Source: Sulfurospirillum sp. UCH001 (GTDB taxonomy: Bacteria; Campylobacterota; Campylobacteria; Campylobacterales; Sulfurospirillaceae). From it: a DNA stretch of 64,000 bases. The notes under the pieces are model-generated. The model was not told where the DNA came from, made no database searches, and saw only the letters and a program-made list of their open reading frames with translations. Of the stretch, positions 1 to 64,000 are shown piece by piece. The position numbers and the translations under genes were made by a program. The stretch is taken from the NCBI RefSeq assembly GCF_001548035.1, contig NZ_AP014723.1:744001-808000 (forward strand). The letters run 5' to 3'. The stretch's first letter is position 1. Every line of letters begins with the position of its first letter.

Positions 1-44
1 ACCGCGTGATCGAATTTGTTTCGGTCAATGATGCTTATAAATAA
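1..44 (+). CDS. 3' end of an upstream gene, probably spoT (partial)
   Basis: Only the last 13 codons are visible (R-V-I-E-F-V-S-V-N-D-A-Y-K), ending in TAA at 42-44. This is too little to identify a protein from sequence. The guess of a RelA/SpoT (p)ppGpp synthetase/hydrolase rests on gene order: in Campylobacter jejuni, as I remember it, spoT sits directly upstream of tyrS on the same strand, and the next genes here also match that order. The gap to tyrS is 21 bases and holds its ribosome binding site, so the two are probably co-transcribed. Confidence 0.5.
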   Translation, partial: RVIEFVSVNDAYK

Positions 45-65
45 TCGAAGAAGGAAATAAGAGAT

Positions 66-1277
66 ATGGATATGCGGATTCAAAATGCGCTTAAAGAGAT
101 CAAACGAGGTATTAGTGAGATCATCGATGAAGAGCGCGTTGTTACATTACTCAAAAATTATTTTGAAAAAGGCGAGACTTTCTTAGTCAAAGCTGGTTTT
201 GACCCGACGGCTCCAGATCTTCACCTAGGACATACCGTATTGCTTCAAAAGATGGCATTACTTCAAAAATTTGGTGCAGTAGTTCAATTCCTTATTGGTG
301 ACTTTACTGGAATGATTGGTGATCCAACAGGTAAAAATGAGACACGTAAGAAATTAACACGTGAAGTTGTTTTAGCAAACGCTCAAAGTTATAAAGATCA
401 AGTTTTTAAAATTTTAGATCCAGAAAAAACTGTGGTTATGTTTAACTCAGAGTGGATTGAAGGGCTAGGCGCTGCTGGTCTAGTAGAACTTACTACCACA
501 TTTAACGTAGCACGTATGCTTGAGCGTGAAGATTTTGAAAAACGCTATAAGTCTCAAACCCCTATCTCTATTAGTGAGTTTTTATATCCATTACTCCAAG
601 GTTATGACAGTGTCGCGATGAAAAGTGACATTGAAATGGGTGGTACGGACCAGAAGTTTAACCTCTTAATGGGACGTCATTTACAACGTGCGTATAACAT
701 TGGAAAAGAGCAAGCTGTTATTATGATGCCACTTCTTGAAGGACTTGATGGCGTCAATAAAATGAGTAAATCTTTAGGTAATTATATTGGTGTAACAGAT
801 TCTCCAAGTGATATGTTCGGTAAGATGCTTAGTATCAGTGATGAATTGATGTGGCGTTATTATGAACTTCTCAGCACTAAATCACTGGAAGAAATTGCTA
901 CACTCAAAGAAGAGGTTGAATCAGGTTCTGTGCATCCAAAACATGCGAAAGAGATGATTGCGTTAGAGATTATTGAGCGTTATCACAGTCAAGCTAAAGC
1001 ATTAGAAGCAAAAGCAGAGTTTGATCGTGTGCATTCTCAAAACGAGATTCCAACAGACATTGAAACTTTTATCATCAATGAATCTCCTCTCTGGATCGCA
1101 AAAGCGCTCGTAGATTGTGGACTGGAGTCTTCGACATCACAAGCAAGACGTGACATTAAACAAGGGGCTGTAAAGCTCGATCAAGAAAAAGTAGATGATG
1201 AGCAGCTACAGCTGGCATGTGGAGAGTATATTCTCCAAGTCGGTAAGCGCAAATTTGCTAGATTAAAGGTGCAATAA
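66..1277 (+). CDS. tyrS: Tyrosyl-tRNA synthetase
   Basis: Class I aminoacyl-tRNA synthetase that charges tRNA-Tyr in the cytoplasm. At 403 residues it has the usual bacterial length. The ATP-binding HIGH signature appears as HLGH at residues 53-56 after the FDPTAPDLH context, and the KMSKS loop is intact near residue 232. The last 60 or so residues ([18 protein letters not shown]) look like the S4-type RNA-binding domain usual for TyrRS. A ribosome binding site (AAGGAAATAAGAG) precedes the ATG at 66; a second ATG two codons later is a possible alternative. The stop overlaps the next start in a TAATG arrangement, which indicates translational coupling with the following flavoprotein gene. Confidence 0.97.
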
Positions 1278-2374
1278 TGTCATTAAATGCTCTAAAAATT
1301 GGCAAATATACAATTGAATATCCTATTGTTCAAGGTGGTATGGGACTTGGTATTAGCTGGGATAAACTTGCAGGAACAGTGAGTTTAGAAGGTGGTCTTG
1401 GTGTCATCAGTTCTGTTGGAACAGGATACTACAACAGCAACCATTTTAGTAAGAAAAACATTAATTCACGTCCTTTTGAGACAGAAAACTTCTACTCAAA
1501 AGAGGGGCTAAATGCTATCGTAGCAAATGCACGAAAGATTTGTGGTGACAAACCACTTGCCATGAATATTCTTTATGCTATTAATGATTACGAACGTGTT
1601 ATCAAAGATTCATGTGAAGCAGGTGTAGATATTATTATTACGGGAGCTGGACTTCCAACAAATATGCCTGAATTTACAGCGGACTATCCTGATGTTGCAT
1701 TAGTACCGATTGTTTCATCTGCAAAGGCTCTTAAAATTATTTGTAAACGTTGGACACAACGTTATAATCGCTTGCCTGATGCGATTGTCGTTGAAGGACC
1801 ACTGAGCGGTGGACATCAAGGTTTTACGTATGAGCAGTGTTCTCAAGAAGAGTATCAGCTCGAAAACTTGATAGCACCGATCAAAGAAGAGATTAAACTT
1901 TGGGGTGACTTTCCACTAATCGCTGCTGGTGGCGTATGGGATCATAACGATATTCTCAAAATGATTGCCTTGGGTGCAGATGGTGTTCAGATGGGAACTC
2001 GTTTTATTGGAACACATGAGTGTGATGCCGATCAAAACTTTAAAGATGTTTTATTAAAGGCGACAAAAGAGGATATTCAACTCTTTAAATCTCCTGTTGG
2101 TTACCCAGCTAGAGGTGTAAGGACCAATCTTATTCAAATGGTTGAAAAGAGAGAAGGACCTGCTATTCGCTGTATTAGTAACTGTGTAAGTCCATGTCAT
2201 AGAGGACAAGAGGCTAAAGCAGTAGGGTATTGTATTGCCGACCGTCTGAGTGATGCGTACATGGGAAAAACAGAAACGGGGCTCTTCTTTACAGGAGCCA
2301 ATGGTTATAAACTGAATGAAATTATAAGTGTTAAAGAACTCATTGCAAAGTTGGTACATGGGGAAACACATTAG
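1277..2374 (+). CDS. Nitronate monooxygenase family flavoprotein
   Basis: FMN-dependent TIM-barrel oxidoreductase of the 2-nitropropane dioxygenase/nitronate monooxygenase family, 365 residues. Family features are the N-terminal VQGGMGLGIS segment, the EGPLSGGHQG loop, and the FMN-phosphate-binding stretch AAGGVW...GADGVQMGTRF. Near the C-terminus is a cysteine cluster (CISNCVSPCHRG) that I associate with the Campylobacterota branch. The natural substrate is not evident; family members oxidise alkyl nitronates or act as enoyl reductases. It starts inside the tyrS stop codon (TAATG), and its 3' end overlaps the amidase gene by 17 bases. In C. jejuni the same gene occupies the same position, so the neighbourhood is ancestral rather than functional evidence. 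Confidence 0.85.
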   Translation: MSLNALKIGKYTIEYPIVQGGMGLGISWDKLAGTVSLEGGLGVISSVGTGYYNSNHFSKKNINSRPFETENFYSKEGLNAIVANARKICGDKPLAMNILYAINDYERVIKDSCEAGVDIIITGAGLPTNMPEFTADYPDVALVPIVSSAKALKIICKRWTQRYNRLPDAIVVEGPLSGGHQGFTYEQCSQEEYQLENLIAPIKEEIKLWGDFPLIAAGGVWDHNDILKMIALGADGVQMGTRFIGTHECDADQNFKDVLLKATKEDIQLFKSPVGYPARGVRTNLIQMVEKREGPAIRCISNCVSPCHRGQEAKAVGYCIADRLSDAYMGKTETGLFFTGANGYKLNEIISVKELIAKLVHGETH

Positions 2375-4064
2375 AGCCTTTTTTGTTTTGCTGTTGACAT
2401 GTATAGCACTTTTTGGTGCACCTAATTACATGCAACAGCTTGAACAATATGATGCCCAAATGAAGGGTGCAAATAACGATGAAATGTTACGTGTCTTTCA
2501 TGGACTGAAAGCGGTTTATATACAAGCTATTATCAGTGGTGATGAGAATCTAAAAAAAGAGACACTAGAGCGTCTTATTAAAACAGCCAAAATTCTTAAA
2601 CTCGATGCCTCTAAGTATGAATCTGAACTTGCAACCATGAGCAGAGAGACGAAAAAAGCTGCACCTTCAAAACCACTTGTTCCTCCACCAGCCTCCGAAG
2701 AGAGTTTTGGAACATCCACCAGTAGCAGTACTGCACATGCAAGTAGTACTCCTTCTGCTTCATCATTTTCGACTTCAACACCAGCTACTGCTCCTGTGAT
2801 GACAAAAGAGAGTAAGATCGCTACTTCTCCTCAAAGTGCTACCACATCCAATACAGCTTCATCGCTTCCCAAAAATTATAATGGGAAAAACGTACTTCAC
2901 CATGTAAAAACAAGTGAAGAAGAAATCGTGCTTGATTTTGGCTCTGCAGTAGCGGAAAGCAGTGTAAAAATCTTTGTGCTTAAAACAACAGATGGTTATA
3001 AAAAGATTATTGATATTCCTGCCATCATTATGAATGCTCCGCTGAAGATTTCTACACCTAAAAAATTACAAAGTTTGCGTATCAGCCAATACAATGCAAC
3101 AACTATTCGTATTATTTTAGATGCGCCAAGTGCATTTGAAACCTATGTGAGTGTTTTGGATACTCAGGTTATTTTATCACTCGATAAAAAACCGATTTTG
3201 ACAGAAAAAAGAATTATGCCTCCAACTGAAGCACCTAAAAAAGCTCCTGTTGTAGCTGCCGCTACTCCAGCACCTGAACCCACTGTAAAATCTCCAACGA
3301 TAGTTTCTTCCGCACCTTCCACTATGCCGATAGAAGCAGCGCCTGTTGTTGCAAGTAAGGGATCAAGTAAAAAAGGTCAAAAACGCGATAAGACAATTGT
3401 CATTGATGCGGGACATGGTGGTAAAGATGCAGGCGCTATTGGTTATAAACAACGTATGGAAAAGCATTTAGTGCTTGATATGGCGCTACAATTAGGTAAA
3501 GAGCTTAAATCTCGTGGTTATAAAGTCTATTATACACGCCAAAAAGATGAGTTTATCAATCTTAGAGATCGTACCAAAGTAGCGAATGATAAAAATGCTG
3601 ATTTATTCGTGTCATTGCATGCTAATGCTGCACCAAATGAGGCTAAAAAACTCTCTATGAAAGGGCTTGAGACGTTCTTCCTTTCTCCCGATCGCTCTGA
3701 ACGCTCCAAAAACGTAGCTGCTTTAGAGAACCAATCCGATATGGAAGAGATGGATTTTTATTCAAAAGAGACCTTCCTCAATGTCTTTAATCGTGAAAAA
3801 ATTGTTCTCTCTAATAAAGTTGCTATTGATGTGCAGTCTAGTATGCTTAAAAGTGTAAAAAAGAAATACAGTGTTGAAGATGGTGGTGTAAGAGAAGCTC
3901 CATTTTGGGTCTTAGTGGGGGCTACGATGCCTTCCGTTCTTATTGAGTTAGGTTACATTAGTAACCCTGAAGAGTGCGATAATATGTTCAACCCTCAATA
4001 CCAAAAACATCTTGTTGATGGTATCAGTGATGGTATTGATCAATATTATACTAACAATCCTTAA
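2358..4064 (+). CDS. amiA: N-acetylmuramoyl-L-alanine amidase (AMIN + Amidase_3)
   Basis: Periplasmic peptidoglycan amidase that cuts the bond between MurNAc and the stem peptide during cell separation. The chosen ATG at 2358 opens a clear signal peptide (KHIRAFFVLLLTCIALFGA); an in-frame start at 2328 would place ten unrelated residues before it. The protein has about 568 residues: a low-complexity Ser/Thr/Pro/Ala linker, an AMIN-like beta domain around residues 175-270, a second Pro/Ala-rich linker, and a C-terminal Amidase_3 domain. Zinc and catalytic motifs are visible as IDAGHGGKDAG, SLHANA and VLIELGYISN. The gene overlaps the oxidoreductase upstream by 17 bases, and its 3' end overlaps the convergent cinA-like gene by 14 bases. 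Confidence 0.93.
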   Translation: MGKHIRAFFVLLLTCIALFGAPNYMQQLEQYDAQMKGANNDEMLRVFHGLKAVYIQAIISGDENLKKETLERLIKTAKILKLDASKYESELATMSRETKKAAPSKPLVPPPASEESFGTSTSSSTAHASSTPSASSFSTSTPATAPVMTKESKIATSPQSATTSNTASSLPKNYNGKNVLHHVKTSEEEIVLDFGSAVAESSVKIFVLKTTDGYKKIIDIPAIIMNAPLKISTPKKLQSLRISQYNATTIRIILDAPSAFETYVSVLDTQVILSLDKKPILTEKRIMPPTEAPKKAPVVAAATPAPEPTVKSPTIVSSAPSTMPIEAAPVVASKGSSKKGQKRDKTIVIDAGHGGKDAGAIGYKQRMEKHLVLDMALQLGKELKSRGYKVYYTRQKDEFINLRDRTKVANDKNADLFVSLHANAAPNEAKKLSMKGLETFFLSPDRSERSKNVAALENQSDMEEMDFYSKETFLNVFNREKIVLSNKVAIDVQSSMLKSVKKKYSVEDGGVREAPFWVLVGATMPSVLIELGYISNPEECDNMFNPQYQKHLVDGISDGIDQYYTNNP

Positions 4065-4785
4065 TCATTTTCCCTTTAGAGCGTACAGCGTCTTTAAAGT
4101 ACTGAGACCATTGTTCTACTATTGATTGTTCGTGATGTGCAAGATAAATTTCTACGATACGTTTTTCCCCAATAAAACGAGGTAATGAAGAAAAATGGAG
4201 CTCTTTAGGTAGGGCTTCCATAATCTCTATTAAATCATTTTCAGCTGATTCCACAATAAAAGACGTGCTATAAAGTTGTGGTTGACTAGGAAAGTGTTTA
4301 TCAAGAGCTTCTTTAATCATTGGCCATGACATAGATGGAAAGCCTGGCGTGAAAAAGAAACGATTGAAGAGTGAAAAACCTGGAACATTATTGACGACAT
4401 TATGTAATAGCTTTGCATGCGGTGGTAGCATTGCCATAGTAATACGATAAGGATACGCTTCATTGCCAAATTGTTTTTCAATCAGCTCTTTTGCTGTTGA
4501 ATGTAAAGCTAAAGGCTCTCCTGTAAATACTTCGCTTGCAATAGCCCGAGTTAAATCATCAGGTGTTGCACCAATACCACCAAAGCAAAACATAACACTT
4601 TTGGGGTCTTGTAAAATCATATTGAAACAATTTTGAATAAGTATAGGGGAGTCTTCGACAACAAAACTGCCTTTATGTGAGAGCCCACGATCACGAAGTT
4701 CTTGATTGAGAAAGGCGAAGTGTTTATCTACTCTGCGACCATTGAGCAATTCAGACCCAATGATGACAGAGTAGAAATTTTGCAT
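4051..4785 (-). CDS. CinA N-terminal / MoaB-like molybdopterin-binding domain protein
   Basis: A 244-residue protein corresponding to the MoCF_biosynth (MogA/MoaB-like) domain found at the N-terminus of CinA. Visible motifs are IIGSELLNGR at the start, FCFGGIGATPDDLT (the GGTGxTxxD-type loop) near residues 68-81, and NVPGF...FFTPGFPSM further on. The C-terminal nicotinamide-nucleotide deamidase domain of full-length CinA is absent. Family knowledge suggests a nucleotide or pterin substrate; the actual reaction is not established for this short form. The gene ends exactly where adk's stop codon begins and shares an operon direction with adk and aspS. Confidence 0.8.
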   Translation of the reverse strand: MQNFYSVIIGSELLNGRRVDKHFAFLNQELRDRGLSHKGSFVVEDSPILIQNCFNMILQDPKSVMFCFGGIGATPDDLTRAIASEVFTGEPLALHSTAKELIEKQFGNEAYPYRITMAMLPPHAKLLHNVVNNVPGFSLFNRFFFTPGFPSMSWPMIKEALDKHFPSQPQLYSTSFIVESAENDLIEIMEALPKELHFSSLPRFIGEKRIVEIYLAHHEQSIVEQWSQYFKDAVRSKGKMIKDC

Positions 4786-5358
4786 TTAGATATTGCTTTT
4801 TACGAAGCTTTCCATCTCATTTACGATCTCTTCGATAGTACGTTCGCCGTTGATTTTATGAAGAAGATTTTTAGCACCGTAGAACGCTTGAATACCCGCT
4901 AATGGCTCTGTATAGACTTTCATACGGTTTTTGAAGACTTGAACGTTATCGTCTGCGCCACGTGCACGTCCTAAAACTCTGTCACATGCTACTTGTTCGC
5001 TGACTTCAACTTCAATAACTGAAACCAGTTGAACGGTTGTCTCTTTGACAAGAATCGCATCAAGTGCTTTCATTTGTTCGTCAGAACGTGGGAAGCCATC
5101 AATGAGAATGACATTTTTAGGGCTATTTTTGATGGCACTAACGATGGTATTGATAACGATGTCAAGTGGTACTAGATTACCTGCACTAACATACGAATCA
5201 ATGGTTTTACCTAGTTCACTACCACGTGCTACTTCATCACGAAGTAACTCACCTGTTGAATAGTGTGCGATTACATCGCTGTTTTTTTCTGCGATTAAAC
5301 TCGCATCTGTTGTTTTACCACTGCCTGGGGCGCCAATAATCAAAAATAGTTTCTTCAC
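4786..5358 (-). CDS. adk: Adenylate kinase (short form)
   Basis: Cytoplasmic enzyme that interconverts ATP + AMP and 2 ADP. The 190-residue protein has the P-loop GAPGSGKTT at residues 8-16, the AMP-binding [11 protein letters not shown] segment and the [11 protein letters not shown] motif. The LID region is short ([15 protein letters not shown]) with no zinc-binding cysteines, which defines the short type. The start codon is GTG, preceded by a good ribosome binding site (GGAGAG). It lies between aspS upstream and the cinA-like gene downstream, matching the adk-aspS pairing I recall in C. jejuni. Confidence 0.97.
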
Positions 5359-5372
5359 GTTTACTCTCTCCT

Positions 5373-7121
5373 TTATTTGGTTTTTTCTCTAAGTCTAATT
5401 CCAAGGTCACGTAATTGGTCATTTTCTACTTCGCTTGGTGCGCGAGTAAGAAGACATTGTGCTTTTTGGGTTTTAGGGAAGGCAATAACATCACGAATAC
5501 TATCACTTTTCGTAATAAGCATCATCAGACGATCAAGTCCGATTGCCAAACCACCGTGTGGTGGTGCACCAAATTTAAGTGCGTCAAGCAAGAATTCAAA
5601 TTTCTCATGCGCTTCTTCATCACTGATGCCAAGAAGGTTAAAGACTTTTTGCTGAATCTCTTTTTTGTGAATCCTGATACTACCACCACCAAGTTCAACA
5701 CCATTGAGAACGACATCGTAAGCGACAGATTCCATCTCATCAATTGGGGTATTGTCAATATCTTTTGGCATAGTAAATGGATGGTGAAGTGCTTTTACTT
5801 TTCCATCTTCAACTTCAAACATTTCAAAGTCAACAACCCAAACAAACTCAAATTTGTCTTTAGGAATGATGTTCATTTGTTCTGCTAAGAAAATACGGAA
5901 ACGTCCCATATAGTCAAGAACAAGTTTTTTTGGACCCGCACCAAAGAAAATAGCATCTCCTACTTGAAGGTTCGCTGCATCGACAATTTTTTGAAGATCT
6001 GTATCATCAAAAAATTTTGTTAAAGGTCCTTTGAGACCATCTTCTTTCATTTGGAAATACCCAAGTCCTGTAGCACCGAATTTTCTTACATACTCTTCAA
6101 AACCTTGCATTTGACGTTTTGAGAAGATATTGTCGCCATTTGGTACTTTGAGTGCTTTGATACGGTTTTTCTTAGTATCTTTCGCGATGTTGCTAAAAAT
6201 TTCATTTTTACAGTTTGCAAAGATATCGATGACATCAATCATACTAAGGTCATAACGAAGGTCAGGTTTATCAGAACCATACTTCTCCATAGCCTCTTTG
6301 TATCGAATACGATTGAATGGGATTTGAATTTCATGTCCACATGCTTTGAAAACATCTTTCAAAAGATTTTCTGTGACTTTCATGACATCTTCTTGGTCGC
6401 AGAAACTCATCTCAATATCAATTTGTGTAAATTCTGGTTGACGATCTGCACGCAAGTCTTCATCACGAAAACATTTTGCTACTTGAAAATAACGATCAAA
6501 TCCAGCACACATTAAAAGTTGCTTGAAAAGCTGAGGAGATTGAGGAAGCGCATAAAATTCTCCATTGTGTACACGACTTGGAACAAGATAATCTCTTGCA
6601 CCCTCTGGAGTTGATTTGGTTAAGATAGGTGTTTCAACTTCCAAGAAACCTTGTGAATCGAGTGAATTACGAACAGCAACGGTTGCTTTACTTCTGAGTT
6701 TAAAAATTTCATATGATTTGTGGTTACGAAGATCTAAGTAACGATATTTAAGGCGTACATCTTCACCGACATTGTTATCGCCAATGACGAACGGAACGGT
6801 CTCACTTGCGTTTTCAATGATAAGTTCATCGACAATAATTTCGATTTTACCTGTTTTAAGGCGTGGGTTTTCTAGTCCTTCACCACGTGCTCTTACTCTA
6901 CCTTTTGCTTTGAGAACAAACTCATCTCTGACATGAGAGGCAATGTCGTGTGCAGTGGCACTATCTGCTGGATCGCATACCAATTGAACAAGACCTGATT
7001 TGTCACGAAGGTCGATAAAGATAACACCACCATGATCTCTATGACTGTTTGCCCAGCCACACACTTCTACAATTTCGCCAATGTTGGCGACATCTAAATC
7101 TGTACAATAATGACTTCTCAA
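5373..7121 (-). CDS. aspS: Aspartyl-tRNA synthetase (bacterial type)
   Basis: Class II synthetase of 582 residues charging tRNA-Asp. It has the N-terminal OB-fold anticodon-binding domain ([26 protein letters not shown]), motif 2 ([18 protein letters not shown]), the bacterial-specific GAD insertion in the middle, and motif 3 ([12 protein letters not shown]) near the C-terminus. The start is TTG; the following residues (RSHYCTDL) match the usual start of Campylobacterota AspRS, so the unusual codon is accepted. In relatives lacking AsnRS this enzyme is often non-discriminating and also mischarges tRNA-Asn for GatCAB; nothing in this window decides that. Confidence 0.96.
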
Positions 7122-7242
7122 TGTTTATCCTAAATGAAGGGTTCTTGTCGTACCCTTTGAATGTCGTTTTTTAAAAGATATTAGTATAGCTAAATGTAGC
7201 TTTTCTTTAGTTTATTTTAGAAAACATTGTCATCTTTTGTGG

Positions 7243-7248
7243 TACAAT
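7243..7248 (+). promoter_or_regulatory. Putative -10 element of the diguanylate cyclase gene
   Basis: TACAAT about 42 bases before the ATG at 7291, in the 169-base region between the divergent aspS and the GGDEF gene. The rest of that region is AT-rich, with a weak AAGGGT...ACCCTT inverted repeat near 7138-7158 close to the aspS side. No clear -35 box is seen, which is common in Campylobacterota promoters. Confidence 0.4.
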
Positions 7249-7290
7249 CCTTCACTTGCTGTTTAAAAAATTCTCTAATCTTGGGGTTAC

Positions 7291-8130
7291 ATGCATCCAG
7301 TTATGATTATCTTTGAATTAGCGTTACTCGTTATTGGTGCTCTTTTTTTAGTGCGTTCTCTTACTCCCATCAAGCGTTTGATTCTTGAACTTCCAGACGG
7401 AAATTTGAAAAAACGTTGGAAAGTTTTAAGTGTTCTTATCCTCTTTTTTATCATCTGTTATTTTGTTTTTGGATATAACCTTTGGCTTATGCGTGAAGAA
7501 CTGAGTCTTCTTTCGATTGTTGTTTCCGTTATGCTTCTTTTAGAGGGTATATTTGCTTATGTCGTAGGACAGCTCGCGCTACAAACAACAAATGATGTAA
7601 AAGATATTGCGATTTTACAACATGAAAGTATCACTGATGCACTAACAGGGCTCAAAAATAGACGTTATTTTGATCAGAGAATTTGTGAAGAAGTAGCCCT
7701 CTCAAAACGGTATAAACTTCCTTTAACGTTGATACTACTGGATGTTGATTATTTTAAAAAAATCAACGATACGTATGGGCATACTGTTGGTGATGAAGTG
7801 CTGACAAACCTATCTAAACTTGTATTGGAAGTTGTGCGCGATAGCGATATCGTTGCACGTTATGGTGGCGAAGAGATTGCGATCATTACACCAAATACGA
7901 GTAAAGCGGAAGCTGAACTTTTAGCAGAAAGATTGCGTGGAAAAGTTGAAAAAACAACGGTTGCAATGGTTGGGGCAACACAAGAAATTGTTCAAGTTAC
8001 CGTCAGTTTAGGTATTTGTTCTCTAAGCCCTGTCATTACTGACAAAGAAGCTCTTTTAGAAGAGTCGGATCAAGCGCTTTATTTAGCGAAAAAATATGGA
8101 AGAAATAGGGTGGTTGTGAGTAATTGGTAA
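7291..8130 (+). CDS. Membrane-bound diguanylate cyclase (GGDEF domain)
   Basis: A 279-residue protein with three predicted membrane segments in the first 110 residues (around 5-21, 45-68 and 75-100) followed by a GGDEF domain. The cyclase domain begins at SITDALTGLKNRRYFD and carries the active-site variant RYGGEEI (the last residue of GG[DE]EF is Ile). An RxxD allosteric inhibition site (RDSD) lies just upstream, so product feedback is expected. It probably makes c-di-GMP in response to a membrane-sensed signal; no known ligand-binding domain is visible. It is transcribed alone and followed by a hairpin shared with the convergent lipoprotein gene. Confidence 0.9.
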   Translation: MHPVMIIFELALLVIGALFLVRSLTPIKRLILELPDGNLKKRWKVLSVLILFFIICYFVFGYNLWLMREELSLLSIVVSVMLLLEGIFAYVVGQLALQTTNDVKDIAILQHESITDALTGLKNRRYFDQRICEEVALSKRYKLPLTLILLDVDYFKKINDTYGHTVGDEVLTNLSKLVLEVVRDSDIVARYGGEEIAIITPNTSKAEAELLAERLRGKVEKTTVAMVGATQEIVQVTVSLGICSLSPVITDKEALLEESDQALYLAKKYGRNRVVVSNW

Positions 8131-8136
8131 GAGAGG

Positions 8137-8160
8137 AGGGAAGAGAATCTCTCTTCCCTT
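8137..8160. terminator. Bidirectional hairpin between convergent genes
   Basis: A ten-base-pair perfect inverted repeat (AGGGAAGAGA / TCTCTTCCCT) with a three-base loop, followed by a short T-rich run on the + strand. It sits exactly between the stop codons of the diguanylate cyclase (+) and the lipoprotein (-), as expected for a shared terminator. Confidence 0.65.
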
Positions 8161-8165
8161 TAGTG

Positions 8166-8732
8166 TTACATACGTGTTAAACGTGCGACGATTTGATCGA
8201 TACTATCTGCAAAGAGTGTGTATAAGAAAGGTTCTAAATCTTTAGAACTGTAAGATGGAGCAATCCATTTACTGCCTTTTTGTCTAAAGTTTTGTGTAAT
8301 AACTTCATCACCTTTACGTACAACAACTTCGATTTCAATTTCACCTTTGAGATTTGCATCAAAGTTTTTATCATTGTAAACAATCTCAATGTCTTTGATC
8401 GCAACTTCAACCACTAAATTTGCTTCATTTGTTGACGCATTGGTGTTAAAGCCAGCGAGATTAAGGGCATAGCCCAACCCTTCAGTATATTTTTCAGCAA
8501 AGTTTTCATTGCTGTAGAAGTAGATTGTGTTGGTACTTTTTTGATCAACATAACCAATAATATTCTTCTTCGCACGTAAGTCTTTTACGGTTCGTAAATA
8601 GACGATTTTCTTATCACGTGAGAGTGGTCCTTGGTACTCTGCTTTGTAAGATTCTAAGTTCAGTGCTTCATTTTTGTAGGTACAACCACTGAATAACAAC
8701 AGTGCCATAGCTACGAAAAAGAGATGTTTCAT
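8166..8732 (-). CDS. Outer-membrane or periplasmic lipoprotein, YajG-like
   Basis: A 188-residue predicted lipoprotein: positively charged start, hydrophobic stretch and lipobox LFSGC, with the modified cysteine at residue 16. The mature part alternates short beta strands and resembles the YajG/LpoB-like group of small lipoproteins, but I recognise it only weakly. A ribosome binding site (GAGGAG) precedes the ATG. It is monocistronic and divergent from nadK. Its function is not known from the sequence. Confidence 0.7.
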   Translation of the reverse strand: MKHLFFVAMALLLFSGCTYKNEALNLESYKAEYQGPLSRDKKIVYLRTVKDLRAKKNIIGYVDQKSTNTIYFYSNENFAEKYTEGLGYALNLAGFNTNASTNEANLVVEVAIKDIEIVYNDKNFDANLKGEIEIEVVVRKGDEVITQNFRQKGSKWIAPSYSSKDLEPFLYTLFADSIDQIVARLTRM

Positions 8733-8832
8733 TGTAGTGCTCCTCGTATTTTAACCTCTTTAGAAGGTCTGTCATATCGGCGAATTATAGCATAAACACT
8801 GATTAATAAAAGACACGCTAGAATGAGTTATC

Positions 8833-9711
8833 ATGAAAATAACCAATCATACTCAAAAATTAAAGACTATTTCGACAGTGGGACTTGTCAGCAAGCCCAA
8901 TGATGGCACACTGTGTGGCTATGTGCATGAGATTGAAGCTGCACTGAGCAAACACAATGTCAAACTGTTGATAGAAGAGAAAAGTGCCCAAATATTGGGA
9001 TGTGGTCAAGGTGTAAATTTTGATCAAATGTGCAAAGAGAGCGATTTTCTGATCTCTCTTGGTGGTGATGGTACACTGATCTCACTGTGTCGTAGAAGCT
9101 TGATGTACCATAAGCCTGTTCTTGGCATCCATGCCGGACAATTAGGCTTTTTAACCGATATTCAAACGGATGAGATTAGCCATTTTATTGAAGATCTTTT
9201 TATTGGAAATTACCGTATTGATACACGAATGATGCTAGAAGTCTCATTACATGTCAATGGAAAAGTTGAAAAAGTAGTTGCATTTAATGATGTCGTTTTA
9301 TCGCGTTCAAAAATTTCTCATATGAGCAATATTAAAGCGTATGTTGATGGTCAACTTTTTAATTCTTATTATGGCGATGGGCTTATCATCTCAACCCCAA
9401 CGGGTTCAACAGCCTACAATCTCTCCGCTGGTGGTCCTGTCGTTTTTCCCCTCACTGAAGCACTTATCTTAACACCGATTTGTCCACACTCCTTAACACA
9501 ACGACCTTTGGTTTTGCCTGTTGATTTTGAGGTTTCCTTTGAAAGTGATGGGGATACCGTGATTGTTGTTGATGGGCAAGATACCTATACCATGAATGAA
9601 GTTGAACGTGTAAGTGTATGCATCGCGGAACAAGGTGCTGAGCTTATTCATAGTTTAGATCGTGATTATTTTGAAATTTTGAAAAAGAAATTGCATTGGG
9701 GGCATGTGTGA
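8833..9711 (+). CDS. nadK: NAD kinase
   Basis: ATP- or polyphosphate-dependent NAD kinase that makes NADP in the cytoplasm; 292 residues, normal length. Diagnostic motifs are SLGGDGTLISL around residues 76-86, the HAGQLGFLTD loop, and the TPTGSTAYNLSAGGP motif of the substrate site. It heads the series nadK-recN that I recall in the same order in C. jejuni. The stop codon overlaps the likely GTG start of recN by four bases (GTGA). Confidence 0.96.
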   Translation: MKITNHTQKLKTISTVGLVSKPNDGTLCGYVHEIEAALSKHNVKLLIEEKSAQILGCGQGVNFDQMCKESDFLISLGGDGTLISLCRRSLMYHKPVLGIHAGQLGFLTDIQTDEISHFIEDLFIGNYRIDTRMMLEVSLHVNGKVEKVVAFNDVVLSRSKISHMSNIKAYVDGQLFNSYYGDGLIISTPTGSTAYNLSAGGPVVFPLTEALILTPICPHSLTQRPLVLPVDFEVSFESDGDTVIVVDGQDTYTMNEVERVSVCIAEQGAELIHSLDRDYFEILKKKLHWGHV

Positions 9712-11249
9712 TAGAGCGATTGTTAATAAAGAACCATCTCTCGTTTGCTGAGTGTGATATCGAGTTTAAAAAAGGTTTAGTCGTTTTTAGCGGTCCAAGT
9801 GGTGCTGGTAAATCTGTCTTAATGCAAGGCTTACTCTCCTTGTTTGGTTATGGAGAAGTTCATGCAGATGTTATAGAAGCTATTGTTGGGCAAAACTTAG
9901 GATTAGAAGCATTTGGATTTGAAGAGGAAGAACCGAATGTTTTTAAATTTCTTCGAGCAAAAAATGCGCGTTATTTTATCAATACACAAGCCGTTTCTAA
10001 AAAAGGAATGGTAGAACTCTCTCGAACATTTATCAATTATCTCTCCATGAAAGATAACAGTGAATTTGAGAACAATCGTCTTTTAGGCTTGCTGGATGGC
10101 GTTTGTGCAAGCAAAGAGCCTGCTCATACAGATAATGTGAGTAAATTTGAAACATTATTTAACGAATATAAAAACGTTAAAGAAGAGCTAGATCGCATTG
10201 AAGCAGAAGAGAAAAAAATTGAAGACCTTAAAGAGTTTGCACGTTTTGAAATAGCCAAAATCGATGAGGTCTCACCCAAGATCGGTGAAGATGAAGAATT
10301 GGTAAGTTTTAAAAAATCACTCTCTAAAAAAGAGAAGATCGAACAAGCTATGCAAAAAGCAAGTACGGTCTTTGAGCTTGAAGGCAGTGTTATAGAGGTT
10401 TTAAATCTTATCGAAGCCGATAGTAGCTTTTTTGATGCGTGCATGAATGAATTAAGACTCGTTTTTGAAAAACAAAATGAAACCTTAGAAGCACTCGAAG
10501 AGATTGATGTCGAATCTCTTTTAGATCGTATCGAAAAGATTGCACAGCTTAAAAAACGGTATGGCTCCATTGAAGAAGCCTTGGAGCACAAACAAAAGCG
10601 CCAAGAAGAACTTGCACGTTATGAAAACATTGCTTTTGAAAAAGCGCAACTTGAAAAAACAGTAGCTAAATATGAGAGCAGTGTCACTGAGCAAAGCCGT
10701 AAAATCAGCCAAGTACGCCAAAAATATCTCCCTTTATTGGAAGAGCGATTAAACGATTATCTTGCACAACTCTATATGCCAACACTTCATTTACGACTAG
10801 AAGAGGGTACCTTGTGCGAGTTAGGATTTGATGTTTTACACGTCAATCTTGGAAAAGTAGATCTTAAAAAAATAAGCTCAGGTGAGTACAACCGAGTACG
10901 CTTAGCTTTCCTTGCAACTCACAATGAATTTTTACTCTCAAAGGGTGGTGTTTTAATCTTAGATGAGATTGATGCAAATTTGAGTGGAAAAGAGTCCATG
11001 AGTGTGGCAAATGTTTTAAAAACGCTTTCAACTAAGTATCAAATCTTTGCAATCTCTCATCAGCCACAACTCTCTTCTGTGGCGAACCAACACTTTTTAG
11101 TGACCAAAGATGCTTCCCATGCAAGCCACGTTGTACCACTTCAAAACGAAGAACGCATTGTTGAGTTGGCCCGAATGGTCAGTGGTGAAAATGTCAGTGA
11201 AGAGGCAATTGTTTTTGCAAAATCCCTTTTAGAGAGTGCAAATTTGTAA
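9708..11249 (+). CDS. recN: DNA repair protein RecN
   Basis: SMC-like ATPase of recombinational double-strand break repair. The N-terminal half has Walker A ([11 protein letters not shown]) near residue 30, the middle (about 140-340) is acidic/basic-rich and predicted coiled coil, and the C-terminal half has the ABC signature [12 protein letters not shown] and Walker [13 protein letters not shown]. With about 513 residues it is somewhat shorter than the E. coli protein, as in other Campylobacterota. I prefer the GTG at 9708, which overlaps nadK's stop by four bases and follows a GGGGG run at good spacing; an in-frame ATG at 9696 would add four residues. Confidence 0.93.
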
Positions 11250-11350
11250 CATCTTTTTTGCACCTCTTTTCTGCTTGTTGTAAAAATCATACGATTATCA
11301 TACCTTTCCTTTACTCTGCGTGTAGAGTTTACATTTATGAGGAGGTTTGT

Positions 11351-13000
11351 ATGCAAACTTGGCAACAAGTTTATGCGCCCGTTGCGGGCAGTTTAGGACT
11401 ATCAGCACTTGTGGCGCTGATCCCTATTGTCTTTTTCTTTCTAGCACTTGCTGTATTTAGAATGAAAGGTCATTTCGCTGCTACCATTACACTTGCACTT
11501 TCAATGATTGTTGCAGTCGTAGCATTTGGTATGCCTACCAACATGGCAGTTGCTTCTGCAGGTTATGGATTCTTGTACGGTCTATGGCCAATTGCTTGGA
11601 TTATCGTAGCATCCGTTTTCCTTTATAAGTTAACGGTTAAAAGTGGTCAGTTTGGAATTATTCGTAACTCCATTCTTACGATTACAGACGATCAACGTAT
11701 CCAAGTTATCTTAATTGGTTTTGCCTTTGGTGCTTTCCTTGAGGGTGCTGCGGGCTTTGGTGCACCTGTTGCAATTACAGCAGCAATTCTTGTAGGTCTT
11801 GGCTTTCAGCCAATTTATGCCGCAGGTCTTTGTTTGATCGCAAATACTGCACCAGTAGCGTTTGGCGCATTGGGTATTCCTATTTTGGTTGCGGGTAAAG
11901 TAACAGGCATCGATCCATTTTTAGTAGGTGCGATGGCGGGACGTCAGCTTCCATTCCTCTCTATCATCATTCCTCTTTGGATTGTTGCGATGATGGACGG
12001 TTGGAGAGGTGTAAAAGAAGTATGGCCAGCAGCGATCGTTGCAGGCGGTAGCTTTGCATTGTCTCAATATTTAACATCAAACTTTATTGGACCAGAGTTA
12101 CCGGACGTAACATCTGCAATCTTTTCTATCGTTTCTTTAACTGTTTTCTTAAAATTCTGGAAACCGAAAAATGTCTTAAAAGGTCATGTATCAGCAGAGC
12201 TTGAAAGAGAGACACAAAAAGCGCATACAGGTGGAGAAGTTCTAAAGGCATGGTCTCCATTTATTATTCTTTCTATCATGGTAACCATTTGGACAACCAA
12301 TGCTTTCAAAGCGTACTTTGCAAAAGGCGCTATTATGGCGGGTACCATTTTTAACTTTGAGTTTAGTAGCATCAGTAATGCGATTTTTAAAATGGCTCCA
12401 ATTGTTGCTAAACCAACAGCTTTCCCTGTCATCTATACCTTTAACCCAATCTCTGCAACAGGAACTGCTATTTTCTTTGCAGCGATTATTTCTATGTTCA
12501 TTCTTAGAGTTAATATCCGCACAGCGATTAAAACAATGGGTGAAACCTTGTTTGAACTCAAATGGGCAATTTTATCTATTGGTATGGTTTTAGGTTTTGC
12601 ATTTGTTATGAACTACTCAGGTATGTCAACAACAATGGCACTTGTGCTTGCAAACACTGGTTTCTTGTTCCCATTCTTCTCTCCAATCTTAGGTTGGTTG
12701 GGTGTATTCTTGACAGGTTCAGATACTTCATCAAACGCACTCTTCTGCGGATTGCAACAAAATACAGCACAACAGCTTGGTCTCAATGAAACCTTGATGG
12801 TTGCAGCAAATACAACAGGTGGTGTATGTGGTAAGATGATTTCTCCTCAGTCCATCTCTATTGCATGTGCATCTGCAAGTATCGTTGGCAAAGAGTCAGA
12901 CTTGTTTAGATTTACTGTAAAACACAGTTTAATTCTTGTTGCTATTATGGGCTTAATGACAATGGCACAAGCGTATATCTTTACGTGGATGATTCCTTAA
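11351..13000 (+). CDS. lctP: L-lactate permease family transporter
   Basis: Inner-membrane lactate permease (LctP/LldP family, proton symport of lactate or glycolate) of about 549 residues with 12 or more membrane spans. Family segments include [33 protein letters not shown] and [15 protein letters not shown]. The ATG at 11351 is supported by a near-perfect ribosome binding site (GAGGAGG) eight bases upstream; an in-frame start 93 bases earlier lacks one. It sits between recN and cbrR, which I remember as adjacent in C. jejuni, so it looks like an insertion into an otherwise conserved block. No lactate dehydrogenase genes are adjacent. Confidence 0.93.
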
Positions 13001-13025
13001 TTTACGCTCGTTTATACACTTTTTA

Positions 13026-13050
13026 GGCGGTGGTTTGATCCTCCACCGCC
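13026..13050 (+). terminator. Rho-independent-like terminator after lactate permease
   Basis: Eight-base-pair GC-rich perfect inverted repeat (GGCGGTGG / CCACCGCC) with a nine-base loop, 26 bases after the permease stop, followed by ACCTCTTTAG. The T tract is short. It separates the permease from the response-regulator gene that follows. Confidence 0.7.
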
Positions 13051-13123
13051 ACCTCTTTAGAAAACTCCCAAAAAGTTTATGTTAAAATCAAACTAAGATT
13101 ATATGTAATGTTTAGGATGATTG

Positions 13124-14377
13124 ATGGCACGCGAAAAAATTTTAATTGTTGAAGATAACAAGGCACTTTCCAAACTCATCATTAAAAAAATGGAAACAAG
13201 TTTAGACTTTGATGTTGATGCAGCCTATACGTTTGAAGAGGCAAAAAGCCTTGTTGAAAAAAATAGTGACTATTTTGTAGCACTACTTGATCTTAACCTT
13301 CCTGACGCACCTGATGGCGAAGTGGTTGATCTGATCTTGTCGTATAAAATTCCTTCTATTATTCTTACAGGTACTATGGATCAAGAAATACGTGAAAAAA
13401 TTTTAAAAAAAGATGTAATTGATTATGTGTATAAGGGCAATATTGATGATGTCAATTATATCTTTACACTCATTGAAAGGCTTCATAAAAATCGCGATAT
13501 TAAAGTGATGATTGTTGATGATTCGATGGCAACACGCTCTCAAGTAAAGTCCCTTTTACAGCACCAGATGTTTAAAGTTCTTGTGGCTGCACATGGTGAA
13601 GAAGCACTTGCTTTTTTACGTGACAATCCTGATATTAAACTCATTTTGACAGACTATTTAATGCCTGTTATTGATGGTGTTGAACTCACCAAAGAGGTAC
13701 GCAAGCTTTATAGTAAAAATGAGCTTTCTATTATTGCGATGACGGCAAGTAACCAAGAGCTCATTTCGGCTAAGTTTCTCAAAATTGGTGTCAATGATTT
13801 TATCAATAAACCTTTTACTAGGGAAGAGATTGCGTGTCGTATCAATAACTCCCTTGACTCTTTAGAATATATCGCTAAAATTGAAGATATGGCGCAAAAT
13901 GATTTTTTAAGTGGACTAGCGAACAGACGATACTTTTTTGATGCGATGCAAACATATTATAAAGAAGCAAAAAAGAAAAATGAGTCTTTTGCGTTGGCGT
14001 TGATTGATGTTGATAGTTTTAAACAGATAAACGACACATTAGGACACAATGTTGGAGATGCCGTGATTGTTGAGCTCGCTAGGGCACTTGAAAAACAGTT
14101 AACACATGAGCATTTAATTGCGCGTTTGGGTGGAGATGAGTTTTGTGTCGTACTCAAAAATAGTGATCAGAAAAAAGCATTAGAATTTTTCTTAAAACTC
14201 AAAAATGCGATTTCTCCATTACATATAAAAGTAAAAGAGGCAAAAAATCTTAATGTAACTGTCTCTATTGGTGTAACATTTAATGATCTAGAGAGTGTCG
14301 AAGAGATGATCAATCAAGCCGATAAGGCACTGTATACTGCTAAAAAGAATGGAAAAAATAGGGTAGAGGTTGCTTGA
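13124..14377 (+). CDS. cbrR: REC-REC-GGDEF response regulator, CbrR-like
   Basis: Cytoplasmic response regulator of about 417 residues with two receiver domains and a C-terminal GGDEF domain. REC1 has the phospho-acceptor Asp near residue 56 (LLDLNLP), REC2 has LTDYLMP with the conserved lysine in INKPF. The cyclase domain starts at DFLSGLANRRYF and has a canonical RLGGDEF active site; the RxxD inhibition site is not present. Domain order and position match the C. jejuni bile-resistance regulator CbrR between recN and tatD. I take the ATG at 13124, with AGGA seven bases upstream. The stop overlaps the tatD start (TGATG). The cognate kinase is not in the window. Confidence 0.88.
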   Translation: MAREKILIVEDNKALSKLIIKKMETSLDFDVDAAYTFEEAKSLVEKNSDYFVALLDLNLPDAPDGEVVDLILSYKIPSIILTGTMDQEIREKILKKDVIDYVYKGNIDDVNYIFTLIERLHKNRDIKVMIVDDSMATRSQVKSLLQHQMFKVLVAAHGEEALAFLRDNPDIKLILTDYLMPVIDGVELTKEVRKLYSKNELSIIAMTASNQELISAKFLKIGVNDFINKPFTREEIACRINNSLDSLEYIAKIEDMAQNDFLSGLANRRYFFDAMQTYYKEAKKKNESFALALIDVDSFKQINDTLGHNVGDAVIVELARALEKQLTHEHLIARLGGDEFCVVLKNSDQKKALEFFLKLKNAISPLHIKVKEAKNLNVTVSIGVTFNDLESVEEMINQADKALYTAKKNGKNRVEVA

Positions 14378-15177
14378 TGATTATTGATACGCACTGTCAT
14401 CTTGATGATGCACGTTTTCGTGATGATGTTGATGATGTTATTAAAAATGCTTATGAACAAGGGGTGCAAGGTATTATCATCCCTGGTGCTGATATTGAAG
14501 ATTTAAGCTATGCCCAAGAGCTTTCTCATCGCTATAGTCATATCTTTTTTGCAACAGGTATCCATCCATACCATCATGAACAGTATGACGAAAAAATACT
14601 ACGATCTTTTTTGAGCGATGAAAAATGTATTGCGGTAGGAGAATGTGGGCTAGACTATTTTCGATTGCCAGAAGATGCCGCAGAAAAAGAGGCTGAAAAG
14701 CAGAAACAAAAAGATGTATTTGTAAAACAAATTGAGCTTGCCAAAGAGCTCAAAAAACCTTTGATTGTACATATCCGTGATGCAAATGAAGATAGCAAAC
14801 ATCTTTTAGTTGAAAAAAATGCTGATGTCGTTGGCGGTGTTTTACACTGCTATAATGCTTCAAAACATTTACTTGATTTAGCGGATAAAGGGTTTTATTT
14901 TGGCATTGGTGGCGTATTAACATTTAAAAATGCTAAAAATTTAATCGAAGTTTTACCGCTCATTCCTAAAGATAAATTGCTTCTTGAAACCGATGCCCCC
15001 TACCTTACGCCTATGCCGTATAGAGGTGAACGCAATGAACCTTCCTATACACTTTTAGTAGCTCAAAAGATGTCTGAGCTTTTAAACATAAGTGTCACTG
15101 AACTTCACAATTTGACCTCAAAAAATGCTTTTACACTCTTTAAAGCTTTAGAAAAGATAAAGTTAGATACAATCTAA
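14377..15177 (+). CDS. tatD: TatD family metal-dependent hydrolase
   Basis: TIM-barrel metallohydrolase of 266 residues, with DNase or D-aminoacyl hydrolase activity known in the family. Metal-binding motifs are IDTHCHLDD at the N-terminus, GECGLDYF near residue 89, VHIRDA, LHCYNAS and LETDAPYLTP. The ATG at 14377 shares its A with the stop codon of the preceding gene. This is the position tatD holds in the C. jejuni block. It is followed after 37 bases by the lytic transglycosylase gene. Confidence 0.94.
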   Translation: MIIDTHCHLDDARFRDDVDDVIKNAYEQGVQGIIIPGADIEDLSYAQELSHRYSHIFFATGIHPYHHEQYDEKILRSFLSDEKCIAVGECGLDYFRLPEDAAEKEAEKQKQKDVFVKQIELAKELKKPLIVHIRDANEDSKHLLVEKNADVVGGVLHCYNASKHLLDLADKGFYFGIGGVLTFKNAKNLIEVLPLIPKDKLLLETDAPYLTPMPYRGERNEPSYTLLVAQKMSELLNISVTELHNLTSKNAFTLFKALEKIKLDTI

Positions 15178-15214
15178 TAAATACTAAGCGATAAATACAC
15201 ACTAAAGGAGAGGC

Positions 15215-16459
15215 ATGTATAAGGTTATTTTAATCCTTTTTTTCCTGTTTCAGAGTCTCCATGCTTTTTTAAATACCGATAATAACTACGAAAAACAACT
15301 CACCGCTCTTAAAAACTTCGACCTTCCAAACACCTTTTTAAAAGATTCTATCTTTATCTCAATGAAAGAAGATGTTGAAGTTTATAAGACCAAACACTTT
15401 TTGCGTACGCTAGAAAGTGGCGATCGTTTTGTGCCTATCTTGCAGAAAAAAATGCAAGAAGCAGGAGTCCCAACAGAATTCTTATACCTTGCTATGACTG
15501 AATCAAGTTTTGATCCTTATTCTTCTTCTCCTGCTAAAGCTTCTGGTCTTTGGCAGTTTATCCCAGAAACAGCGCGTCGTTATGGACTTGTTGAAAATGC
15601 TTTCGTTGATGAAAGACGTGATCCTATCAAATCCACAGAAGCTGCTATTGCATATTTAAAACGTTTACATGATATGTTTGGAAAATGGTATCTTGCTGCA
15701 TTAGCGTATAATTGCGGTGAAGGTGCTGTTACAAAAGCGATTGCAAAAGCGGGTACAGATGACATTAATGTTCTCTTAGATGAGAGCCAAAAGTATCTTC
15801 CCAAGGAAAGCAGACTTTATATTCGCAAAATTTTGATGATGAGCTTTATCTCAGGTAGTACAGATATCATGCTTGACAATGGCTCTGAATACCTTTTAAA
15901 TCGAGCCAATAATGCAACGTTTGTTTCAGTCTCTGTACCAAGTGGTACACACCTTAAAGATGTATCTGAAAGTATTGGTATTTCGTTACGTGAACTAAAA
16001 TCGTACAATCCTCATCTAAAACACGCTTTCACTTCTCCTATCGGATCAAAAGGGTATCTTTATATTCCGCAAGATCGTCAAATTGCATTCACTCAAAATT
16101 TTGATCAAACCAAAGAGCCTCAAAAATATGCTGTTTACACCACCCAAAAAGGTGACTCTCTACAAAGTATTGCTAAAAGATATGGGATGAGTACTCAATC
16201 GTTAATGGAACTTAATAATCTTAAAAGTGCTGCACTCAAGCCTAAAACAGAATTGGTTGTCGCTGGTGGTACACCGATGCCAGTTTCAACTCCTGCCTCT
16301 ACAAGTGGCGCTGAAAAAATTTATATTATTAAAGCAGGCGATACGATAGAAACTGTATCTAAAAAATACGATATTCCTGTCGCACAATTGATTAAAGCCA
16401 ATAAGAAAAAGAATGCCCTTGTGAAAGTGGGAGAGAGTATTGTCATTCCGAAAAATTAG
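15215..16459 (+). CDS. mltD: MltD-like lytic transglycosylase with LysM domains
   Basis: A 414-residue secreted murein transglycosylase. A signal peptide (KVILILFFLFQSLHA) is followed by a goose-lysozyme-like SLT domain; the catalytic glutamate lies in LAMTESSFDPYSSSPAKASG with the supporting LWQFIPETARRYG and LAALAYNCGEG motifs. Two LysM peptidoglycan-binding repeats follow, YTTQKGDSLQSIAKRYGMS near residue 308 and YIIKAGDTIETVSKKYDIP near residue 370. AAGGAGAGG precedes the ATG. It overlaps the rlpA gene by 20 bases. Together with RlpA it would trim glycan strands at the septum or during wall growth. Confidence 0.93.
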   Translation: MYKVILILFFLFQSLHAFLNTDNNYEKQLTALKNFDLPNTFLKDSIFISMKEDVEVYKTKHFLRTLESGDRFVPILQKKMQEAGVPTEFLYLAMTESSFDPYSSSPAKASGLWQFIPETARRYGLVENAFVDERRDPIKSTEAAIAYLKRLHDMFGKWYLAALAYNCGEGAVTKAIAKAGTDDINVLLDESQKYLPKESRLYIRKILMMSFISGSTDIMLDNGSEYLLNRANNATFVSVSVPSGTHLKDVSESIGISLRELKSYNPHLKHAFTSPIGSKGYLYIPQDRQIAFTQNFDQTKEPQKYAVYTTQKGDSLQSIAKRYGMSTQSLMELNNLKSAALKPKTELVVAGGTPMPVSTPASTSGAEKIYIIKAGDTIETVSKKYDIPVAQLIKANKKKNALVKVGESIVIPKN

Positions 16460-17240
16460 TGGATTAAGCCTTTGTGTTGTGATGCTTTTATCCTTTTATG
16501 GATGTGCTTCTAGAAACGATAGTTATGCTTATCGAGGTCCTCGTCCTACGCCTACAATGGCACCACCTGAAGGAAGCGGCCCTATTAATGATTCTGCCGC
16601 GATGCATAAAGCAACGATGCGTCCTTATACCATCGATGGAAAAACGTATACACCTACCATGGTTAGTGTAGGAGATTATTTTAGTGGAATCTCCAGTTGG
16701 TATGGTAAAGATTTTCATGGTAAAAAAACTTCCAATGGTGAAGTTTACAATATGTATGATATGACAGCTGCGCATAAAACACTTCCAATGAATACGATGC
16801 TTAAGGTGACCAATCTCAAAAATAATAAAAGTATTGTGGTACGTGTCAATGACCGTGGTCCTTTTGTTGGTACACGCATTATTGATCTCTCCTATACGGC
16901 TGCAACACGCATAGATCTTGTTGCCAATGGCACAGGTCCTGTTGGAATTGAAGTTATAGGTTTTGCTGGTGTTGTAGCCCCTGCAGGAGTTCCAAAAGAG
17001 AGCGTGGTTGAAACAGATTATCTCATCCAAATTGGTGCGTTTAGAAGTAAAGATGGTGCAACACGTTATGCTCAAAGCAATATGAATGTTAATAATCGCT
17101 ACAATGCGATTATTAAAGAGGGAACCTTTGAAAATCAACCGATTTATCGTGTATGGCTGAAAGGATTTGGCAGTGAAGCAGAAGCCTCTGATTTCATTGC
17201 AAAAGGGCTTTATAAAGGCTCATTTATCGTAAGGGAATAG
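16440..17240 (+). CDS. rlpA: RlpA-like septal-ring lytic transglycosylase (DPBB + SPOR)
   Basis: A predicted lipoprotein of 266 residues; the signal ends at SFYGC. A double-psi beta-barrel (GISSWYGKDFHGKKTSNGE ... VRVNDRGPF) is followed by a C-terminal SPOR domain (DYLIQIGAFRSKDGATRYA) that binds denuded septal glycan. The start is TTG at 16440: there is no ATG or GTG before the signal peptide, and GGGAGAG sits five bases upstream inside the 3' end of mltD. The 20-base overlap suggests coupled translation. Family knowledge: RlpA cleaves glycan strands lacking stem peptides, the product of amidases such as the one at 2358. Confidence 0.9.
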   Translation: MSFRKISGLSLCVVMLLSFYGCASRNDSYAYRGPRPTPTMAPPEGSGPINDSAAMHKATMRPYTIDGKTYTPTMVSVGDYFSGISSWYGKDFHGKKTSNGEVYNMYDMTAAHKTLPMNTMLKVTNLKNNKSIVVRVNDRGPFVGTRIIDLSYTAATRIDLVANGTGPVGIEVIGFAGVVAPAGVPKESVVETDYLIQIGAFRSKDGATRYAQSNMNVNNRYNAIIKEGTFENQPIYRVWLKGFGSEAEASDFIAKGLYKGSFIVRE

Positions 17241-17241
17241 T

Positions 17242-17814
17242 ATGCAAACAGTACAACGCATAACCAAAGAGACACAGATTAGTGTGGAATTAGAAATAAA
17301 TGGTACAGGAACTGCCAATATTAAAACAGGTATTGGTTTTTTTGATCATATGCTTGAAGCATTTGCAAAACATTCATTCATCGATTTAACACTTAGTTGT
17401 AAAGGCGATACGCATATTGATTTTCACCACAGCGTTGAAGATGTAGGTATCGTTTTAGGACAAGCCTTGCGTGCTTCTATTTACCCAATTGAGTGCGTTG
17501 AGCGTTATGGAAATGCTGTTGTCGTGATGGATGAAGCTGCGGTTGAGTGTGCTCTTGATCTCAGTAATCGTGCTTATTTAGTCTATGAAGTTGATATGGA
17601 AGGCAAAGTAGGCGAGTTTGATGTTGAACTCGCGGAAGAGTTTTTTAGAGCGCTTATAGTGAATGCTGGCATAAGTGCACATATCGTAGCACGCCGTGGA
17701 AAAAATAAGCATCATCTTTTAGAGGCTGCGTTTAAAGCATTTGCTGTCGCACTTCGTCGTAGTCTTGTTAAAAATGAACGTGCTGGAATTCCTAGTACTA
17801 AGGGTGTATTGTAA
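17242..17814 (+). CDS. hisB: Imidazoleglycerol-phosphate dehydratase
   Basis: Histidine biosynthesis enzyme (sixth step) of 190 residues, the monofunctional length without the phosphatase domain of E. coli HisB. Manganese-binding motifs are FFDHMLEAFAKHSF, DIDFHHSVEDVGI-type (here HIDFHHSVEDVG), and the C-terminal ARRGKNKHHLLEAAFKAF. It begins one base after the rlpA stop and ends in a TAATG overlap with kdsC. The rest of the his pathway is not in this window, so the gene is stranded in an envelope operon. Confidence 0.97.
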   Translation: MQTVQRITKETQISVELEINGTGTANIKTGIGFFDHMLEAFAKHSFIDLTLSCKGDTHIDFHHSVEDVGIVLGQALRASIYPIECVERYGNAVVVMDEAAVECALDLSNRAYLVYEVDMEGKVGEFDVELAEEFFRALIVNAGISAHIVARRGKNKHHLLEAAFKAFAVALRRSLVKNERAGIPSTKGVL

Positions 17815-18311
17815 TGATTGAATTATTGGTTTTTGATGTGGATGGTTGTCTTACCGATGGTGGAATTATGTATGGCAACAGTGACGTTGAAGAGTTTAAA
17901 ACGTTTCATGTTAAAGATGGTTTTGGTATTGTTTCATGGATGAAGTTAGGTAAAAAAACAGCCATTATTACAGGGAGAAGTTCACGTGTTGTAGAGCGTC
18001 GTGCAAAAGAACTTGGCATTACGTATCTTTATCAAGATGTGAAAAATAAAAAAGCAGTCTTGCAAGAGATATTAGAAAAAGAAGGACTTCGTTTTGACCA
18101 AGTCGCCGCTATTGGAGATGATTTGAATGATTTATCTCTTTTACGTGCAGTTGGACTCTCTTTCGCTCCAGCAGATGCTTTGCCGATGGTGACAGAATCT
18201 GTTAATATTGTGCTTACAAAAGAGGGTGGAAAAGCGGCAGTTCGAGAGATGATCGACATTGTAGTCGAAAAAGAAAACTTGAGTGAGGCATTTGTAAAAC
18301 TTTGGCTCTAA
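17814..18311 (+). CDS. kdsC: KDO-8-phosphate phosphatase (KdsC, HAD family)
   Basis: HAD-superfamily phosphatase of 165 residues that removes phosphate from 3-deoxy-D-manno-octulosonate 8-phosphate in lipopolysaccharide inner-core synthesis. The nucleophile motif is FDVDGCLTDGGIMY, motif II is ITGRSS, and motif III/IV is AAIGDDLNDLSLL. Its short length and absence of a cap domain fit the KdsC subfamily. It is directly followed by lptC and lptA, the usual LPS-transport partners. Confidence 0.93.
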   Translation: MIELLVFDVDGCLTDGGIMYGNSDVEEFKTFHVKDGFGIVSWMKLGKKTAIITGRSSRVVERRAKELGITYLYQDVKNKKAVLQEILEKEGLRFDQVAAIGDDLNDLSLLRAVGLSFAPADALPMVTESVNIVLTKEGGKAAVREMIDIVVEKENLSEAFVKLWL

Positions 18312-18844
18312 AACTTCTTTCATACACAACATTACTTTTCTTCGGCATGATGATATTTTTAATGATTAAAGAGCCGTACACCATTAATATTGTAGATACT
18401 GATGGCAATTTAATTCCTGAAGTAGAGCTCTTTAATGCTCAAAACTATCAGATTAAAGAAGGATTGGTAGAGAGTATTGTGCATTCAGAACGTGTAGCAC
18501 GTTTTCAGGATTTTGATAAACTGTATGTCATCAATGCAGGACATAAAACCAAAGATGGATTACGAGGTGTTTTAACCTCAGATGAGGGTGTACTGCAAAA
18601 TAATATTATGCATTTTAAAACGAATTCGCATTATTATAGAGATGATGGCGTTTCTTTGGATGGTGAAGACATCTTTTATGACCTTAAACAAGAGATTTTA
18701 AGCAGTGAAAAACCCTTTATTTTTGCACAGCAACAGAGCCGTAGTCATGGGCTTTCATTTGTTTATCAGATGAAAGAAGGCACAATAAGTGCAACAAATA
18801 TACACTCCTTTATACAAGAACCAGTAGGAAAGAAGAAAAAATAG
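18302..18844 (+). CDS. lptC: LPS export protein LptC-like
   Basis: A 180-residue bitopic protein: one N-terminal membrane segment (SYTTLLFFGMMIFLMI) and a periplasmic beta domain, consistent with LptC, the inner-membrane component that passes lipopolysaccharide to LptA. Sequence similarity to model LptC is weak; the assignment leans on position between kdsC and lptA. The start is TTG at 18302, overlapping kdsC by ten bases; the internal ATGs near 18347 would cut into the membrane segment. The stop TAG is immediately followed by the lptA ATG. Confidence 0.8.
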   Translation: MALKLLSYTTLLFFGMMIFLMIKEPYTINIVDTDGNLIPEVELFNAQNYQIKEGLVESIVHSERVARFQDFDKLYVINAGHKTKDGLRGVLTSDEGVLQNNIMHFKTNSHYYRDDGVSLDGEDIFYDLKQEILSSEKPFIFAQQQSRSHGLSFVYQMKEGTISATNIHSFIQEPVGKKKK

Positions 18845-19309
18845 ATGAAAAGACTTATAGCACTTTGTTTAGGTATTTCAAGTATGCTTGTAGCTGCAGA
18901 AGTTGAAGTGACAGCAGAGAAATTTTTTGCAGATGAAAAGAAAAAAATCAGTATTTTTGAGGGACATGTTGTTGTCATCAAAGAGGGTGATAAGTTGACT
19001 GCAAAAAAAGTGACCATAGAATTTGATGATAAAAAACAGCCTATCCGTTATATTGCTACAGGTGATGCAAAAGGCAACTTAACGATGAACCAGAAGAAGT
19101 ATTATGGTGAAGCAGAAAAAATGACATATGAGCCAAGCAAAAGCCTTTACACATTAGAGAAAAAAGCATTTTTGCATGAGATTGAAACCGATAAAAAAGT
19201 GTATGGTGATTTTATTCGCGTAGACCAAATCAGTGGTCACTATGAAGTAGATGGCAAAGGTGCTGCACCTGTAAAATTTATCTTCAAGGTTGAGGATAAA
19301 AAACAGTGA
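18845..19309 (+). CDS. lptA: LPS transport periplasmic protein LptA (OstA-like)
   Basis: A 154-residue periplasmic protein with a signal peptide ending near VAA at residue 18 and the LptA/OstA beta-jellyroll pattern: EVTAEKFFADEKKKISIFEG, AKKVTIEFDDKKQPIRYIATG. It would bridge LptC and the outer-membrane LptD. Start abuts the lptC stop without a gap and the stop overlaps the engB GTG start by four bases, so kdsC-lptC-lptA-engB are very probably one transcript. Confidence 0.9.
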   Translation: MKRLIALCLGISSMLVAAEVEVTAEKFFADEKKKISIFEGHVVVIKEGDKLTAKKVTIEFDDKKQPIRYIATGDAKGNLTMNQKKYYGEAEKMTYEPSKSLYTLEKKAFLHEIETDKKVYGDFIRVDQISGHYEVDGKGAAPVKFIFKVEDKKQ

Positions 19310-19908
19310 TCAAAGTTAAAGACGCTTTCTTTGTGAAGTCTGCTTCCAAAATGGAAGAGACGACACCAGAAGGTATGAGCGAGGTCGCGTTTATTGGGCG
19401 AAGTAATGTGGGTAAAAGCTCCATTATTAATGCACTGACCAATAAAAAAGGACTGGCAAAAAGCTCTTCAACCCCAGGTAAAACACGGCTTATCAACTTT
19501 TTTCAAATTGTTTTGAGCAAGGATGAAAAAACATACCATGCGCAGTTGGTTGATCTTCCAGGCTTTGGATATGCAAAAGTATCTCACAGCCTTAAAGAAG
19601 AGTGGCAGAAAAACTTGACAGATTATATTAAAAGACGTGCTTCCATTCGTACATTTGTACACCTGATTGATTCAAGACACCCTTTCTTAGAGATAGATCA
19701 AGCGGTACATGACTATTTACAAGAAATTGTAAGACCTGATCAGACTATTTTACGTATTTTTACGAAATTGGATAAATTAAAACAGAGTGAAATTAGTGTG
19801 ATTAAAAAAAATTATCCAGATGCTATTTTGGTTTCTAGCAGTAGTAAAAAAGGAATTGACAAGGCTTTGAACGCTATTTTTGAAACGCTTTTTGGAGAGA
19901 AATTATGA
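19306..19908 (+). CDS. engB: Ribosome biogenesis GTP-binding protein EngB (YsxC/YihA)
   Basis: Essential small GTPase of 200 residues for 50S subunit assembly. G1 is GRSNVGKSS near residue 29, the G2 region is STPGKTRLINFF, G3 is DLPGFGYAK, and G4 is TKLDK. The start is GTG within the lptA stop (GTGA), and its own stop overlaps the next gene as ATGA. The position after lptA matches the C. jejuni order as I remember it. Confidence 0.96.
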   Translation: MIKVKDAFFVKSASKMEETTPEGMSEVAFIGRSNVGKSSIINALTNKKGLAKSSSTPGKTRLINFFQIVLSKDEKTYHAQLVDLPGFGYAKVSHSLKEEWQKNLTDYIKRRASIRTFVHLIDSRHPFLEIDQAVHDYLQEIVRPDQTILRIFTKLDKLKQSEISVIKKNYPDAILVSSSSKKGIDKALNAIFETLFGEKL

Positions 19909-20363
19909 TTACTTATACCAAAGCAAAACTCAGCGATATTGTACATATGCAAGATGTTGTTAAGCCAGAAGTAGAAAAAGGTATTATTCTCTTTCGAAGT
20001 TCGGATGAGATGGCAACCAATATTCGTTCTTACATCTTAGCGAAAGAAAACGATCAAATCATTGGATTTGGCGCTCTACATTTTCATGCCGATGATCTAG
20101 CAGAAATACGCAGTCTTGTTGTAAAAGATGGTTGTAGAGGTAAAGGTGTTGGTAAAGGAATAATCGAAAACCTCCTAAAAGAGGGTGAGTCATTAGGTGT
20201 TAAAAAAGTCTTTACACTAACGTATCAAAAAGCTTTTTTTGAATCAGTTGGTTTTAGTGAAATTCCTAAAGAGGCGCTTCCTGCTCATAAAATTTGGGCG
20301 GATTGTATTAAATGCAAACATTTTCCAATATGCGACGAAATAGCGCTGATCAAAACTATCTAA
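19905..20363 (+). CDS. GNAT acetyltransferase, probable short N-acetylglutamate synthase (ArgA-like)
   Basis: A 152-residue GNAT-fold protein with the acetyl-CoA motif VVKDGCRGKGVGKGIIENLL near residues 70-88. The C-terminal tail has a three-cysteine motif (DCIKCKHFPICDE) of the kind seen in short N-acetylglutamate synthases, which make the first intermediate of arginine synthesis without the kinase-like domain of classical ArgA. Substrate assignment is from memory of that tail and is not proven. The gene overlaps engB by four bases and the next membrane protein gene by about 50 bases. Confidence 0.7.
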   Translation: MITYTKAKLSDIVHMQDVVKPEVEKGIILFRSSDEMATNIRSYILAKENDQIIGFGALHFHADDLAEIRSLVVKDGCRGKGVGKGIIENLLKEGESLGVKKVFTLTYQKAFFESVGFSEIPKEALPAHKIWADCIKCKHFPICDEIALIKTI

Positions 20364-20803
20364 CCCTCTTTTGGATCAGTGGATGGCTACTTGCTGGCCT
20401 TGTAATGTCATCACTTTATCCATTTATCCCTTCTTTTGTGGGCGTGGTTTTTTGTTATCTTATTCTTAATTTTAATCGACATGAAGAAAATGCTATGCCC
20501 TTATTTTTAGCATTTCTCTATCTATGTGTGTATGACCTCTCTAAAGGTTTTTATCTTTTTTCATACGTGATTTTATTTGTAATTGTTTACAAGTTTGCAA
20601 TTTATAAAATTCAAAATGTTATTACATGCGATAATTGTATTTTAGCGGCATATGTGAGCATCGCTTATCTTGGACATTTTTTATTGAATGCTTTTTTTGC
20701 GTATTTGGACAATGAGACATTTCCTTATTTTTCAAATTACTATTTTTACTATATCGCGATTGATTCTATTCTCTCCTTCATGTTTTTTAGGGTGTCCCGG
20801 TGA
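20312..20803 (+). CDS. Small multi-pass membrane protein, MreD-position
   Basis: A 163-residue hydrophobic protein with four to six predicted membrane segments. It sits directly upstream of mrdA (PBP2), where MreD occurs in many bacteria and where C. jejuni has an uncharacterised membrane protein. I see no diagnostic MreD motif, so the name rests on context and topology. The ATG at 20312 overlaps the acetyltransferase by 52 bases; an alternative ATG at 20330 is equally possible. Its stop overlaps the GTG start of mrdA (GTGA). Confidence 0.65.
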   Translation: MQTFSNMRRNSADQNYLTLFWISGWLLAGLVMSSLYPFIPSFVGVVFCYLILNFNRHEENAMPLFLAFLYLCVYDLSKGFYLFSYVILFVIVYKFAIYKIQNVITCDNCILAAYVSIAYLGHFLLNAFFAYLDNETFPYFSNYYFYYIAIDSILSFMFFRVSR

Positions 20804-22617
20804 GAATTAAGATTACGCTTGCTATCTTCATTTCGGTGTGGATTGCTCTTTTAGTACGGGTTTATTATATTAGCATTAAGTCCAATGCATATTATGAAGA
20901 GATAGCAAAACAAAATGCGGTTAAAGTAGAAGAACTTGCGCCTTTACGTGGAGTTATCTTAGATCGCAAACTTAAACCTCTTTCTGTCAATCGTTTAGGT
21001 TTCTCAATTGGATTAAAACCAAGACTAAGTCTCAAATCAAATCGAACTGTGTTAGAAGAAGAGATTGCTTTTTTAGCAGAGACATTGCCAGATGCGAGTG
21101 TGAAAGATATGATGAAAGAGTATGTCAAAGCAGACTCTGCATACAATCATGATTTTGTCGATGTTATTAGTTTTATCCCCTATGAAAAACTGATTCCACA
21201 CTTTGCCAAAATCGCGCAACATGACAACCTTCAGATCAAAATTACTTCTAAAAGGCATTATCCTTATGGCTCGCTTGCCTCACATGTGATTGGTTATGTG
21301 GGTAAGTCAAATACTCAAGATGTTGCAGAAGATGCTACAGCCAAGCTAGTAGGTTTTTCAGGTAAAACAGGTATTGAGAAGTACTATAATACTGTTTTGC
21401 AGGGTATTAAAGGTGAAAAAAAGACAAAAGTAACAGCGTTTAACCAAGAGATTGAGCAGGTGAGTAAAACACTGCCTGTCAGTAATGATCTTGTGCTTAG
21501 TCTTGATTTAGAATTGCAACGTTATATTGCAGAACTTTTTGGAGATGATAGTGGTGCTGTGGTGGTTATGAATGCTAAAAATGGTGAAATATTAGCAGCA
21601 GCCAGTTTCCCAGAGTATGATTTAAATAAATTCGTGAGCGGTATCACTCGGGAAGAGTGGGCAATCTTAGCAAATGATTTAAACCATCCTTTTACCAATA
21701 AACTCGTTAATGGTCTCTACCCTCCAGGCTCTGTTGTCAAAATGGGCGTGGGAATGGCAATGATGAATTCTGGCATTATTACTCCCAATACAACGTTTGA
21801 ATCTACCGGTACGATGGAACTTGGTGGACGGGTGTTCCGTGATTGGAAAAAAGAGGGACATGGTATGATCTCGTATGTTCGAGCAATTCGTGAGAGTTGT
21901 GATGACTACTTTTACAAAGCAAGCCTCAAAACGGGTATTGATATTATTGCACCATTTCTTTCTAAAATAGGATTTGCTGCAAAAACAGGTATTGATCTTC
22001 CTCGTGAGTTTATGGGAACCGTACCAAGCCGTGAATGGAAAAAAGCACGCTTTGGTAAGGGATGGTCACAAGGTGAAACGCTCATTAGCTCCATTGGTCA
22101 AGGATACTTCCTTGTAACGCCTGTTCAAGTAGCCAAATATACCGCTTTCTTAGCGACAGGTAATGGAGTTACCCCTCATTTTGTAAGTAAAATAAACGAT
22201 GTTCCACTTGATTTTCCAGTTGATCCTAATATTGTCAGTGAGAGCGAAAAACGCTATCTAAAAGTTACTCGTGAGGGTATGTATGAAGTTGCCAATGTCC
22301 CTGGTGGTACGGCATTAAGACATATCAATGTAACAGCACCTTTTAAAATCGCTGCAAAGACAGGAACAGCACAAGTTGTTGGTATTTCTCAAACTGATAA
22401 AAAACGTATGCGTGAAGAAGATATGGACTATTATCAACGCTCTCACGCATGGTTAACAACGTATGGCCCTTATGAAAATCCTCAGTATGTTGTCACTGTT
22501 TTAGTTGAGCATGGAGGTCATGGTGGTAGTGAAGGTGGACCAATTGCCTCTAAAATCTTCGATAAGCTTTATCAAATGGGTTATATCACTATCGATACTC
22601 CTACTAAAGGAAAATAA
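20800..22617 (+). CDS. mrdA: Penicillin-binding protein 2 (elongasome transpeptidase)
   Basis: Inner-membrane peptidoglycan transpeptidase of 605 residues that works with RodA in cell elongation. One N-terminal membrane anchor is followed by the PBP dimerisation region (APLRGVILDRKLKPLSVN) and a transpeptidase domain. Catalytic motifs: SxxK in YPPGSVVKMG near residue 310, SCDDYF (SxD type), and KTG in AAKTGTAQV. The start is GTG at 20800, coupled to the upstream membrane protein. It ends the long + strand envelope series and converges on the DJ-1 gene 17 bases later. Confidence 0.95.
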   Translation: MRIKITLAIFISVWIALLVRVYYISIKSNAYYEEIAKQNAVKVEELAPLRGVILDRKLKPLSVNRLGFSIGLKPRLSLKSNRTVLEEEIAFLAETLPDASVKDMMKEYVKADSAYNHDFVDVISFIPYEKLIPHFAKIAQHDNLQIKITSKRHYPYGSLASHVIGYVGKSNTQDVAEDATAKLVGFSGKTGIEKYYNTVLQGIKGEKKTKVTAFNQEIEQVSKTLPVSNDLVLSLDLELQRYIAELFGDDSGAVVVMNAKNGEILAAASFPEYDLNKFVSGITREEWAILANDLNHPFTNKLVNGLYPPGSVVKMGVGMAMMNSGIITPNTTFESTGTMELGGRVFRDWKKEGHGMISYVRAIRESCDDYFYKASLKTGIDIIAPFLSKIGFAAKTGIDLPREFMGTVPSREWKKARFGKGWSQGETLISSIGQGYFLVTPVQVAKYTAFLATGNGVTPHFVSKINDVPLDFPVDPNIVSESEKRYLKVTREGMYEVANVPGGTALRHINVTAPFKIAAKTGTAQVVGISQTDKKRMREEDMDYYQRSHAWLTTYGPYENPQYVVTVLVEHGGHGGSEGGPIASKIFDKLYQMGYITIDTPTKGK

Positions 22618-22634
22618 AACGTTTTTAGTGTGAA

Positions 22635-23213
22635 TTAAAGATGCGTTATATTGATTTTATATTCAATTTTATCAGCAACTTCTTGCGCTAAGGTAACCCC
22701 AAAGAGTTCACGTAAAAGATAAAATCCCAATTCCAATCCTGAACTGACTCCACCTGCGGTAATAATCTTTCCATCATGTACTACTTTGGAAGAGACAACG
22801 TTAACACCATAATTTGCCAGTTCATCAAAGGCACTATGATACGTTGTTGCTTCTTTACCTAAGAGCATACCCGCTTCTGCAAGAAAAAACGCTCCTGTGC
22901 ATACGGACGCAAGGTATGTCAACTCTTCGTAACGTGTTTTGATGAATGTTTGTATCATAGATTTTTGCATCCATTCACTTCGGCCTTTTCCACCAGGGAA
23001 AAGTAAAATATCTAAGGGAGGGCAATTCTTCAAAGTGACATCGGGGAGGACTCGAAGACCATTGAATGCGTGAATGGGCTCTTCTGTTGGAGCGATAAGA
23101 AGGACTTTTGTACTATTGGATTGTATTTTATTGATATAGCTTAACACTTCAAAAGGGGCTACAAAATCAAGCTCTTCGACTTGTGGAAAAATCACAATAC
23201 CAATCGTTACCAT
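22635..23213 (-). CDS. DJ-1/PfpI family protein
   Basis: A 192-residue protein of the DJ-1/PfpI glutamine-amidotransferase-like superfamily. The nucleophilic cysteine lies in the elbow LASVCTGAFFLAEAG near residue 105, with the FPGGKGRSEW segment and TAGGVSSGLELG further on. The overall form resembles cytoplasmic isonitrile hydratase/ThiJ-like or AraC-sensor-like domains without the DNA-binding part; the substrate is unknown. It starts three bases after ybeY, whose last codons (GAGGAG) provide its ribosome binding site. Confidence 0.85.
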   Translation of the reverse strand: MVTIGIVIFPQVEELDFVAPFEVLSYINKIQSNSTKVLLIAPTEEPIHAFNGLRVLPDVTLKNCPPLDILLFPGGKGRSEWMQKSMIQTFIKTRYEELTYLASVCTGAFFLAEAGMLLGKEATTYHSAFDELANYGVNVVSSKVVHDGKIITAGGVSSGLELGFYLLRELFGVTLAQEVADKIEYKINITHL

Positions 23214-23216
23214 ACA

Positions 23217-23636
23217 TTACTCCTCTGTGCGAACAATTAAACTTTCTGGTAAATTATACTGCTTGATCCATGCTTTTTCTTCTTCTCTCATTTCTCCATG
23301 ATCAATTTCATGATCAAAGCCTAGTAAGTGCAGCATCCCGTGGATAAAAAGAAGCGTTGTCTCTTCCTCTATAGTATGACCTAACTCTTGTGCTTTTTGA
23401 GAAGCTAGCTCGTAGTTAATGACAATAGAACCAAGAGGGGCATGTGGAAAATCATCAACAGGGAAGCTTAACACATCTGTCGTTTTATCCATACCCCTAT
23501 GTTCAAGATTGAGCTCGTGCATACTTTGCCCATCAATGATGAGCAGTTCAACCTCTTTTGATGTATGCTCTTTGCAGATTTTTTCCAAGATATCAAGCTG
23601 TAAAGGTGTATTGGATTCGTTATCGATGAGTAACAT
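23217..23636 (-). CDS. ybeY: Endoribonuclease YbeY
   Basis: Metal-dependent RNase of 139 residues acting in 16S rRNA 3'-end maturation and ribosome quality control. The zinc-binding motif HGMLHLLGFDHEIDH is complete (H-x3-H-x5-H), and the upstream TDVLSFPVDD segment is conserved in the family. The ribosome binding site AAAAGGAG precedes its ATG. It lies between the Mur-like orphan gene and the DJ-1 gene. Confidence 0.95.
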   Translation of the reverse strand: MLLIDNESNTPLQLDILEKICKEHTSKEVELLIIDGQSMHELNLEHRGMDKTTDVLSFPVDDFPHAPLGSIVINYELASQKAQELGHTIEEETTLLFIHGMLHLLGFDHEIDHGEMREEEKAWIKQYNLPESLIVRTEE

Positions 23637-23647
23637 AAAAACTCCTT

Positions 23648-24652
23648 TTAAAAGAGGCTAAGTTGGGTTGTAGATGTTTTGGTAAACAAAGGCTCAAAAT
23701 CTTCTCTATCACCTAAAACAAGAGCATATTGAAATGATTTTTGACTTAAAATGGCGAGATCTTCGATGGTTTCAAAATAAAAAATCTCTCCTTTAAAAGC
23801 AAAAGTATTTTTGTGTTGTTTTGGAAGGCAGAGAATAAGCTTTGAAAAATCAATCTGTGATTGTACATAAGAGATCAACGTTGAAAAAAGCGTTTCTTGT
23901 GGTTCAAAAATAAGCGCTTTTGAACTACTTCCAAACTCTTTTTTGCATAAATTTTGAGTAATGAATTGCGGATAGCAATGTTCATTAAATCCAAGGTGTT
24001 CTAAGGTATAGGAAATAGTATGCGTATCACAAAACGTTAGTAATGCGAGGAGCTCTTCCACAAAAAGAGAAGGAATTTTTTGCTCTACATAATAGCGATC
24101 TTGGTAGCCAAAAGAGCTCAAAAACAACCCTTTTTGAGCGATCGTTGGCTTTGTATGCACGGTAGTTTCAATTTTGTGTGCAACAGGAGCGATTTGTTCA
24201 GCTAATGCACGATTACTAAGGCAAAAGCGATCTTCTTCTTTTGCCGCGAGAATGGTTTTAGAAATCGTGAAAAGATCATCTCGTAAGTATTTGATACTGC
24301 GAGGTGTTTGAATCATCTCTAAAAGAGCAGCTTGCACAGGCGAGAGTACTATCATCTCAAGTGACTTTTGTGTAATGGTATAACGTAAAAGTTTGATAAG
24401 GATATGTTCTATAGAGCGTACTTCGATCCAAGCGCACTCATCATCTTCGTGTTCAAATGTAAGGGTAGTAACAATGGCATAAGCACCTTTTAAAAGGGCT
24501 TGATGAATTTGTTCGCGTGATGCGTTAATATCAATAAAGAGATCGCCATGTGAGACACGAGAGGCATCGAGGCAGATAGTAGCAAACGCATCAATAGGAG
24601 GCGTTGTAATAAGCCTCCCATCAATGATGCGTACAAAGTTGTCTATTTTCAT
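23648..24652 (-). CDS. Uncharacterised protein with a Mur-ligase-like N-terminal domain
   Basis: A 334-residue protein. Residues 1-75 resemble the N-terminal UDP-binding domain of MurF/MurE (LDASRVSHGDLFIDINASRE ... ALLKGAYAIVTT), but the central ATPase domain with its GTNGKT P-loop does not follow. The remaining 250 residues contain no motif I recognise. C. jejuni has, as I recall, an uncharacterised gene next to metG in this position, so this looks like a conserved Campylobacterota protein. The start overlaps the metG stop by four bases (ATGA). Function unknown; a peptidoglycan-precursor-related role would be a guess. Confidence 0.6.
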   Translation of the reverse strand: MKIDNFVRIIDGRLITTPPIDAFATICLDASRVSHGDLFIDINASREQIHQALLKGAYAIVTTLTFEHEDDECAWIEVRSIEHILIKLLRYTITQKSLEMIVLSPVQAALLEMIQTPRSIKYLRDDLFTISKTILAAKEEDRFCLSNRALAEQIAPVAHKIETTVHTKPTIAQKGLFLSSFGYQDRYYVEQKIPSLFVEELLALLTFCDTHTISYTLEHLGFNEHCYPQFITQNLCKKEFGSSSKALIFEPQETLFSTLISYVQSQIDFSKLILCLPKQHKNTFAFKGEIFYFETIEDLAILSQKSFQYALVLGDREDFEPLFTKTSTTQLSLF

Positions 24653-26583
24653 CCAATAGATGCGCCAGTTTGGCGTGGTCGTTCAGGTCGTACAAGGCAA
24701 AGTCCCTCTTTATCTTTAGCCGCTAATAACATACCTTGGCTGAGTAATCCTTTGATGGTTGCAGGCTTCAAGTTTGCTACAACACACACTTGAGTGTTGA
24801 TAAGCTCTTCAGGAGTGTAATATTCACGAATACCCGCAACAATTTGTCTAGGTTCACTCTCACCAAGATCGACTTTGAGTTTTAAGAGACGATCACTTCC
24901 CTCTAAGATACTCGCTTCTAAAACGGTTCCAATTTTGAGAGAGGTTTCAAAAAATTGATCAATAGTAATGATAGACTCAATTTTTGCCTCTTTTTTATCT
25001 TTTTTTGCAGGTGCAGCTTCAACCACAACAGGTGGTGTTGGTTGTGCCATCAATTCTTCTTCAATACGAGGGAAAAGAGGTGGTACTTTTTCAATTGGGA
25101 ATTCATCTAAAAAGCTTTTTCTAACAACATATTTATCATAGTTTGCTGTTGTGATCTCAAAGCCTAATGCTTTAGCAATCGTTACAGTCGTTTTTGGCAT
25201 AACAGGATGGAGTAAAATTGCAACGCGTGCCAAGATATTCGATACCAATGCCACAAGTGCGAGTGCTTGATCAACTTTGCCTTCTTTGATTTTTACCCAT
25301 GGCTCATGCACGGTAATGGCTTGATTCGCAATACTAAGGGCTTTCCATAGATCTTCTAAATAACGGTTCGTTTGAAGCTCTAAAAGGTTGTTTTCTACAT
25401 TTTTTAAAATCTCATCGACTGCCGCAAGTTCGTTTGCATGGAAATTGCTTACATCTTTAGAATTAACCACACCATTGCTGTATTTGCCACTCATACCTAT
25501 GATACGATTGAGGAGGTTTCCAAGTTCATTCCCAAGGTCTGAATTGATGCGATCCATCAACGCTTTTTGGCTAAAGTCACCGTCTTGACCAAACGGAACT
25601 TCACGAAGCATAAAATATCTAAAGTTTTCTAAGCCATACGCATCAGCAACCTCTTTAGGGTTGACGACATTGCCTTTGCTTTTACTCATTTTCTCGCCAT
25701 TACGTGTCCACCAGCCGTGTGCCGCAACGTGTTTTGGCAGAGCCAAACCAAGGCTCATCAAAAATGCTGGCCAGTAAATCGCATGAAAACGAAGAATGTC
25801 TTTACCCACAAGATGAATGGTTGCCGGCCAAAAGTCCATATTTTTCTCATCGGTACCATACCCTAAAGCAGTTGTGTAGTTAAGAAGGGCATCAAGCCAA
25901 ACGTACATCACGTGTTTATCATCGTTCATGGAAGCAGGAAGTTTTACACCCCAATCAAAGCTGGTACGCGTGATGGAAAGATCACGAAGTCCTTGTTTGA
26001 CAAAGCTGATGACTTCATTTTTTTTGCCTTTTGGAAGGACACATTTCTCATCGTTGTTGTACCATTTGATAAGGTCTTCTTGGTATTTTGAAAGTTTAAA
26101 GAAGTAGCTTTCTTCTTTGACTAAACGTGTGAGCTTGCCACAATCAGGGCATTTGTCTTCATCAACGAGTTGGGTGTCTGTAAAGAATGTTTCACAGCTG
26201 ACACAGTAGTGACCTTCATATTCACCTTTGTAGATGTCACCTTTGTCAAACATCACTTGAAAGGCTTTTTGAACACCTGTTTTATGCTCAACATCGGTAG
26301 TACGAATAAATTTATCGTAGCTTATTTCAAACTCATCCCAAAGTGCTCTAAATTTTCCACTGATTTCATCAGCATAGGCTTGTGGTGTTTTACCACGCAT
26401 TTTTGCCGCTTCTTCAATTTTTTGACCGTGCTCATCGGTACCTGTTAGAAAATAGGTCTCATAGCCTTTAAGACGGTAGTAACGTGCCATGGTATCTGCG
26501 ATAATGGTCGTGTACGCATGTCCGATGTGAGGAACATCGTTAACATAATAGATCGGGGTTGTAATGTAGGCTTTTTGAGACAT
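24649..26583 (-). CDS. metG: Methionyl-tRNA synthetase
   Basis: Class I synthetase of 644 residues. The HIGH motif is HIGHAYTTIIADTMARYY near residue 20; the zinc knuckle CVSCETFF ... CPDCGK carries four cysteines around residues 125-150; the KMSKS loop is KMSKSKGNVVNP near residue 297. A Pro/Ala/Lys-rich linker near residue 515 joins a C-terminal tRNA-binding OB-fold (Trbp111/EMAP-like: IGTVLEASILEGSDRLLKLKVD). The C. jejuni order metG-small protein-fbp-mobB is preserved here. Confidence 0.97.
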   Translation of the reverse strand: MSQKAYITTPIYYVNDVPHIGHAYTTIIADTMARYYRLKGYETYFLTGTDEHGQKIEEAAKMRGKTPQAYADEISGKFRALWDEFEISYDKFIRTTDVEHKTGVQKAFQVMFDKGDIYKGEYEGHYCVSCETFFTDTQLVDEDKCPDCGKLTRLVKEESYFFKLSKYQEDLIKWYNNDEKCVLPKGKKNEVISFVKQGLRDLSITRTSFDWGVKLPASMNDDKHVMYVWLDALLNYTTALGYGTDEKNMDFWPATIHLVGKDILRFHAIYWPAFLMSLGLALPKHVAAHGWWTRNGEKMSKSKGNVVNPKEVADAYGLENFRYFMLREVPFGQDGDFSQKALMDRINSDLGNELGNLLNRIIGMSGKYSNGVVNSKDVSNFHANELAAVDEILKNVENNLLELQTNRYLEDLWKALSIANQAITVHEPWVKIKEGKVDQALALVALVSNILARVAILLHPVMPKTTVTIAKALGFEITTANYDKYVVRKSFLDEFPIEKVPPLFPRIEEELMAQPTPPVVVEAAPAKKDKKEAKIESIITIDQFFETSLKIGTVLEASILEGSDRLLKLKVDLGESEPRQIVAGIREYYTPEELINTQVCVVANLKPATIKGLLSQGMLLAAKDKEGLCLVRPERPRQTGASIG

Positions 26584-26617
26584 CGTTCTTCCTAGTTAAA
26601 TTGATTCATTAATATTG

Positions 26618-26815
26618 TTAAAACTCAAATCCGCCACCTTGTCCTTTAGCCATACTTTCATAAACAGCTTTGACATAGGTTTTACGGGTTTCACACTCAA
26701 ACATTTTTTCACAATCGCTGCATGTCACAACATTTTTATTCTGCTGGCATGCTTGCAGGAGTACTTTTTTCTCTTGCAGGTCTTGTTCGTAAATATCGTT
26801 TACTTCACTACTCAT
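26618..26815 (-). CDS. Small conserved Cys-containing protein
   Basis: A 65-residue protein with two spaced cysteine pairs: a lone Cys near residue 23 and [10 protein letters not shown] at 32-41, ending in a Gly/Phe tail (GQGGGFEF). The C-x2-C-x6-C arrangement could bind zinc or iron, but nothing identifies a role. Its ATG overlaps the 3' end of fbp by eight bases and it lies 34 bases before metG in the same direction. A gene of this size occupies the same slot in C. jejuni as I remember it, which argues that it is real. Confidence 0.75.
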
Positions 26816-27644
26816 AACACTTCTTAACGCGTTCTATTTCAGCATGTGATCCAAAGAAACATGGTGTAGTATCATGAGGATGTGAAGGAGAGAGGTCAAG
26901 TACTCTTCTTTTGCCATCGATTGCTTCGCCACCCGCTTTTTCATAAACGAATGCAAAAGGGAAGACTTCAAAAATCATACGAAGTTTGCCTTTAGGCACA
27001 TCACTGGTTGCAGGATAAGAGAACAGTCCACCACCTTTGAGAAGGATTTGATGCAAGTCTGGCACCATACCTCCAGAGTAACGTAAACGATACCCATCAG
27101 CAAAAATGGCATCAATAAGGGCTTTATGTTTAGGCTCCCAACACATTTGGGTTGAGCCTGGAGCGTTGAGTTTACCTTTTTCTTTCAGTTTAATCTCTTT
27201 GATGAAAACAAATTCGTTATTTTTATTGAGGCGGTACATTTTGACATCATCTTCTGCGATGACGAGTTCAACACGAGGACCATAAACAACATAGACGGCT
27301 GCTTTAAGATGTTTACCATCGTAACCACCTTCATAGATACCAAAGATAGAACCAACGCTTAAGTTCACATCGATGAGGCTAGAACCGTCTAGCGGGTCAT
27401 AACCAATGCCATAGATGCCATTGTCATGCAGAGGCGTTTTGTCTTCTTTTTCTTCGCTGACAATTTCTTTGATAGAAAGAACTTTAGCAAACTCTTCTTC
27501 GATGATGAGGTCACTTTTGATGTCCAGTTTGAGTTGGGTATCACCCGTAGAGTTGATGTTCTCAGAATAGCCTGTATCATCAAATTCAATCGCTTCACGA
27601 ATTCGAATAGCAGAACGTTTTATAGCGTCATAAATTTCTTGCAT
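26808..27644 (-). CDS. fbp: Fructose-1,6-bisphosphatase, class I
   Basis: Gluconeogenic phosphatase of 278 residues converting fructose 1,6-bisphosphate to fructose 6-phosphate. The metal and substrate site [14 protein letters not shown] near residues 90-103 and the [14 protein letters not shown] segment are diagnostic for class I. The C-terminal [16 protein letters not shown] is also typical. This is shorter than the E. coli enzyme (about 330 residues), as in other Campylobacterota. It begins one base after the mobB stop and overlaps the 65-residue protein gene. Confidence 0.95.
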
Positions 27645-27645
27645 G

Positions 27646-28143
27646 TTATTTCACTTTCTTAGCATGAGTGTGTATCCAAGCAACGACTTGCTCAGGGTTG
27701 TTGAGATCTAAAATCGCAATATGTGAAGGGATGTTATAGTCGCTTACGTTGATGCTGTCATCAATCGCAATTGCGTCAGAACAGTCAAAATAGTCCTCAT
27801 TGAGTGAATTGCGAAAAATAGCAATACGAGGCAATGGTAATGTTTTGAGTCCCTCTACCAACAAAAAGTCGAAATCACCTAACATTGCGATGATGTCATC
27901 CAAACTTTTATGACGTTTGGAAAAAAGTGTCGTTCGCGTAGGCGATGTAACAACTACTTCAGCACCTGTTTGTGCAAACTTCCAGCTGTCTTTGCCCTCA
28001 ACATCGAAGACAGCTTTATCGCTGGGGTCATTTTTGATAATGGCTAACGCGTACTCTTTTTTAAGAATATTTGCCACTTTGAGGATGAGCGTTGTTTTTC
28101 CGCTGTCCGATGGTCCTGTAAATGCAACAGCCAAGGATTTCAT
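27646..28143 (-). CDS. mobB: Molybdopterin-guanine dinucleotide biosynthesis protein MobB
   Basis: A 165-residue GTP-binding accessory protein for molybdenum cofactor (bis-MGD) synthesis. The P-loop near residue 10 reads [11 protein letters not shown], and the segment [20 protein letters not shown] is typical of MobB. The cofactor would serve Nap, Fdh and other molybdoenzymes expected in such an organism, though none is encoded here. The ATG follows GCAGGAAAAA. Confidence 0.9.
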
Positions 28144-28240
28144 TTTTTCCTGCTTTTTATGTTATTATCATAGTAATAATAGCAAAAAAAGATTTAGCTT
28201 TTGATGAGTTGATATTTGCAAGAGTTAAGAATGAGGAATG

Positions 28241-28720
28241 ATGATGCGTTTTATGGCAGTGGTTTTAGTAGCGTTTTTAATGAGTGGGTGTGCTTCAAAA
28301 TTGGCTGATAATATGGATGAAAAAACACTTGACTACAGTATGGCAAACTCGAAAAAAATAGAAATAAAAAATTCTGAAACCTCTAAAACTTTTGTCATTA
28401 TCACCTATATCAATCCAATCAATCATGAATTAGTGACACAAGAGAGTGAGAAATTTATTGTTGGAACATACAAAGCATCAGGCGATGGCGCGTTCGAAAA
28501 AGTAACACTTTCTGGTTTTCAAGTCAATGGTTCCGATGAAAATCTTACCGTCGCTCCTTTAAATAGAGATTATCCATTGCTCAAATTACTTCCAACAACG
28601 AATGCATGGACCAACTATGTGTTAGTCCAAGCACCAAAAACAGATGAAATTGAGATGGAAATTAGTTTCGAAAGCGATCAGTCGCAGCGGGTACCAGTAA
28701 AATTTCGAAAAGATTTTTAA
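28241..28720 (+). CDS. Predicted lipoprotein, YcfL-like
   Basis: A lipoprotein of about 159 residues with signal and lipobox LMSGC near residue 19. The mature domain is a small beta-sandwich-like sequence that I associate only loosely with YcfL. Three consecutive ATG codons (28238, 28241, 28244) follow GAGG at 28233; the second or third is best spaced. C. jejuni has a lipoprotein gene between mobB and slt in the same orientation as far as I remember. The last 59 bases overlap the convergent slt coding region. Confidence 0.75.
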   Translation: MMRFMAVVLVAFLMSGCASKLADNMDEKTLDYSMANSKKIEIKNSETSKTFVIITYINPINHELVTQESEKFIVGTYKASGDGAFEKVTLSGFQVNGSDENLTVAPLNRDYPLLKLLPTTNAWTNYVLVQAPKTDEIEMEISFESDQSQRVPVKFRKDF

Positions 28721-30305
28721 TCGAAACATCTTCTCCTAGAAGATGACGATATACGACATAGTTCGCGAGTACTTTTTTACCGTACTCTCGACTCTCTTCA
28801 TTGATCATAGTCTCCATACTTAAAAACGGCTCATACCTTCCATCACTAAACGCACCTGCTTGAAGATGTTTCTTCGTAAAGCCCATTCCACCGTTATAGG
28901 CATACGCTACAAAGAGCGGGTGGTATAAACTTTTTTCTAAGAAATTGAGATGAATATTGCCAAAGAGATAGGCGATACGTGGATCAAACATAGCGGAGAC
29001 TGAAAAATCCTCTAGCTTCTCTTTTTTTGCAATATCCCGAGCGACAAATGGCATAAATTGCATCATTCCTAAGGCATACGATGTTGAAACTACAGAGGGG
29101 ATAAATCGGCTTTCTTGGCGCGCAATGGCTAGCATAAGCGCTTGACGATGAATCGTATAACTACTAATTTCTTCAGGATACGGAATAGGGTAATAATTCT
29201 TGCTATAGCGAGTAGCACGCTCCATCAGATAGCTGTAATGTGGCAAAGTATTGGCATATTTAAAACTTTGTGCGAGTGTTTCAACCTCTTCACTATTCAT
29301 ATGATAAACTTTATTCATTACTTTGATCCATGCAAAAGGATCGTTGACATTGAAACTTGGGTGTATACCTTCCAGCACAGGTGAGACGATATTTTTATAT
29401 GGCAAATCAAGCATCTCATACGCATAAAGAGAATACATATTGATGTCGTTGTCTTGTACGATGCGCTCTAAATAGTGTTTATCTTTTGTGACAAGGTATT
29501 GCCAAAAGAGGGCTTTGTCTTTCTCTTCTCCTTTGGTTGAGCGTTCATTCGAGAGTTCAAAAAAGTAAAGGGCGCGTTCTTTTTCTTCGTATTTAAGCGA
29601 ATTGAGTCCTAAATAAAAGAGGGCTTTGGCATTTACACCCGCTGCAGGAGTTACATATAAGAGTGATTTTTGAACATTATCGAGTTTATCATTTTGCGCA
29701 ACATTGTAGGCAAATTGATTGAATTTCGCAGAGTGGGAAAGTCTATCCATCTGCTCTTTTGGAATAATATTTTGATTGAAAATGGCAGCTTTATAGGCAG
29801 TAATGCTGCCATTAAAGAGGGTTAGAAAGGTGTTTATATCACTACTCAGAGCTGCTTCATAAACATTTTCATTTTCCATCAACGTAATAAGGTTGACAAG
29901 CTCTTTATTGTGTTTAAGACGAGGTTTGATGAGCTTGAGTTGACCTTTAGGAAGTGAAGTCACTTTCGCGATATTAATACCCATATTGAGACATTCGTCA
30001 TCTTCTTTTAGTAAAGCACTTACGTCTAAATCAACACACTTAGAGATTTTTTTATACTCAAGATTGTCCATTTTCTTTGCAAAAAGGTGGAAAAAGCGCA
30101 TGTTCATGGTATGCACCATCCCAAAGAGCGCTTTAGCTTCTTTGGGAGTGACCGCATCACTTTGTACATATTCGTAGATGTAAAAATCTTTCGCAAGACT
30201 GCGTGGTTTATCATTGAAAAATGCAAAATTTACGGGCTCATCAGCAAACAGGTCAATGCAAATACAAAGGCAGAGAAAAAGGCCTATAAAAAATTTATAA
30301 AGCAT
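28662..30305 (-). CDS. slt: Soluble lytic murein transglycosylase
   Basis: A periplasmic glycan-cleaving enzyme of about 547 residues. The ATG at 30305 gives a clean signal peptide (LYKFFIGLFLCLCICIDLFA); a longer in-frame start would run 39 bases further into yggT. The N-terminal two thirds are helical (superhelical U-domain as in Slt70), and the C-terminal SLT domain has the catalytic glutamate in ARQESRF, then YALGMMQFMP and AYNGGMGF. It overlaps yggT by 11 bases upstream and the lipoprotein gene by 59 bases at the 3' end. Confidence 0.92.
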   Translation of the reverse strand: MLYKFFIGLFLCLCICIDLFADEPVNFAFFNDKPRSLAKDFYIYEYVQSDAVTPKEAKALFGMVHTMNMRFFHLFAKKMDNLEYKKISKCVDLDVSALLKEDDECLNMGINIAKVTSLPKGQLKLIKPRLKHNKELVNLITLMENENVYEAALSSDINTFLTLFNGSITAYKAAIFNQNIIPKEQMDRLSHSAKFNQFAYNVAQNDKLDNVQKSLLYVTPAAGVNAKALFYLGLNSLKYEEKERALYFFELSNERSTKGEEKDKALFWQYLVTKDKHYLERIVQDNDINMYSLYAYEMLDLPYKNIVSPVLEGIHPSFNVNDPFAWIKVMNKVYHMNSEEVETLAQSFKYANTLPHYSYLMERATRYSKNYYPIPYPEEISSYTIHRQALMLAIARQESRFIPSVVSTSYALGMMQFMPFVARDIAKKEKLEDFSVSAMFDPRIAYLFGNIHLNFLEKSLYHPLFVAYAYNGGMGFTKKHLQAGAFSDGRYEPFLSMETMINEESREYGKKVLANYVVYRHLLGEDVSIKNLFEILLVPAATDRFRN

Positions 30306-30591
30306 TGGCGAGCGCAAAAAGAAGTTTAACTGCAAAAAGATCAATAAATTGTAATGTTAAAATTACAATCAACGGTGCAAGATCGATCCCACCAATAAGG
30401 GTTGGAACAAGCCTTCGAATAAAGGCATAAACTGGGTTCGTTAAGCGAAAGAGAATCTGCACAATAGGGTTGTACGGATCAGGTCGCACAAAGGTAATAA
30501 GAGCTGCAATAATCACCACCCAAATATAGATGTTGATTAAGGTATGTAAAATGGTGGCAAATGCTTCAATGAGTGTCGCTAAAACGATCAT
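30295..30591 (-). CDS. YggT family membrane protein
   Basis: A 98-residue protein with two membrane segments separated by the conserved loop RPDPYNPIVQILFRLTNPVYAFIRR, typical of YggT/Ycf19 proteins. In other bacteria the family is linked to cell division, osmotic tolerance or membrane protein assembly; the role here is unknown. It is coupled to the gltX paralogue by a four-base overlap (ATGA). Confidence 0.9.
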   Translation of the reverse strand: MIVLATLIEAFATILHTLINIYIWVVIIAALITFVRPDPYNPIVQILFRLTNPVYAFIRRLVPTLIGGIDLAPLIVILTLQFIDLFAVKLLFALANAL

Positions 30592-31763
30592 CTAACAATC
30601 TCCTTCAGATAGTTTTTAATCAGTGGATACATAAGAGCCAGTTCAAGACCTTGAACTGACCCGCTTAGCCAAAAATGAAGCGGTTTAAAAAACGCTTCAT
30701 CATGTAGGTTACTTTTCTCTAGCAAATAGGCTTGAAATTCATCAAACATTTCAAAATAGGGCGCATTGAAAATAAGCTCTTGAAGTAGTTTACTCTCTGC
30801 CTCAAAGGTCGCAAGTGGCTCTTTTTTGGCAAAGATAACATCTATTTTTTGTTTGATTTCAAGGGTTGTGCTCACTTCTTTGGTGTAAAGCTTTGCTAGT
30901 TTCCCAATGTTTTCACATGCATATCCGATACGTTTTGACAGTTCCATATCAGAGAGCTTTTTGATGTGTTCACGGTTGATGAAACCAAGTTTTTCCATAT
31001 CAAAATGCACAGAATCTTTGGAAATAGTGGCAATGTCAAACCATGAAAGTGCCTCTTCCAGCGTGAAGATTTCTGTTGGTGTTGGAGTGCTTAAAAGCAG
31101 AAGATAATTCGCAATCGCTTCAGGCATATAGCCTTGATCTAAAAGCCACTGAACGCTTTTCTCACTTTCATGTACCGTCGGTAGATGCGTATATGAAATG
31201 GCTTGATCATAGCCGATAGCATGGCGGATAAGCTCTTCTTTAGAGCTGTTTTCAAGATATGCTTCATCTTGGATAATGGTAGAAACGCCTTGAAGCATGT
31301 CATCAAATGCGCATGCAAAAGTATAGGTTGGGTATTTATTTCGCGCCATAATAACAAAGCTATCACTGATAGGTTCTGTTTTCATGCGAATCACAAAGGG
31401 GTTTGGATTGTTCAACACTTCATCAGGACTTAGATGCTCGCATCTGCCATCATATGGAGTTGCTTTTTCATCGGGGCAAAAACAGATAAAGGCTTTTTTT
31501 CTATCTAACAATGTTGATGCGAACTGAAGATGGTATTTAAAGTTGTCGCTTTGGTAGTAAAGATGCGAATACGAAATGCCAAAAAGAGCTATTATGTCTA
31601 AAAGCTCTTGGTCTTTTCCGTCGATATTATGGGCTTTATCGCCATCTTCAACACGCACGATGAGATGCTTGCCCGTTTGCTTTGCACAGATGTAATTTAT
31701 CAAAGCAACTCTAAGGTCGCTTAGGTGCAGATCACGCGTAGGGAAGAGGGAAACTCTATACAT
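30588..31763 (-). CDS. Degenerate glutamyl-tRNA synthetase paralogue (catalytic motifs lost)
   Basis: A 391-residue protein clearly related along its length to bacterial GluRS: the N-terminal NYICAKQTGKHLIVRVED stretch, the YQSDN and FACAFDDMLQGVSTII segments, and the anticodon-binding helical part. Both class I signatures are gone, however. The HIGH region reads PTRDLHLSDLR instead of PxPTGxxHIGxxR, the following RIEDTD reads RVEDGD, and the KMSKR loop is missing between HLPTVHES and KSVQWLLDQGYMPEA. The frame is intact with no internal stop, so it is not an obvious pseudogene. It overlaps glnS by eight bases and yggT by four. It sits where C. jejuni has one of its two gltX genes. Confidence 0.85.
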   Translation of the reverse strand: MYRVSLFPTRDLHLSDLRVALINYICAKQTGKHLIVRVEDGDKAHNIDGKDQELLDIIALFGISYSHLYYQSDNFKYHLQFASTLLDRKKAFICFCPDEKATPYDGRCEHLSPDEVLNNPNPFVIRMKTEPISDSFVIMARNKYPTYTFACAFDDMLQGVSTIIQDEAYLENSSKEELIRHAIGYDQAISYTHLPTVHESEKSVQWLLDQGYMPEAIANYLLLLSTPTPTEIFTLEEALSWFDIATISKDSVHFDMEKLGFINREHIKKLSDMELSKRIGYACENIGKLAKLYTKEVSTTLEIKQKIDVIFAKKEPLATFEAESKLLQELIFNAPYFEMFDEFQAYLLEKSNLHDEAFFKPLHFWLSGSVQGLELALMYPLIKNYLKEIVR

Positions 31764-34011
31764 GCTTGAGTTTCTCCGCTACAAGGTCGTTGACAACACT
31801 TGGATTTGCTTTGCCACCACTGCTTTTAAGCACTTGTCCTACAAAGAAGCCAAAAAGATTGGTATTGCCTGCTTTGTATTTTGCGACATTGTCAGGATTT
31901 TTTGCGATGACATCATCGATGAGAGGTTTGAGTTTTTCAGGATCGCTGATTTGAACGAGCCCTTTGGCTTCAACAATGGCTTTTGGTTGTTCTCCTGTTT
32001 GTGCCATCTCTTCAAAGACTTGTTTGGCGATTTTATTTGAAATAACACCTTCATCGATCATTTTAGCGAGTTCTGCAACTTCTTTTGCGCTGAATGTGAG
32101 TTCACTCGTTTGTTTCAGTTCACGTGCGACTTCATTGGCGATAATATTGGCAAGCGTAATAGGGCTTTTAAAGACACTAAGCGCTTCGTTGTAAAAGCGT
32201 GAAAGCTCAACATCACGCGCAAGCGTATTGGCAATTTCTGCATTGAGTTTTAACTCTGTTGTGTATGTATTAAAAAGTGCTTGTTCTTCCTCATTCATAG
32301 GTGCAACTTCGCCTTCAACGTGAGCAACTTTTTGAGCTTGAGGTTTAGGTGTTGGTTTTTCGGTAGATTCTACTTTTTTTGCCCAAGAGTCTTTCAGACC
32401 TACGATTTTGTTAAAGACAGGTTTTACATCCGTATAATCTATTGGGTCTGCATAGAAATAACCTTGTCTCTCAAACTGGAATCTCACATCGGGTTTTTCA
32501 CTAATGACAGCTGGCTCAACATACGCATTTTTAAGGATGTGCAGAGAATCAGGGTTAAGATCTTCCAACCCTTCAGGCGCATCAACTTTGTAGAGTCTTT
32601 CATACAAACGTACTTCAACATTCTTCGCGTGTTTTGCACTCACCCAATGAATCGCGCTTTTTGTTTTGATGCCACTGGTATCCTCGCCACTTTTGGAATT
32701 AGGCGCATAGGTTGCTTTGATTTCTACGATCTTTCCGTGAGCATCTTTGATGACCTCTTTAACGCTGATAATATAGGCGTGTTTGAGGCGCACGGGTTGT
32801 TCTGGGCTAAGACGGAAATAGTCTGCTGGAGGATTTTCCATAAAGTCATCACGCTCGATGTAAATCTCTTTTGAGAAAGGTAGTTTGCGTGAACCTTCTT
32901 TAGGAACATCGTGAGGATAGTACGAAGCATCAATCTCTTCTTCACCTTCGTAATTTTCAATGGTCACTTTAAGTGGGTCTAATACGCACATGACACGAGG
33001 AACTTTTTTGTTTAAATCATCTCTAATACAAAATTCAAGTTGCGCGACATCGACCATGGAGTTCGCTTTAGCGATACCGATTTGGTCACAAAAATTGATG
33101 ATCGATTCTGGTGTATAACCACGTCGTTTATAGCCAGCAATCGTTGGAAGGCGAGGGTCATCCCAGCCATTCACATAGTTGCCATTGACGAGTTCTAAAA
33201 GTTTTCGTTTGCTCATGACGGTATAGTTCATGCCCAAACGTGCAAATTCATGTTGATATGGGCGTGGAGGCGTGAGTTCGAGTGCATCGAGTACCCAGTC
33301 ATAAATGTCACGGTTGTTTTCAAACTCTAAGGTACAGATAGAGTGCGTTACCCCTTCGATGTAGTCTGATAAGCAGTGGGCAAAGTCGTACATTGGGTAG
33401 ATGCACCATGTGTCGCCTGTTCTAAAATGGTGCGCGTGGCGGATACGGTATAAAAGAGGATCTCTCATTTTCATATTGGCAGCAGCCATATCGATTTTAG
33501 CTCTTAAAACATGCTCACCATCTTTAAATTCACCCTTTTTCATGCGCTCCAGTAGGTCTAGATTTTCTTCAATGCTGCGTTCTGCGTATTTACTTCTACG
33601 CCCTGGTTCTTTAATGGTTCCACGGTATTCGCGGATTTCTTCTTCGTTCAGGCTATCGACATACGCTTTGCCCATCTTAACGAGCTGTACAGCATAGTCA
33701 TAAATCTTAGGAAAATAATCTGATGCGAAATAGACGGTGTCCTTCCAATCAAATCCAAGCCATTTTACTGCATCTTTAAGCGCTTCAACGTATTTCATAT
33801 CTTCTGTTGTCGGGTTTGTGTCATCCATTCTGAGGTTACAATGCCCTTTGTAATCACGGGCAATGCCGAAATTGATACAGATAGACTTAGCATGTCCAAT
33901 GTGAGGGAATCCATTAGGCTCAGGAGGAAATCTCGTAACGATGTTTTTATATTTTCCAGAGGCTAGGTCCTCTTCAACTTTCGTGCGTAAAAAATCTTTG
34001 CTCTCGCTCAT
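31756..34011 (-). CDS. glnS: Glutaminyl-tRNA synthetase fused to a YqeY/GatB-type tail
   Basis: Class I GlnRS of about 751 residues. HIGH is PPEPNGFPHIGHAKS near residue 32, the KMSKS loop is VMSKRKL, and GlnRS-type sequence such as FRTGDTWCIYPMYDFAHCLSD is present. After the beta-barrel anticodon domain (to about residue 555) a linker leads to a C-terminal extension of about 170 residues resembling the YqeY/GatB tail (ISNKIAKQVFEEMAQTGE, LFGFFVGQVLKSSGGKANP). Such tails are known on Deinococcus GlnRS, where they help tRNA-Gln recognition. Most Campylobacterota lack GlnRS, so this is probably a transferred gene. I take the ATG at 34011 rather than a TTG three codons earlier. Confidence 0.95.
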   Translation of the reverse strand: MSESKDFLRTKVEEDLASGKYKNIVTRFPPEPNGFPHIGHAKSICINFGIARDYKGHCNLRMDDTNPTTEDMKYVEALKDAVKWLGFDWKDTVYFASDYFPKIYDYAVQLVKMGKAYVDSLNEEEIREYRGTIKEPGRRSKYAERSIEENLDLLERMKKGEFKDGEHVLRAKIDMAAANMKMRDPLLYRIRHAHHFRTGDTWCIYPMYDFAHCLSDYIEGVTHSICTLEFENNRDIYDWVLDALELTPPRPYQHEFARLGMNYTVMSKRKLLELVNGNYVNGWDDPRLPTIAGYKRRGYTPESIINFCDQIGIAKANSMVDVAQLEFCIRDDLNKKVPRVMCVLDPLKVTIENYEGEEEIDASYYPHDVPKEGSRKLPFSKEIYIERDDFMENPPADYFRLSPEQPVRLKHAYIISVKEVIKDAHGKIVEIKATYAPNSKSGEDTSGIKTKSAIHWVSAKHAKNVEVRLYERLYKVDAPEGLEDLNPDSLHILKNAYVEPAVISEKPDVRFQFERQGYFYADPIDYTDVKPVFNKIVGLKDSWAKKVESTEKPTPKPQAQKVAHVEGEVAPMNEEEQALFNTYTTELKLNAEIANTLARDVELSRFYNEALSVFKSPITLANIIANEVARELKQTSELTFSAKEVAELAKMIDEGVISNKIAKQVFEEMAQTGEQPKAIVEAKGLVQISDPEKLKPLIDDVIAKNPDNVAKYKAGNTNLFGFFVGQVLKSSGGKANPSVVNDLVAEKLKHV

Positions 34012-34180
34012 TTTCTTCAAACCTTTTGATGTAGAACTCTTATATGTTTGTATTTTACCATTCTCTGTATTAATAAACCCAAAAGTGCTAAAAAAAGAGT
34101 GGAAAACACCTTATGATGTTATGAAGTTTTCTTGATAATTTGGATGGATGTATATGCTAAAAATGGTAGATAAAGTTCCA

Positions 34181-34223
34181 TCACATCATCATATCTACGA
34201 GAAAATAAAATATGATGATGTGA
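34181..34223. repeat. Perfect 14-bp inverted repeat downstream of the hydrolase gene
   Basis: TCACATCATCATAT at 34181-34194 is exactly repeated in reverse complement at 34210-34223 with a 15-base loop. It lies 26 bases after the stop codon of the - strand hydrolase gene, in the 237-base space before glnS. There is no T tract on either strand. It may end or stabilise the hydrolase transcript. The rest of this intergenic region shows no other recognisable element apart from the presumed glnS promoter. Confidence 0.55.
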
Positions 34224-34248
34224 AAAAGATTGGATAGTTTTATGTAAC

Positions 34249-35598
34249 TTATCTTGCGGGAACTCTTGTTGAAAGTGGTGCTGGTTTGTACTCAGGTAAA
34301 ATACGACAATCACCTTGTGGTTTCCATTTTGCATCCAGTGTAATACACTTTTGTGCAACGTCTTGAGGTGTTGGTTTTTTCCCACTCTCTACCCATGTAA
34401 GAAGGGCATTCATGGCGGCTACATATTGTGCGTCGCTCAGATAACTATGTTCTTTATCGTTGGTATAAAGCTGAACTAAGTTTTTACTGTGTCCTGCTTT
34501 TGCAACGGTCTCTTCCCATGCACTTGCGAGCTCAACAAAAGCGATAGAATCATTGACAGCACGCATTGTGATGATTGGAAGTGCGATATTTCCTGTTGGA
34601 TTGGTATCTTTACCAAAATCAGCAACAGCAGTTGGATCTGCTTTATAGCGAAGCACTTTTTTATTAAGCTCTTCATCATTAGATGAACCAACATACTTCA
34701 CGTTTTCATTCCCAAATGGGTTACGACCATCTAAACGGTTGAAAACGATGTCTTGGAAGTGTTGTGTTGCCCAAGCAAGATGCCCTTGAATACTTTTTTC
34801 AGGGATTTTAATGACATTGACAATGGTTTTAAGGTTTTCTTTCTGTTTCTCTGAGCGTTCCGCTTCTGGTTTATTGAGTCCTAAACATTCATTGACTCTT
34901 TGAGTGAGATCTTCTTTACTCATTTTGGCGTCTTTTGAGGCCAACCCTTGCCAGAGAGGGTATTGAATCTCATTGGCGCGCGGATGATTTTCACAAAGAG
35001 CTTGCCATACAACTCTTAAATCCAGTCTAAAATCATACGATTTTGTACCGCCTGCAAGAACGCCACTTGTAAGGAGTACAGCATCGATTTGAGGTTGTAC
35101 TTTTGAAAGAGGGCCACCTACTTCAGCAGCACGCGCAGCGACACCACCGCCCCATGACTGTCCATGTAAAATGACTTTCTTTGTCTTACCTACCAGTTTG
35201 GAAGCAATAGGTAAAAGACGTGCGGTATCTTCTGCGGCTGACATAAGGGCTACGCCACCTTGTCTATAAGATGTGACAGCGAGAGCATTACCGCTTCGCA
35301 CCCAAATGGACCAGCGTTCAAAATCTTCAATAGCACGTTCTGCTTTAGGGTGTTTCCCAAGAGCAGGACCTCCGTGTGAATGAAGCACTAAATTGCCATT
35401 CCACTCTTTAGGTTTTGCAACCCAATAATAGGCACCCGCTTCATCTTGTCCTGACCAACATGTTGTTTCTGCAGGAAGATCTTTTACTTCAGCAGGGCAT
35501 GGTTGTTGTTGAGGTGCAGCAAAAGAAAAAGAGAGTGCAGTGCTTGCTAAAAGACAACTTTTGATTAAAATTGATGATAATTTTGGTTTAGATTTCAT
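34249..35598 (-). CDS. Secreted alpha/beta hydrolase
   Basis: A protein of about 449 residues with an N-terminal signal peptide (ILIKSCLLASTALSFSFA). An alpha/beta-hydrolase fold is suggested by LVLHSHGGP (oxyanion-hole HG motif), the nucleophile elbow GQSWGG with the catalytic serine near residue 142, and a late KEHSYLS that could supply the histidine. The acid residue is not assigned. The substrate is unknown; an ester or amide is likely from the fold. The ATG at 35598 follows GGAG at good spacing; another in-frame ATG lies five codons upstream. It is 83 bases downstream of the porin gene on the same strand and may share its transcript. Confidence 0.75.
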   Translation of the reverse strand: MKSKPKLSSILIKSCLLASTALSFSFAAPQQQPCPAEVKDLPAETTCWSGQDEAGAYYWVAKPKEWNGNLVLHSHGGPALGKHPKAERAIEDFERWSIWVRSGNALAVTSYRQGGVALMSAAEDTARLLPIASKLVGKTKKVILHGQSWGGGVAARAAEVGGPLSKVQPQIDAVLLTSGVLAGGTKSYDFRLDLRVVWQALCENHPRANEIQYPLWQGLASKDAKMSKEDLTQRVNECLGLNKPEAERSEKQKENLKTIVNVIKIPEKSIQGHLAWATQHFQDIVFNRLDGRNPFGNENVKYVGSSNDEELNKKVLRYKADPTAVADFGKDTNPTGNIALPIITMRAVNDSIAFVELASAWEETVAKAGHSKNLVQLYTNDKEHSYLSDAQYVAAMNALLTWVESGKKPTPQDVAQKCITLDAKWKPQGDCRILPEYKPAPLSTRVPAR

Positions 35599-35680
35599 AA
35601 TAGATTGCTCCATATCGTTATACAGGTTAACCCATGAAGCAGCGTTTTACTGCTTCATCGGAACTTACAAAAAGGATGTA

Positions 35681-36934
35681 TTAAAATTTATAGTTGGCTT
35701 TAAACCAAAGTTCTTCGCCTTTACCAGTGCCTGCGGATGCTGTTTTTTCTGATTCGTCACCGAGGATGGTATAAATGATATCAGCTTCTAACCCTTTAAG
35801 GGCGCCGACGAATTTATAGCTGCCGTAAAGGTCAGTGATCGTTTGGTCATTATTGGCAGGTTTTGATGCGACATCAAGCGCTGTATAGCGAGCACCTGTG
35901 GTTAGACCAATTTCTTTAAAGTTATAGTTGGCATCTACAGTATAACCTGTTGTGTCTGAGCTATAAGTTCCAACTCTGACTTGTTTACCTTTGACATAGT
36001 TAGGTTGTGCACCACCACCAAGACCTGCTTTAACACCTTTGTTGCCATCATCATCACTGATAGTGGAGTATGCTACATAGGTTTTGAAATCTCCATATCC
36101 AAGACTTAATTTAACACCTAACATGGTTGCTTCGTCATAATGCTTCCAGTCAGAATAGAGGTAGTTCATGGCAATGCCATAATCAAAATTGTTGTATTTG
36201 TTTGTATATTCTGCTTCAAAGTAGTAGTCTTTATAGCCTTGAATACGGCTGCTTGCACTTGAGCCTTTTGCATCATCATCAAAGGTTAAGTACTGAACTG
36301 TTAACTCTACATTAGGAATAGATTTGTTGACAATCATTGCTGTGTAGGCATAATCATGGTCATTGTTAAGTTCATTGAAGTTAGATACATTACCCGCACC
36401 ATCGGTTCTATCTTGGTATTTTGTAATAGCTCCAACCATAACACTTGTGCTTGGAAGATCAGTATTGGTTACTAATGCACCTTCAAACGATTGTGTAATT
36501 GGTCTAGAAGTACTGCTACCAATAAGAGGTGTTTTAATAAATTGACGACCGATTTTAGCGGTTGTTTTGCCTAATGTATAAAGAACATAGGCTTCTGAGA
36601 GTTGTGTTCCAGAGCCATAGATATCATCATTTGTTCCGCCTGTTCCAAAAACAGCTTTAGCCGTTGCATCTGCAAATGGTGCTGCACTTGTTTGGGATGT
36701 TAAGCCTAAGCTAAGGCCATAAAATGTGCCTGTTTCATAGTGAAGTTGCATACCTGTAATAAAAATGTCAGCACTTGAATTTGCTTTATCTTTATCACGA
36801 TCAAAATACCAAGCGCGAAGCTCTCCACTAATTTTTCCCTCTTTAAATGCATCAGCGAGTGTATCTGCTGCAAATGAACTGGTTGTAAGACCAGCAACGA
36901 CGATAGCCGCCAAACTAAGTTTAGCTAGTTTCAT
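35681..36934 (-). CDS. Outer-membrane porin, OprD/Campylobacter-type (paralogue 1)
   Basis: A 417-residue beta-barrel protein with a signal peptide ending at SSFA-A, alternating beta strands, and the C-terminal FKANYKF with terminal Phe needed for outer-membrane insertion. The mature N-terminus DTLADAFKEGKISGELRAWY matches the porin at 48268 almost exactly. The ATG at 36934 has AAGGAGAAAGGT just upstream; a longer frame start 30 bases earlier lacks a signal-peptide fit. It lies between the response regulator gene upstream and the hydrolase gene downstream, all on the - strand. Substrate selectivity is not readable, but the context (anion symporter) suggests anionic solutes. Confidence 0.88.
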   Translation of the reverse strand: MKLAKLSLAAIVVAGLTTSSFAADTLADAFKEGKISGELRAWYFDRDKDKANSSADIFITGMQLHYETGTFYGLSLGLTSQTSAAPFADATAKAVFGTGGTNDDIYGSGTQLSEAYVLYTLGKTTAKIGRQFIKTPLIGSSTSRPITQSFEGALVTNTDLPSTSVMVGAITKYQDRTDGAGNVSNFNELNNDHDYAYTAMIVNKSIPNVELTVQYLTFDDDAKGSSASSRIQGYKDYYFEAEYTNKYNNFDYGIAMNYLYSDWKHYDEATMLGVKLSLGYGDFKTYVAYSTISDDDGNKGVKAGLGGGAQPNYVKGKQVRVGTYSSDTTGYTVDANYNFKEIGLTTGARYTALDVASKPANNDQTITDLYGSYKFVGALKGLEADIIYTILGDESEKTASAGTGKGEELWFKANYKF

Positions 36935-37096
36935 ACCTTTCTCCTTGTGTGAAATAATTCTCAAGACAGAAGAAGTTTAGGAGAAAAAAGTTTCTGGAAA
37001 GTCGCTTTTTGAACCTTTAAAAAAAATGATTGCATAGGTCGGCTTAAAAAGGGGTGCAGTAGTAAAGAAGTCACTCAAAGAAACAAAAAAGAGGTT

Positions 37097-37807
37097 TTAA
37101 GCAAGAAGAATACGATACCCAACCCCTGAGATATTTTCAATAGATTCTTTGCCTATTTTAGAACGGAGTTTATTGACAAGGCTTTTAAAGGCACTTTCAC
37201 TACCCATGTCTTCATCCCAAAGGCTTTTTTGAAGTTCTTCTTTTGAGGTCATACGACTTTGATTGGAGATGAGATGATCTAATAGTTTGACCTCTTTTGC
37301 CGTCAAAGAGTGGATAGTATTATGGTATGTGACACTGCGTTGTTGATAACAATAGATTGCGCCAGAGATAAATTGTACATTGAGCGTTTTATGTTGAATG
37401 ACTTTACGCGCAGCGTTTTTCAGTGTTTTCTCTAGCATGGTAAAGTCAATAGGCTTGGTGAGATAATCCACCAAAGAGAGTTTAACCGCTTCTAAAAGAT
37501 ACTCTTTATCGGTATAGGCGGTGAGAAGAAAGATTTGAGATTTTTCGTCAAATTGACGTACCCATTTCACAAAATCAATACCACTCATACCAGGAAGATT
37601 GATATCGCAGATAATAATGTCAGGATGAAATTCTTCATACGCTTTTATGGCTTCTTCGGCAGATTCAAGGGCTAAGATAGCATCACTAAAGTAATGTAGT
37701 ACCTTTGTGATGGTCACTCGAATGGAAGCATCATCTTCGATGTAGAGAATATGAAGTGATTTGAGTGTTGTTTGTAGTGAAAAATCATTTTCAACGTGGT
37801 ACGACAT
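37097..37807 (-). CDS. OmpR/PhoB-family response regulator
   Basis: A 236-residue regulator: receiver domain with acidic pair EDD near residues 24-26, phospho-acceptor Asp at about 68 in CDINLPGMSG and Lys in YLTKPID, then a winged-helix DNA-binding domain (HSLTAKEVKLLDHLISNQ ... LVNKLRSKIG ... GVGYRILLA). It lies 14 bases after the symporter gene on the same strand and close to the divergent histidine kinase at 39352, its likely partner. The target genes are probably the symporter and the porin around it. Confidence 0.92.
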   Translation of the reverse strand: MSYHVENDFSLQTTLKSLHILYIEDDASIRVTITKVLHYFSDAILALESAEEAIKAYEEFHPDIIICDINLPGMSGIDFVKWVRQFDEKSQIFLLTAYTDKEYLLEAVKLSLVDYLTKPIDFTMLEKTLKNAARKVIQHKTLNVQFISGAIYCYQQRSVTYHNTIHSLTAKEVKLLDHLISNQSRMTSKEELQKSLWDEDMGSESAFKSLVNKLRSKIGKESIENISGVGYRILLA

Positions 37808-37821
37808 AATTCATCCTTGTT

Positions 37822-39258
37822 TTAATAAAGTCCAACCATTTTCCACCATGCAAGACCCACTACAGTGAAAATAAGCTGATTGAGTAGGTTAATCATAAAG
37901 CCAGCACTTAACCACTCTTGTTTTGTGACATAGCCTGAGTCAAATATGATAACCCCTCTGGCATGGGTATAGGGTGTTAGTGAACCGTATAGACTACTGG
38001 AAAAGCCCAAAAGTAGGGCTAATGGATAAATAGGAATACCAAGTTTAATTCCTACTCCCAAAAAGACGACATATAAAGCCGCTACTTGGGCTGTACCACT
38101 GGCAAAAAAGTAATGTGTATAGGTATAAATGGCATTGAGAACGACTAAAATAATCACCCAGTGCATAGAGGTCATAATCAGTAAGTGCTCTCCAATGATT
38201 GATCCAAACCATTTTGTAAAGCCAAGTTTATGCAAAAATTCTGCCATCATCAGTAGTGCTGAAAGCCAGATGAGGGTGTCCCATGCTGTTTTTTCACTTT
38301 TGACATCATCCCAACTTAACACCCCAGTGATAATGAGCGTACTAAGTCCAATAAGTGCCGTTGTTGTGGCATGAATACCAAAGCTTGTTCCAAAAACCCA
38401 TAAGAATAAAACGCCTATAAAAGTAATGCCCATAATAAGTTCATTTCTAGAAAATGAACCTTTCTTGACAAGCTCTTGTGTCGCAAAATGATGGGCTTCC
38501 CGTGTCTCTTCAATTTGTGGTTTCATAATGAAATAAAGCGCAATCGGAATAAAAAAGAAAGAGATGAGAGCGGGAATACTTGCGGCAATAAACCAATTTC
38601 CCCAACTTAATTGAACTCCAAAACTACTGGCAAATTTAACAATCAGGGGATTTGCCGCATACGCTGTAATAAAAAGCGTTCCTGTAATATCGTTGATATG
38701 ACTAATGCACATCATAAGATAGGCACCCATTTTTTTTCGTGTAGGATCATTGGGATAGGATTTGAACGTATGTGAAAGTGCTGTTGCAATAGGATAAATT
38801 ACACCACCCGAACGAGCCGTACTACTAGGTGTCGCAGGTGCTAAAATGAGGTCTGCCAAAGAGAGCGCATATGCAAGCCCAAGGGTACGTTTACCAAAAT
38901 AACGAATCATTAAAAGGGCGATGCGCTCACCAAGTCCCGTTTTGATAAAACCTTTTGCCATAAAAAATGCAATGACAATTAACCAAATAAGGTCACTGTT
39001 AAAACCACTGAGCGCATCGGTAACCGCTTTTTTGGATGAAATGGCTCCTGCTGCTCCCGTGATAGCAAATAGAGTGATACTTACGATGCCAATAGCACCC
39101 ATAGGCATCACGTTAAACATAATCGCGGCAATGGTACTAAGGAAGATAATCAGTGTATGCCATGAGTGTAACTCGATGACTTCGGGCCTAATAAACCATG
39201 CAATCGATGCAATCAGTGCGATAGTAAAAAAAGGGATGATTTTGACATGATCATGCAT
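37822..39258 (-). CDS. DASS (SLC13/CitT-type) anion symporter
   Basis: A 478-residue inner-membrane transporter with about 12 spans. The motif APATPSSTARSGGVIYPI near residue 138 corresponds to the APATPSNTAR signature of the CitT/2-oxoglutarate-malate translocator branch of the divalent anion:Na+ symporter family, and a second ASGTAQVAALY segment lies in the other half. Substrates known for the branch are di- and tricarboxylates such as succinate, fumarate, citrate or tartrate; which one here is not readable. It is the first gene of a - strand series with the response regulator and is divergent from the sensor kinase. Confidence 0.9.
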   Translation of the reverse strand: MHDHVKIIPFFTIALIASIAWFIRPEVIELHSWHTLIIFLSTIAAIMFNVMPMGAIGIVSITLFAITGAAGAISSKKAVTDALSGFNSDLIWLIVIAFFMAKGFIKTGLGERIALLMIRYFGKRTLGLAYALSLADLILAPATPSSTARSGGVIYPIATALSHTFKSYPNDPTRKKMGAYLMMCISHINDITGTLFITAYAANPLIVKFASSFGVQLSWGNWFIAASIPALISFFFIPIALYFIMKPQIEETREAHHFATQELVKKGSFSRNELIMGITFIGVLFLWVFGTSFGIHATTTALIGLSTLIITGVLSWDDVKSEKTAWDTLIWLSALLMMAEFLHKLGFTKWFGSIIGEHLLIMTSMHWVIILVVLNAIYTYTHYFFASGTAQVAALYVVFLGVGIKLGIPIYPLALLLGFSSSLYGSLTPYTHARGVIIFDSGYVTKQEWLSAGFMINLLNQLIFTVVGLAWWKMVGLY

Positions 39259-39291
39259 CTTTGATCCTCACATATGAAAGAAGGTAGTGTT

Positions 39292-39297
39292 ATTATA
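39292..39297 (-). promoter_or_regulatory. Putative -10 element of the symporter-regulator transcript
   Basis: TATAAT on the - strand (ATTATA on the + strand), 34 bases before the symporter ATG, in the 93-base region shared with the divergent sensor kinase gene. Just upstream of it on the - strand is AGCGACTTT (39305-39313), a nine-base word that recurs upstream of the porin. Confidence 0.5.
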
Positions 39298-39351
39298 AGC
39301 AAAAAAAGTCGCTAATAAGCTTTTTTTTGTTTGTATGTTATGATAATTGCC

Positions 39352-41775
39352 ATGAAGCAATTCACCCTTTTTGTTCTCTCATTGGTTTTACTGTCAACTG
39401 CGCTGTTTTCAAGTACAGAAACTTTTTTAAACAAAAAAGAGAAAGCCTACATCGATGCGAAACCTGTTTTGAACGTCTATGTCGAACCTGATGTCTATTT
39501 TTACAGTTATACGTATGATAATTATTTAAACGGTTATGCCATTCATTATTTGCGTCTTTTGGCAAGAAAACTCGATGTCGATCTTAACTTTGTAACCAAC
39601 ATCTCACGAGAAGAGGCAAAGAAACAACTTGCTTCTGGAATGTTAGATGCCGCACTTTTCCCAAGTTTTGAGCCATTGGACGACACTGCGTTTCAGTTTA
39701 GCAAATTTCCCATTGGCGTTTTACAACCTGCTTTGTTGTTGCCAAAGATTTATCAGCTTTCCCCGACATTAGAGTCGATTGAAAAATTGCGTATTGTCAT
39801 GCTCAAAGAAGATGCGTTTGCTACTACGATCAAAGAGAAAAATCCTGATGCCAGCATTGAAATCGTAAACAGTGTAGAAGAGGCTGTCGTAAAAGTGGCG
39901 GAACAAGAGGCAGACCTCGCCATTGGATTACATGAAATTTTTACGGTGCATTTAGAGTCTAAAATGATCTCTTCTTTGCAAAGTATCCCTTTGCATAATA
40001 ATGCAGATTTTCCGATGGTAAAGATGTATCTCACAACAGCAAAGGAAAATATTGTATTTATCTCCATCTTAAACAAGGCTATGGCAGAGATTGACTACAA
40101 AGAGATGGTCTTTGCACGAAATCGTTTTTTTCCTTCTAACTCTTTTCGTCAAACCAACATCAAAGTCCCCCTCAGCCAAGATGAAAAATTCTTTTTGATG
40201 GGACAGCATGTTTTACAGTTTTGTGCTATTCCAAACAGCCTTCCATACGGCGATATCGTGCAAAATCGCTATGATGGAATGGGTGCAGATGTAATCGCTC
40301 TTTTGGAAAAGAATTTGGATATTCCACTCCAACTTGTGCCTACACGTTCAAAAGAAGAGTCCATTCAAAAGTTACTCAGTCATAAATGCGATTTTATTGC
40401 TATGACAAGTGAATCTTTAGATACGGATGCAAAAATAGCCGTTACATCGTCTCTTTTAGATGTGCCTCTTGTAGTGTTAACCACTGATGATAGGGGTTAT
40501 GTCTCAGACTTTAAAGAGATTGCACAGCGTCCGTTTGCGATACAAAAAGACCATCCAATGATTTCTAATTTACATGCTACATTTCCCTCTTTAACACTAA
40601 GCTTAGTGCATACAGAGCTAGAAGGCTTAAAAGGCGTAGAAGAGGGGAAATATTATGGATTTATTACCTCCAATTTTACAGTTTCTCATCTCTTTTCACA
40701 CCATATCGCCAATAACCTCAAAGTATCTGCACAAATTCCACTTTCTATGCCTATTGGTTTTGCACTTTTATCGGACAATCAGCCTTTGCGTTCTATTTTA
40801 GAGCAAACAACGCAGAGTGTCTTAAAAGAAGAAATGCCACGGTTAATCCAGAAGTGGATTCCTGAACGTTCCCCAAAAGGGTTTGATTACAGTGTTGTTT
40901 TGCAGCTCGTATTCTTTTTTATTCTTTTCTCTGCCATTGCTTTTGCGCTTTATTTTGAGATGAGGCTAAAAAAGAGCCGCCTAGAAGAGGCTACAAAATC
41001 TTTAGATACCCTAAACCACGAATTAGAATCACGTATTAAAAAAGAAGTTGAAATCAGCCGTGAAAAAGATATGGTGATGTATCGCCAAAGTAGGTTCGCA
41101 AGTATGGGTGAGATGATAGGCAACATCGCACATCAATGGCGACAACCATTGATGGAATTATCGGCAATTTTGATGGATTTGCAAGCGGCGATTCATTTTA
41201 AGGCCAAAGTCACAGAACATGATGTGGTCGATACCATTGTCTCTTCAAACCGAGTCATTCAATTTATGTCTCGAACCATTGATGATTTTAGAAATTTCTT
41301 TTCACCGCAAAAAGAGCTAAATGCTTTTTGTATTAATGAAGTGGTGGCTGAAGCGATCAACATTATGAAAGCGACTTTGCATCATCACCGCATTACATTA
41401 GAAGTCGTTGAACATCTACCCAATGCTATGGCATATGGGCTCAAAAATGAGTATGCGCAAGTGATCATCAACTTGATTTCAAATGCAAAGGATATTTTAA
41501 TTGCAAGGGCCATAGCGAAGGGACGTATTGTCATTGAAATCGATCAAAATGTAGAATATTCGAAAGTTTCTGTCATTGATAATGCTGGAGGTATTAAAGA
41601 TGAAGATTTTTCTCATATTTTTGAACCTTTTTTTACAAAAGAGAAGAGTAATGGTACAGGTATTGGGTTGTTTATGTCTCGAATGATTATTGAAAATAAT
41701 ATGAAGGGTATTATTACGGTTGGAAATGTCGATGATGGTGTGGCGTTTTGTGTAACGGTTCCAAGACCTCGTTAG
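39352..41775 (+). CDS. Sensor histidine kinase with two periplasmic solute-binding domains
   Basis: A membrane kinase of about 807 residues. After the signal peptide come two tandem SBP_bac_3-like domains (about 20-245 and 275-505), the arrangement known from BvgS/EvgS-type sensors. A membrane span lies near 514-536, followed by a coiled coil, a dimerisation domain with the phospho-acceptor in IAHQWRQPL (His near 594), and a HATPase with NLISNAKDIL, DNAGGI and GTGIGLFMSRMI. There is no receiver or Hpt domain. It is divergent from the symporter and regulator genes. The ATG at 39352 is chosen for the signal peptide; other in-frame starts lie 12 and 21 bases upstream. Confidence 0.88.
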   Translation: MKQFTLFVLSLVLLSTALFSSTETFLNKKEKAYIDAKPVLNVYVEPDVYFYSYTYDNYLNGYAIHYLRLLARKLDVDLNFVTNISREEAKKQLASGMLDAALFPSFEPLDDTAFQFSKFPIGVLQPALLLPKIYQLSPTLESIEKLRIVMLKEDAFATTIKEKNPDASIEIVNSVEEAVVKVAEQEADLAIGLHEIFTVHLESKMISSLQSIPLHNNADFPMVKMYLTTAKENIVFISILNKAMAEIDYKEMVFARNRFFPSNSFRQTNIKVPLSQDEKFFLMGQHVLQFCAIPNSLPYGDIVQNRYDGMGADVIALLEKNLDIPLQLVPTRSKEESIQKLLSHKCDFIAMTSESLDTDAKIAVTSSLLDVPLVVLTTDDRGYVSDFKEIAQRPFAIQKDHPMISNLHATFPSLTLSLVHTELEGLKGVEEGKYYGFITSNFTVSHLFSHHIANNLKVSAQIPLSMPIGFALLSDNQPLRSILEQTTQSVLKEEMPRLIQKWIPERSPKGFDYSVVLQLVFFFILFSAIAFALYFEMRLKKSRLEEATKSLDTLNHELESRIKKEVEISREKDMVMYRQSRFASMGEMIGNIAHQWRQPLMELSAILMDLQAAIHFKAKVTEHDVVDTIVSSNRVIQFMSRTIDDFRNFFSPQKELNAFCINEVVAEAINIMKATLHHHRITLEVVEHLPNAMAYGLKNEYAQVIINLISNAKDILIARAIAKGRIVIEIDQNVEYSKVSVIDNAGGIKDEDFSHIFEPFFTKEKSNGTGIGLFMSRMIIENNMKGIITVGNVDDGVAFCVTVPRPR

Positions 41776-41862
41776 ACATTAAAAAGCAACTTTAACGCAA
41801 CTTTTTTTAGCTATAGTCATCATGTTATGGTGTGCTAGAAAGCTTTACAGATAAGGATAAGT

Positions 41863-42783
41863 ATGTCATGGACGTTTAACGAACGCGTTGCTATGGTTGC
41901 AGGCGTTTTACTCACTTTTTTTTTATTGCTTTTTGGAAGTGTTTCGTACTTTAAAATGAAGTTTTATTTGGAAAAAGAGATTACTGCAAAGCAAATAAGC
42001 ATTATGAAATCGCTTCAAACAGACATTAATGGATGGATGCAACCGAGCATGCGCCAAGTTCAAGATGTTGCAAAAGAATTAGAAATGCATGCGCCTTTTA
42101 CGAAAGAGGAGATTGTTCCCATTCTAGCACGTTATAAAAAATCAATTAATGCTGTTCAGGTCTATTTTGGTTTGGAAGATGGCAGAATGATGTATGACAC
42201 CGGGAAAGAGCTAAACCGCGACTGGTATGACCCTCGTAATAGACCATGGTATGCAGAAGGACTTGAAGCAAATGCAACAGTGATTTCAGAGCCTTTTGTA
42301 GGGTTTGCCAGCAACCAACTCACAGTAACCATTATGACTCCAGTATTGGTCAATGGCAAAAAGGAAGGTGTTGTAGCCGCATCGTTTTATGTCAATAAAC
42401 TCTACCGTAAAATTAAAACTATTGCTATGGACGAGGGGTATGCGTTTATTGTCAATGCCAGTGGAAAGATTATTATTCACCCTGATAAATCGATGATTAA
42501 TGTTAATTTACAAGACCAAAATTCAGCGTTTAAGAAAATGTACGAGTATATGATAAGTCAAAAAGAGGGTACATACTCCTATGAATTTGATGGTGTAAAA
42601 GAGCTGATTGCTTTTGGAGAATTACATAATGGCTGGTTTAGTGTTGTCTCTGTTGATACTGAAAAAGCATATGCGTTTAACCATAGTATGCTAAAGCTTT
42701 ACTGGATTATGGGTTCACTGATGATAGCTCTAACAGTGATGATTTTAGTGCGTATGAGTCGTAAAAGTAATGAAAGCGTATAA
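41863..42783 (+). CDS. Stand-alone double-Cache membrane sensor protein
   Basis: A 306-residue protein with a membrane segment at about 10-30, a periplasmic dCache_1 domain, and a second segment near 275-297, then only about nine cytoplasmic residues. The ligand-pocket signature DPRNRPWYAEG near residue 125 and the SEPFVGFASNQLTVTIMTP stretch are typical of the Cache domains of chemoreceptors and cyclases. No HAMP, kinase, GGDEF or methyl-accepting domain follows, and the frame ends cleanly at TAA. It could modulate the kinase next door or be the remnant of a larger receptor. The next gene starts three bases later. Confidence 0.85.
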   Translation: MSWTFNERVAMVAGVLLTFFLLLFGSVSYFKMKFYLEKEITAKQISIMKSLQTDINGWMQPSMRQVQDVAKELEMHAPFTKEEIVPILARYKKSINAVQVYFGLEDGRMMYDTGKELNRDWYDPRNRPWYAEGLEANATVISEPFVGFASNQLTVTIMTPVLVNGKKEGVVAASFYVNKLYRKIKTIAMDEGYAFIVNASGKIIIHPDKSMINVNLQDQNSAFKKMYEYMISQKEGTYSYEFDGVKELIAFGELHNGWFSVVSVDTEKAYAFNHSMLKLYWIMGSLMIALTVMILVRMSRKSNESV

Positions 42784-42786
42784 GTA

Positions 42787-43422
42787 ATGAAAGCATTTCT
42801 AACCCTTTGTTGTGTTCTTTTGTACAGTTATGGAGCTGTTTCCGATGAGGTTTTTCAAGAGGCGCAGCGCATTTTACAGACACATCAAGAGAGCCACTAC
42901 GACCATAAAACATCGATTGATGAAGTAAAAGGGTATTACCGTGTGGATTGCTCTTCGTTTGTCAGTTATATTTTGCATAAAAAAGCACCTTCGGCACTTA
43001 CACTATTACCAATAGATGCTAAACATACCCGTTCAAGAGCGCAAAATTATTATGATTATTTTAAAGGTTTAGAGACTCCAAATAACCATTGGATGGCTAT
43101 TAAAACCATTCTTGAACTTGAGCGTGGCGATATCATCGCATGGAAATATGACCCAAGTTTGCAAAAAAAAGATACAGGGCATGTTGTGATTGTCTCGCAA
43201 AAGCCAGTTCAAGAAGAATCTCATCTTTTTCGTATTCGTGTGATCGATGCTTCAAAAGGAAAACATGCCAATGATACCAGAGAAGAGGGAATCGATGGTA
43301 TCGGCAGTGGCGATATGTGGTTTCGCATCAATGACAATGGCTCTCCTATAGGGCTTTACTGGTCAAGCAAAGAGAAAAAAGAGAGCCAACACCCTATTGC
43401 TATGGGACGAGTGCTCCAATAG
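42787..43422 (+). CDS. Secreted NlpC/P60-like cysteine hydrolase
   Basis: A 211-residue protein with a signal peptide (AFLTLCCVLLYSYGAVS). The motif YYRVDCSSFVSYIL near residue 55 has the Asp-Cys-Ser context of NlpC/P60 cell-wall peptidases, and DTGHVVIVS near residue 128 supplies the catalytic histidine. The third polar residue could be the Asp in RVIDASKG. NlpC/P60 enzymes cut peptidoglycan stem peptides, though related secreted members act on other substrates. It follows the Cache gene after three bases with no strong ribosome binding site, so translation may be coupled. Confidence 0.7.
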   Translation: MKAFLTLCCVLLYSYGAVSDEVFQEAQRILQTHQESHYDHKTSIDEVKGYYRVDCSSFVSYILHKKAPSALTLLPIDAKHTRSRAQNYYDYFKGLETPNNHWMAIKTILELERGDIIAWKYDPSLQKKDTGHVVIVSQKPVQEESHLFRIRVIDASKGKHANDTREEGIDGIGSGDMWFRINDNGSPIGLYWSSKEKKESQHPIAMGRVLQ

Positions 43423-43453
43423 CTCTATAATCTTTCCTATTTTTCAAGGTCAT

Positions 43454-44353
43454 TTACACACTTTTTGCAATAGATAAAAACTCATATGCAATTCTCGATA
43501 AACGCTTATCTTTTCGATACGCAAGAACAATGGTACGTGTTAAGAGTGGCTCATCAATACTAAAAAGCATGAGTTTATCTTGTTTGTCTTCTTTGATAAA
43601 TTGAGGTAAGGTAAAACAAGCACCGATGCCTGATGCAACGATAGAATTGGCAATATCAAACGTTTCAGTTTCGCAAAAAACTTTTGGTTCAAATCCTGCT
43701 TTTTTAAAGATAGAATCATAAATAGGACGGCTTCTTTGGCTATCTTTAGGTAGGATGAATTTTTCATTTTTGAGTTCACTTAAGTCAATCGTAGGGTAGC
43801 CCTTCGCTTTTTTCTTTGTTTTTTGAGCAAGCGGATGCGTAATAGGCAGTGCAAGACATACTTGTTCTTCTTTGATAATCTTATACTTTAACTCTTCTGT
43901 ATTGAGTGGTAAGATCAGCGTTCCTATATCAATATCGCCATCGAGAAGCATTTTTTTCAAATTGAGCGTTGAGAAGACTTGTGTAATGTTCAAATCGGTA
44001 TTTGGAAATTTTTTATAAAACGTTGAGAGCGCATCTTGAATGAAATGATAACCTGTCTGTGTAATTCCTAACCGCAATTTTCCATTTTCAAATCCTGTCA
44101 CATCACGCATTTGTACATTAAGATCATTATAGAGGTCTATGATAGCGTTAGCTTTTGAGAGATAAATCTCTCCTGCATGGGTGAGGCTAATAGGTGTTGT
44201 ACTTCGATCAAAAAGAGGAACCCCAATCTGCTTTTCTAGAATATTGATACTCTGACTTAAGGAAGGTTGCGCAATTTTAAGCTTGTGTGCAGCCTTTGTA
44301 AAGCTTTTTAATTTCGCAACCATGACAACACATTCTATTTGTTTTAAACTCAT
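43454..44353 (-). CDS. LysR family transcriptional regulator
   Basis: A 299-residue LTTR: N-terminal winged helix-turn-helix (MSLKQIECVVMVAKLKSFTK ... KIAQPSLSQSINILEKQIG) and a C-terminal effector-binding domain of periplasmic-binding-protein fold. The ATG at 44353 is supported by AAAGGAG at ideal spacing; a 14-residue upstream extension is unlikely. It is divergent from mfrABE across 181 bases and is the obvious candidate regulator of that operon. The co-inducer is unknown; fumarate or a related acid would be a reasonable hypothesis. Confidence 0.9.
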   Translation of the reverse strand: MSLKQIECVVMVAKLKSFTKAAHKLKIAQPSLSQSINILEKQIGVPLFDRSTTPISLTHAGEIYLSKANAIIDLYNDLNVQMRDVTGFENGKLRLGITQTGYHFIQDALSTFYKKFPNTDLNITQVFSTLNLKKMLLDGDIDIGTLILPLNTEELKYKIIKEEQVCLALPITHPLAQKTKKKAKGYPTIDLSELKNEKFILPKDSQRSRPIYDSIFKKAGFEPKVFCETETFDIANSIVASGIGACFTLPQFIKEDKQDKLMLFSIDEPLLTRTIVLAYRKDKRLSRIAYEFLSIAKSV

Positions 44354-44416
44354 ATAAACTCCTTTATTACGATATTTTGTAAGGTTTTCTATCATAATGA
44401 AAAACCTATGAGAATA

Positions 44417-44429
44417 TACATAAAATGTA
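44417..44429. promoter_or_regulatory. Candidate LysR operator: TACAT-AAA-ATGTA
   Basis: A perfect five-base inverted repeat with a three-base spacer in the lysR-mfrA intergenic region, centred about 44 bases before the inferred mfrA transcription start. LysR regulators typically bind short AT-rich dyads near -65 and -35. A second, imperfect dyad (GGTTTTC...GAAAAACC) lies at 44381-44406. Neither is proven. Confidence 0.35.
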
Positions 44430-44431
44430 CT

Positions 44432-44460
44432 TTGACTTATGGGTAAAAGTGTATTAATAT
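44432..44460 (+). promoter_or_regulatory. Putative mfrABE promoter
   Basis: TTGACT at 44432-44437 and TAATAT at 44455-44460 are separated by 17 bases, a sigma-70-like arrangement, giving an expected start near 44467 and a leader of about 70 bases before the mfrA ATG. AGAGGAAAT is the ribosome binding site. Confidence 0.45.
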
Positions 44461-44534
44461 TTTGCTGTTATTAAATTTAAAAAGTATTTGAAAAAAATAA
44501 TTTTAAATTTATAAAATCATTTAGAGGAAATCTT

Positions 44535-46385
44535 ATGAGTGAACAGTTTACCAGAAGAGAGTTTCTGCAGTCTGCTTGTATTACCATGGGTGCGTTGGCT
44601 GTAAGTACAACGGGCGCTGACAAAGCGTTTGCTGCAACTTCTGCCTCTACACCAAATACATCAGGGATACCAAGCTGCGATGTATTGATTATAGGTTCAG
44701 GTGCCGCAGGTCTTAGAGCGGCTGTAGCAGCACGTAAAAAAAATCCAAATTTAAGCGTTGTTGTTGTGAGTAAAGTGATGCCAACCAGAAGTGCTACAAC
44801 CATGGCAGAGGGTGGAATTAACGGTGTTATTGATTTTAGTGAAGGCGATTCTTTTGAACTTCATGCAAAAGACACTGTTAAAGGTGGTGACTTCTTGGTA
44901 GATCAAGATACAGCTATGAAATTTGCTACCTACGCAGGTGCGGCAATTCATGAACTTGATTACATTGGTATGCCTTTCTCTCGTAATGCCAAAGGTGAAG
45001 TGGACAAACGTTATGCTGGTGGTGCTTCAAAAATCCGCTGTAACTTTGCCTCTGATAAAACAGGACATATCCTTACCCATACCTGTTTAGATGATGCCCT
45101 AAAACACGGTGTTAAGTTTTTGATGGATCATCATATGCTCGATCTTAGCATTGAAAATGGTCACTGCGAAGGTGTTGTTTTACGTAATATTAGAACAGGT
45201 GATATTGCTCCTGTTCGTGCAAAATCTGTTGTTTTGGCAACAGGCGGTTATACGCGAGTATTTTGGAACAGAACATCAACGCCTTACATCGCAACGGGTG
45301 ATGGCGCTGCTGCAGCTCTTAGAGCTGGTTTAGCGTTTAAAGACCCTGAGATGCTTCAATTCCATCCAACGGGTGTCTGCCATGGTGGTACGCTCATTAC
45401 GGAAGCGGCACGCGGTGAGGGTGGTATCTTGCTCAACAACCAAGGTGAGCGTTTTATGAAACGTTATGTTCCAAACAAAATGGAACTTGCACCTCGTGAT
45501 ATTGTTGCACGTTCTATTGAGACAGAGATTCGTGAAGGCCGTGCGTTTGGTCACGATATGGAAGCGTATGTTCTTCTTGATGTAACGCATTTGGGTAAAG
45601 AAAAAATCATGAGAAACTTACCTCAAATTCGCCACATCGGTCTATTGTTTGAAAATATGGACTTGGTTGAAAAACCAATCGCGATTCGTCCTACAGCACA
45701 CTACTCTATGGGTGGTATTCACGTTACAAGTATTGATACGATGTCAACAACAGCTCCAGGACTTTTTGCAGCGGGTGAAGCTTCATGTGTTTCTATCCAT
45801 GGCGCAAACCGCCTTGGTGGTAACTCATTGTGTGATGCAACGGTTACAGGAAAAATTGCAGGTATCAATGCTGCCGAATACGCGGCTAAAGCAGACTTCG
45901 GTTCTGGTAAACGATTGCATGATCTTACGATTAAATGGACAAGTCATTTTAAAGAGATTACCGGCTCAAACAAAGGTAATGTAAACGATATGTACGCTCT
46001 TCGTGAAGAGATGGGTGCGGCTAACTGGTATAACATGGGTATCTTTAGAACAGAGTCTAAATTACTCGCTCTTGCTGACAAACATGCTGAATTCCAAGCG
46101 CGATATGAGGCAATTCGTATTCCAAATTCAAATCCAGTATTTAATACTGCGTATACAGAATATGTTGAACTTGGCAACTTGCTTCTTGCATCTCGTGCCG
46201 CACTTATGGGTGCAACAGCACGTAAAGAATCACGTGGTTCTCACTTTAGAGAGGATTACCTCAAACGTGATGATGTTAACTTCTTAAAACACTCGATGGT
46301 TACCATGGATGAGAGCGGTAAAATGCATTTAGACTGGAAAGATGTTGTTGTCGGTCAGTTTAAAATTGAAGAGAGGAAATACTAA
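44535..46385 (+). CDS. mfrA: Periplasmic methylmenaquinol:fumarate reductase, flavoprotein subunit
   Basis: A 616-residue FrdA/SdhA-family flavoprotein with a twin-arginine signal (TRREFLQSA) in the first 32 residues, so the catalytic subunit is exported folded. The FAD dinucleotide motif is IIGSGAAGLRAA; active-site segments are LQFHPTG, TEAARGEGG, YSMGGIHV and SIHGANRLGGNS. Tat export combined with mfrB and a CCG-type mfrE matches the Wolinella/Campylobacter Mfr complex, which reduces fumarate (and in C. jejuni also mesaconate and crotonate) on the periplasmic side. The His that carries covalent FAD in FrdA is replaced by Ala (RSATTMAEGG). Confidence 0.93.
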   Translation: MSEQFTRREFLQSACITMGALAVSTTGADKAFAATSASTPNTSGIPSCDVLIIGSGAAGLRAAVAARKKNPNLSVVVVSKVMPTRSATTMAEGGINGVIDFSEGDSFELHAKDTVKGGDFLVDQDTAMKFATYAGAAIHELDYIGMPFSRNAKGEVDKRYAGGASKIRCNFASDKTGHILTHTCLDDALKHGVKFLMDHHMLDLSIENGHCEGVVLRNIRTGDIAPVRAKSVVLATGGYTRVFWNRTSTPYIATGDGAAAALRAGLAFKDPEMLQFHPTGVCHGGTLITEAARGEGGILLNNQGERFMKRYVPNKMELAPRDIVARSIETEIREGRAFGHDMEAYVLLDVTHLGKEKIMRNLPQIRHIGLLFENMDLVEKPIAIRPTAHYSMGGIHVTSIDTMSTTAPGLFAAGEASCVSIHGANRLGGNSLCDATVTGKIAGINAAEYAAKADFGSGKRLHDLTIKWTSHFKEITGSNKGNVNDMYALREEMGAANWYNMGIFRTESKLLALADKHAEFQARYEAIRIPNSNPVFNTAYTEYVELGNLLLASRAALMGATARKESRGSHFREDYLKRDDVNFLKHSMVTMDESGKMHLDWKDVVVGQFKIEERKY

Positions 46386-47344
46386 TGAAATTTATCATTG
46401 ATCGCTTTGATGGCAAAAAAAATTATCAACAAACCTATACGGTAGAAAAAAAGGATATAGAAGCATTGACCTTGTTAGGAACGTTGCTTTTTATTAAACA
46501 GCATCTTGATTTAACACTTAACTTTACTGCATCGTGTCGTATGGCGATTTGTGGTGCGTGTGGTGTGCGTGTCAATGGTCACTCTTATCTTGCCTGTGAT
46601 ACCAAAATGACAGAGCTTTTTGAAGAGTACAAAGATGCCGATACGTTTCGTATCTCTCCGCTTTCAAACTATACGGTCATTTCTGATCTTGCTGTAGATT
46701 GGGAGCCTGCAATTGAGAATCTTCGCAAAGTAAAACCAGGTTTGGTTGCGAAAGATAAATTCTCAGAAAAAGAGGGTTGTATTCAAAACCAAGAAGAGTA
46801 CGACCGTATTGTGGGACAATGGGATTGTATCTTATGTGGTGTGTGTGCTTCTGAGTGTAATAAACTCACAGCAGATCGTTCTGACTACATGGAACCGTTT
46901 GTCTATACACGAGCATGGAAAGTTGCCAATGACTCACGTACGAAAGATCCAATGATTCACGTTAAACCGGCAGTTGCTAATGGTCTATGGAACTGTGTTC
47001 ACTGTCATGAATGTACCAACCGTTGTCCAAAACACATCAGTGCTGCAGAAGACATCGCAGGACTTCGTGCAATGGCTATGAGAAAAGGTCTAAACTCTGG
47101 TGTTGGTCCAGCACACGCAAAATCATTCTACACAGACTTAGTGGAAGATTCAGGTCGTTTGAATGAAATCCGTCTTGCTCTTAGAACTGAAGGTGTCAGT
47201 ACAGCGCTTCGTGCAGGTACAGCCATTACCTTAATGCGTGCAGGAAAAATGAATCCACTCGAAATCTTTGGTGGTCATACCATTGAAGGTCATAAAGACT
47301 TAGTAAAAATGATTGAAGCAGCAAAAGCTGCAAACAAGGAGTAA
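46385..47344 (+). CDS. mfrB: Methylmenaquinol:fumarate reductase, iron-sulfur subunit
   Basis: A 319-residue FrdB/SdhB-like electron-transfer subunit. Ligands of the plant-type [2Fe-2S] cluster are in SCRMAICGACGVRVNG with a later cysteine in YLACD. C-terminal CILCGVCASECN and CVHCHECTNRCPKH carry the additional clusters. It has no signal peptide and would be co-exported with the Tat-signal MfrA. The ATG overlaps the mfrA stop by one base (TAATG). The order A-B-E is that of the Mfr operons. Confidence 0.94.
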   Translation: MKFIIDRFDGKKNYQQTYTVEKKDIEALTLLGTLLFIKQHLDLTLNFTASCRMAICGACGVRVNGHSYLACDTKMTELFEEYKDADTFRISPLSNYTVISDLAVDWEPAIENLRKVKPGLVAKDKFSEKEGCIQNQEEYDRIVGQWDCILCGVCASECNKLTADRSDYMEPFVYTRAWKVANDSRTKDPMIHVKPAVANGLWNCVHCHECTNRCPKHISAAEDIAGLRAMAMRKGLNSGVGPAHAKSFYTDLVEDSGRLNEIRLALRTEGVSTALRAGTAITLMRAGKMNPLEIFGGHTIEGHKDLVKMIEAAKAANKE

Positions 47345-47347
47345 CGT

Positions 47348-48202
47348 ATGCAAAATGAATTTGCTTTTTTCCCTGGATGCGTGCTTACTCAAGCCGCTAT
47401 TGAAGCGAAAATGTCTCTTGAGGCAATAGCCCCAATTTTGGGAATTAAATTAAGAGAGATTAATGGATGGAGTTGTTGTGGTGCTTCTCAAGCACAAGAC
47501 GTTGATCCTCTAGCAACACTGGTTGCCAATGCGCGTAACCTAGCTTTGGCAGAGAAGATGAACTTGCCACTGCTTACAACCTGCAGTACATGTTTATTGA
47601 TGTTACGTCGTGCGAAAGCACAATTAGACAATGGTCAAAAAGAGAAAATCAATACCTACCTTGCTAAAGGAAATATGAACTATAAAGGTAGTAGTGAAGT
47701 GACAAGCCTTCTTTGGGTATTGGCTCAAAATGCTGAGATGATTAAATCTAAAGTGAAAAAACCTCTCTCAGGTTTAAAAGTCGCTGTTTTTTATGGATGT
47801 CACAGTGTCAGACCAGGTAAAGATCTTGGGTTTGAAAGTTCAACCAATCCAACCAGTTTTGAAACCGTTGTTAAAGCTTTGGGCGCTGAGGTTGTACCTT
47901 TTAGCAAACGTTTGGATTGCTGTGGTTTCCATGCGGTATATCCTGCGGAGAAGTCTGTTATGAAAATGACCAGTGGCATTGTAAACAGTGCGGCTGAATC
48001 AAAAGCGGACTGTGTCGTCACACCGTGTCCTCTGTGCCAAATGCAATTAGACATTTACCAAGATGATGCACAAGAGACTACTAAATCAAAAGCGCGTGTA
48101 CCAGTACTTCACCTCTCACAATTAGTTGGTCTAGCACTTGGTATTCCTGCTAAACAGCTTGGACTTGATTACAACGTTATTAGTGCGAGTAAATTAGGAT
48201 AA
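47348..48202 (+). CDS. mfrE: Methylmenaquinol:fumarate reductase, CCG-domain subunit
   Basis: A 284-residue subunit of the heterodisulfide-reductase-B/SdhE type, with two CCG domains: the first has FPGCVLTQ, WSCCGASQ and TCSTC; the second has YGCHSVRPG, DCCGFH and CPLCQ. In Mfr complexes this subunit replaces the haem-b anchors FrdC/SdhCD and is thought to receive electrons from methylmenaquinol at the membrane. No transmembrane span is seen, in line with amphipathic attachment. It starts three bases after mfrB and is followed by a hairpin. Confidence 0.93.
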   Translation: MQNEFAFFPGCVLTQAAIEAKMSLEAIAPILGIKLREINGWSCCGASQAQDVDPLATLVANARNLALAEKMNLPLLTTCSTCLLMLRRAKAQLDNGQKEKINTYLAKGNMNYKGSSEVTSLLWVLAQNAEMIKSKVKKPLSGLKVAVFYGCHSVRPGKDLGFESSTNPTSFETVVKALGAEVVPFSKRLDCCGFHAVYPAEKSVMKMTSGIVNSAAESKADCVVTPCPLCQMQLDIYQDDAQETTKSKARVPVLHLSQLVGLALGIPAKQLGLDYNVISASKLG

Positions 48203-48209
48203 TGCTTTT

Positions 48210-48242
48210 AAGCCCATTCTTCACACCATGGAGTATGGGCTT
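48210..48242 (+). terminator. Hairpin after mfrE
   Basis: AAGCCCAT / ATGGGCTT, eight base pairs with a 17-base loop, located eight bases after the mfrE stop and ending 25 bases before the porin ATG. Only a short TTCTTCT follows, so it may be a leaky terminator that lets some transcription continue into the porin. Confidence 0.5.
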
Positions 48243-48267
48243 CTTCTAAAATTAAAAAAGGATAGTT

Positions 48268-49611
48268 ATGCAATTCGTAAAATTGAGTTTAGTAGCAGTA
48301 GTCGTTGCAAGTCTTGCATCACATACATTTGCCGCAGATACGCTTGCAGATGCATTTAAAAATGGTAAAGCAAGTGGCGAGCTTAGAGCATGGTATTTTG
48401 ATAAAGATACAGAGAAACTGAATTCTTCTACAGCTCCTACAAGCGTTGTTAAAGATACCACAAAATCAGGAGATATTCTTAATACAGCGCTTATCTTAAA
48501 TTATGTGACCGATACGTTTTATGGCTTTAATGTTGGTGCAACGATGCAAGCCAATGCTGCACCATTTGTTGATGAAGAGGGTAAAGAAGCTTATAAAGAT
48601 GATATGTGGGGTTCAGGTGCTGTTCTATCAGAAGCGTATTTAGGCTATACCATTGGTAAAACCAATGCAAAAATTGGTCGTCAATTTATTTCAACACCTA
48701 TTGTTAATGGTAGTGGTTCACGTATTGTAAAAGAGTCTTTTGAAGGTGCAACGATTGTCAACACAGACGTTCCATCAACCACATTGATCGCTGGATATGT
48801 CGATAAATTCCAAGGAAGAACCAGTACGGGTATGGGTTCAAGTGATGGTGATGCTCCAACATTTGAAAAACGTGCTATTTTCTTAGGAGTTAGTGCTAGT
48901 ACAACTTATGCATTTGATGATGCTTATACGGTTGCTATTATTAATAAATCGATTCCTAATCTTACATTAACAGGTCAATATGCATGGGCAGGTGATGTTA
49001 ACAAAGCTGATGATGTCGATGTTTACTATACTGAAGCCAACTACGTTCTTCCAATGAACGGTTTTAAACTAGGATTCGATGCAAATTTCCGTGGATCTAA
49101 AACAGACTTGGTTACAGGAACGGGTGTGAACGCAGTCTCTTACGATGGTACACAAACTGCAGGACGTATTTCAATTAGTGAATTGGCTGGTTTTGGTGCT
49201 GCATTTACTGCTGCAACCAACAGCAAAGATGATGCTGTCATCGCAGGTATGGGAAATGGCGCATCAAGCTATACAGCAACATTGGTAAAAGCAAGTAGCC
49301 CATCTTTAAGAGCAAATACAGACTCTTATCGTTTTGATTTAACCTATGATTTTTCTAAACTAGGTGTTACAGGATTGAAGAGTATTTTACAATATGCTCT
49401 AGCAAATCAAGATCGTGTTAAAAGTGCTCAAACAAGCGCTGACTATACATCCTATGCTGCTGGTATAAGCTATGCAGTTCCTGCATTAAAAGGACTTAGT
49501 TTAGAGCTTCAGTATGAAAAACAAGAGATTGAAACAACACGTTATTCAAACAATACCAAATTTACAGCAGATTTGGATGAGCTAAGATTTAAAGCAAATT
49601 ATAAATTCTAA
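48268..49611 (+). CDS. Outer-membrane porin, OprD/Campylobacter-type (paralogue 2)
   Basis: A 447-residue beta-barrel porin with a signal peptide (KLSLVAVVVASLASHTFA) and a C-terminal FKANYKF. It is a close paralogue of the porin at 35681: the mature N-terminus DTLADAFKNGKASGELRAWY, the KIGRQFISTPIVNGSGSR segment and the C-terminal strands correspond, while central loops differ in length. AAAAAAGGATAG precedes the ATG. It directly follows mfrABE, which would let periplasmic fumarate reductase substrate cross the outer membrane; that link is an inference from position. Confidence 0.88.
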   Translation: MQFVKLSLVAVVVASLASHTFAADTLADAFKNGKASGELRAWYFDKDTEKLNSSTAPTSVVKDTTKSGDILNTALILNYVTDTFYGFNVGATMQANAAPFVDEEGKEAYKDDMWGSGAVLSEAYLGYTIGKTNAKIGRQFISTPIVNGSGSRIVKESFEGATIVNTDVPSTTLIAGYVDKFQGRTSTGMGSSDGDAPTFEKRAIFLGVSASTTYAFDDAYTVAIINKSIPNLTLTGQYAWAGDVNKADDVDVYYTEANYVLPMNGFKLGFDANFRGSKTDLVTGTGVNAVSYDGTQTAGRISISELAGFGAAFTAATNSKDDAVIAGMGNGASSYTATLVKASSPSLRANTDSYRFDLTYDFSKLGVTGLKSILQYALANQDRVKSAQTSADYTSYAAGISYAVPALKGLSLELQYEKQEIETTRYSNNTKFTADLDELRFKANYKF

Positions 49612-49634
49612 GAGGTGATGCCTTTTTGAAGATA

Positions 49635-49664
49635 AGAGGGAGTATCTCTTCAGATATTCCCTCT
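49635..49664 (+). terminator. Hairpin after the second porin
   Basis: AGAGGGAGTATC / GATATTCCCTCT, twelve base pairs including one G-T pair, six-base loop, 23 bases after the porin stop. No T tract follows; it is placed where a terminator or 3'-stabilising hairpin of an abundant porin mRNA is expected. Confidence 0.6.
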
Positions 49665-49718
49665 ATACGTTAAAAACTTGTGACAGCATAGACTCTGTTA
49701 CTTCAGTAAAGGATCTAT

Positions 49719-51332
49719 ATGACTCTTGCAAAACAACTCCTTACGATGTTAGCATCGGCTATTGTAGGCGCATCTATTATTTTTAGCATTAGCCTTGTAA
49801 AAATGGATCAAATCTATATAACAACAACGACATGTCAAACAAATACATTACCAAGTGTTTTATTGCTAGATGATATGCAAAGAGGGTTTTATCGTATTAG
49901 GCTTTTATTGTGGGAACATATAGGAACGGAAGTAAGTAATAAAGATGAAATGAAAGTCTTAGACGATAGGTATCGTACTTACCGCGGAGAGTTTGAAAAT
50001 AATTTAAAGATGTATGCCTCATTTGCCACTGATGCAAAAGATCAAGAAATTTATGAGAAAGAAAAACAACTCTACGCTATTTACATTACAATGGCAGATA
50101 CTGTTTTACAGATGTCACGAGAAGATAAAAAAAGTGAAGCCAAAGAGTTTATGCTTAAAAATCGAAAAATGTCACGTAATCTAACGGATACTATTGACGA
50201 ACAAATGACATACAACAAAAAACTCTCCGAAGATAACGCTTTAGTGGCACACGAAACCAAACAAATGGCACGTGTTGAAATGACCATTATTATAGCTTTG
50301 GTAATACTTTTAACGCTAATACTTAGTTATCTCATCCGCAAGAACATTATGGATGGCGTACACTTGATACGAGACAGTATCACAAACTTTGTACGCACTA
50401 AAGAGCTTCGCTTTAGAATTACCTATGCTAAACAAAATGAAATTAAAGAGATTGTAGATAGCTTTAATGACTTGGTCAATACCTTAGAGCATACCATTAC
50501 TGATGCTAAAACATCTTCCAATGAAAATGCATCGGTTTCACATGAACTCAGTACCACCAGTATGCAAATAGGAAGAAATGCAGAACAAAGCTCAAGTATT
50601 GTTGAAAATACCATTCATGAGATTGATACGATTAAATCCTTTGTACAACAGACAGCTAAACTCTCAGAAGGAATGAAAGAAGAGATCACCGATGCAGGTA
50701 AAAAACTAAACCATGCACAAGATGAAATCATTGCATTACGTAATGAAGTGGATCAAGCCAGTGAAGCTGAAACTGCCCTTGCAGGACAGTTAGAACAGAT
50801 GAGTAAAGATGCAGAACAAGTTAAACAGATTCTTACGGTGATCTCAGATATTGCAGATCAAACAAACTTACTTGCACTTAATGCTGCTATTGAAGCAGCA
50901 AGGGCGGGAGAACATGGACGAGGATTTGCAGTGGTTGCTGATGAAGTACGAAAACTAGCAGAGCGAACACAAACTTCTCTTACTGAGATTAATGCTACGA
51001 TCAATATCATTGTTCAATCGATTGTGAACTCCTCAGATCAAATGAATAGAAATGCTAAAAACATTCAAAGACTCTCCACTGTTTCAAGTACTGTTGAGAG
51101 TACTATTGTAGGAACAACGAAAGTCATGCACAATAGTATTGCCTCTGTCACGCAAAGTGCACAAAACTCATTAAAGATTGCACACGATACCGATAAAATT
51201 GTAGAGATGGTTTCTAACATTAATACCTTAACCTCTCAAAATGCCAGAAGTGTTGAGGAAATCGCTGCTGCTGCCGATCATCTCTCTAGGTTGTCAGAAA
51301 CATTAAACAGTAAGCTTCAACAGTTTAGATAA
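49719..51332 (+). CDS. Methyl-accepting chemotaxis protein
   Basis: A 537-residue chemoreceptor. Membrane segments near 8-28 and 188-206 enclose a helical periplasmic domain of the four-helix-bundle type (4HB_MCP), followed by HAMP and the long coiled-coil signalling domain. The hairpin tip that contacts CheA/CheW is intact ([20 protein letters not shown] followed by [18 protein letters not shown]). No C-terminal CheR-tether pentapeptide is seen. AAAGGA precedes the ATG at 49719. The ligand is unknown; it stands upstream of the nitrite module and has its own transcription unit. Confidence 0.95.
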
Positions 51333-51340
51333 ACGTATAA

Positions 51341-51387
51341 ATTCAAGGTACAATCTCTACATAATAATGAAAAGGTGTATCTTGAAT
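51341..51387 (+). terminator. Inverted repeat after the chemoreceptor gene
   Basis: ATTCAAGGTAC / GTATCTTGAAT, eleven base pairs with one G-T pair and a 25-base loop, followed by GTTTTAAACTTTT. It begins nine bases after the chemoreceptor stop and ends 27 bases before the TauE/SafE start. Confidence 0.45.
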
Positions 51388-51414
51388 GTTTTAAACTTTT
51401 AGGAAGATGATGTC

Positions 51415-52137
51415 ATGGATACATTCATTTTAGGCTTTATGAGCTTTGGTACTTCCATTATAACTGCTGTTGTTGGCATTGGAGGTGGATTATTGCTTAT
51501 ATCTATACTTCCCTTTTTTTTACCTACCAATGCACTTATCCCTATCCATGGATTGAACCAGATTACAAGCAATATATCAAGAGCCTATTTTGGCTATAAA
51601 GATATACAGTTTCATGTTATTCCAAAGTTTTTAATAGGCTCTTTCATTGGTGTTGGAATCTTCATGTCTTTTTTAAAGATGGTATCAGTGACTTATATTC
51701 CTTTGTTCTTAGGTATTTACATTTTATTGTCCTTATGGTCTCAAGCTTTTAATGAGGCAATTATGAAGTATGAAAGCTATTATGTCATCGGTTTTTTTCA
51801 AACAGGTTTATCCGTTATCGTAGGGACAACAGGGCAACTTACGGTGACAAAGTTGCTAAAAGAGTTTCAAGACAAAAATAAAGTTGTTGCAACATCTGCT
51901 ATATTGATGTGCATAACACATATCCTAAAAATCATAGTGTTTATCTATTTTGGATTTGTGTTTCGCGATTATCTAGATGTTGTACTGAGTATGGCCATAG
52001 GTTCTATTTTAGGTTCTTATATCGGAACGCACGTACGAGATAAAATCGATGGTAAAAAGTTAATTTTTATTCTAAAAATCTTTCTTTCGCTTCTTGCTGC
52101 AAAAAGTATTTTGAGTGTTATAACTCCCCTATGTTAA
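51415..52137 (+). CDS. TauE/SafE family membrane permease
   Basis: A 240-residue protein with seven or eight membrane segments and the glycine-rich repeats of the TauE/SafE (DUF81) family (TAVVGIGGGLLLISILPFF and IGSILGSYIGTHVRDK). Known or proposed substrates are sulfite, sulfoacetate and related sulfonates, exported or imported. AGGAAG precedes the ATG. The neighbouring nrfA product can reduce sulfite in Wolinella and Sulfurospirillum-type enzymes, so a sulfur oxyanion link is possible but unproven. Confidence 0.82.
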   Translation: MDTFILGFMSFGTSIITAVVGIGGGLLLISILPFFLPTNALIPIHGLNQITSNISRAYFGYKDIQFHVIPKFLIGSFIGVGIFMSFLKMVSVTYIPLFLGIYILLSLWSQAFNEAIMKYESYYVIGFFQTGLSVIVGTTGQLTVTKLLKEFQDKNKVVATSAILMCITHILKIIVFIYFGFVFRDYLDVVLSMAIGSILGSYIGTHVRDKIDGKKLIFILKIFLSLLAAKSILSVITPLC

Positions 52138-52140
52138 GGC

Positions 52141-52186
52141 ACATTTGATAGAAATGTAAAAGGAGAAAAAGAAAATATTTTATAAT
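52141..52186 (+). promoter_or_regulatory. Putative promoter and dyad upstream of the first Crp/Fnr gene
   Basis: A -10 element TATAAT at 52181-52186 would start transcription near 52193. Upstream at 52141-52157 is a perfect six-base dyad ACATTT-GATAG-AAATGT centred near -44, a position suited to a Crp-family activator. Between here and the gene at 52253 a weak hairpin (AGCCTCTAC / GTAAAGGCT, one mismatch) surrounds the AAAGG ribosome binding site. Confidence 0.35.
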
Positions 52187-52252
52187 TTAAAGAAAGTTCT
52201 AATCATGCTTAAGTTAGGATAGCCTCTACTTTTATTGTAAAGGCTTTGTATT

Positions 52253-52891
52253 ATGGATAGAATTAGAAACATTTCATGTTTTTCAAAACTTACGGATGCG
52301 CAACTTGAAAAGCTGAAGAAGATTTCTGTGATTAAAAAGTATAAAGCAAAAGAAATTCTCTTCTATGAAGGTGATGAGCCTACATATCTTTATGTGTTGC
52401 TTCAAGGTACTTTAAAAGTTTATAAAACAAACCACAAAGGACAACAGATCTTTTTGCACCAATTTTACCCAGGTGGGTTGGTTGCGGAACTCGCTAATTT
52501 TGAAAATATTCCTTATCCTGCAACGGCTGAGTTTATGAGTGACAGTGAAGTGTTGCGCATTGATTATCAAGCACTTGAGAAAGATTTTTTCAAAAACCCC
52601 GAAATCTCTTTTGAGATTATCAAAAGCCTCATTGCAAAGCATAAAATCCTTATTGATGTTATTCAAAAAGAGGTAATTCTTACTGCTGACGCTAAGGTGG
52701 CTAAGTTTATTTTAGAAAACGAAGATCTTTTTAAGAAACTGAAAAATACTCAGGTCGCTTCTATCTTGAACTTGACTCCCGAAACACTGTCTCGTACCCT
52801 TTCAAAATTCAAATCTTCAGGGATTATTGACCTCGATGAGAAACATCATATTCGTGTTCTTAATCCTCAAAAACTAGAAGAAGTACTATAA
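52253..52891 (+). CDS. Crp/Fnr family transcriptional regulator (Nss-like), first copy
   Basis: A 212-residue regulator with an N-terminal cyclic-nucleotide-binding-type beta roll (KEILFYEGDEPTYLYVLLQG) and a C-terminal winged helix whose recognition helix contains TPETLSRTLSKFKSSG. It lacks the N-terminal cysteine cluster of oxygen-sensing Fnr. In Wolinella and C. jejuni, cluster-free members (NssA-C, NssR) activate nrf and other nitrogen-stress genes in response to nitrate, nitric oxide or nitrous oxide. Its location directly upstream of nrfHA and the operator at 52908 make it the best candidate nrf activator. Confidence 0.87.
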   Translation: MDRIRNISCFSKLTDAQLEKLKKISVIKKYKAKEILFYEGDEPTYLYVLLQGTLKVYKTNHKGQQIFLHQFYPGGLVAELANFENIPYPATAEFMSDSEVLRIDYQALEKDFFKNPEISFEIIKSLIAKHKILIDVIQKEVILTADAKVAKFILENEDLFKKLKNTQVASILNLTPETLSRTLSKFKSSGIIDLDEKHHIRVLNPQKLEEVL

Positions 52892-52907
52892 CTTTTTTTC
52901 ATAACTG

Positions 52908-52923
52908 CTTGACATAAGTCAAG
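52908..52923. promoter_or_regulatory. Crp/Fnr-type operator upstream of nrfH
   Basis: CTTGAC-ATAA-GTCAAG, a perfect six-base dyad with a four-base spacer, has the layout of an Fnr/Nss box (TTGAT-N4-ATCAA; NssR TTAAC-N4-GTTAA). Its centre at 52915.5 is about 41.5 bases before the start predicted from the TACAAT at 52945, the classical class II activation position. Confidence 0.7.
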
Positions 52924-52944
52924 GTTTTTTTTCGCCTTTCTTTA

Positions 52945-52950
52945 TACAAT
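52945..52950 (+). promoter_or_regulatory. Putative -10 element of the nrfHAIJ transcript
   Basis: TACAAT within TATACAAT, placed so that transcription would begin near 52957 and leave a leader of about 150 bases before the nrfH start. There is no good -35 box, in keeping with activator dependence. The leader holds a second strong ribosome-binding-like sequence (TAGGAGG at 52997-53003) and a small hairpin AAGATAA/TTATCTT at 53022-53041. Confidence 0.55.
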
Positions 52951-53108
52951 AGCTGCTAACTTTCATTATATTGTTTGTTTAATAATAAATTAATAATAGG
53001 AGGTTGTGAGTCTTTTGGCGCAAGATAAGCTTTTTTATCTTGTATTGGGTCTGGTTAGGCGTTGTTGCTTTGAGCTACAAAGCGACAAAGAATATCAAAG
53101 GAGGAAAT

Positions 53109-53642
53109 GTGAAAAATAGTAATTTCCTAAAGTACGCGGCACTCTTGGTGTTTGTGGTTGCCATAGGCTTTTTCGCTTATATGGTACACGCATCCAAAGC
53201 GTTGTCGTATCTCTCCAGCGATCCTAAAGCCTGTATAAACTGTCACGTCATGAATACGCAATATGCGACATGGCAACACAGTTCACATGCTGAACGGGCT
53301 GGCTGTATCGATTGTCACTTACCACGTGATAATATGGTTAATAAGTACATAGCAAAAGCACGAGATGGTTATAACCATAGTGTTGCTTTTACATTCAATA
53401 CGTACAAAAATGCCATTAAGATTAGTGATGATGGAGCGAGAAGAGTACAGGAGAATTGTATTTCTTGTCATGCGAGTTTAACCTCTCAAATGGCAATAAA
53501 TAGTGACAAAGACCACAAGTATGATGATCCAAGCGTTGCTACTGGTAGACGTTGTTGGGAGTGTCATAAAGGTGTACCACACGGTAAAGTCAGAGGTCTT
53601 ACAACGACACCAAATAACTTGGGTGTCAAAGAAGTTAAGTAA
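53109..53642 (+). CDS. nrfH: Cytochrome c nitrite reductase, membrane quinol-dehydrogenase subunit NrfH
   Basis: A NapC/NirT-family tetrahaem cytochrome that oxidises menaquinol and passes electrons to NrfA on the periplasmic side. One N-terminal membrane anchor (KYAALLVFVVAIGFFAYMVH) is followed by four CXXCH haem sites (CINCH, CIDCH, CISCH, CWECH). The start is GTG at 53109 with AAAGGAGG directly upstream, giving 177 residues, the length I remember for Wolinella NrfH. An in-frame TTG at 53040 would add 23 hydrophobic residues. nrfA follows after eight bases. Confidence 0.95.
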   Translation: MKNSNFLKYAALLVFVVAIGFFAYMVHASKALSYLSSDPKACINCHVMNTQYATWQHSSHAERAGCIDCHLPRDNMVNKYIAKARDGYNHSVAFTFNTYKNAIKISDDGARRVQENCISCHASLTSQMAINSDKDHKYDDPSVATGRRCWECHKGVPHGKVRGLTTTPNNLGVKEVK

Positions 53643-53650
53643 AAGGAGAA

Positions 53651-55186
53651 ATGATGATGAAGTTCAAATTGTTGCTTGTAGGTTCTTTGGTCGCCATCGG
53701 TGCAATGGCGTTACTTGCAAACAATATTAATGACAAAGAAAAACAAAGAGTAGAACTTGCTAAAGCTCCAAGCCAAGCTGGCATTGAGGGTAAAGCAAAA
53801 AGCGAAGAGTGGGCAAAATACTATCCAAGACAGTTTGATTCTTGGAAAAAAACAAAAGAGAGTGATGATATCGTCGATATGCTCGATAAAAAACCTTACC
53901 TAGCAGTTGCTTGGGCAGGGTATCCATTTTCTAAAGACTATAATGCTCCACGTGGTCACTACTATGCAGTACAAGACAATGTTAACACATTAAGAACAGG
54001 TGCTCCAGTTGATGCAAAAACAGGTCCTCTTCCAACAGCATGTTGGACGTGTAAATCTCCAGACGTTCCTCGTTTGATCGAAGAAGATGGTGAGTTAGAA
54101 TACTATACAGGTAAATGGGCAAAATACGGTTCACAAGTGGTTAACTCTGTTGGTTGTGCAACATGTCACGATGACAAAACGGCTCAACTTTCTGTTCGTG
54201 TTCCACACTTAAATCGTGGTTTACAAGCAGCTGGACTTAAAACATTTGAAGAGTCAACGCACCAAGAGAAACGCTCTTTGGTTTGTGCTCAATGTCACGT
54301 AGAGTACTACTTCAAAAAGACAGAGTGGAAAGATGACAAAGGTGCTGATAAAACAGCGATGGTGGTCACCCTTCCATATGCTAAAGGTTTAACTGTAGAG
54401 GCAATGGAGCAATACTACGATGAGATTAATTTCTCTGACTGGACACACAGTATCTCAAAAACACCTATGCTTAAAGCACAACATCCTGATTATGAGTTCT
54501 GGAAAACAGGTATCCATGGTCAAAAAGGCGTTTCATGTGCTGATTGTCATATGCCATACACTCAAGAAGGTGCTGTAAAATACTCAGACCACCAAATCCA
54601 AAGTCCTCTTAAAACAATGGATAAAAGCTGTATGAACTGCCATAGAGAAAGTGAAGAGAAACTTAAAGGTATCGTTCACCAAAAAATGGAGAGAAAAGAC
54701 TTTATGATGGACATCGCATTTGATAACATTGGTAAAGCTCACCTAGAAACTGGTAAAGCAATGGAAGCAGGCGCAAGTGATGAAGAGCTTAAAGAAGTTC
54801 GTAAGCTTATCCGTCATGCACAATGGAGAGGCGATATGGCTATTGCTGGTCATGGTAACTTCTTCCACGCGCCAGAAGAGACATTGCGTATGCTAGGTTC
54901 TGCAAACGACAAAGCACAACAAGCGCGTATTAAACTTGTAAGCATCCTTGCAAAACACGGTGTCATGGATTATATGGCTCCAGATTTTGATAAAAAAGAC
55001 AAGGCTCAAAAGCTTGCAAAACTTGATATGCCAGCACTTACTGCTGAAAAACTAAAATTTAAAGAGACACTTGAAAAAGAATGGAAAAAAGAGGCTGCTG
55101 CTAAAGGCAGACTTGCTCCAAATTCGGTAGCTCTTGATCCAGCAGTAGATAGCAAATCTTCTTACTTCGATAAAAATAAAAAGTAA
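53651..55186 (+). CDS. nrfA: Cytochrome c nitrite reductase, catalytic subunit NrfA
   Basis: Periplasmic pentahaem enzyme that reduces nitrite to ammonium with six electrons and can also reduce NO, hydroxylamine and sulfite. 511 residues with a signal anchor in the first 25. The active-site haem is bound by the special CWTCK near residue 131; four further haems are bound by CATCH, CAQCH, CADCH and CMNCH. Other catalytic-site segments include KYGSQVVNSVGC and KTGIHGQKGVSC. AAAAGGAGAA precedes three consecutive ATG codons. The CXXCK haem needs the dedicated lyase NrfI encoded next. Confidence 0.98.
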   Translation: MMMKFKLLLVGSLVAIGAMALLANNINDKEKQRVELAKAPSQAGIEGKAKSEEWAKYYPRQFDSWKKTKESDDIVDMLDKKPYLAVAWAGYPFSKDYNAPRGHYYAVQDNVNTLRTGAPVDAKTGPLPTACWTCKSPDVPRLIEEDGELEYYTGKWAKYGSQVVNSVGCATCHDDKTAQLSVRVPHLNRGLQAAGLKTFEESTHQEKRSLVCAQCHVEYYFKKTEWKDDKGADKTAMVVTLPYAKGLTVEAMEQYYDEINFSDWTHSISKTPMLKAQHPDYEFWKTGIHGQKGVSCADCHMPYTQEGAVKYSDHQIQSPLKTMDKSCMNCHRESEEKLKGIVHQKMERKDFMMDIAFDNIGKAHLETGKAMEAGASDEELKEVRKLIRHAQWRGDMAIAGHGNFFHAPEETLRMLGSANDKAQQARIKLVSILAKHGVMDYMAPDFDKKDKAQKLAKLDMPALTAEKLKFKETLEKEWKKEAAAKGRLAPNSVALDPAVDSKSSYFDKNKK

Positions 55187-55194
55187 GGTTTATA

Positions 55195-55220
55195 TAGGAG
55201 AGAGATGAGTCTCTCTCCTA
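55195..55220 (+). terminator. Strong intercistronic hairpin between nrfA and nrfI
   Basis: TAGGAGAGAGA / TCTCTCTCCTA, eleven perfect base pairs with a four-base loop, nine bases after the nrfA stop. A weaker second hairpin (ACTAAAA / TTTTAGT) lies at 55232-55258. Neither is followed by a T tract. They probably act as an attenuator or mRNA-stabilising element that keeps nrfHA more abundant than nrfIJ. Confidence 0.6.
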
Positions 55221-55290
55221 CCTTATGATATACTAAAACTTCCAAAGGCACTTTTAGTGTGTCATCATATAAATATTTCCAAGGAAAACG

Positions 55291-57672
55291 GTGCTATTCA
55301 AAATTCTTAGCTCTTACAAAACGATGCTCTTTTTGCTCTTTTTTTTAGCGCTAGGTGCAGCCATCGCAACCTTTGTTGAGAACGATTTTGGCACAACCGT
55401 TGCGCGCCATTATGTGTATAACGCCATTTGGTACGAAATGCTTTTAAGCTTTGGCGCGCTCAATATTCTCCTTGTTCTTTACAAAACACAGATGATAAAA
55501 CATCTTGCAAAATTTACATTTCACGCAGCATTTATTCTTATTCTCATTGGCTCTGGGCTGACACGATATTTGGGCGTAGATGGTGTCATGAAAATACGCG
55601 AAGGTGCAAGCACCAACATTATTTTTTCAACTGAAAAAAATGCAGAGATTACGCTTCCTTTCTCTGTTTTTCTTAAAGACTTTGAATTAGAACGCTACTA
55701 TGGTAGTCGTGCACCTTCCGCCTACAACAGCGATGTGCGTATAGTTGATGGCAATACGACATTGGATGCGCAAATCTATATGAACCATACGCTAACCTAC
55801 AAAGGGTATAAATTTTTTCAAACGTTTTATGATCCTGATGAAAAAGGCACCATTCTTTCTGTTACAAAAGATCCTGGAGTAGAGGTGACGTATGTGGGGT
55901 ATGCACTACTGTTTTTAGGGCTTATACTCAATCTCTTTGATTCAAAATCACGTTTTAGAAAACTCATTTTACAAGTCAAACATAGCTCTTTAGTGGTGCT
56001 GTTACTTTTCATGGTACAAGCGCCTCTTTTTTCCCAAAGCGAGTACGTGCAAAACTACTTAGACGAGCACCAAAGTAAAAGTAAAGAAGTGAGCAATGCC
56101 TTTGGCAAATTGGTTGTTCAATCACGTATGGGGCGTATGAAGCCTTTTGATACGTTAAGCCAAGAAGTTTTATATAAACTCAGTGGTAAAAATAGTCTTT
56201 ATGGCATGGATGCGATGCAAATCTCTTTAGGCATGCTTTCACATCCAACGGTGTGGAAAAACCTTCCGATGATTCAAACGAAAACACCAAGACTTAGAGA
56301 ATTTATAGGCATTCCAAAAGAGCAAAAACTCGCTTCTTTTGAAGATTTTTTTGAAGGACATCGCTATAAGATAGACGCGGAACTTCAAAAAGCGCTTGCG
56401 ATGAAACCAAGCCAACGTGGAACATTTGAAAATGACCTTATTAAAGTCGATGAACGCTTAAGCATCGCCTTTATGCTCTATCAAGGTGTACTCTTTAAAA
56501 TCTTTCCATTACCAAACGATGCCAATCACACATGGTTAGCCTTCGAGCAGATGTTTGCACAACTTGAAGGGGTCGAAGCTGAAAAACTACAAGAGAGTTC
56601 AACGGCTTTTATTGGAGCACTCTTTGAGCGTAATTATGACAAAGCACTCTCTTATGTTAACGTATTTTCAGAGTTTCAAACGAAGTATGGCACTGATATT
56701 ATGCCTACAAAAACGCATATTGAAGTTGAAATACTCTTTAATAAACTGATGATTTTTGAGCGATTGACATTGGTGTATGTTCTTTTGGGACTTGTTCTTT
56801 TAGTGGTCGCTTTTGGACGTGTCTTTACCCCTCAAAAATTTCCAGCTAAAATCGATAAAGTCCTTTTTGTGATTGTCGCAGCATTATTTGTTATACATAC
56901 CTGTGGGCTAGCTCTTAGGTGGTATGTGAGTGGTCATGCTCCACTTAGCGATACATATGAGTCGATCGTTTATATCGCATGGTCGTGTCTGCTCTTTTGT
57001 ATGCTCTTTTTACGCCGTTCGCTCTTTGCACTCTCAGGCTCAGTAATGATGGCAGGCATCTTTATGTTTGTGGCACATCTTGGGCATATTGACCCAGAAA
57101 TCACCAATCTTGTGCCTGTGCTAAAATCATTTTGGCTCTCTGTGCATGTTTCTATCATCACGGCAAGTTATGGCTTTTTGGCGCTCGGCTGTGCATTGGG
57201 ATTTTTTACGCTGATTTTATTCGCACTCAAGCCATCTTCGCAAACCATCTCTACCATCAAACATTTAACTACTATCAATGAAATTACCCTTATTTTAGGG
57301 CTTTCTCTTCTCGTCATTGGTAACTTTTTGGGTGGCGTTTGGGCGAATGAGTCATGGGGACGTTACTGGGGGTGGGACCCTAAAGAGACATGGGCATATA
57401 TCTCAATTTTGGTGTATACGATTATTTTACACGTACGACTTGTTCCAAAATTTTATTCACATTATCTCTTTGCAGTCCTTTCTCTCTTAGGATTTGCTTC
57501 TATTTTGATGACCTATTTTGGGGTCAATTTTTATCTTGCTGGTATGCATTCTTATGCTACTGGCGATCCTGTACCTATTCCTGGTTGGGTATATGTTTGT
57601 ACTTTTGTGGTAGCATTGCTGATTATAATATCGTATAAAAATAGACTTCTAACGAAGTCTTCTGATGCGTAA
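55291..57672 (+). CDS. nrfI: CcsBA-type cytochrome c haem lyase, NrfI-like
   Basis: A 793-residue fused System II cytochrome c synthase. The N-terminal ResB/CcsB part has membrane spans at about 9-28, 44-62, 69-88 and 198-215; the C-terminal CcsA part has several spans and the haem-handling WWD motif WGRYWGWDPKETWA near residue 690. Wolinella NrfI has the same architecture (about 900 residues) and attaches haem to the CXXCK motif of NrfA. The GTG start at 55291 follows AAGGAAAA. Position directly after nrfA favours NrfI over the general CcsBA. Confidence 0.9.
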   Translation: MLFKILSSYKTMLFLLFFLALGAAIATFVENDFGTTVARHYVYNAIWYEMLLSFGALNILLVLYKTQMIKHLAKFTFHAAFILILIGSGLTRYLGVDGVMKIREGASTNIIFSTEKNAEITLPFSVFLKDFELERYYGSRAPSAYNSDVRIVDGNTTLDAQIYMNHTLTYKGYKFFQTFYDPDEKGTILSVTKDPGVEVTYVGYALLFLGLILNLFDSKSRFRKLILQVKHSSLVVLLLFMVQAPLFSQSEYVQNYLDEHQSKSKEVSNAFGKLVVQSRMGRMKPFDTLSQEVLYKLSGKNSLYGMDAMQISLGMLSHPTVWKNLPMIQTKTPRLREFIGIPKEQKLASFEDFFEGHRYKIDAELQKALAMKPSQRGTFENDLIKVDERLSIAFMLYQGVLFKIFPLPNDANHTWLAFEQMFAQLEGVEAEKLQESSTAFIGALFERNYDKALSYVNVFSEFQTKYGTDIMPTKTHIEVEILFNKLMIFERLTLVYVLLGLVLLVVAFGRVFTPQKFPAKIDKVLFVIVAALFVIHTCGLALRWYVSGHAPLSDTYESIVYIAWSCLLFCMLFLRRSLFALSGSVMMAGIFMFVAHLGHIDPEITNLVPVLKSFWLSVHVSIITASYGFLALGCALGFFTLILFALKPSSQTISTIKHLTTINEITLILGLSLLVIGNFLGGVWANESWGRYWGWDPKETWAYISILVYTIILHVRLVPKFYSHYLFAVLSLLGFASILMTYFGVNFYLAGMHSYATGDPVPIPGWVYVCTFVVALLIIISYKNRLLTKSSDA

Positions 57673-57709
57673 GCATCAAGCTTTACTAAAATAAATTTAA
57701 AGGAAAAAA

Positions 57710-58360
57710 ATGAATAAAATGAAATTAGTAGCTCTTTCGTTAGCACTTATTGGTAACCTCCATGCAGGCGATGTATTTGAGGGAACTGTTGTTGACACTT
57801 TACAAGGTGGCGGTTATACGTATTTGCAAATTGATGATACTAAGAAAAAATACTGGGTAGCTGTTGAAGGTACAAAAGTAGAGAAAGGAACAGAAGTTCG
57901 TTTTACAGAAGAATTACGTGCGAAAGATTTTGAAAGTAAGGCACTCAACCGTAAATTTGATGAAATTGTGTTTGCTTCCAATTTACAATACCGCACAAAT
58001 GTACCTGAAAAAGGAAATCTATCGCTTATTACAGAGCAGGTTAAAGAGTCTCCTTACAAACAAAAAGATACAATGAGTATTAAAGAGGCATGGGAAAACC
58101 GTGTCAGTTTAAAAGATAAAACCATTGCGATTCGTGGTAAAGTTGTTAAGGCATCTCCAAATATTCTTGGACGTAACTGGGTTCACATCCAAGATGGTAC
58201 AGGCGAAGGCACTGAAGTAGGACGTATTGTATTTACTTCAAGTGAACTTCCAAAAGTAGGAGATATTGTCACCGCTAAAGGTGTTGTCAATGTGGACAAA
58301 GATTTCGGTTCAGGGTATTCTTACAAAATTATTATTGAAAATGCTACATTTAGCAAATAA
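57710..58360 (+). CDS. nrfJ: NrfJ-related periplasmic OB-fold protein
   Basis: A 216-residue protein with a signal peptide (LVALSLALIGNLHAG). Two similar halves follow: an N-terminal GGGYTYLQIDDTKKKYWVAV and a C-terminal GRNWVHIQDGTGEG, both like OB-fold nucleic-acid-binding-type domains found in periplasmic proteins. Wolinella nrfHAIJ ends in a comparable gene whose deletion has, as far as I remember, little effect on nitrite respiration. Function unknown. AAAGGAAAA precedes the ATG; another ATG lies three codons on. Confidence 0.8.
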   Translation: MNKMKLVALSLALIGNLHAGDVFEGTVVDTLQGGGYTYLQIDDTKKKYWVAVEGTKVEKGTEVRFTEELRAKDFESKALNRKFDEIVFASNLQYRTNVPEKGNLSLITEQVKESPYKQKDTMSIKEAWENRVSLKDKTIAIRGKVVKASPNILGRNWVHIQDGTGEGTEVGRIVFTSSELPKVGDIVTAKGVVNVDKDFGSGYSYKIIIENATFSK

Positions 58361-58376
58361 AATATAAAGAGGTTTG

Positions 58377-59039
58377 ATGGCAAACGATCCTTTAACATTA
58401 GTTTCTTCATTGCCACTGTTTGATTCACTTCAACGTGAAGACATCGAAAAAATAGCCTCATTTTGCAGCGTGCGTCATCATAAAGCGGGTGACGTACTCT
58501 TTTATGAAAAAGACACCAAAGACGCGATTTACTACATTATTCAAGGTTCGGTCAAATTTTATAAGGTTGATCGTTTTGATAATGAAATTTTCCTCTATAA
58601 ACTCTACTCAAACTCACTTATTTTTAACGTCTCCAAATTGATTGATAGCTTTTTTATCAGCTGTTATGCCAATGCGGAATTTTTAGAGGATAGCACAATT
58701 TTATGCATTCAAAGTCAGCCATTTCGCGAGATGATTTATGCAAATCACCGTTTGATGACAAAGATTTTAGAAGAGTCATTTAAGATGATACAACAGATGC
58801 AGTGTATCATCAGTCGTGACGTCGTGTTTGATGGAACGGCAAAAGTGGCTCATATGCTTGTTAATGAACTTGATACATTTAATAAACTCAAAAAACATGA
58901 AATTGCGTATATGTTGCACATTCAACCTGAAACACTTTCACGTATTTTAAATAAACTGACTCGTAATGGAACGATTGAGATTGAAAAAAACAGCGTTGTG
59001 ATCTTGAATATTCAAGAGCTCAAAGATATTTATGAATAA
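58377..59039 (+). CDS. Crp/Fnr family transcriptional regulator (Nss-like), second copy
   Basis: A 220-residue regulator with the beta-roll sensory domain (GDVLFYEKDTKDAIYYIIQG) and a winged helix whose recognition helix contains QPETLSRILNKLTRNG, nearly the same as in the copy at 52253. There is no Fnr-type iron-sulfur motif, though a few scattered cysteines occur. It follows nrfJ after 16 bases with AAAGAGG before the ATG at 58377, so it is probably part of the nrf transcript and could form a feedback loop. Ligand unknown; nitrate, NO or N2O are candidates from the Nss family. Confidence 0.85.
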   Translation: MANDPLTLVSSLPLFDSLQREDIEKIASFCSVRHHKAGDVLFYEKDTKDAIYYIIQGSVKFYKVDRFDNEIFLYKLYSNSLIFNVSKLIDSFFISCYANAEFLEDSTILCIQSQPFREMIYANHRLMTKILEESFKMIQQMQCIISRDVVFDGTAKVAHMLVNELDTFNKLKKHEIAYMLHIQPETLSRILNKLTRNGTIEIEKNSVVILNIQELKDIYE

Positions 59040-59059
59040 ATTTTTTAGGACATTGTAAA

Positions 59060-60433
59060 ATGAAACCAACCGCTATTAGTGCAAAGATGCGCCTCGCTGG
59101 GGGATTGTTGTCGTTTGTCATTATATTTATCATCTCTTTAACCGTTATGATGAATCAAATGAGTAAAAAAGACTCTTACATCATTAACATTGCGGGTAAG
59201 CAGCGTATGCTCTCTCAAAAGATGAGCAAGGAAGTTTTCTTCATCGTACACCGACATACGAATGACTTTCGTGAACTCAATACGGCTGTGAACCTTTTTG
59301 AAAATAGCCTCAAAGATCTTTTGTATGGCAATGATGCCAAAGGCATTTATGCTCCACAAAATGAGCGTATTAAAAGCAAACTTGAAGAGGTCATGAGCCT
59401 TTGGTTACCATTTCGTGAAGAGATTGAAGCTTTAAAATCTGGCATTGAAGCAGTACGCCCTGATATGGAAGTCTTAACACCTCGCATCGAGAAGTTGTTG
59501 GTACTCTCCGATAATGTTGTTCAACGTATGGTTGCTGCAAATTTAAGTAATGTGCATATCGACCTTTCTGGTCGTCAACGTATGCTTTCTCAACGTATGG
59601 GTCTCTATGTTAACCGTTATTTGCGCACATCAAACGCACAGGATTTACTTGTTTTTGCAGATGCGAAGGCTTTGTATAACAAAACGATAAAAAGCTTTTT
59701 AGATGATCCTGCAGTAAAGAGCTCTCCTGAGGTATATGCTATTGTTAAAGAGACTAATGCCTACTGGGAAGAGTACATCCTTTATTTAGACCATATCATG
59801 AAAGAAGAGAGCGAAATCAATAAGCACTTGGCATTTGTGTATGAAAAAAACGTCCAACTGCTTAATGCGATGGATGAAGCCGTCTGGCTCTATACCGATC
59901 ACAGTGAAGCTAAAAACGATATGTTCCTCAAATTCCAATATATCGCGCTTTTGGTTGGACTTATCATCATTGTCTATGCGTTTGTGATGACCAAAGAGAT
60001 TATCGAGCATTTAGAAGGATTTGTTCAAAAAGCCAAAGAGCTTGCTCATGGTGACATCAGTAGTTTTTCTGCCAAGCCTGTCACACTCTCTGAAAACAGT
60101 GAAGATGAACTCAAAGAAGCTTCTACACACATCTCACTCTTTGTTCAAAAAGTCAATCTTGCGATGAAAGACTCAGAAGATGCCCTTAAAAAAGCTGAAA
60201 ATGCAGTTTCTCAGCTGCAACAACTTGCTCTTGAAGTTGAAGATGTTATCGAAGATATGGGCATTGATGAGAATGAAAAGAAGACATTTGATAGAAATGT
60301 CAATGCCACGGAAGATATCGCCATTCAATCGGCTGAAAATCTCATTCATGTCAACCGTATGCTTCAGAAATTGAAAAAAAGTCTCAATTCGATGGTTGAG
60401 AGTAATCAATTGGAAGAAAAAAAAGGCGAGTAA
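59060..60433 (+). CDS. Tandem PilJ/NarX-like sensory membrane protein without output domain
   Basis: A 457-residue protein: membrane segment near 15-32, a periplasmic region with two PilJ-type repeats whose P-box-like motifs are AGKQRMLSQKM near residue 46 and SGRQRMLSQRM near 174, a second membrane segment near 296-313, a HAMP-like linker, and a C-terminal helical, coiled-coil-prone region of about 110 residues. No histidine kinase, methyl-accepting or GGDEF domain follows. P-boxes bind nitrate and nitrite in NarX/NarQ and related receptors. It follows the second Crp/Fnr gene after 20 bases and closes the nitrite cluster. Confidence 0.85.
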   Translation: MKPTAISAKMRLAGGLLSFVIIFIISLTVMMNQMSKKDSYIINIAGKQRMLSQKMSKEVFFIVHRHTNDFRELNTAVNLFENSLKDLLYGNDAKGIYAPQNERIKSKLEEVMSLWLPFREEIEALKSGIEAVRPDMEVLTPRIEKLLVLSDNVVQRMVAANLSNVHIDLSGRQRMLSQRMGLYVNRYLRTSNAQDLLVFADAKALYNKTIKSFLDDPAVKSSPEVYAIVKETNAYWEEYILYLDHIMKEESEINKHLAFVYEKNVQLLNAMDEAVWLYTDHSEAKNDMFLKFQYIALLVGLIIIVYAFVMTKEIIEHLEGFVQKAKELAHGDISSFSAKPVTLSENSEDELKEASTHISLFVQKVNLAMKDSEDALKKAENAVSQLQQLALEVEDVIEDMGIDENEKKTFDRNVNATEDIAIQSAENLIHVNRMLQKLKKSLNSMVESNQLEEKKGE

Positions 60434-60446
60434 CAATTTATTTAAA

Positions 60447-60483
60447 CTCTTGATGTATCATAATTTTAAAGATACACCAAGAG
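60447..60483 (+). terminator. Hairpin overlapping the ribosome binding site of the next gene
   Basis: CTCTTGATGTATC / GATACACCAAGAG, thirteen base pairs including one G-T pair, eleven-base loop. It begins 13 bases after the sensor stop and its 3' arm includes most of the GAGG ribosome binding site of the gene at 60490. It could terminate the nrf-side transcript and hide the downstream site on readthrough RNA. Confidence 0.55.
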
Positions 60484-60489
60484 GCTTGA

Positions 60490-61059
60490 ATGAAAAAAGT
60501 ATATATTATTCATGGCTATTACGCTTCGCCACATGAACACTGGTTTCCATGGTTTGTTGAAAAAGTCCAAGCAGGATATGGCATAAATATAGAAGTGTTA
60601 CGTATGCCAACCCCTGAATCTCCGCATGTTGATGCATGGCTTGAAAAATTGCACAGCAAAATTGGAACACCCAACAATCAAACATTTATTATCGCGCATA
60701 GTTTAGGATGTATAGCGCTTTTACGCTACTTAGAGAGTTTGCAGGAGAGTTTCTCGCTTGGAGGGATGATTCTGGTCTCGCCTTTTGATAAACCCCTTGA
60801 AATCTTTCCTCATCTTAATGACTTTGTTGATGTTACACCTAATTATGCAAAGATAACTCGCAGTGTCTTGCAAAAATATACAGTTTTCTCCGATAATGAC
60901 ATGTACATACCTGCGTCCATCAGTAAAAATGTAGGTATTAATCTCGATAGCGCACTCTATGAAATCCCTCGAGGAGGGCATTTCTTAGGCATTGAAGGAT
61001 TCGAGACATTTCCTGAACTGTACGAGATTTTTAGACAAATGATGAACAAGTCTGTTTAA
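60490..61059 (+). CDS. RBBP9/YdeN-type alpha/beta hydrolase
   Basis: A 189-residue cytoplasmic serine-hydrolase-like protein. The N-terminal IIHGYYASPHEHWFPW, nucleophile elbow IAHSLGC (Ser near residue 70), the late acidic SDNDMYIP and catalytic histidine in PRGGHFLG are all those of the RBBP9/YdeN (DUF676-like) family. Physiological substrates are not known. It is a single gene convergent with lrgB, with a six-base gap. Confidence 0.88.
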   Translation: MKKVYIIHGYYASPHEHWFPWFVEKVQAGYGINIEVLRMPTPESPHVDAWLEKLHSKIGTPNNQTFIIAHSLGCIALLRYLESLQESFSLGGMILVSPFDKPLEIFPHLNDFVDVTPNYAKITRSVLQKYTVFSDNDMYIPASISKNVGINLDSALYEIPRGGHFLGIEGFETFPELYEIFRQMMNKSV

Positions 61060-61066
61060 GGAATTT

Positions 61067-61777
61067 CTATAAAAAACCAATCACAATTGGCAATAAAACA
61101 GCCGTAAAGACACCGACCAAACCCATCGCTAAAGCAGCGAATGCGGCTGCATTTTCACTGATTTCAAGAGAACGAGCGATGCCAATCGCATGCGAAATAA
61201 GTCCGAGTGTAAATCCTTTTGCCGCGTCATGTTTGATTTTTAGAACTTTAAATACAAATGTTCCAAAAAGCGCGCCCAAAAGTCCTGTTAGAACAACAAA
61301 TCCCATCGCTAATGAAGGAACGGCTCCAATGTCTTGCGCGGTTATGAGCGTAATAGGTGCTGTAACAGACTTTGTTGTCATAGAGAGCATCGTGATTTTT
61401 GAAGCGTCAAAAAGCCATAAGATCCCAACAGCACTAAGAATTGTAAATGTTCCACCCGCAAAAAGCGTAACGGTAATAGGAAGAAAATAAGCACGAATCA
61501 ACTTGAGATTTTTATACAGAGGAAGTGCTAGTGCTACTGTAGCAGGTCCTAGAAAAAAGTGCAAAATAGAGACTGACTCAAAATACTGTTTGTACGGGAT
61601 TTTTGCAAGAATGAGAATAGGCAACATAATAAGATATGCGATCACAATAGGCTGCAGCAAAGAGTGCTTGCCACTTTTTTCATAAACGAGGATGCCTATT
61701 TTATAAGCACTAATGGTGATAATAATCCACGTTAATGGGGTACTTGTTACATATGCTATCAGTGCGTCAGTATTCAT
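61067..61777 (-). CDS. lrgB: LrgB family membrane protein
   Basis: A 236-residue membrane protein with about seven spans and the family segments FLGPATVALALPLYKN, KSVTAPI and GLISHAIGIARSLE. LrgB/CidB proteins work with small LrgA/CidA partners; they were first described as antiholin-like, and later work on related plant and bacterial members points to glycolate or pyruvate transport. AAAGGAGAGAG precedes the ATG, which overlaps the lrgA stop by four bases. Confidence 0.92.
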   Translation of the reverse strand: MNTDALIAYVTSTPLTWIIITISAYKIGILVYEKSGKHSLLQPIVIAYLIMLPILILAKIPYKQYFESVSILHFFLGPATVALALPLYKNLKLIRAYFLPITVTLFAGGTFTILSAVGILWLFDASKITMLSMTTKSVTAPITLITAQDIGAVPSLAMGFVVLTGLLGALFGTFVFKVLKIKHDAAKGFTLGLISHAIGIARSLEISENAAAFAALAMGLVGVFTAVLLPIVIGFL

Positions 61778-62121
61778 TCTCTCTCCTTTCTTGAAATTAA
61801 AACATCGATGAGTTTTGCACTAAAAGCAAGGGCTATAAATGTTCCAACAACTAATGAAGTAAGTATGGCAACAAGTTCATTGGTAATCGTATCAACTTGT
61901 GTGATGATGCCTGCGGCGGCTGGAATGATGAAAAGCGGTAAATAGCGCAATAACCAAAAAACAGAGGTGTCGAGTGCATGAAAACTACCTTTTCGAACAA
62001 TCAAAAAGAGTAAAAGTAAGACCATCCCGATGATAGCGCCAGGGACTTTTAGCTCAAAAAGTTTTGTAATGCACTCTCCCACAAATTGGAAAAGTAAAAG
62101 GGTCAATATACCGTGTAACAT
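61774..62121 (-). CDS. lrgA: LrgA/CidA family membrane protein
   Basis: A 115-residue holin-like protein with four membrane segments and the family motif KVPGAIIGMVLLLLFL near residue 25 and LFIIPAAAGI near residue 70. It forms a two-gene unit with lrgB, coupled by an ATGA overlap. No LytSR-type regulator is adjacent, so control of the pair is not evident. Confidence 0.9.
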   Translation of the reverse strand: MLHGILTLLLFQFVGECITKLFELKVPGAIIGMVLLLLFLIVRKGSFHALDTSVFWLLRYLPLFIIPAAAGIITQVDTITNELVAILTSLVVGTFIALAFSAKLIDVLISRKERE

Positions 62122-62163
62122 CTAGATTCCTCATAACAAAATTGCAGAATGATTATACAAAAT

Positions 62164-63489
62164 TTAGTTGCGATGCGTTTTATAGTGATGAATTAATTTT
62201 TCTGGTGAAATACCTATGGCGTAGAGTAAGCTTAAAACACGGTTGCGAAGTGTCGTGTAAAAAATGCCTTCTTTATGCCATCTTCGTGCCGAAGTGAGAA
62301 CTTTTGGTTTTAATAAAGCAACTTTTTCACGATGATGTTTGATGCGCTTCATCATCTCTACATCTTCCATTAAAGGGATGTTTTTATAGCCACGAAGCGT
62401 TTTGAAAAAAGAAGTTTGAAAAAAATGTGCTTGGTCACCATACGGAATATGAGTAATTGATGTGCGAAGATTTGCCATGATCTCAATGCATCGAAGAAAA
62501 AGATGCGTGTCATCAATAGCCAGTGAAAAGGCTCCTGCTTTATGTTTTTCTAACGCCTGTATTATCCATCGATCCCAATGATACGGAAGGCGTGTGTCAG
62601 CATGCAAAAAAAGCAGTACTTCTCCTGATGCTCTTAGCGCTCCTTCATTCATTTGGTTGGCTCTGCCTTTTTTTGCGTAAGTAAGGTGTACATTTTCAAG
62701 TTTCAAACGGTGTACTGTCGTGATCGCATGCGTATCTACTACAATGATTTCATAATTTTGGGCGTATGCCATAGTTCTTAAATGCGCTATAGTATGCAAC
62801 AAGGTCTCATCTTCATGGTACACAGGAATCACCACACTAATGTGAGGTTGTTTCTCTAGTGCTTGTTTGGCAAAATCATACAAAGGAGTGTGAGACGCTG
62901 TGCTTAAGTACGCACGAAGATCTTCTAGCGTATCGATATCACGAAGTAGAGCGCCTTGCGCTACATGGAGATGTGAAAGTTTGAAAAGAGTGTTGGCATA
63001 CACATCTTTTTGGCTATACATGATCCCCTCAAATGCAGCTTTGCAAAAAGTCTCCTTTTTGAAGCCGATAAGATAGTATCCGCCATCGTGTGTTGGACTT
63101 AGGATGGCATCGTTTTGAAGAAGCAAACTAAAGGCTTCTGTAATAATACCTTCATCGATTTCTGGAATATCAGAGCCTATAAGGATAGCGTTTGTATACC
63201 CTTGTTCAAATACTGTTTTGAAGGCATTTTGCATACGCTTACCCAATCCATCACCTGTTTGATAAAAAAGCGTTTTTCCTTCCACGTAAGAGGGCAAAGC
63301 AGTCTTTTCTTCATCATCATAAGCAATGATGACATCACAGTTTTGGGGCATTGTAAGATTTAAAAGCTGTTCGCACATCAAACGGTAGAATGTGGTCGCC
63401 GCTTGAACACCAATGCTGTTTGCAAGGCGTGTTTTGACACGACCAGGCAAGGGTGCTTTCATAAAAACAATCAGTGCATTTTGTCGCAT
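62164..63489 (-). CDS. Fused rSAM/selenodomain-associated transferases 1 and 2
   Basis: A 441-residue protein made of two glycosyltransferase-like domains. Residues 1-195 match the DUF2064/TIGR04282 type (MKAPLPGRVKTRLA, LIGSDIPEI, LSPTHDGGYYLIGF). Residues 210-440 match the TIGR04283-type GT2 domain (ISVVIPVYHEDETLLHTI, KGRANQMNEGA, FLHADTRLP, GDQAHFF, MEDVEM). In most genomes these are separate neighbouring genes, often near radical SAM and selenoprotein-like genes; here they are one chain. Acceptor and donor are unknown. The ATG overlaps the 3' end of the kinase-like gene upstream by 19 bases. Confidence 0.85.
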   Translation of the reverse strand: MRQNALIVFMKAPLPGRVKTRLANSIGVQAATTFYRLMCEQLLNLTMPQNCDVIIAYDDEEKTALPSYVEGKTLFYQTGDGLGKRMQNAFKTVFEQGYTNAILIGSDIPEIDEGIITEAFSLLLQNDAILSPTHDGGYYLIGFKKETFCKAAFEGIMYSQKDVYANTLFKLSHLHVAQGALLRDIDTLEDLRAYLSTASHTPLYDFAKQALEKQPHISVVIPVYHEDETLLHTIAHLRTMAYAQNYEIIVVDTHAITTVHRLKLENVHLTYAKKGRANQMNEGALRASGEVLLFLHADTRLPYHWDRWIIQALEKHKAGAFSLAIDDTHLFLRCIEIMANLRTSITHIPYGDQAHFFQTSFFKTLRGYKNIPLMEDVEMMKRIKHHREKVALLKPKVLTSARRWHKEGIFYTTLRNRVLSLLYAIGISPEKLIHHYKTHRN

Positions 63490-64000
63490 AAATGCTTCTC
63501 AACAAGGCTTATAAAATCTTCTAAACTTTTCATCTCGAAAAAGCGTTCAATCATCTCAATGCTTAGTTGTTCACAGACTTTGTAGGCTTTTTCTTTTGCT
63601 TCCAATGTGGCTATGGCTTCAAGTGGTTTAGCCTTTGCGGGTACAACCAAGCGGCGCGAAAGCTCTGCACCGCAAAAACCAACACTTTGTTGCAAAATGT
63701 GCTCAGGTACAATCGCGATACCTTTTTCAAAAGCTTTCCAGAGTGAGCGGACAATAGGCTGAAACTGAATGGGCTTGCTCTCAAAACAGTTATAAATTTC
63801 ACCAAAAAGAATGTGTGCCAGCAGAGTTCCTATGTCAAATCCTAAAGGGGCGAAAAGGGAAAATTCTGCATCAATAATAGCGAGGCTTTCATTCTTAATC
63901 ATCACGGAGCCTGTGTGCAAATCACCATGAATTAAACACTCTTTCTCTTCTTGGAAGAGCTTAAGAAGGTGTGCGATATTTTGCATAAAGTGTGTACTTT
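63471..64000 (-). CDS. 5-Methylthioribose kinase-like / APH-fold kinase (5' truncated by window)
   Basis: The visible 176 residues are the C-terminal part of an aminoglycoside-phosphotransferase-fold kinase; the frame stays open to the window edge, so the start is outside. The catalytic loop CLIHGDLHTGSVMI and the metal-binding IDAEFSLFAPLGFDIG fit S-methyl-5-thioribose kinase (MtnK) of the methionine salvage pathway, where HGDLHTGS is typical. A related sugar kinase cannot be excluded without the N-terminal lobe. It overlaps the transferase gene by 19 bases, suggesting a common transcript. Confidence 0.75.
   Translation of the reverse strand, partial: STHFMQNIAHLLKLFQEEKECLIHGDLHTGSVMIKNESLAIIDAEFSLFAPLGFDIGTLLAHILFGEIYNCFESKPIQFQPIVRSLWKAFEKGIAIVPEHILQQSVGFCGAELSRRLVVPAKAKPLEAIATLEAKEKAYKVCEQLSIEMIERFFEMKSLEDFISLVEKHLCDKMH

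Follow-up and report, generated by a model that had tools for sequence, protein, structure and literature searches.

A P-box membrane receptor without a known signalling domain lies behind one type of Crp/Fnr regulator near nitrogen-oxide respiration genes and suggests kinase-free nitrate sensing in Campylobacterales

The window analysed here is a stretch of 64,000 nucleotides from the complete, 2.6-Mb genome of Sulfurospirillum sp. UCH001. On its forward strand, an exact Nss/Dnr-type box (TTGACATAAGTCAA, 52909–52922; consensus from PMC11539149) lies upstream of nrfH (53109–53642), for which relatives and inspection point to a likely GTG start at 53109, the open reading frame being listed from 53040. 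It is followed on the same strand by nrfA, encoding the ammonia-forming cytochrome c nitrite reductase (53651–55186), by nrfI, encoding a CcsBA-type haem lyase (55291–57672), and by a gene for an nrfJ-like OB-fold protein (57710–58360), the last gene before a pair that is the subject of this analysis. The first member of the pair encodes a Crp/Fnr regulator of 220 amino acids (58377–59039, forward strand) and ends 20 bp upstream of the second, which begins with ATG and encodes a membrane receptor of 457 amino acids (59060–60433, forward strand). Another Crp/Fnr regulator, of the Nss type and with no adjoining receptor, is encoded on the forward strand at 52253–52891, and a gene for a 4HB-type methyl-accepting chemotaxis protein (MCP) is found three genes upstream of nrfH (49719–51332). 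The receptor gene is real and has full-length orthologues, 76–95% identical, in 17 of the 17 further genomes of the genus that were sampled; the receptor genes of S. diekertiae and S. cavolei are 88% and 80% identical to it, respectively. No other gene of this Sulfurospirillum genome carries a PilJ domain.

The original prediction of two PilJ repeats with nitrate-type P-boxes, placed between two membrane spans directly behind a Crp/Fnr gene, was confirmed by Pfam, an AlphaFold model and inspection. The hydrophobic spans seen in sequence and model place TM1 at about residues 12–31 and TM2 at about residues 292–312, with the tandem PilJ periplasmic region (residues 32–291) between them and a helical cytoplasmic region (residues 313–457) behind. 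Pfam matched PilJ (PF13675; E=1.6e-27; 96.3 bits against a gathering threshold of 26.6) in two stretches and found no other credible domain. All 61 aligned relatives matched PilJ as well, and neither they nor the receptor contained, in the same kind of scan, a histidine-kinase DHp or ATPase domain or any other kinase, MCP, GGDEF or known output or enzymatic domain. The MCP signalling domain PF00015, absent from the receptor, was detected by the same scan in the MCP at 49719–51332. The AlphaFold model is all-helical with a mean pLDDT of 82. Its closest solved fold is the tandem domain of Pseudomonas aeruginosa PilJ (VIA Z 18.4), followed by the nitrate receptor McpN, which matches the first PilJ repeat (Z 18.2, 2.0 A), and by a NarQ fragment (Z about 15).

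The first P-box (GKQRMLSQ, G46 and R49 included; residues 46–53; 59195–59218, forward strand) and the second (GRQRMLSQ, with G171 and R174; residues 171–178; 59570–59593, forward strand), which lies in the second PilJ repeat, resemble known nitrate sites. McpN binds nitrate on its dimer axis through G58, A59, R61 and M62 (PMC6381276), and the segment I42-N-I-A-G46-K-Q-R49-M50 of the receptor aligns with these contacts. With its G-x-x-R nitrate site, it also fits the consensus of the nitrate-sensing kinases NarX and NarQ (PMC8199190). Outside a clade linked to nos genes that is described below, 76 of 80 receptors have G46 and the same number have R49, and the extended box I-N-x-A-G-x-x-R-M is kept in nearly all of them. 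Judged from these residues, the receptor would bind nitrate. The second repeat is dispensable, as short receptors of about 330 amino acids contain the first repeat alone and have no P-box 2. Three long receptors from one genus (L196, L199 and L200) have lost P-box 1 and kept P-box 2 (GKQRMLTQ, GKQRTLSQ and GKQRMLSQ, respectively), and these may bind their ligand at the second repeat instead.

A GxxR motif is no proof of nitrate binding, because the ligand-binding domain of P. aeruginosa PilJ is likewise a tandem of PilJ domains with a GxxR box, yet it shows no binding of nitrate or nitrite (PMC6381276). Since this protein is also the top fold match, the receptor could be responding to another ligand or to the state of the membrane rather than to nitrate or nitrite. 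We consider this unlikely. The I-N-x-A-G-x-x-R-M box fits the McpN and NarX/NarQ consensus better than that of PilJ, which lacks the N and reads I-G-H-A-G, and the receptor genes adjoin nap, nrf and nir.

The prediction that the receptor has no output domain stands as far as known domains are concerned, but the cytoplasmic part, of about 145 amino acids, carries a conserved signature. In its last helix, the motif E418-D-I-A-I422-Q-S424-A-E426-N-L428 (60311–60343, forward strand) is conserved and a candidate contact surface. Residues E418, D419, I422, S424, E426 and L428 are as conserved as the P-box, with E418 invariant. The resulting pattern, E-D-x-x-I-x-S-x-E-x-L, is common to long, short and nos-linked receptors and is kept even where the P-box has been lost. 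The cytoplasmic part of the AlphaFold model is of low confidence (pLDDT about 40–70). The HAMP-like linker that had been predicted received no Pfam HAMP hit, and distant similarity to the HAMP regions of MCPs speaks faintly in its favour. A degenerate MCP tail was rejected as an explanation of the region, the receptors having no MCP tip. Four longer open reading frames that matched the cytoplasmic profile (L189, L190, L195 and L208) proved to be normal MCPs whose match was confined to the HAMP-like part.

The neighbourhood of the receptor gene was surveyed across the Campylobacterales sampled, and the pair was found in many families of Campylobacterota. In a first survey, all 68 loci that could be assessed had a Crp gene on the same strand just before the receptor gene, with spacings of −32 to +28 bp and most frequently a 4-bp overlap; in all, a Crp/Fnr gene was directly upstream of 93 of 93 receptor genes. 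The surroundings of the pair vary. Its predicted place at the end of the nrf cluster holds in Sulfurospirillum, where it accompanies nrfHAIJ, whereas elsewhere the neighbours are mostly nap (napAGHBFLD in most genomes), nirS-norCB or nosZ, with hao plus nap, unrelated genes and a plasmid as further settings. The plasmid is pSULKU01 of Sulfuricurvum kujiense (Campylobacterota), where the pair stands at the end of a nap operon; it was the sole match of the plasmid searches. Adjacency in all 93 cases across such changing contexts excludes chance. In the surveyed loci no third gene was conserved beside the pair: the neighbours change and the pair stays.

Two other arrangements were seen in these loci. 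One locus (L102, around 8129–10800) contains a Crp–receptor–Crp triple of overlapping genes before norCB-nirS. In addition, a single-PAS protein of about 170 amino acids without an output domain is common at the ends of nap operons, often beside the Crp–receptor pair (for example, L220:5731-6255, L046 and L047), and is possibly another sensor without a known partner.

The upstream gene 58377–59039 encodes a genuine Crp/Fnr protein by two tests: its Pfam hits, cNMP_binding and HTH_Crp_2, are above cut-off, and Foldseek aligned it to Crp structures with E about 1e-15. Neither it nor the receptor carries a histidine kinase or receiver domain in Pfam. Both regulators of the locus had been put forward as partners. 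The adjacent one belongs to the receptor-paired clade and is retained; the one at 52253 was rejected, as its relatives lie outside that clade and have no receptor beside them. A single clade of 103 tips holds the paired Crps; 97 of its tips have a receptor and 6 do not, compared with 0 of 25 Crps outside it that have one.

Receptor and regulator have also evolved together. First, their distance matrices are correlated in a mirror-tree comparison (r=0.79, 94 pairs). Second, NapA served as a control at 37 loci with napA nearby, where the correlation was 0.85 for receptor and Crp, 0.48 for receptor and NapA, and 0.56 for Crp and NapA. Third, the partial correlation of receptor and Crp given NapA at these 37 loci was 0.79, and 0 of 999 permutations reached it. 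Linkage alone would not give such a contrast. Co-evolution and the invariant upstream position together support the functional link between the receptor and a Crp-type regulator that had been proposed from the sequence.

Such a link could also be indirect: the receptor would sense nitrate and govern the same operons through a third component, such as an adaptor, a protease or a second messenger, and Crp would act downstream without contact. This gains some weight because we infer the contact between receptor and Crp, and because the cytoplasmic region is short and modelled with low confidence. It is nevertheless rather unlikely, as no third gene accompanies the pair, the signal of co-evolution is confined to the two partners, and an enzymatic domain is found in none of the 61 members.

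Direct contact between the two proteins would be in keeping with how the paired Crps have changed. At equal overall divergence, column identity in their effector cassette (residues 76–105) is 0.27, against 0.45 in a small reference set of 8 unpaired sequences, and the C-helix is likewise less conserved in the paired Crps. The trend is reversed in the EIFLY strand (0.60 against 0.33) and in the hinge/D region (0.53 against 0.34). Erosion of the cassette alongside constraint on these two parts fits a regulator that no longer has a small-molecule effector and has acquired a surface for a protein. The six receptor-less members of the clade represent about three lineages (L188, L192, L193, L194, L182 and L187) and show that the receptor is not strictly required; some of them (L182 and L187) are still beside nap. 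L166, N170 and R197, which came out of a comparison for Crp residues conserved in paired members alone, are changed in most of them, and within the limits of about three lineages this gives a hint that these positions may mark a lost contact surface.

Several Crp/Fnr regulators of denitrification, such as DNR/NNR, bind their effectors directly. The paired Crp might do the same, for example by sensing NO through a haem pocket, with the receptor having another role in nitrate respiration, for instance as an input to a chemotaxis array or in the control of a transporter. The existence of six clade Crps without a receptor is in line with this idea. We judge it the least likely of the alternatives, because paired Crps conserve the effector cassette less well than unpaired ones do, the receptor lacks an MCP signalling tip and any other known output, and both the co-evolution and the invariant pairing would be left unexplained.

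The probable place of the paired Crp among known regulators comes from Wolinella succinogenes. The Nss regulators of this species, NssA, NssB and NssC, are reportedly the subject of work by Kern and Simon from 2016 (cited in PMC6682613). One of the genomes has, at locus L217, a nosZ interrupted by a transposase-like open reading frame (L217:10522-14425, the insertion at L217:11763-12953), with a receptor-less Crp, probably NssC, directly upstream. W. succinogenes DSM 1740 has an interrupted nosZ of this kind, and the genome is probably that of W. succinogenes. It encodes exactly three Crps: a receptor-paired one beside nap, the receptor-less one immediately ahead of nosZ, and a third close to molybdopterin genes. 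The nap-linked, receptor-paired Crp is probably NssA because of its place among the three, and the identity pattern in PMC11539149 also leads us to infer that it is the published NssA. The paired Crp of the window is 44.5% identical to it and its orthologue, and would thus probably be an NssA orthologue. In the presence of nitrate, the Wolinella NssA upregulates nap, nrf and nos (PMC6682613).

Candidate target sites of such regulators stand before the expected operons. Within 250 bp upstream of the gene, an exact TTGA-N6-TCAA box was found at nrfH in 12 of 13 loci, at napA in 23 of 39 and at nosZ in 12 of 13, where under 0.5 was expected in each case; none was found before norC in 8 loci. These boxes do not single out the paired Crp, because their consensus is also a binding site for the other Nss proteins.

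Collectively, we think it reasonably probable that the receptor and Crp form a phosphorylation-free, two-protein module for nitrate sensing in which direct contact sets DNA binding by Crp. A homodimeric receptor would use G46 and R49 of its first PilJ domain to bind nitrate on the dimer axis, like McpN and NarX/NarQ. The signal would be carried by movement of TM2 and then through the HAMP-like stretch to a hairpin of cytoplasmic helices, the last of which, with the conserved motif E-D-x-x-I-x-S-x-E-x-L, would contact the neighbouring Crp/Fnr regulator. This contact would set the regulator's activity at the TTGA-N6-TCAA boxes upstream of the nrf, nap and related operons. That the receptor probably acts on the NssA-type Crp by direct contact fits both the anatomy and the co-evolution. 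As to the direction of control, a receptor that holds Crp inactive when unliganded is slightly favoured over one that activates it, because receptor-less Crps persist beside nap.

A sister pair is linked to nosZ. Arcobacter-like genomes contain, as a second or only pair, a Crp and a receptor of roughly 315 amino acids with the same layout (L171–L184), and seven genomes carry both kinds. In these receptors R49 is replaced by Lys in 14 of 14 and G46 by Asn in 12 of 14, Pfam recognises nothing credible, and conserved ligands for a metal or haem are not apparent. Of the 14 pairs, 12 lie directly before nosZ (NosZ confirmed). The nos-linked Crps are monophyletic, as are the nos-linked receptors, both with full support. 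A Fisher test of P-box loss against adjacency to nosZ gave p about 1e-9 but is set aside as evidence, since essentially a single clade accounts for the loss and one nosZ-linked pair (L080) keeps its P-box. Replacement of the P-box Arg, even by Lys, makes NarX and NarQ insensitive to ligand (PMC8199190), so the nos-linked receptors should not see nitrate. They may sense something else, perhaps N2O, which their location at nosZ makes an attractive candidate. We know of no receptor for N2O.

A receptor without a known signalling domain, standing behind one type of Crp near genes of nitrogen-oxide respiration, suggests that nitrate can be sensed without a kinase. Campylobacterota respire nitrate widely, and no orthologue of NarP, FNR or ArcA has been reported in them (PMC6682613). 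How NssA learns of nitrate is unexplained in the literature searched, and the receptor–Crp pair provides a concrete, testable answer. No description of the pair was found in the open-access literature searched, in which many subscription papers are missing. Because no Pfam family matches the nos-linked receptors, domain annotation does not reveal the system. If the proposal is true, P-box receptors, known from kinases and chemoreceptors, extend to the direct control of a Crp/Fnr protein. More tentatively, the two kinds of pair may represent a new class of transmembrane signalling, in which output-less receptors switch dedicated Crp/Fnr proteins by contact and have diversified in what they sense: nitrate at nap, nrf and nir, and something else, possibly N2O, at nosZ. 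The sister pair makes cellular sensing of this greenhouse gas directly testable.

Compared to known systems, the pair combines familiar parts in a different way. First, like NarX and NarQ, the receptor has two membrane spans around a PilJ-type periplasmic domain with a P-box in which the G and R of the nitrate site are kept; unlike them, it has no kinase, DHp, GAF or HATPase domain, and its partner is a Crp/Fnr protein rather than a response regulator. Second, its first PilJ repeat resembles McpN of P. aeruginosa in fold and pocket residues, but the receptor has no MCP signalling domain, is tandem in its long form and is genetically tied to a transcription factor. Third, P. aeruginosa PilJ, the chemoreceptor of type IV pili, shares the tandem fold and is the best match over the whole domain, but it has an MCP output and fails to bind nitrate or nitrite (PMC6381276). 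Fourth, the paired Crp is most likely the orthologue of NssA among the W. succinogenes regulators NssA/B/C, nap-linked and with the same TTGA-N6-TCAA box, whereas the literature searched makes Nss proteins sensors themselves or leaves their input open and mentions no receptor partner. Fifth, the DnrST/DrpAB system of Thermus thermophilus also responds to nitrate without NarX-NarL, the proposed nitrate sensors DrpA and DrpB acting on dnrST (PMC6282519). DrpA differs in being a separate periplasmic protein with no recognised nitrate-binding motif, and that system has no single P-box transmembrane receptor beside its Crp. Finally, NtcA–PipX sets a precedent for the control of a Crp-family regulator through protein contact; PipX is soluble, unlike the receptor of this pair, which sits in the membrane.
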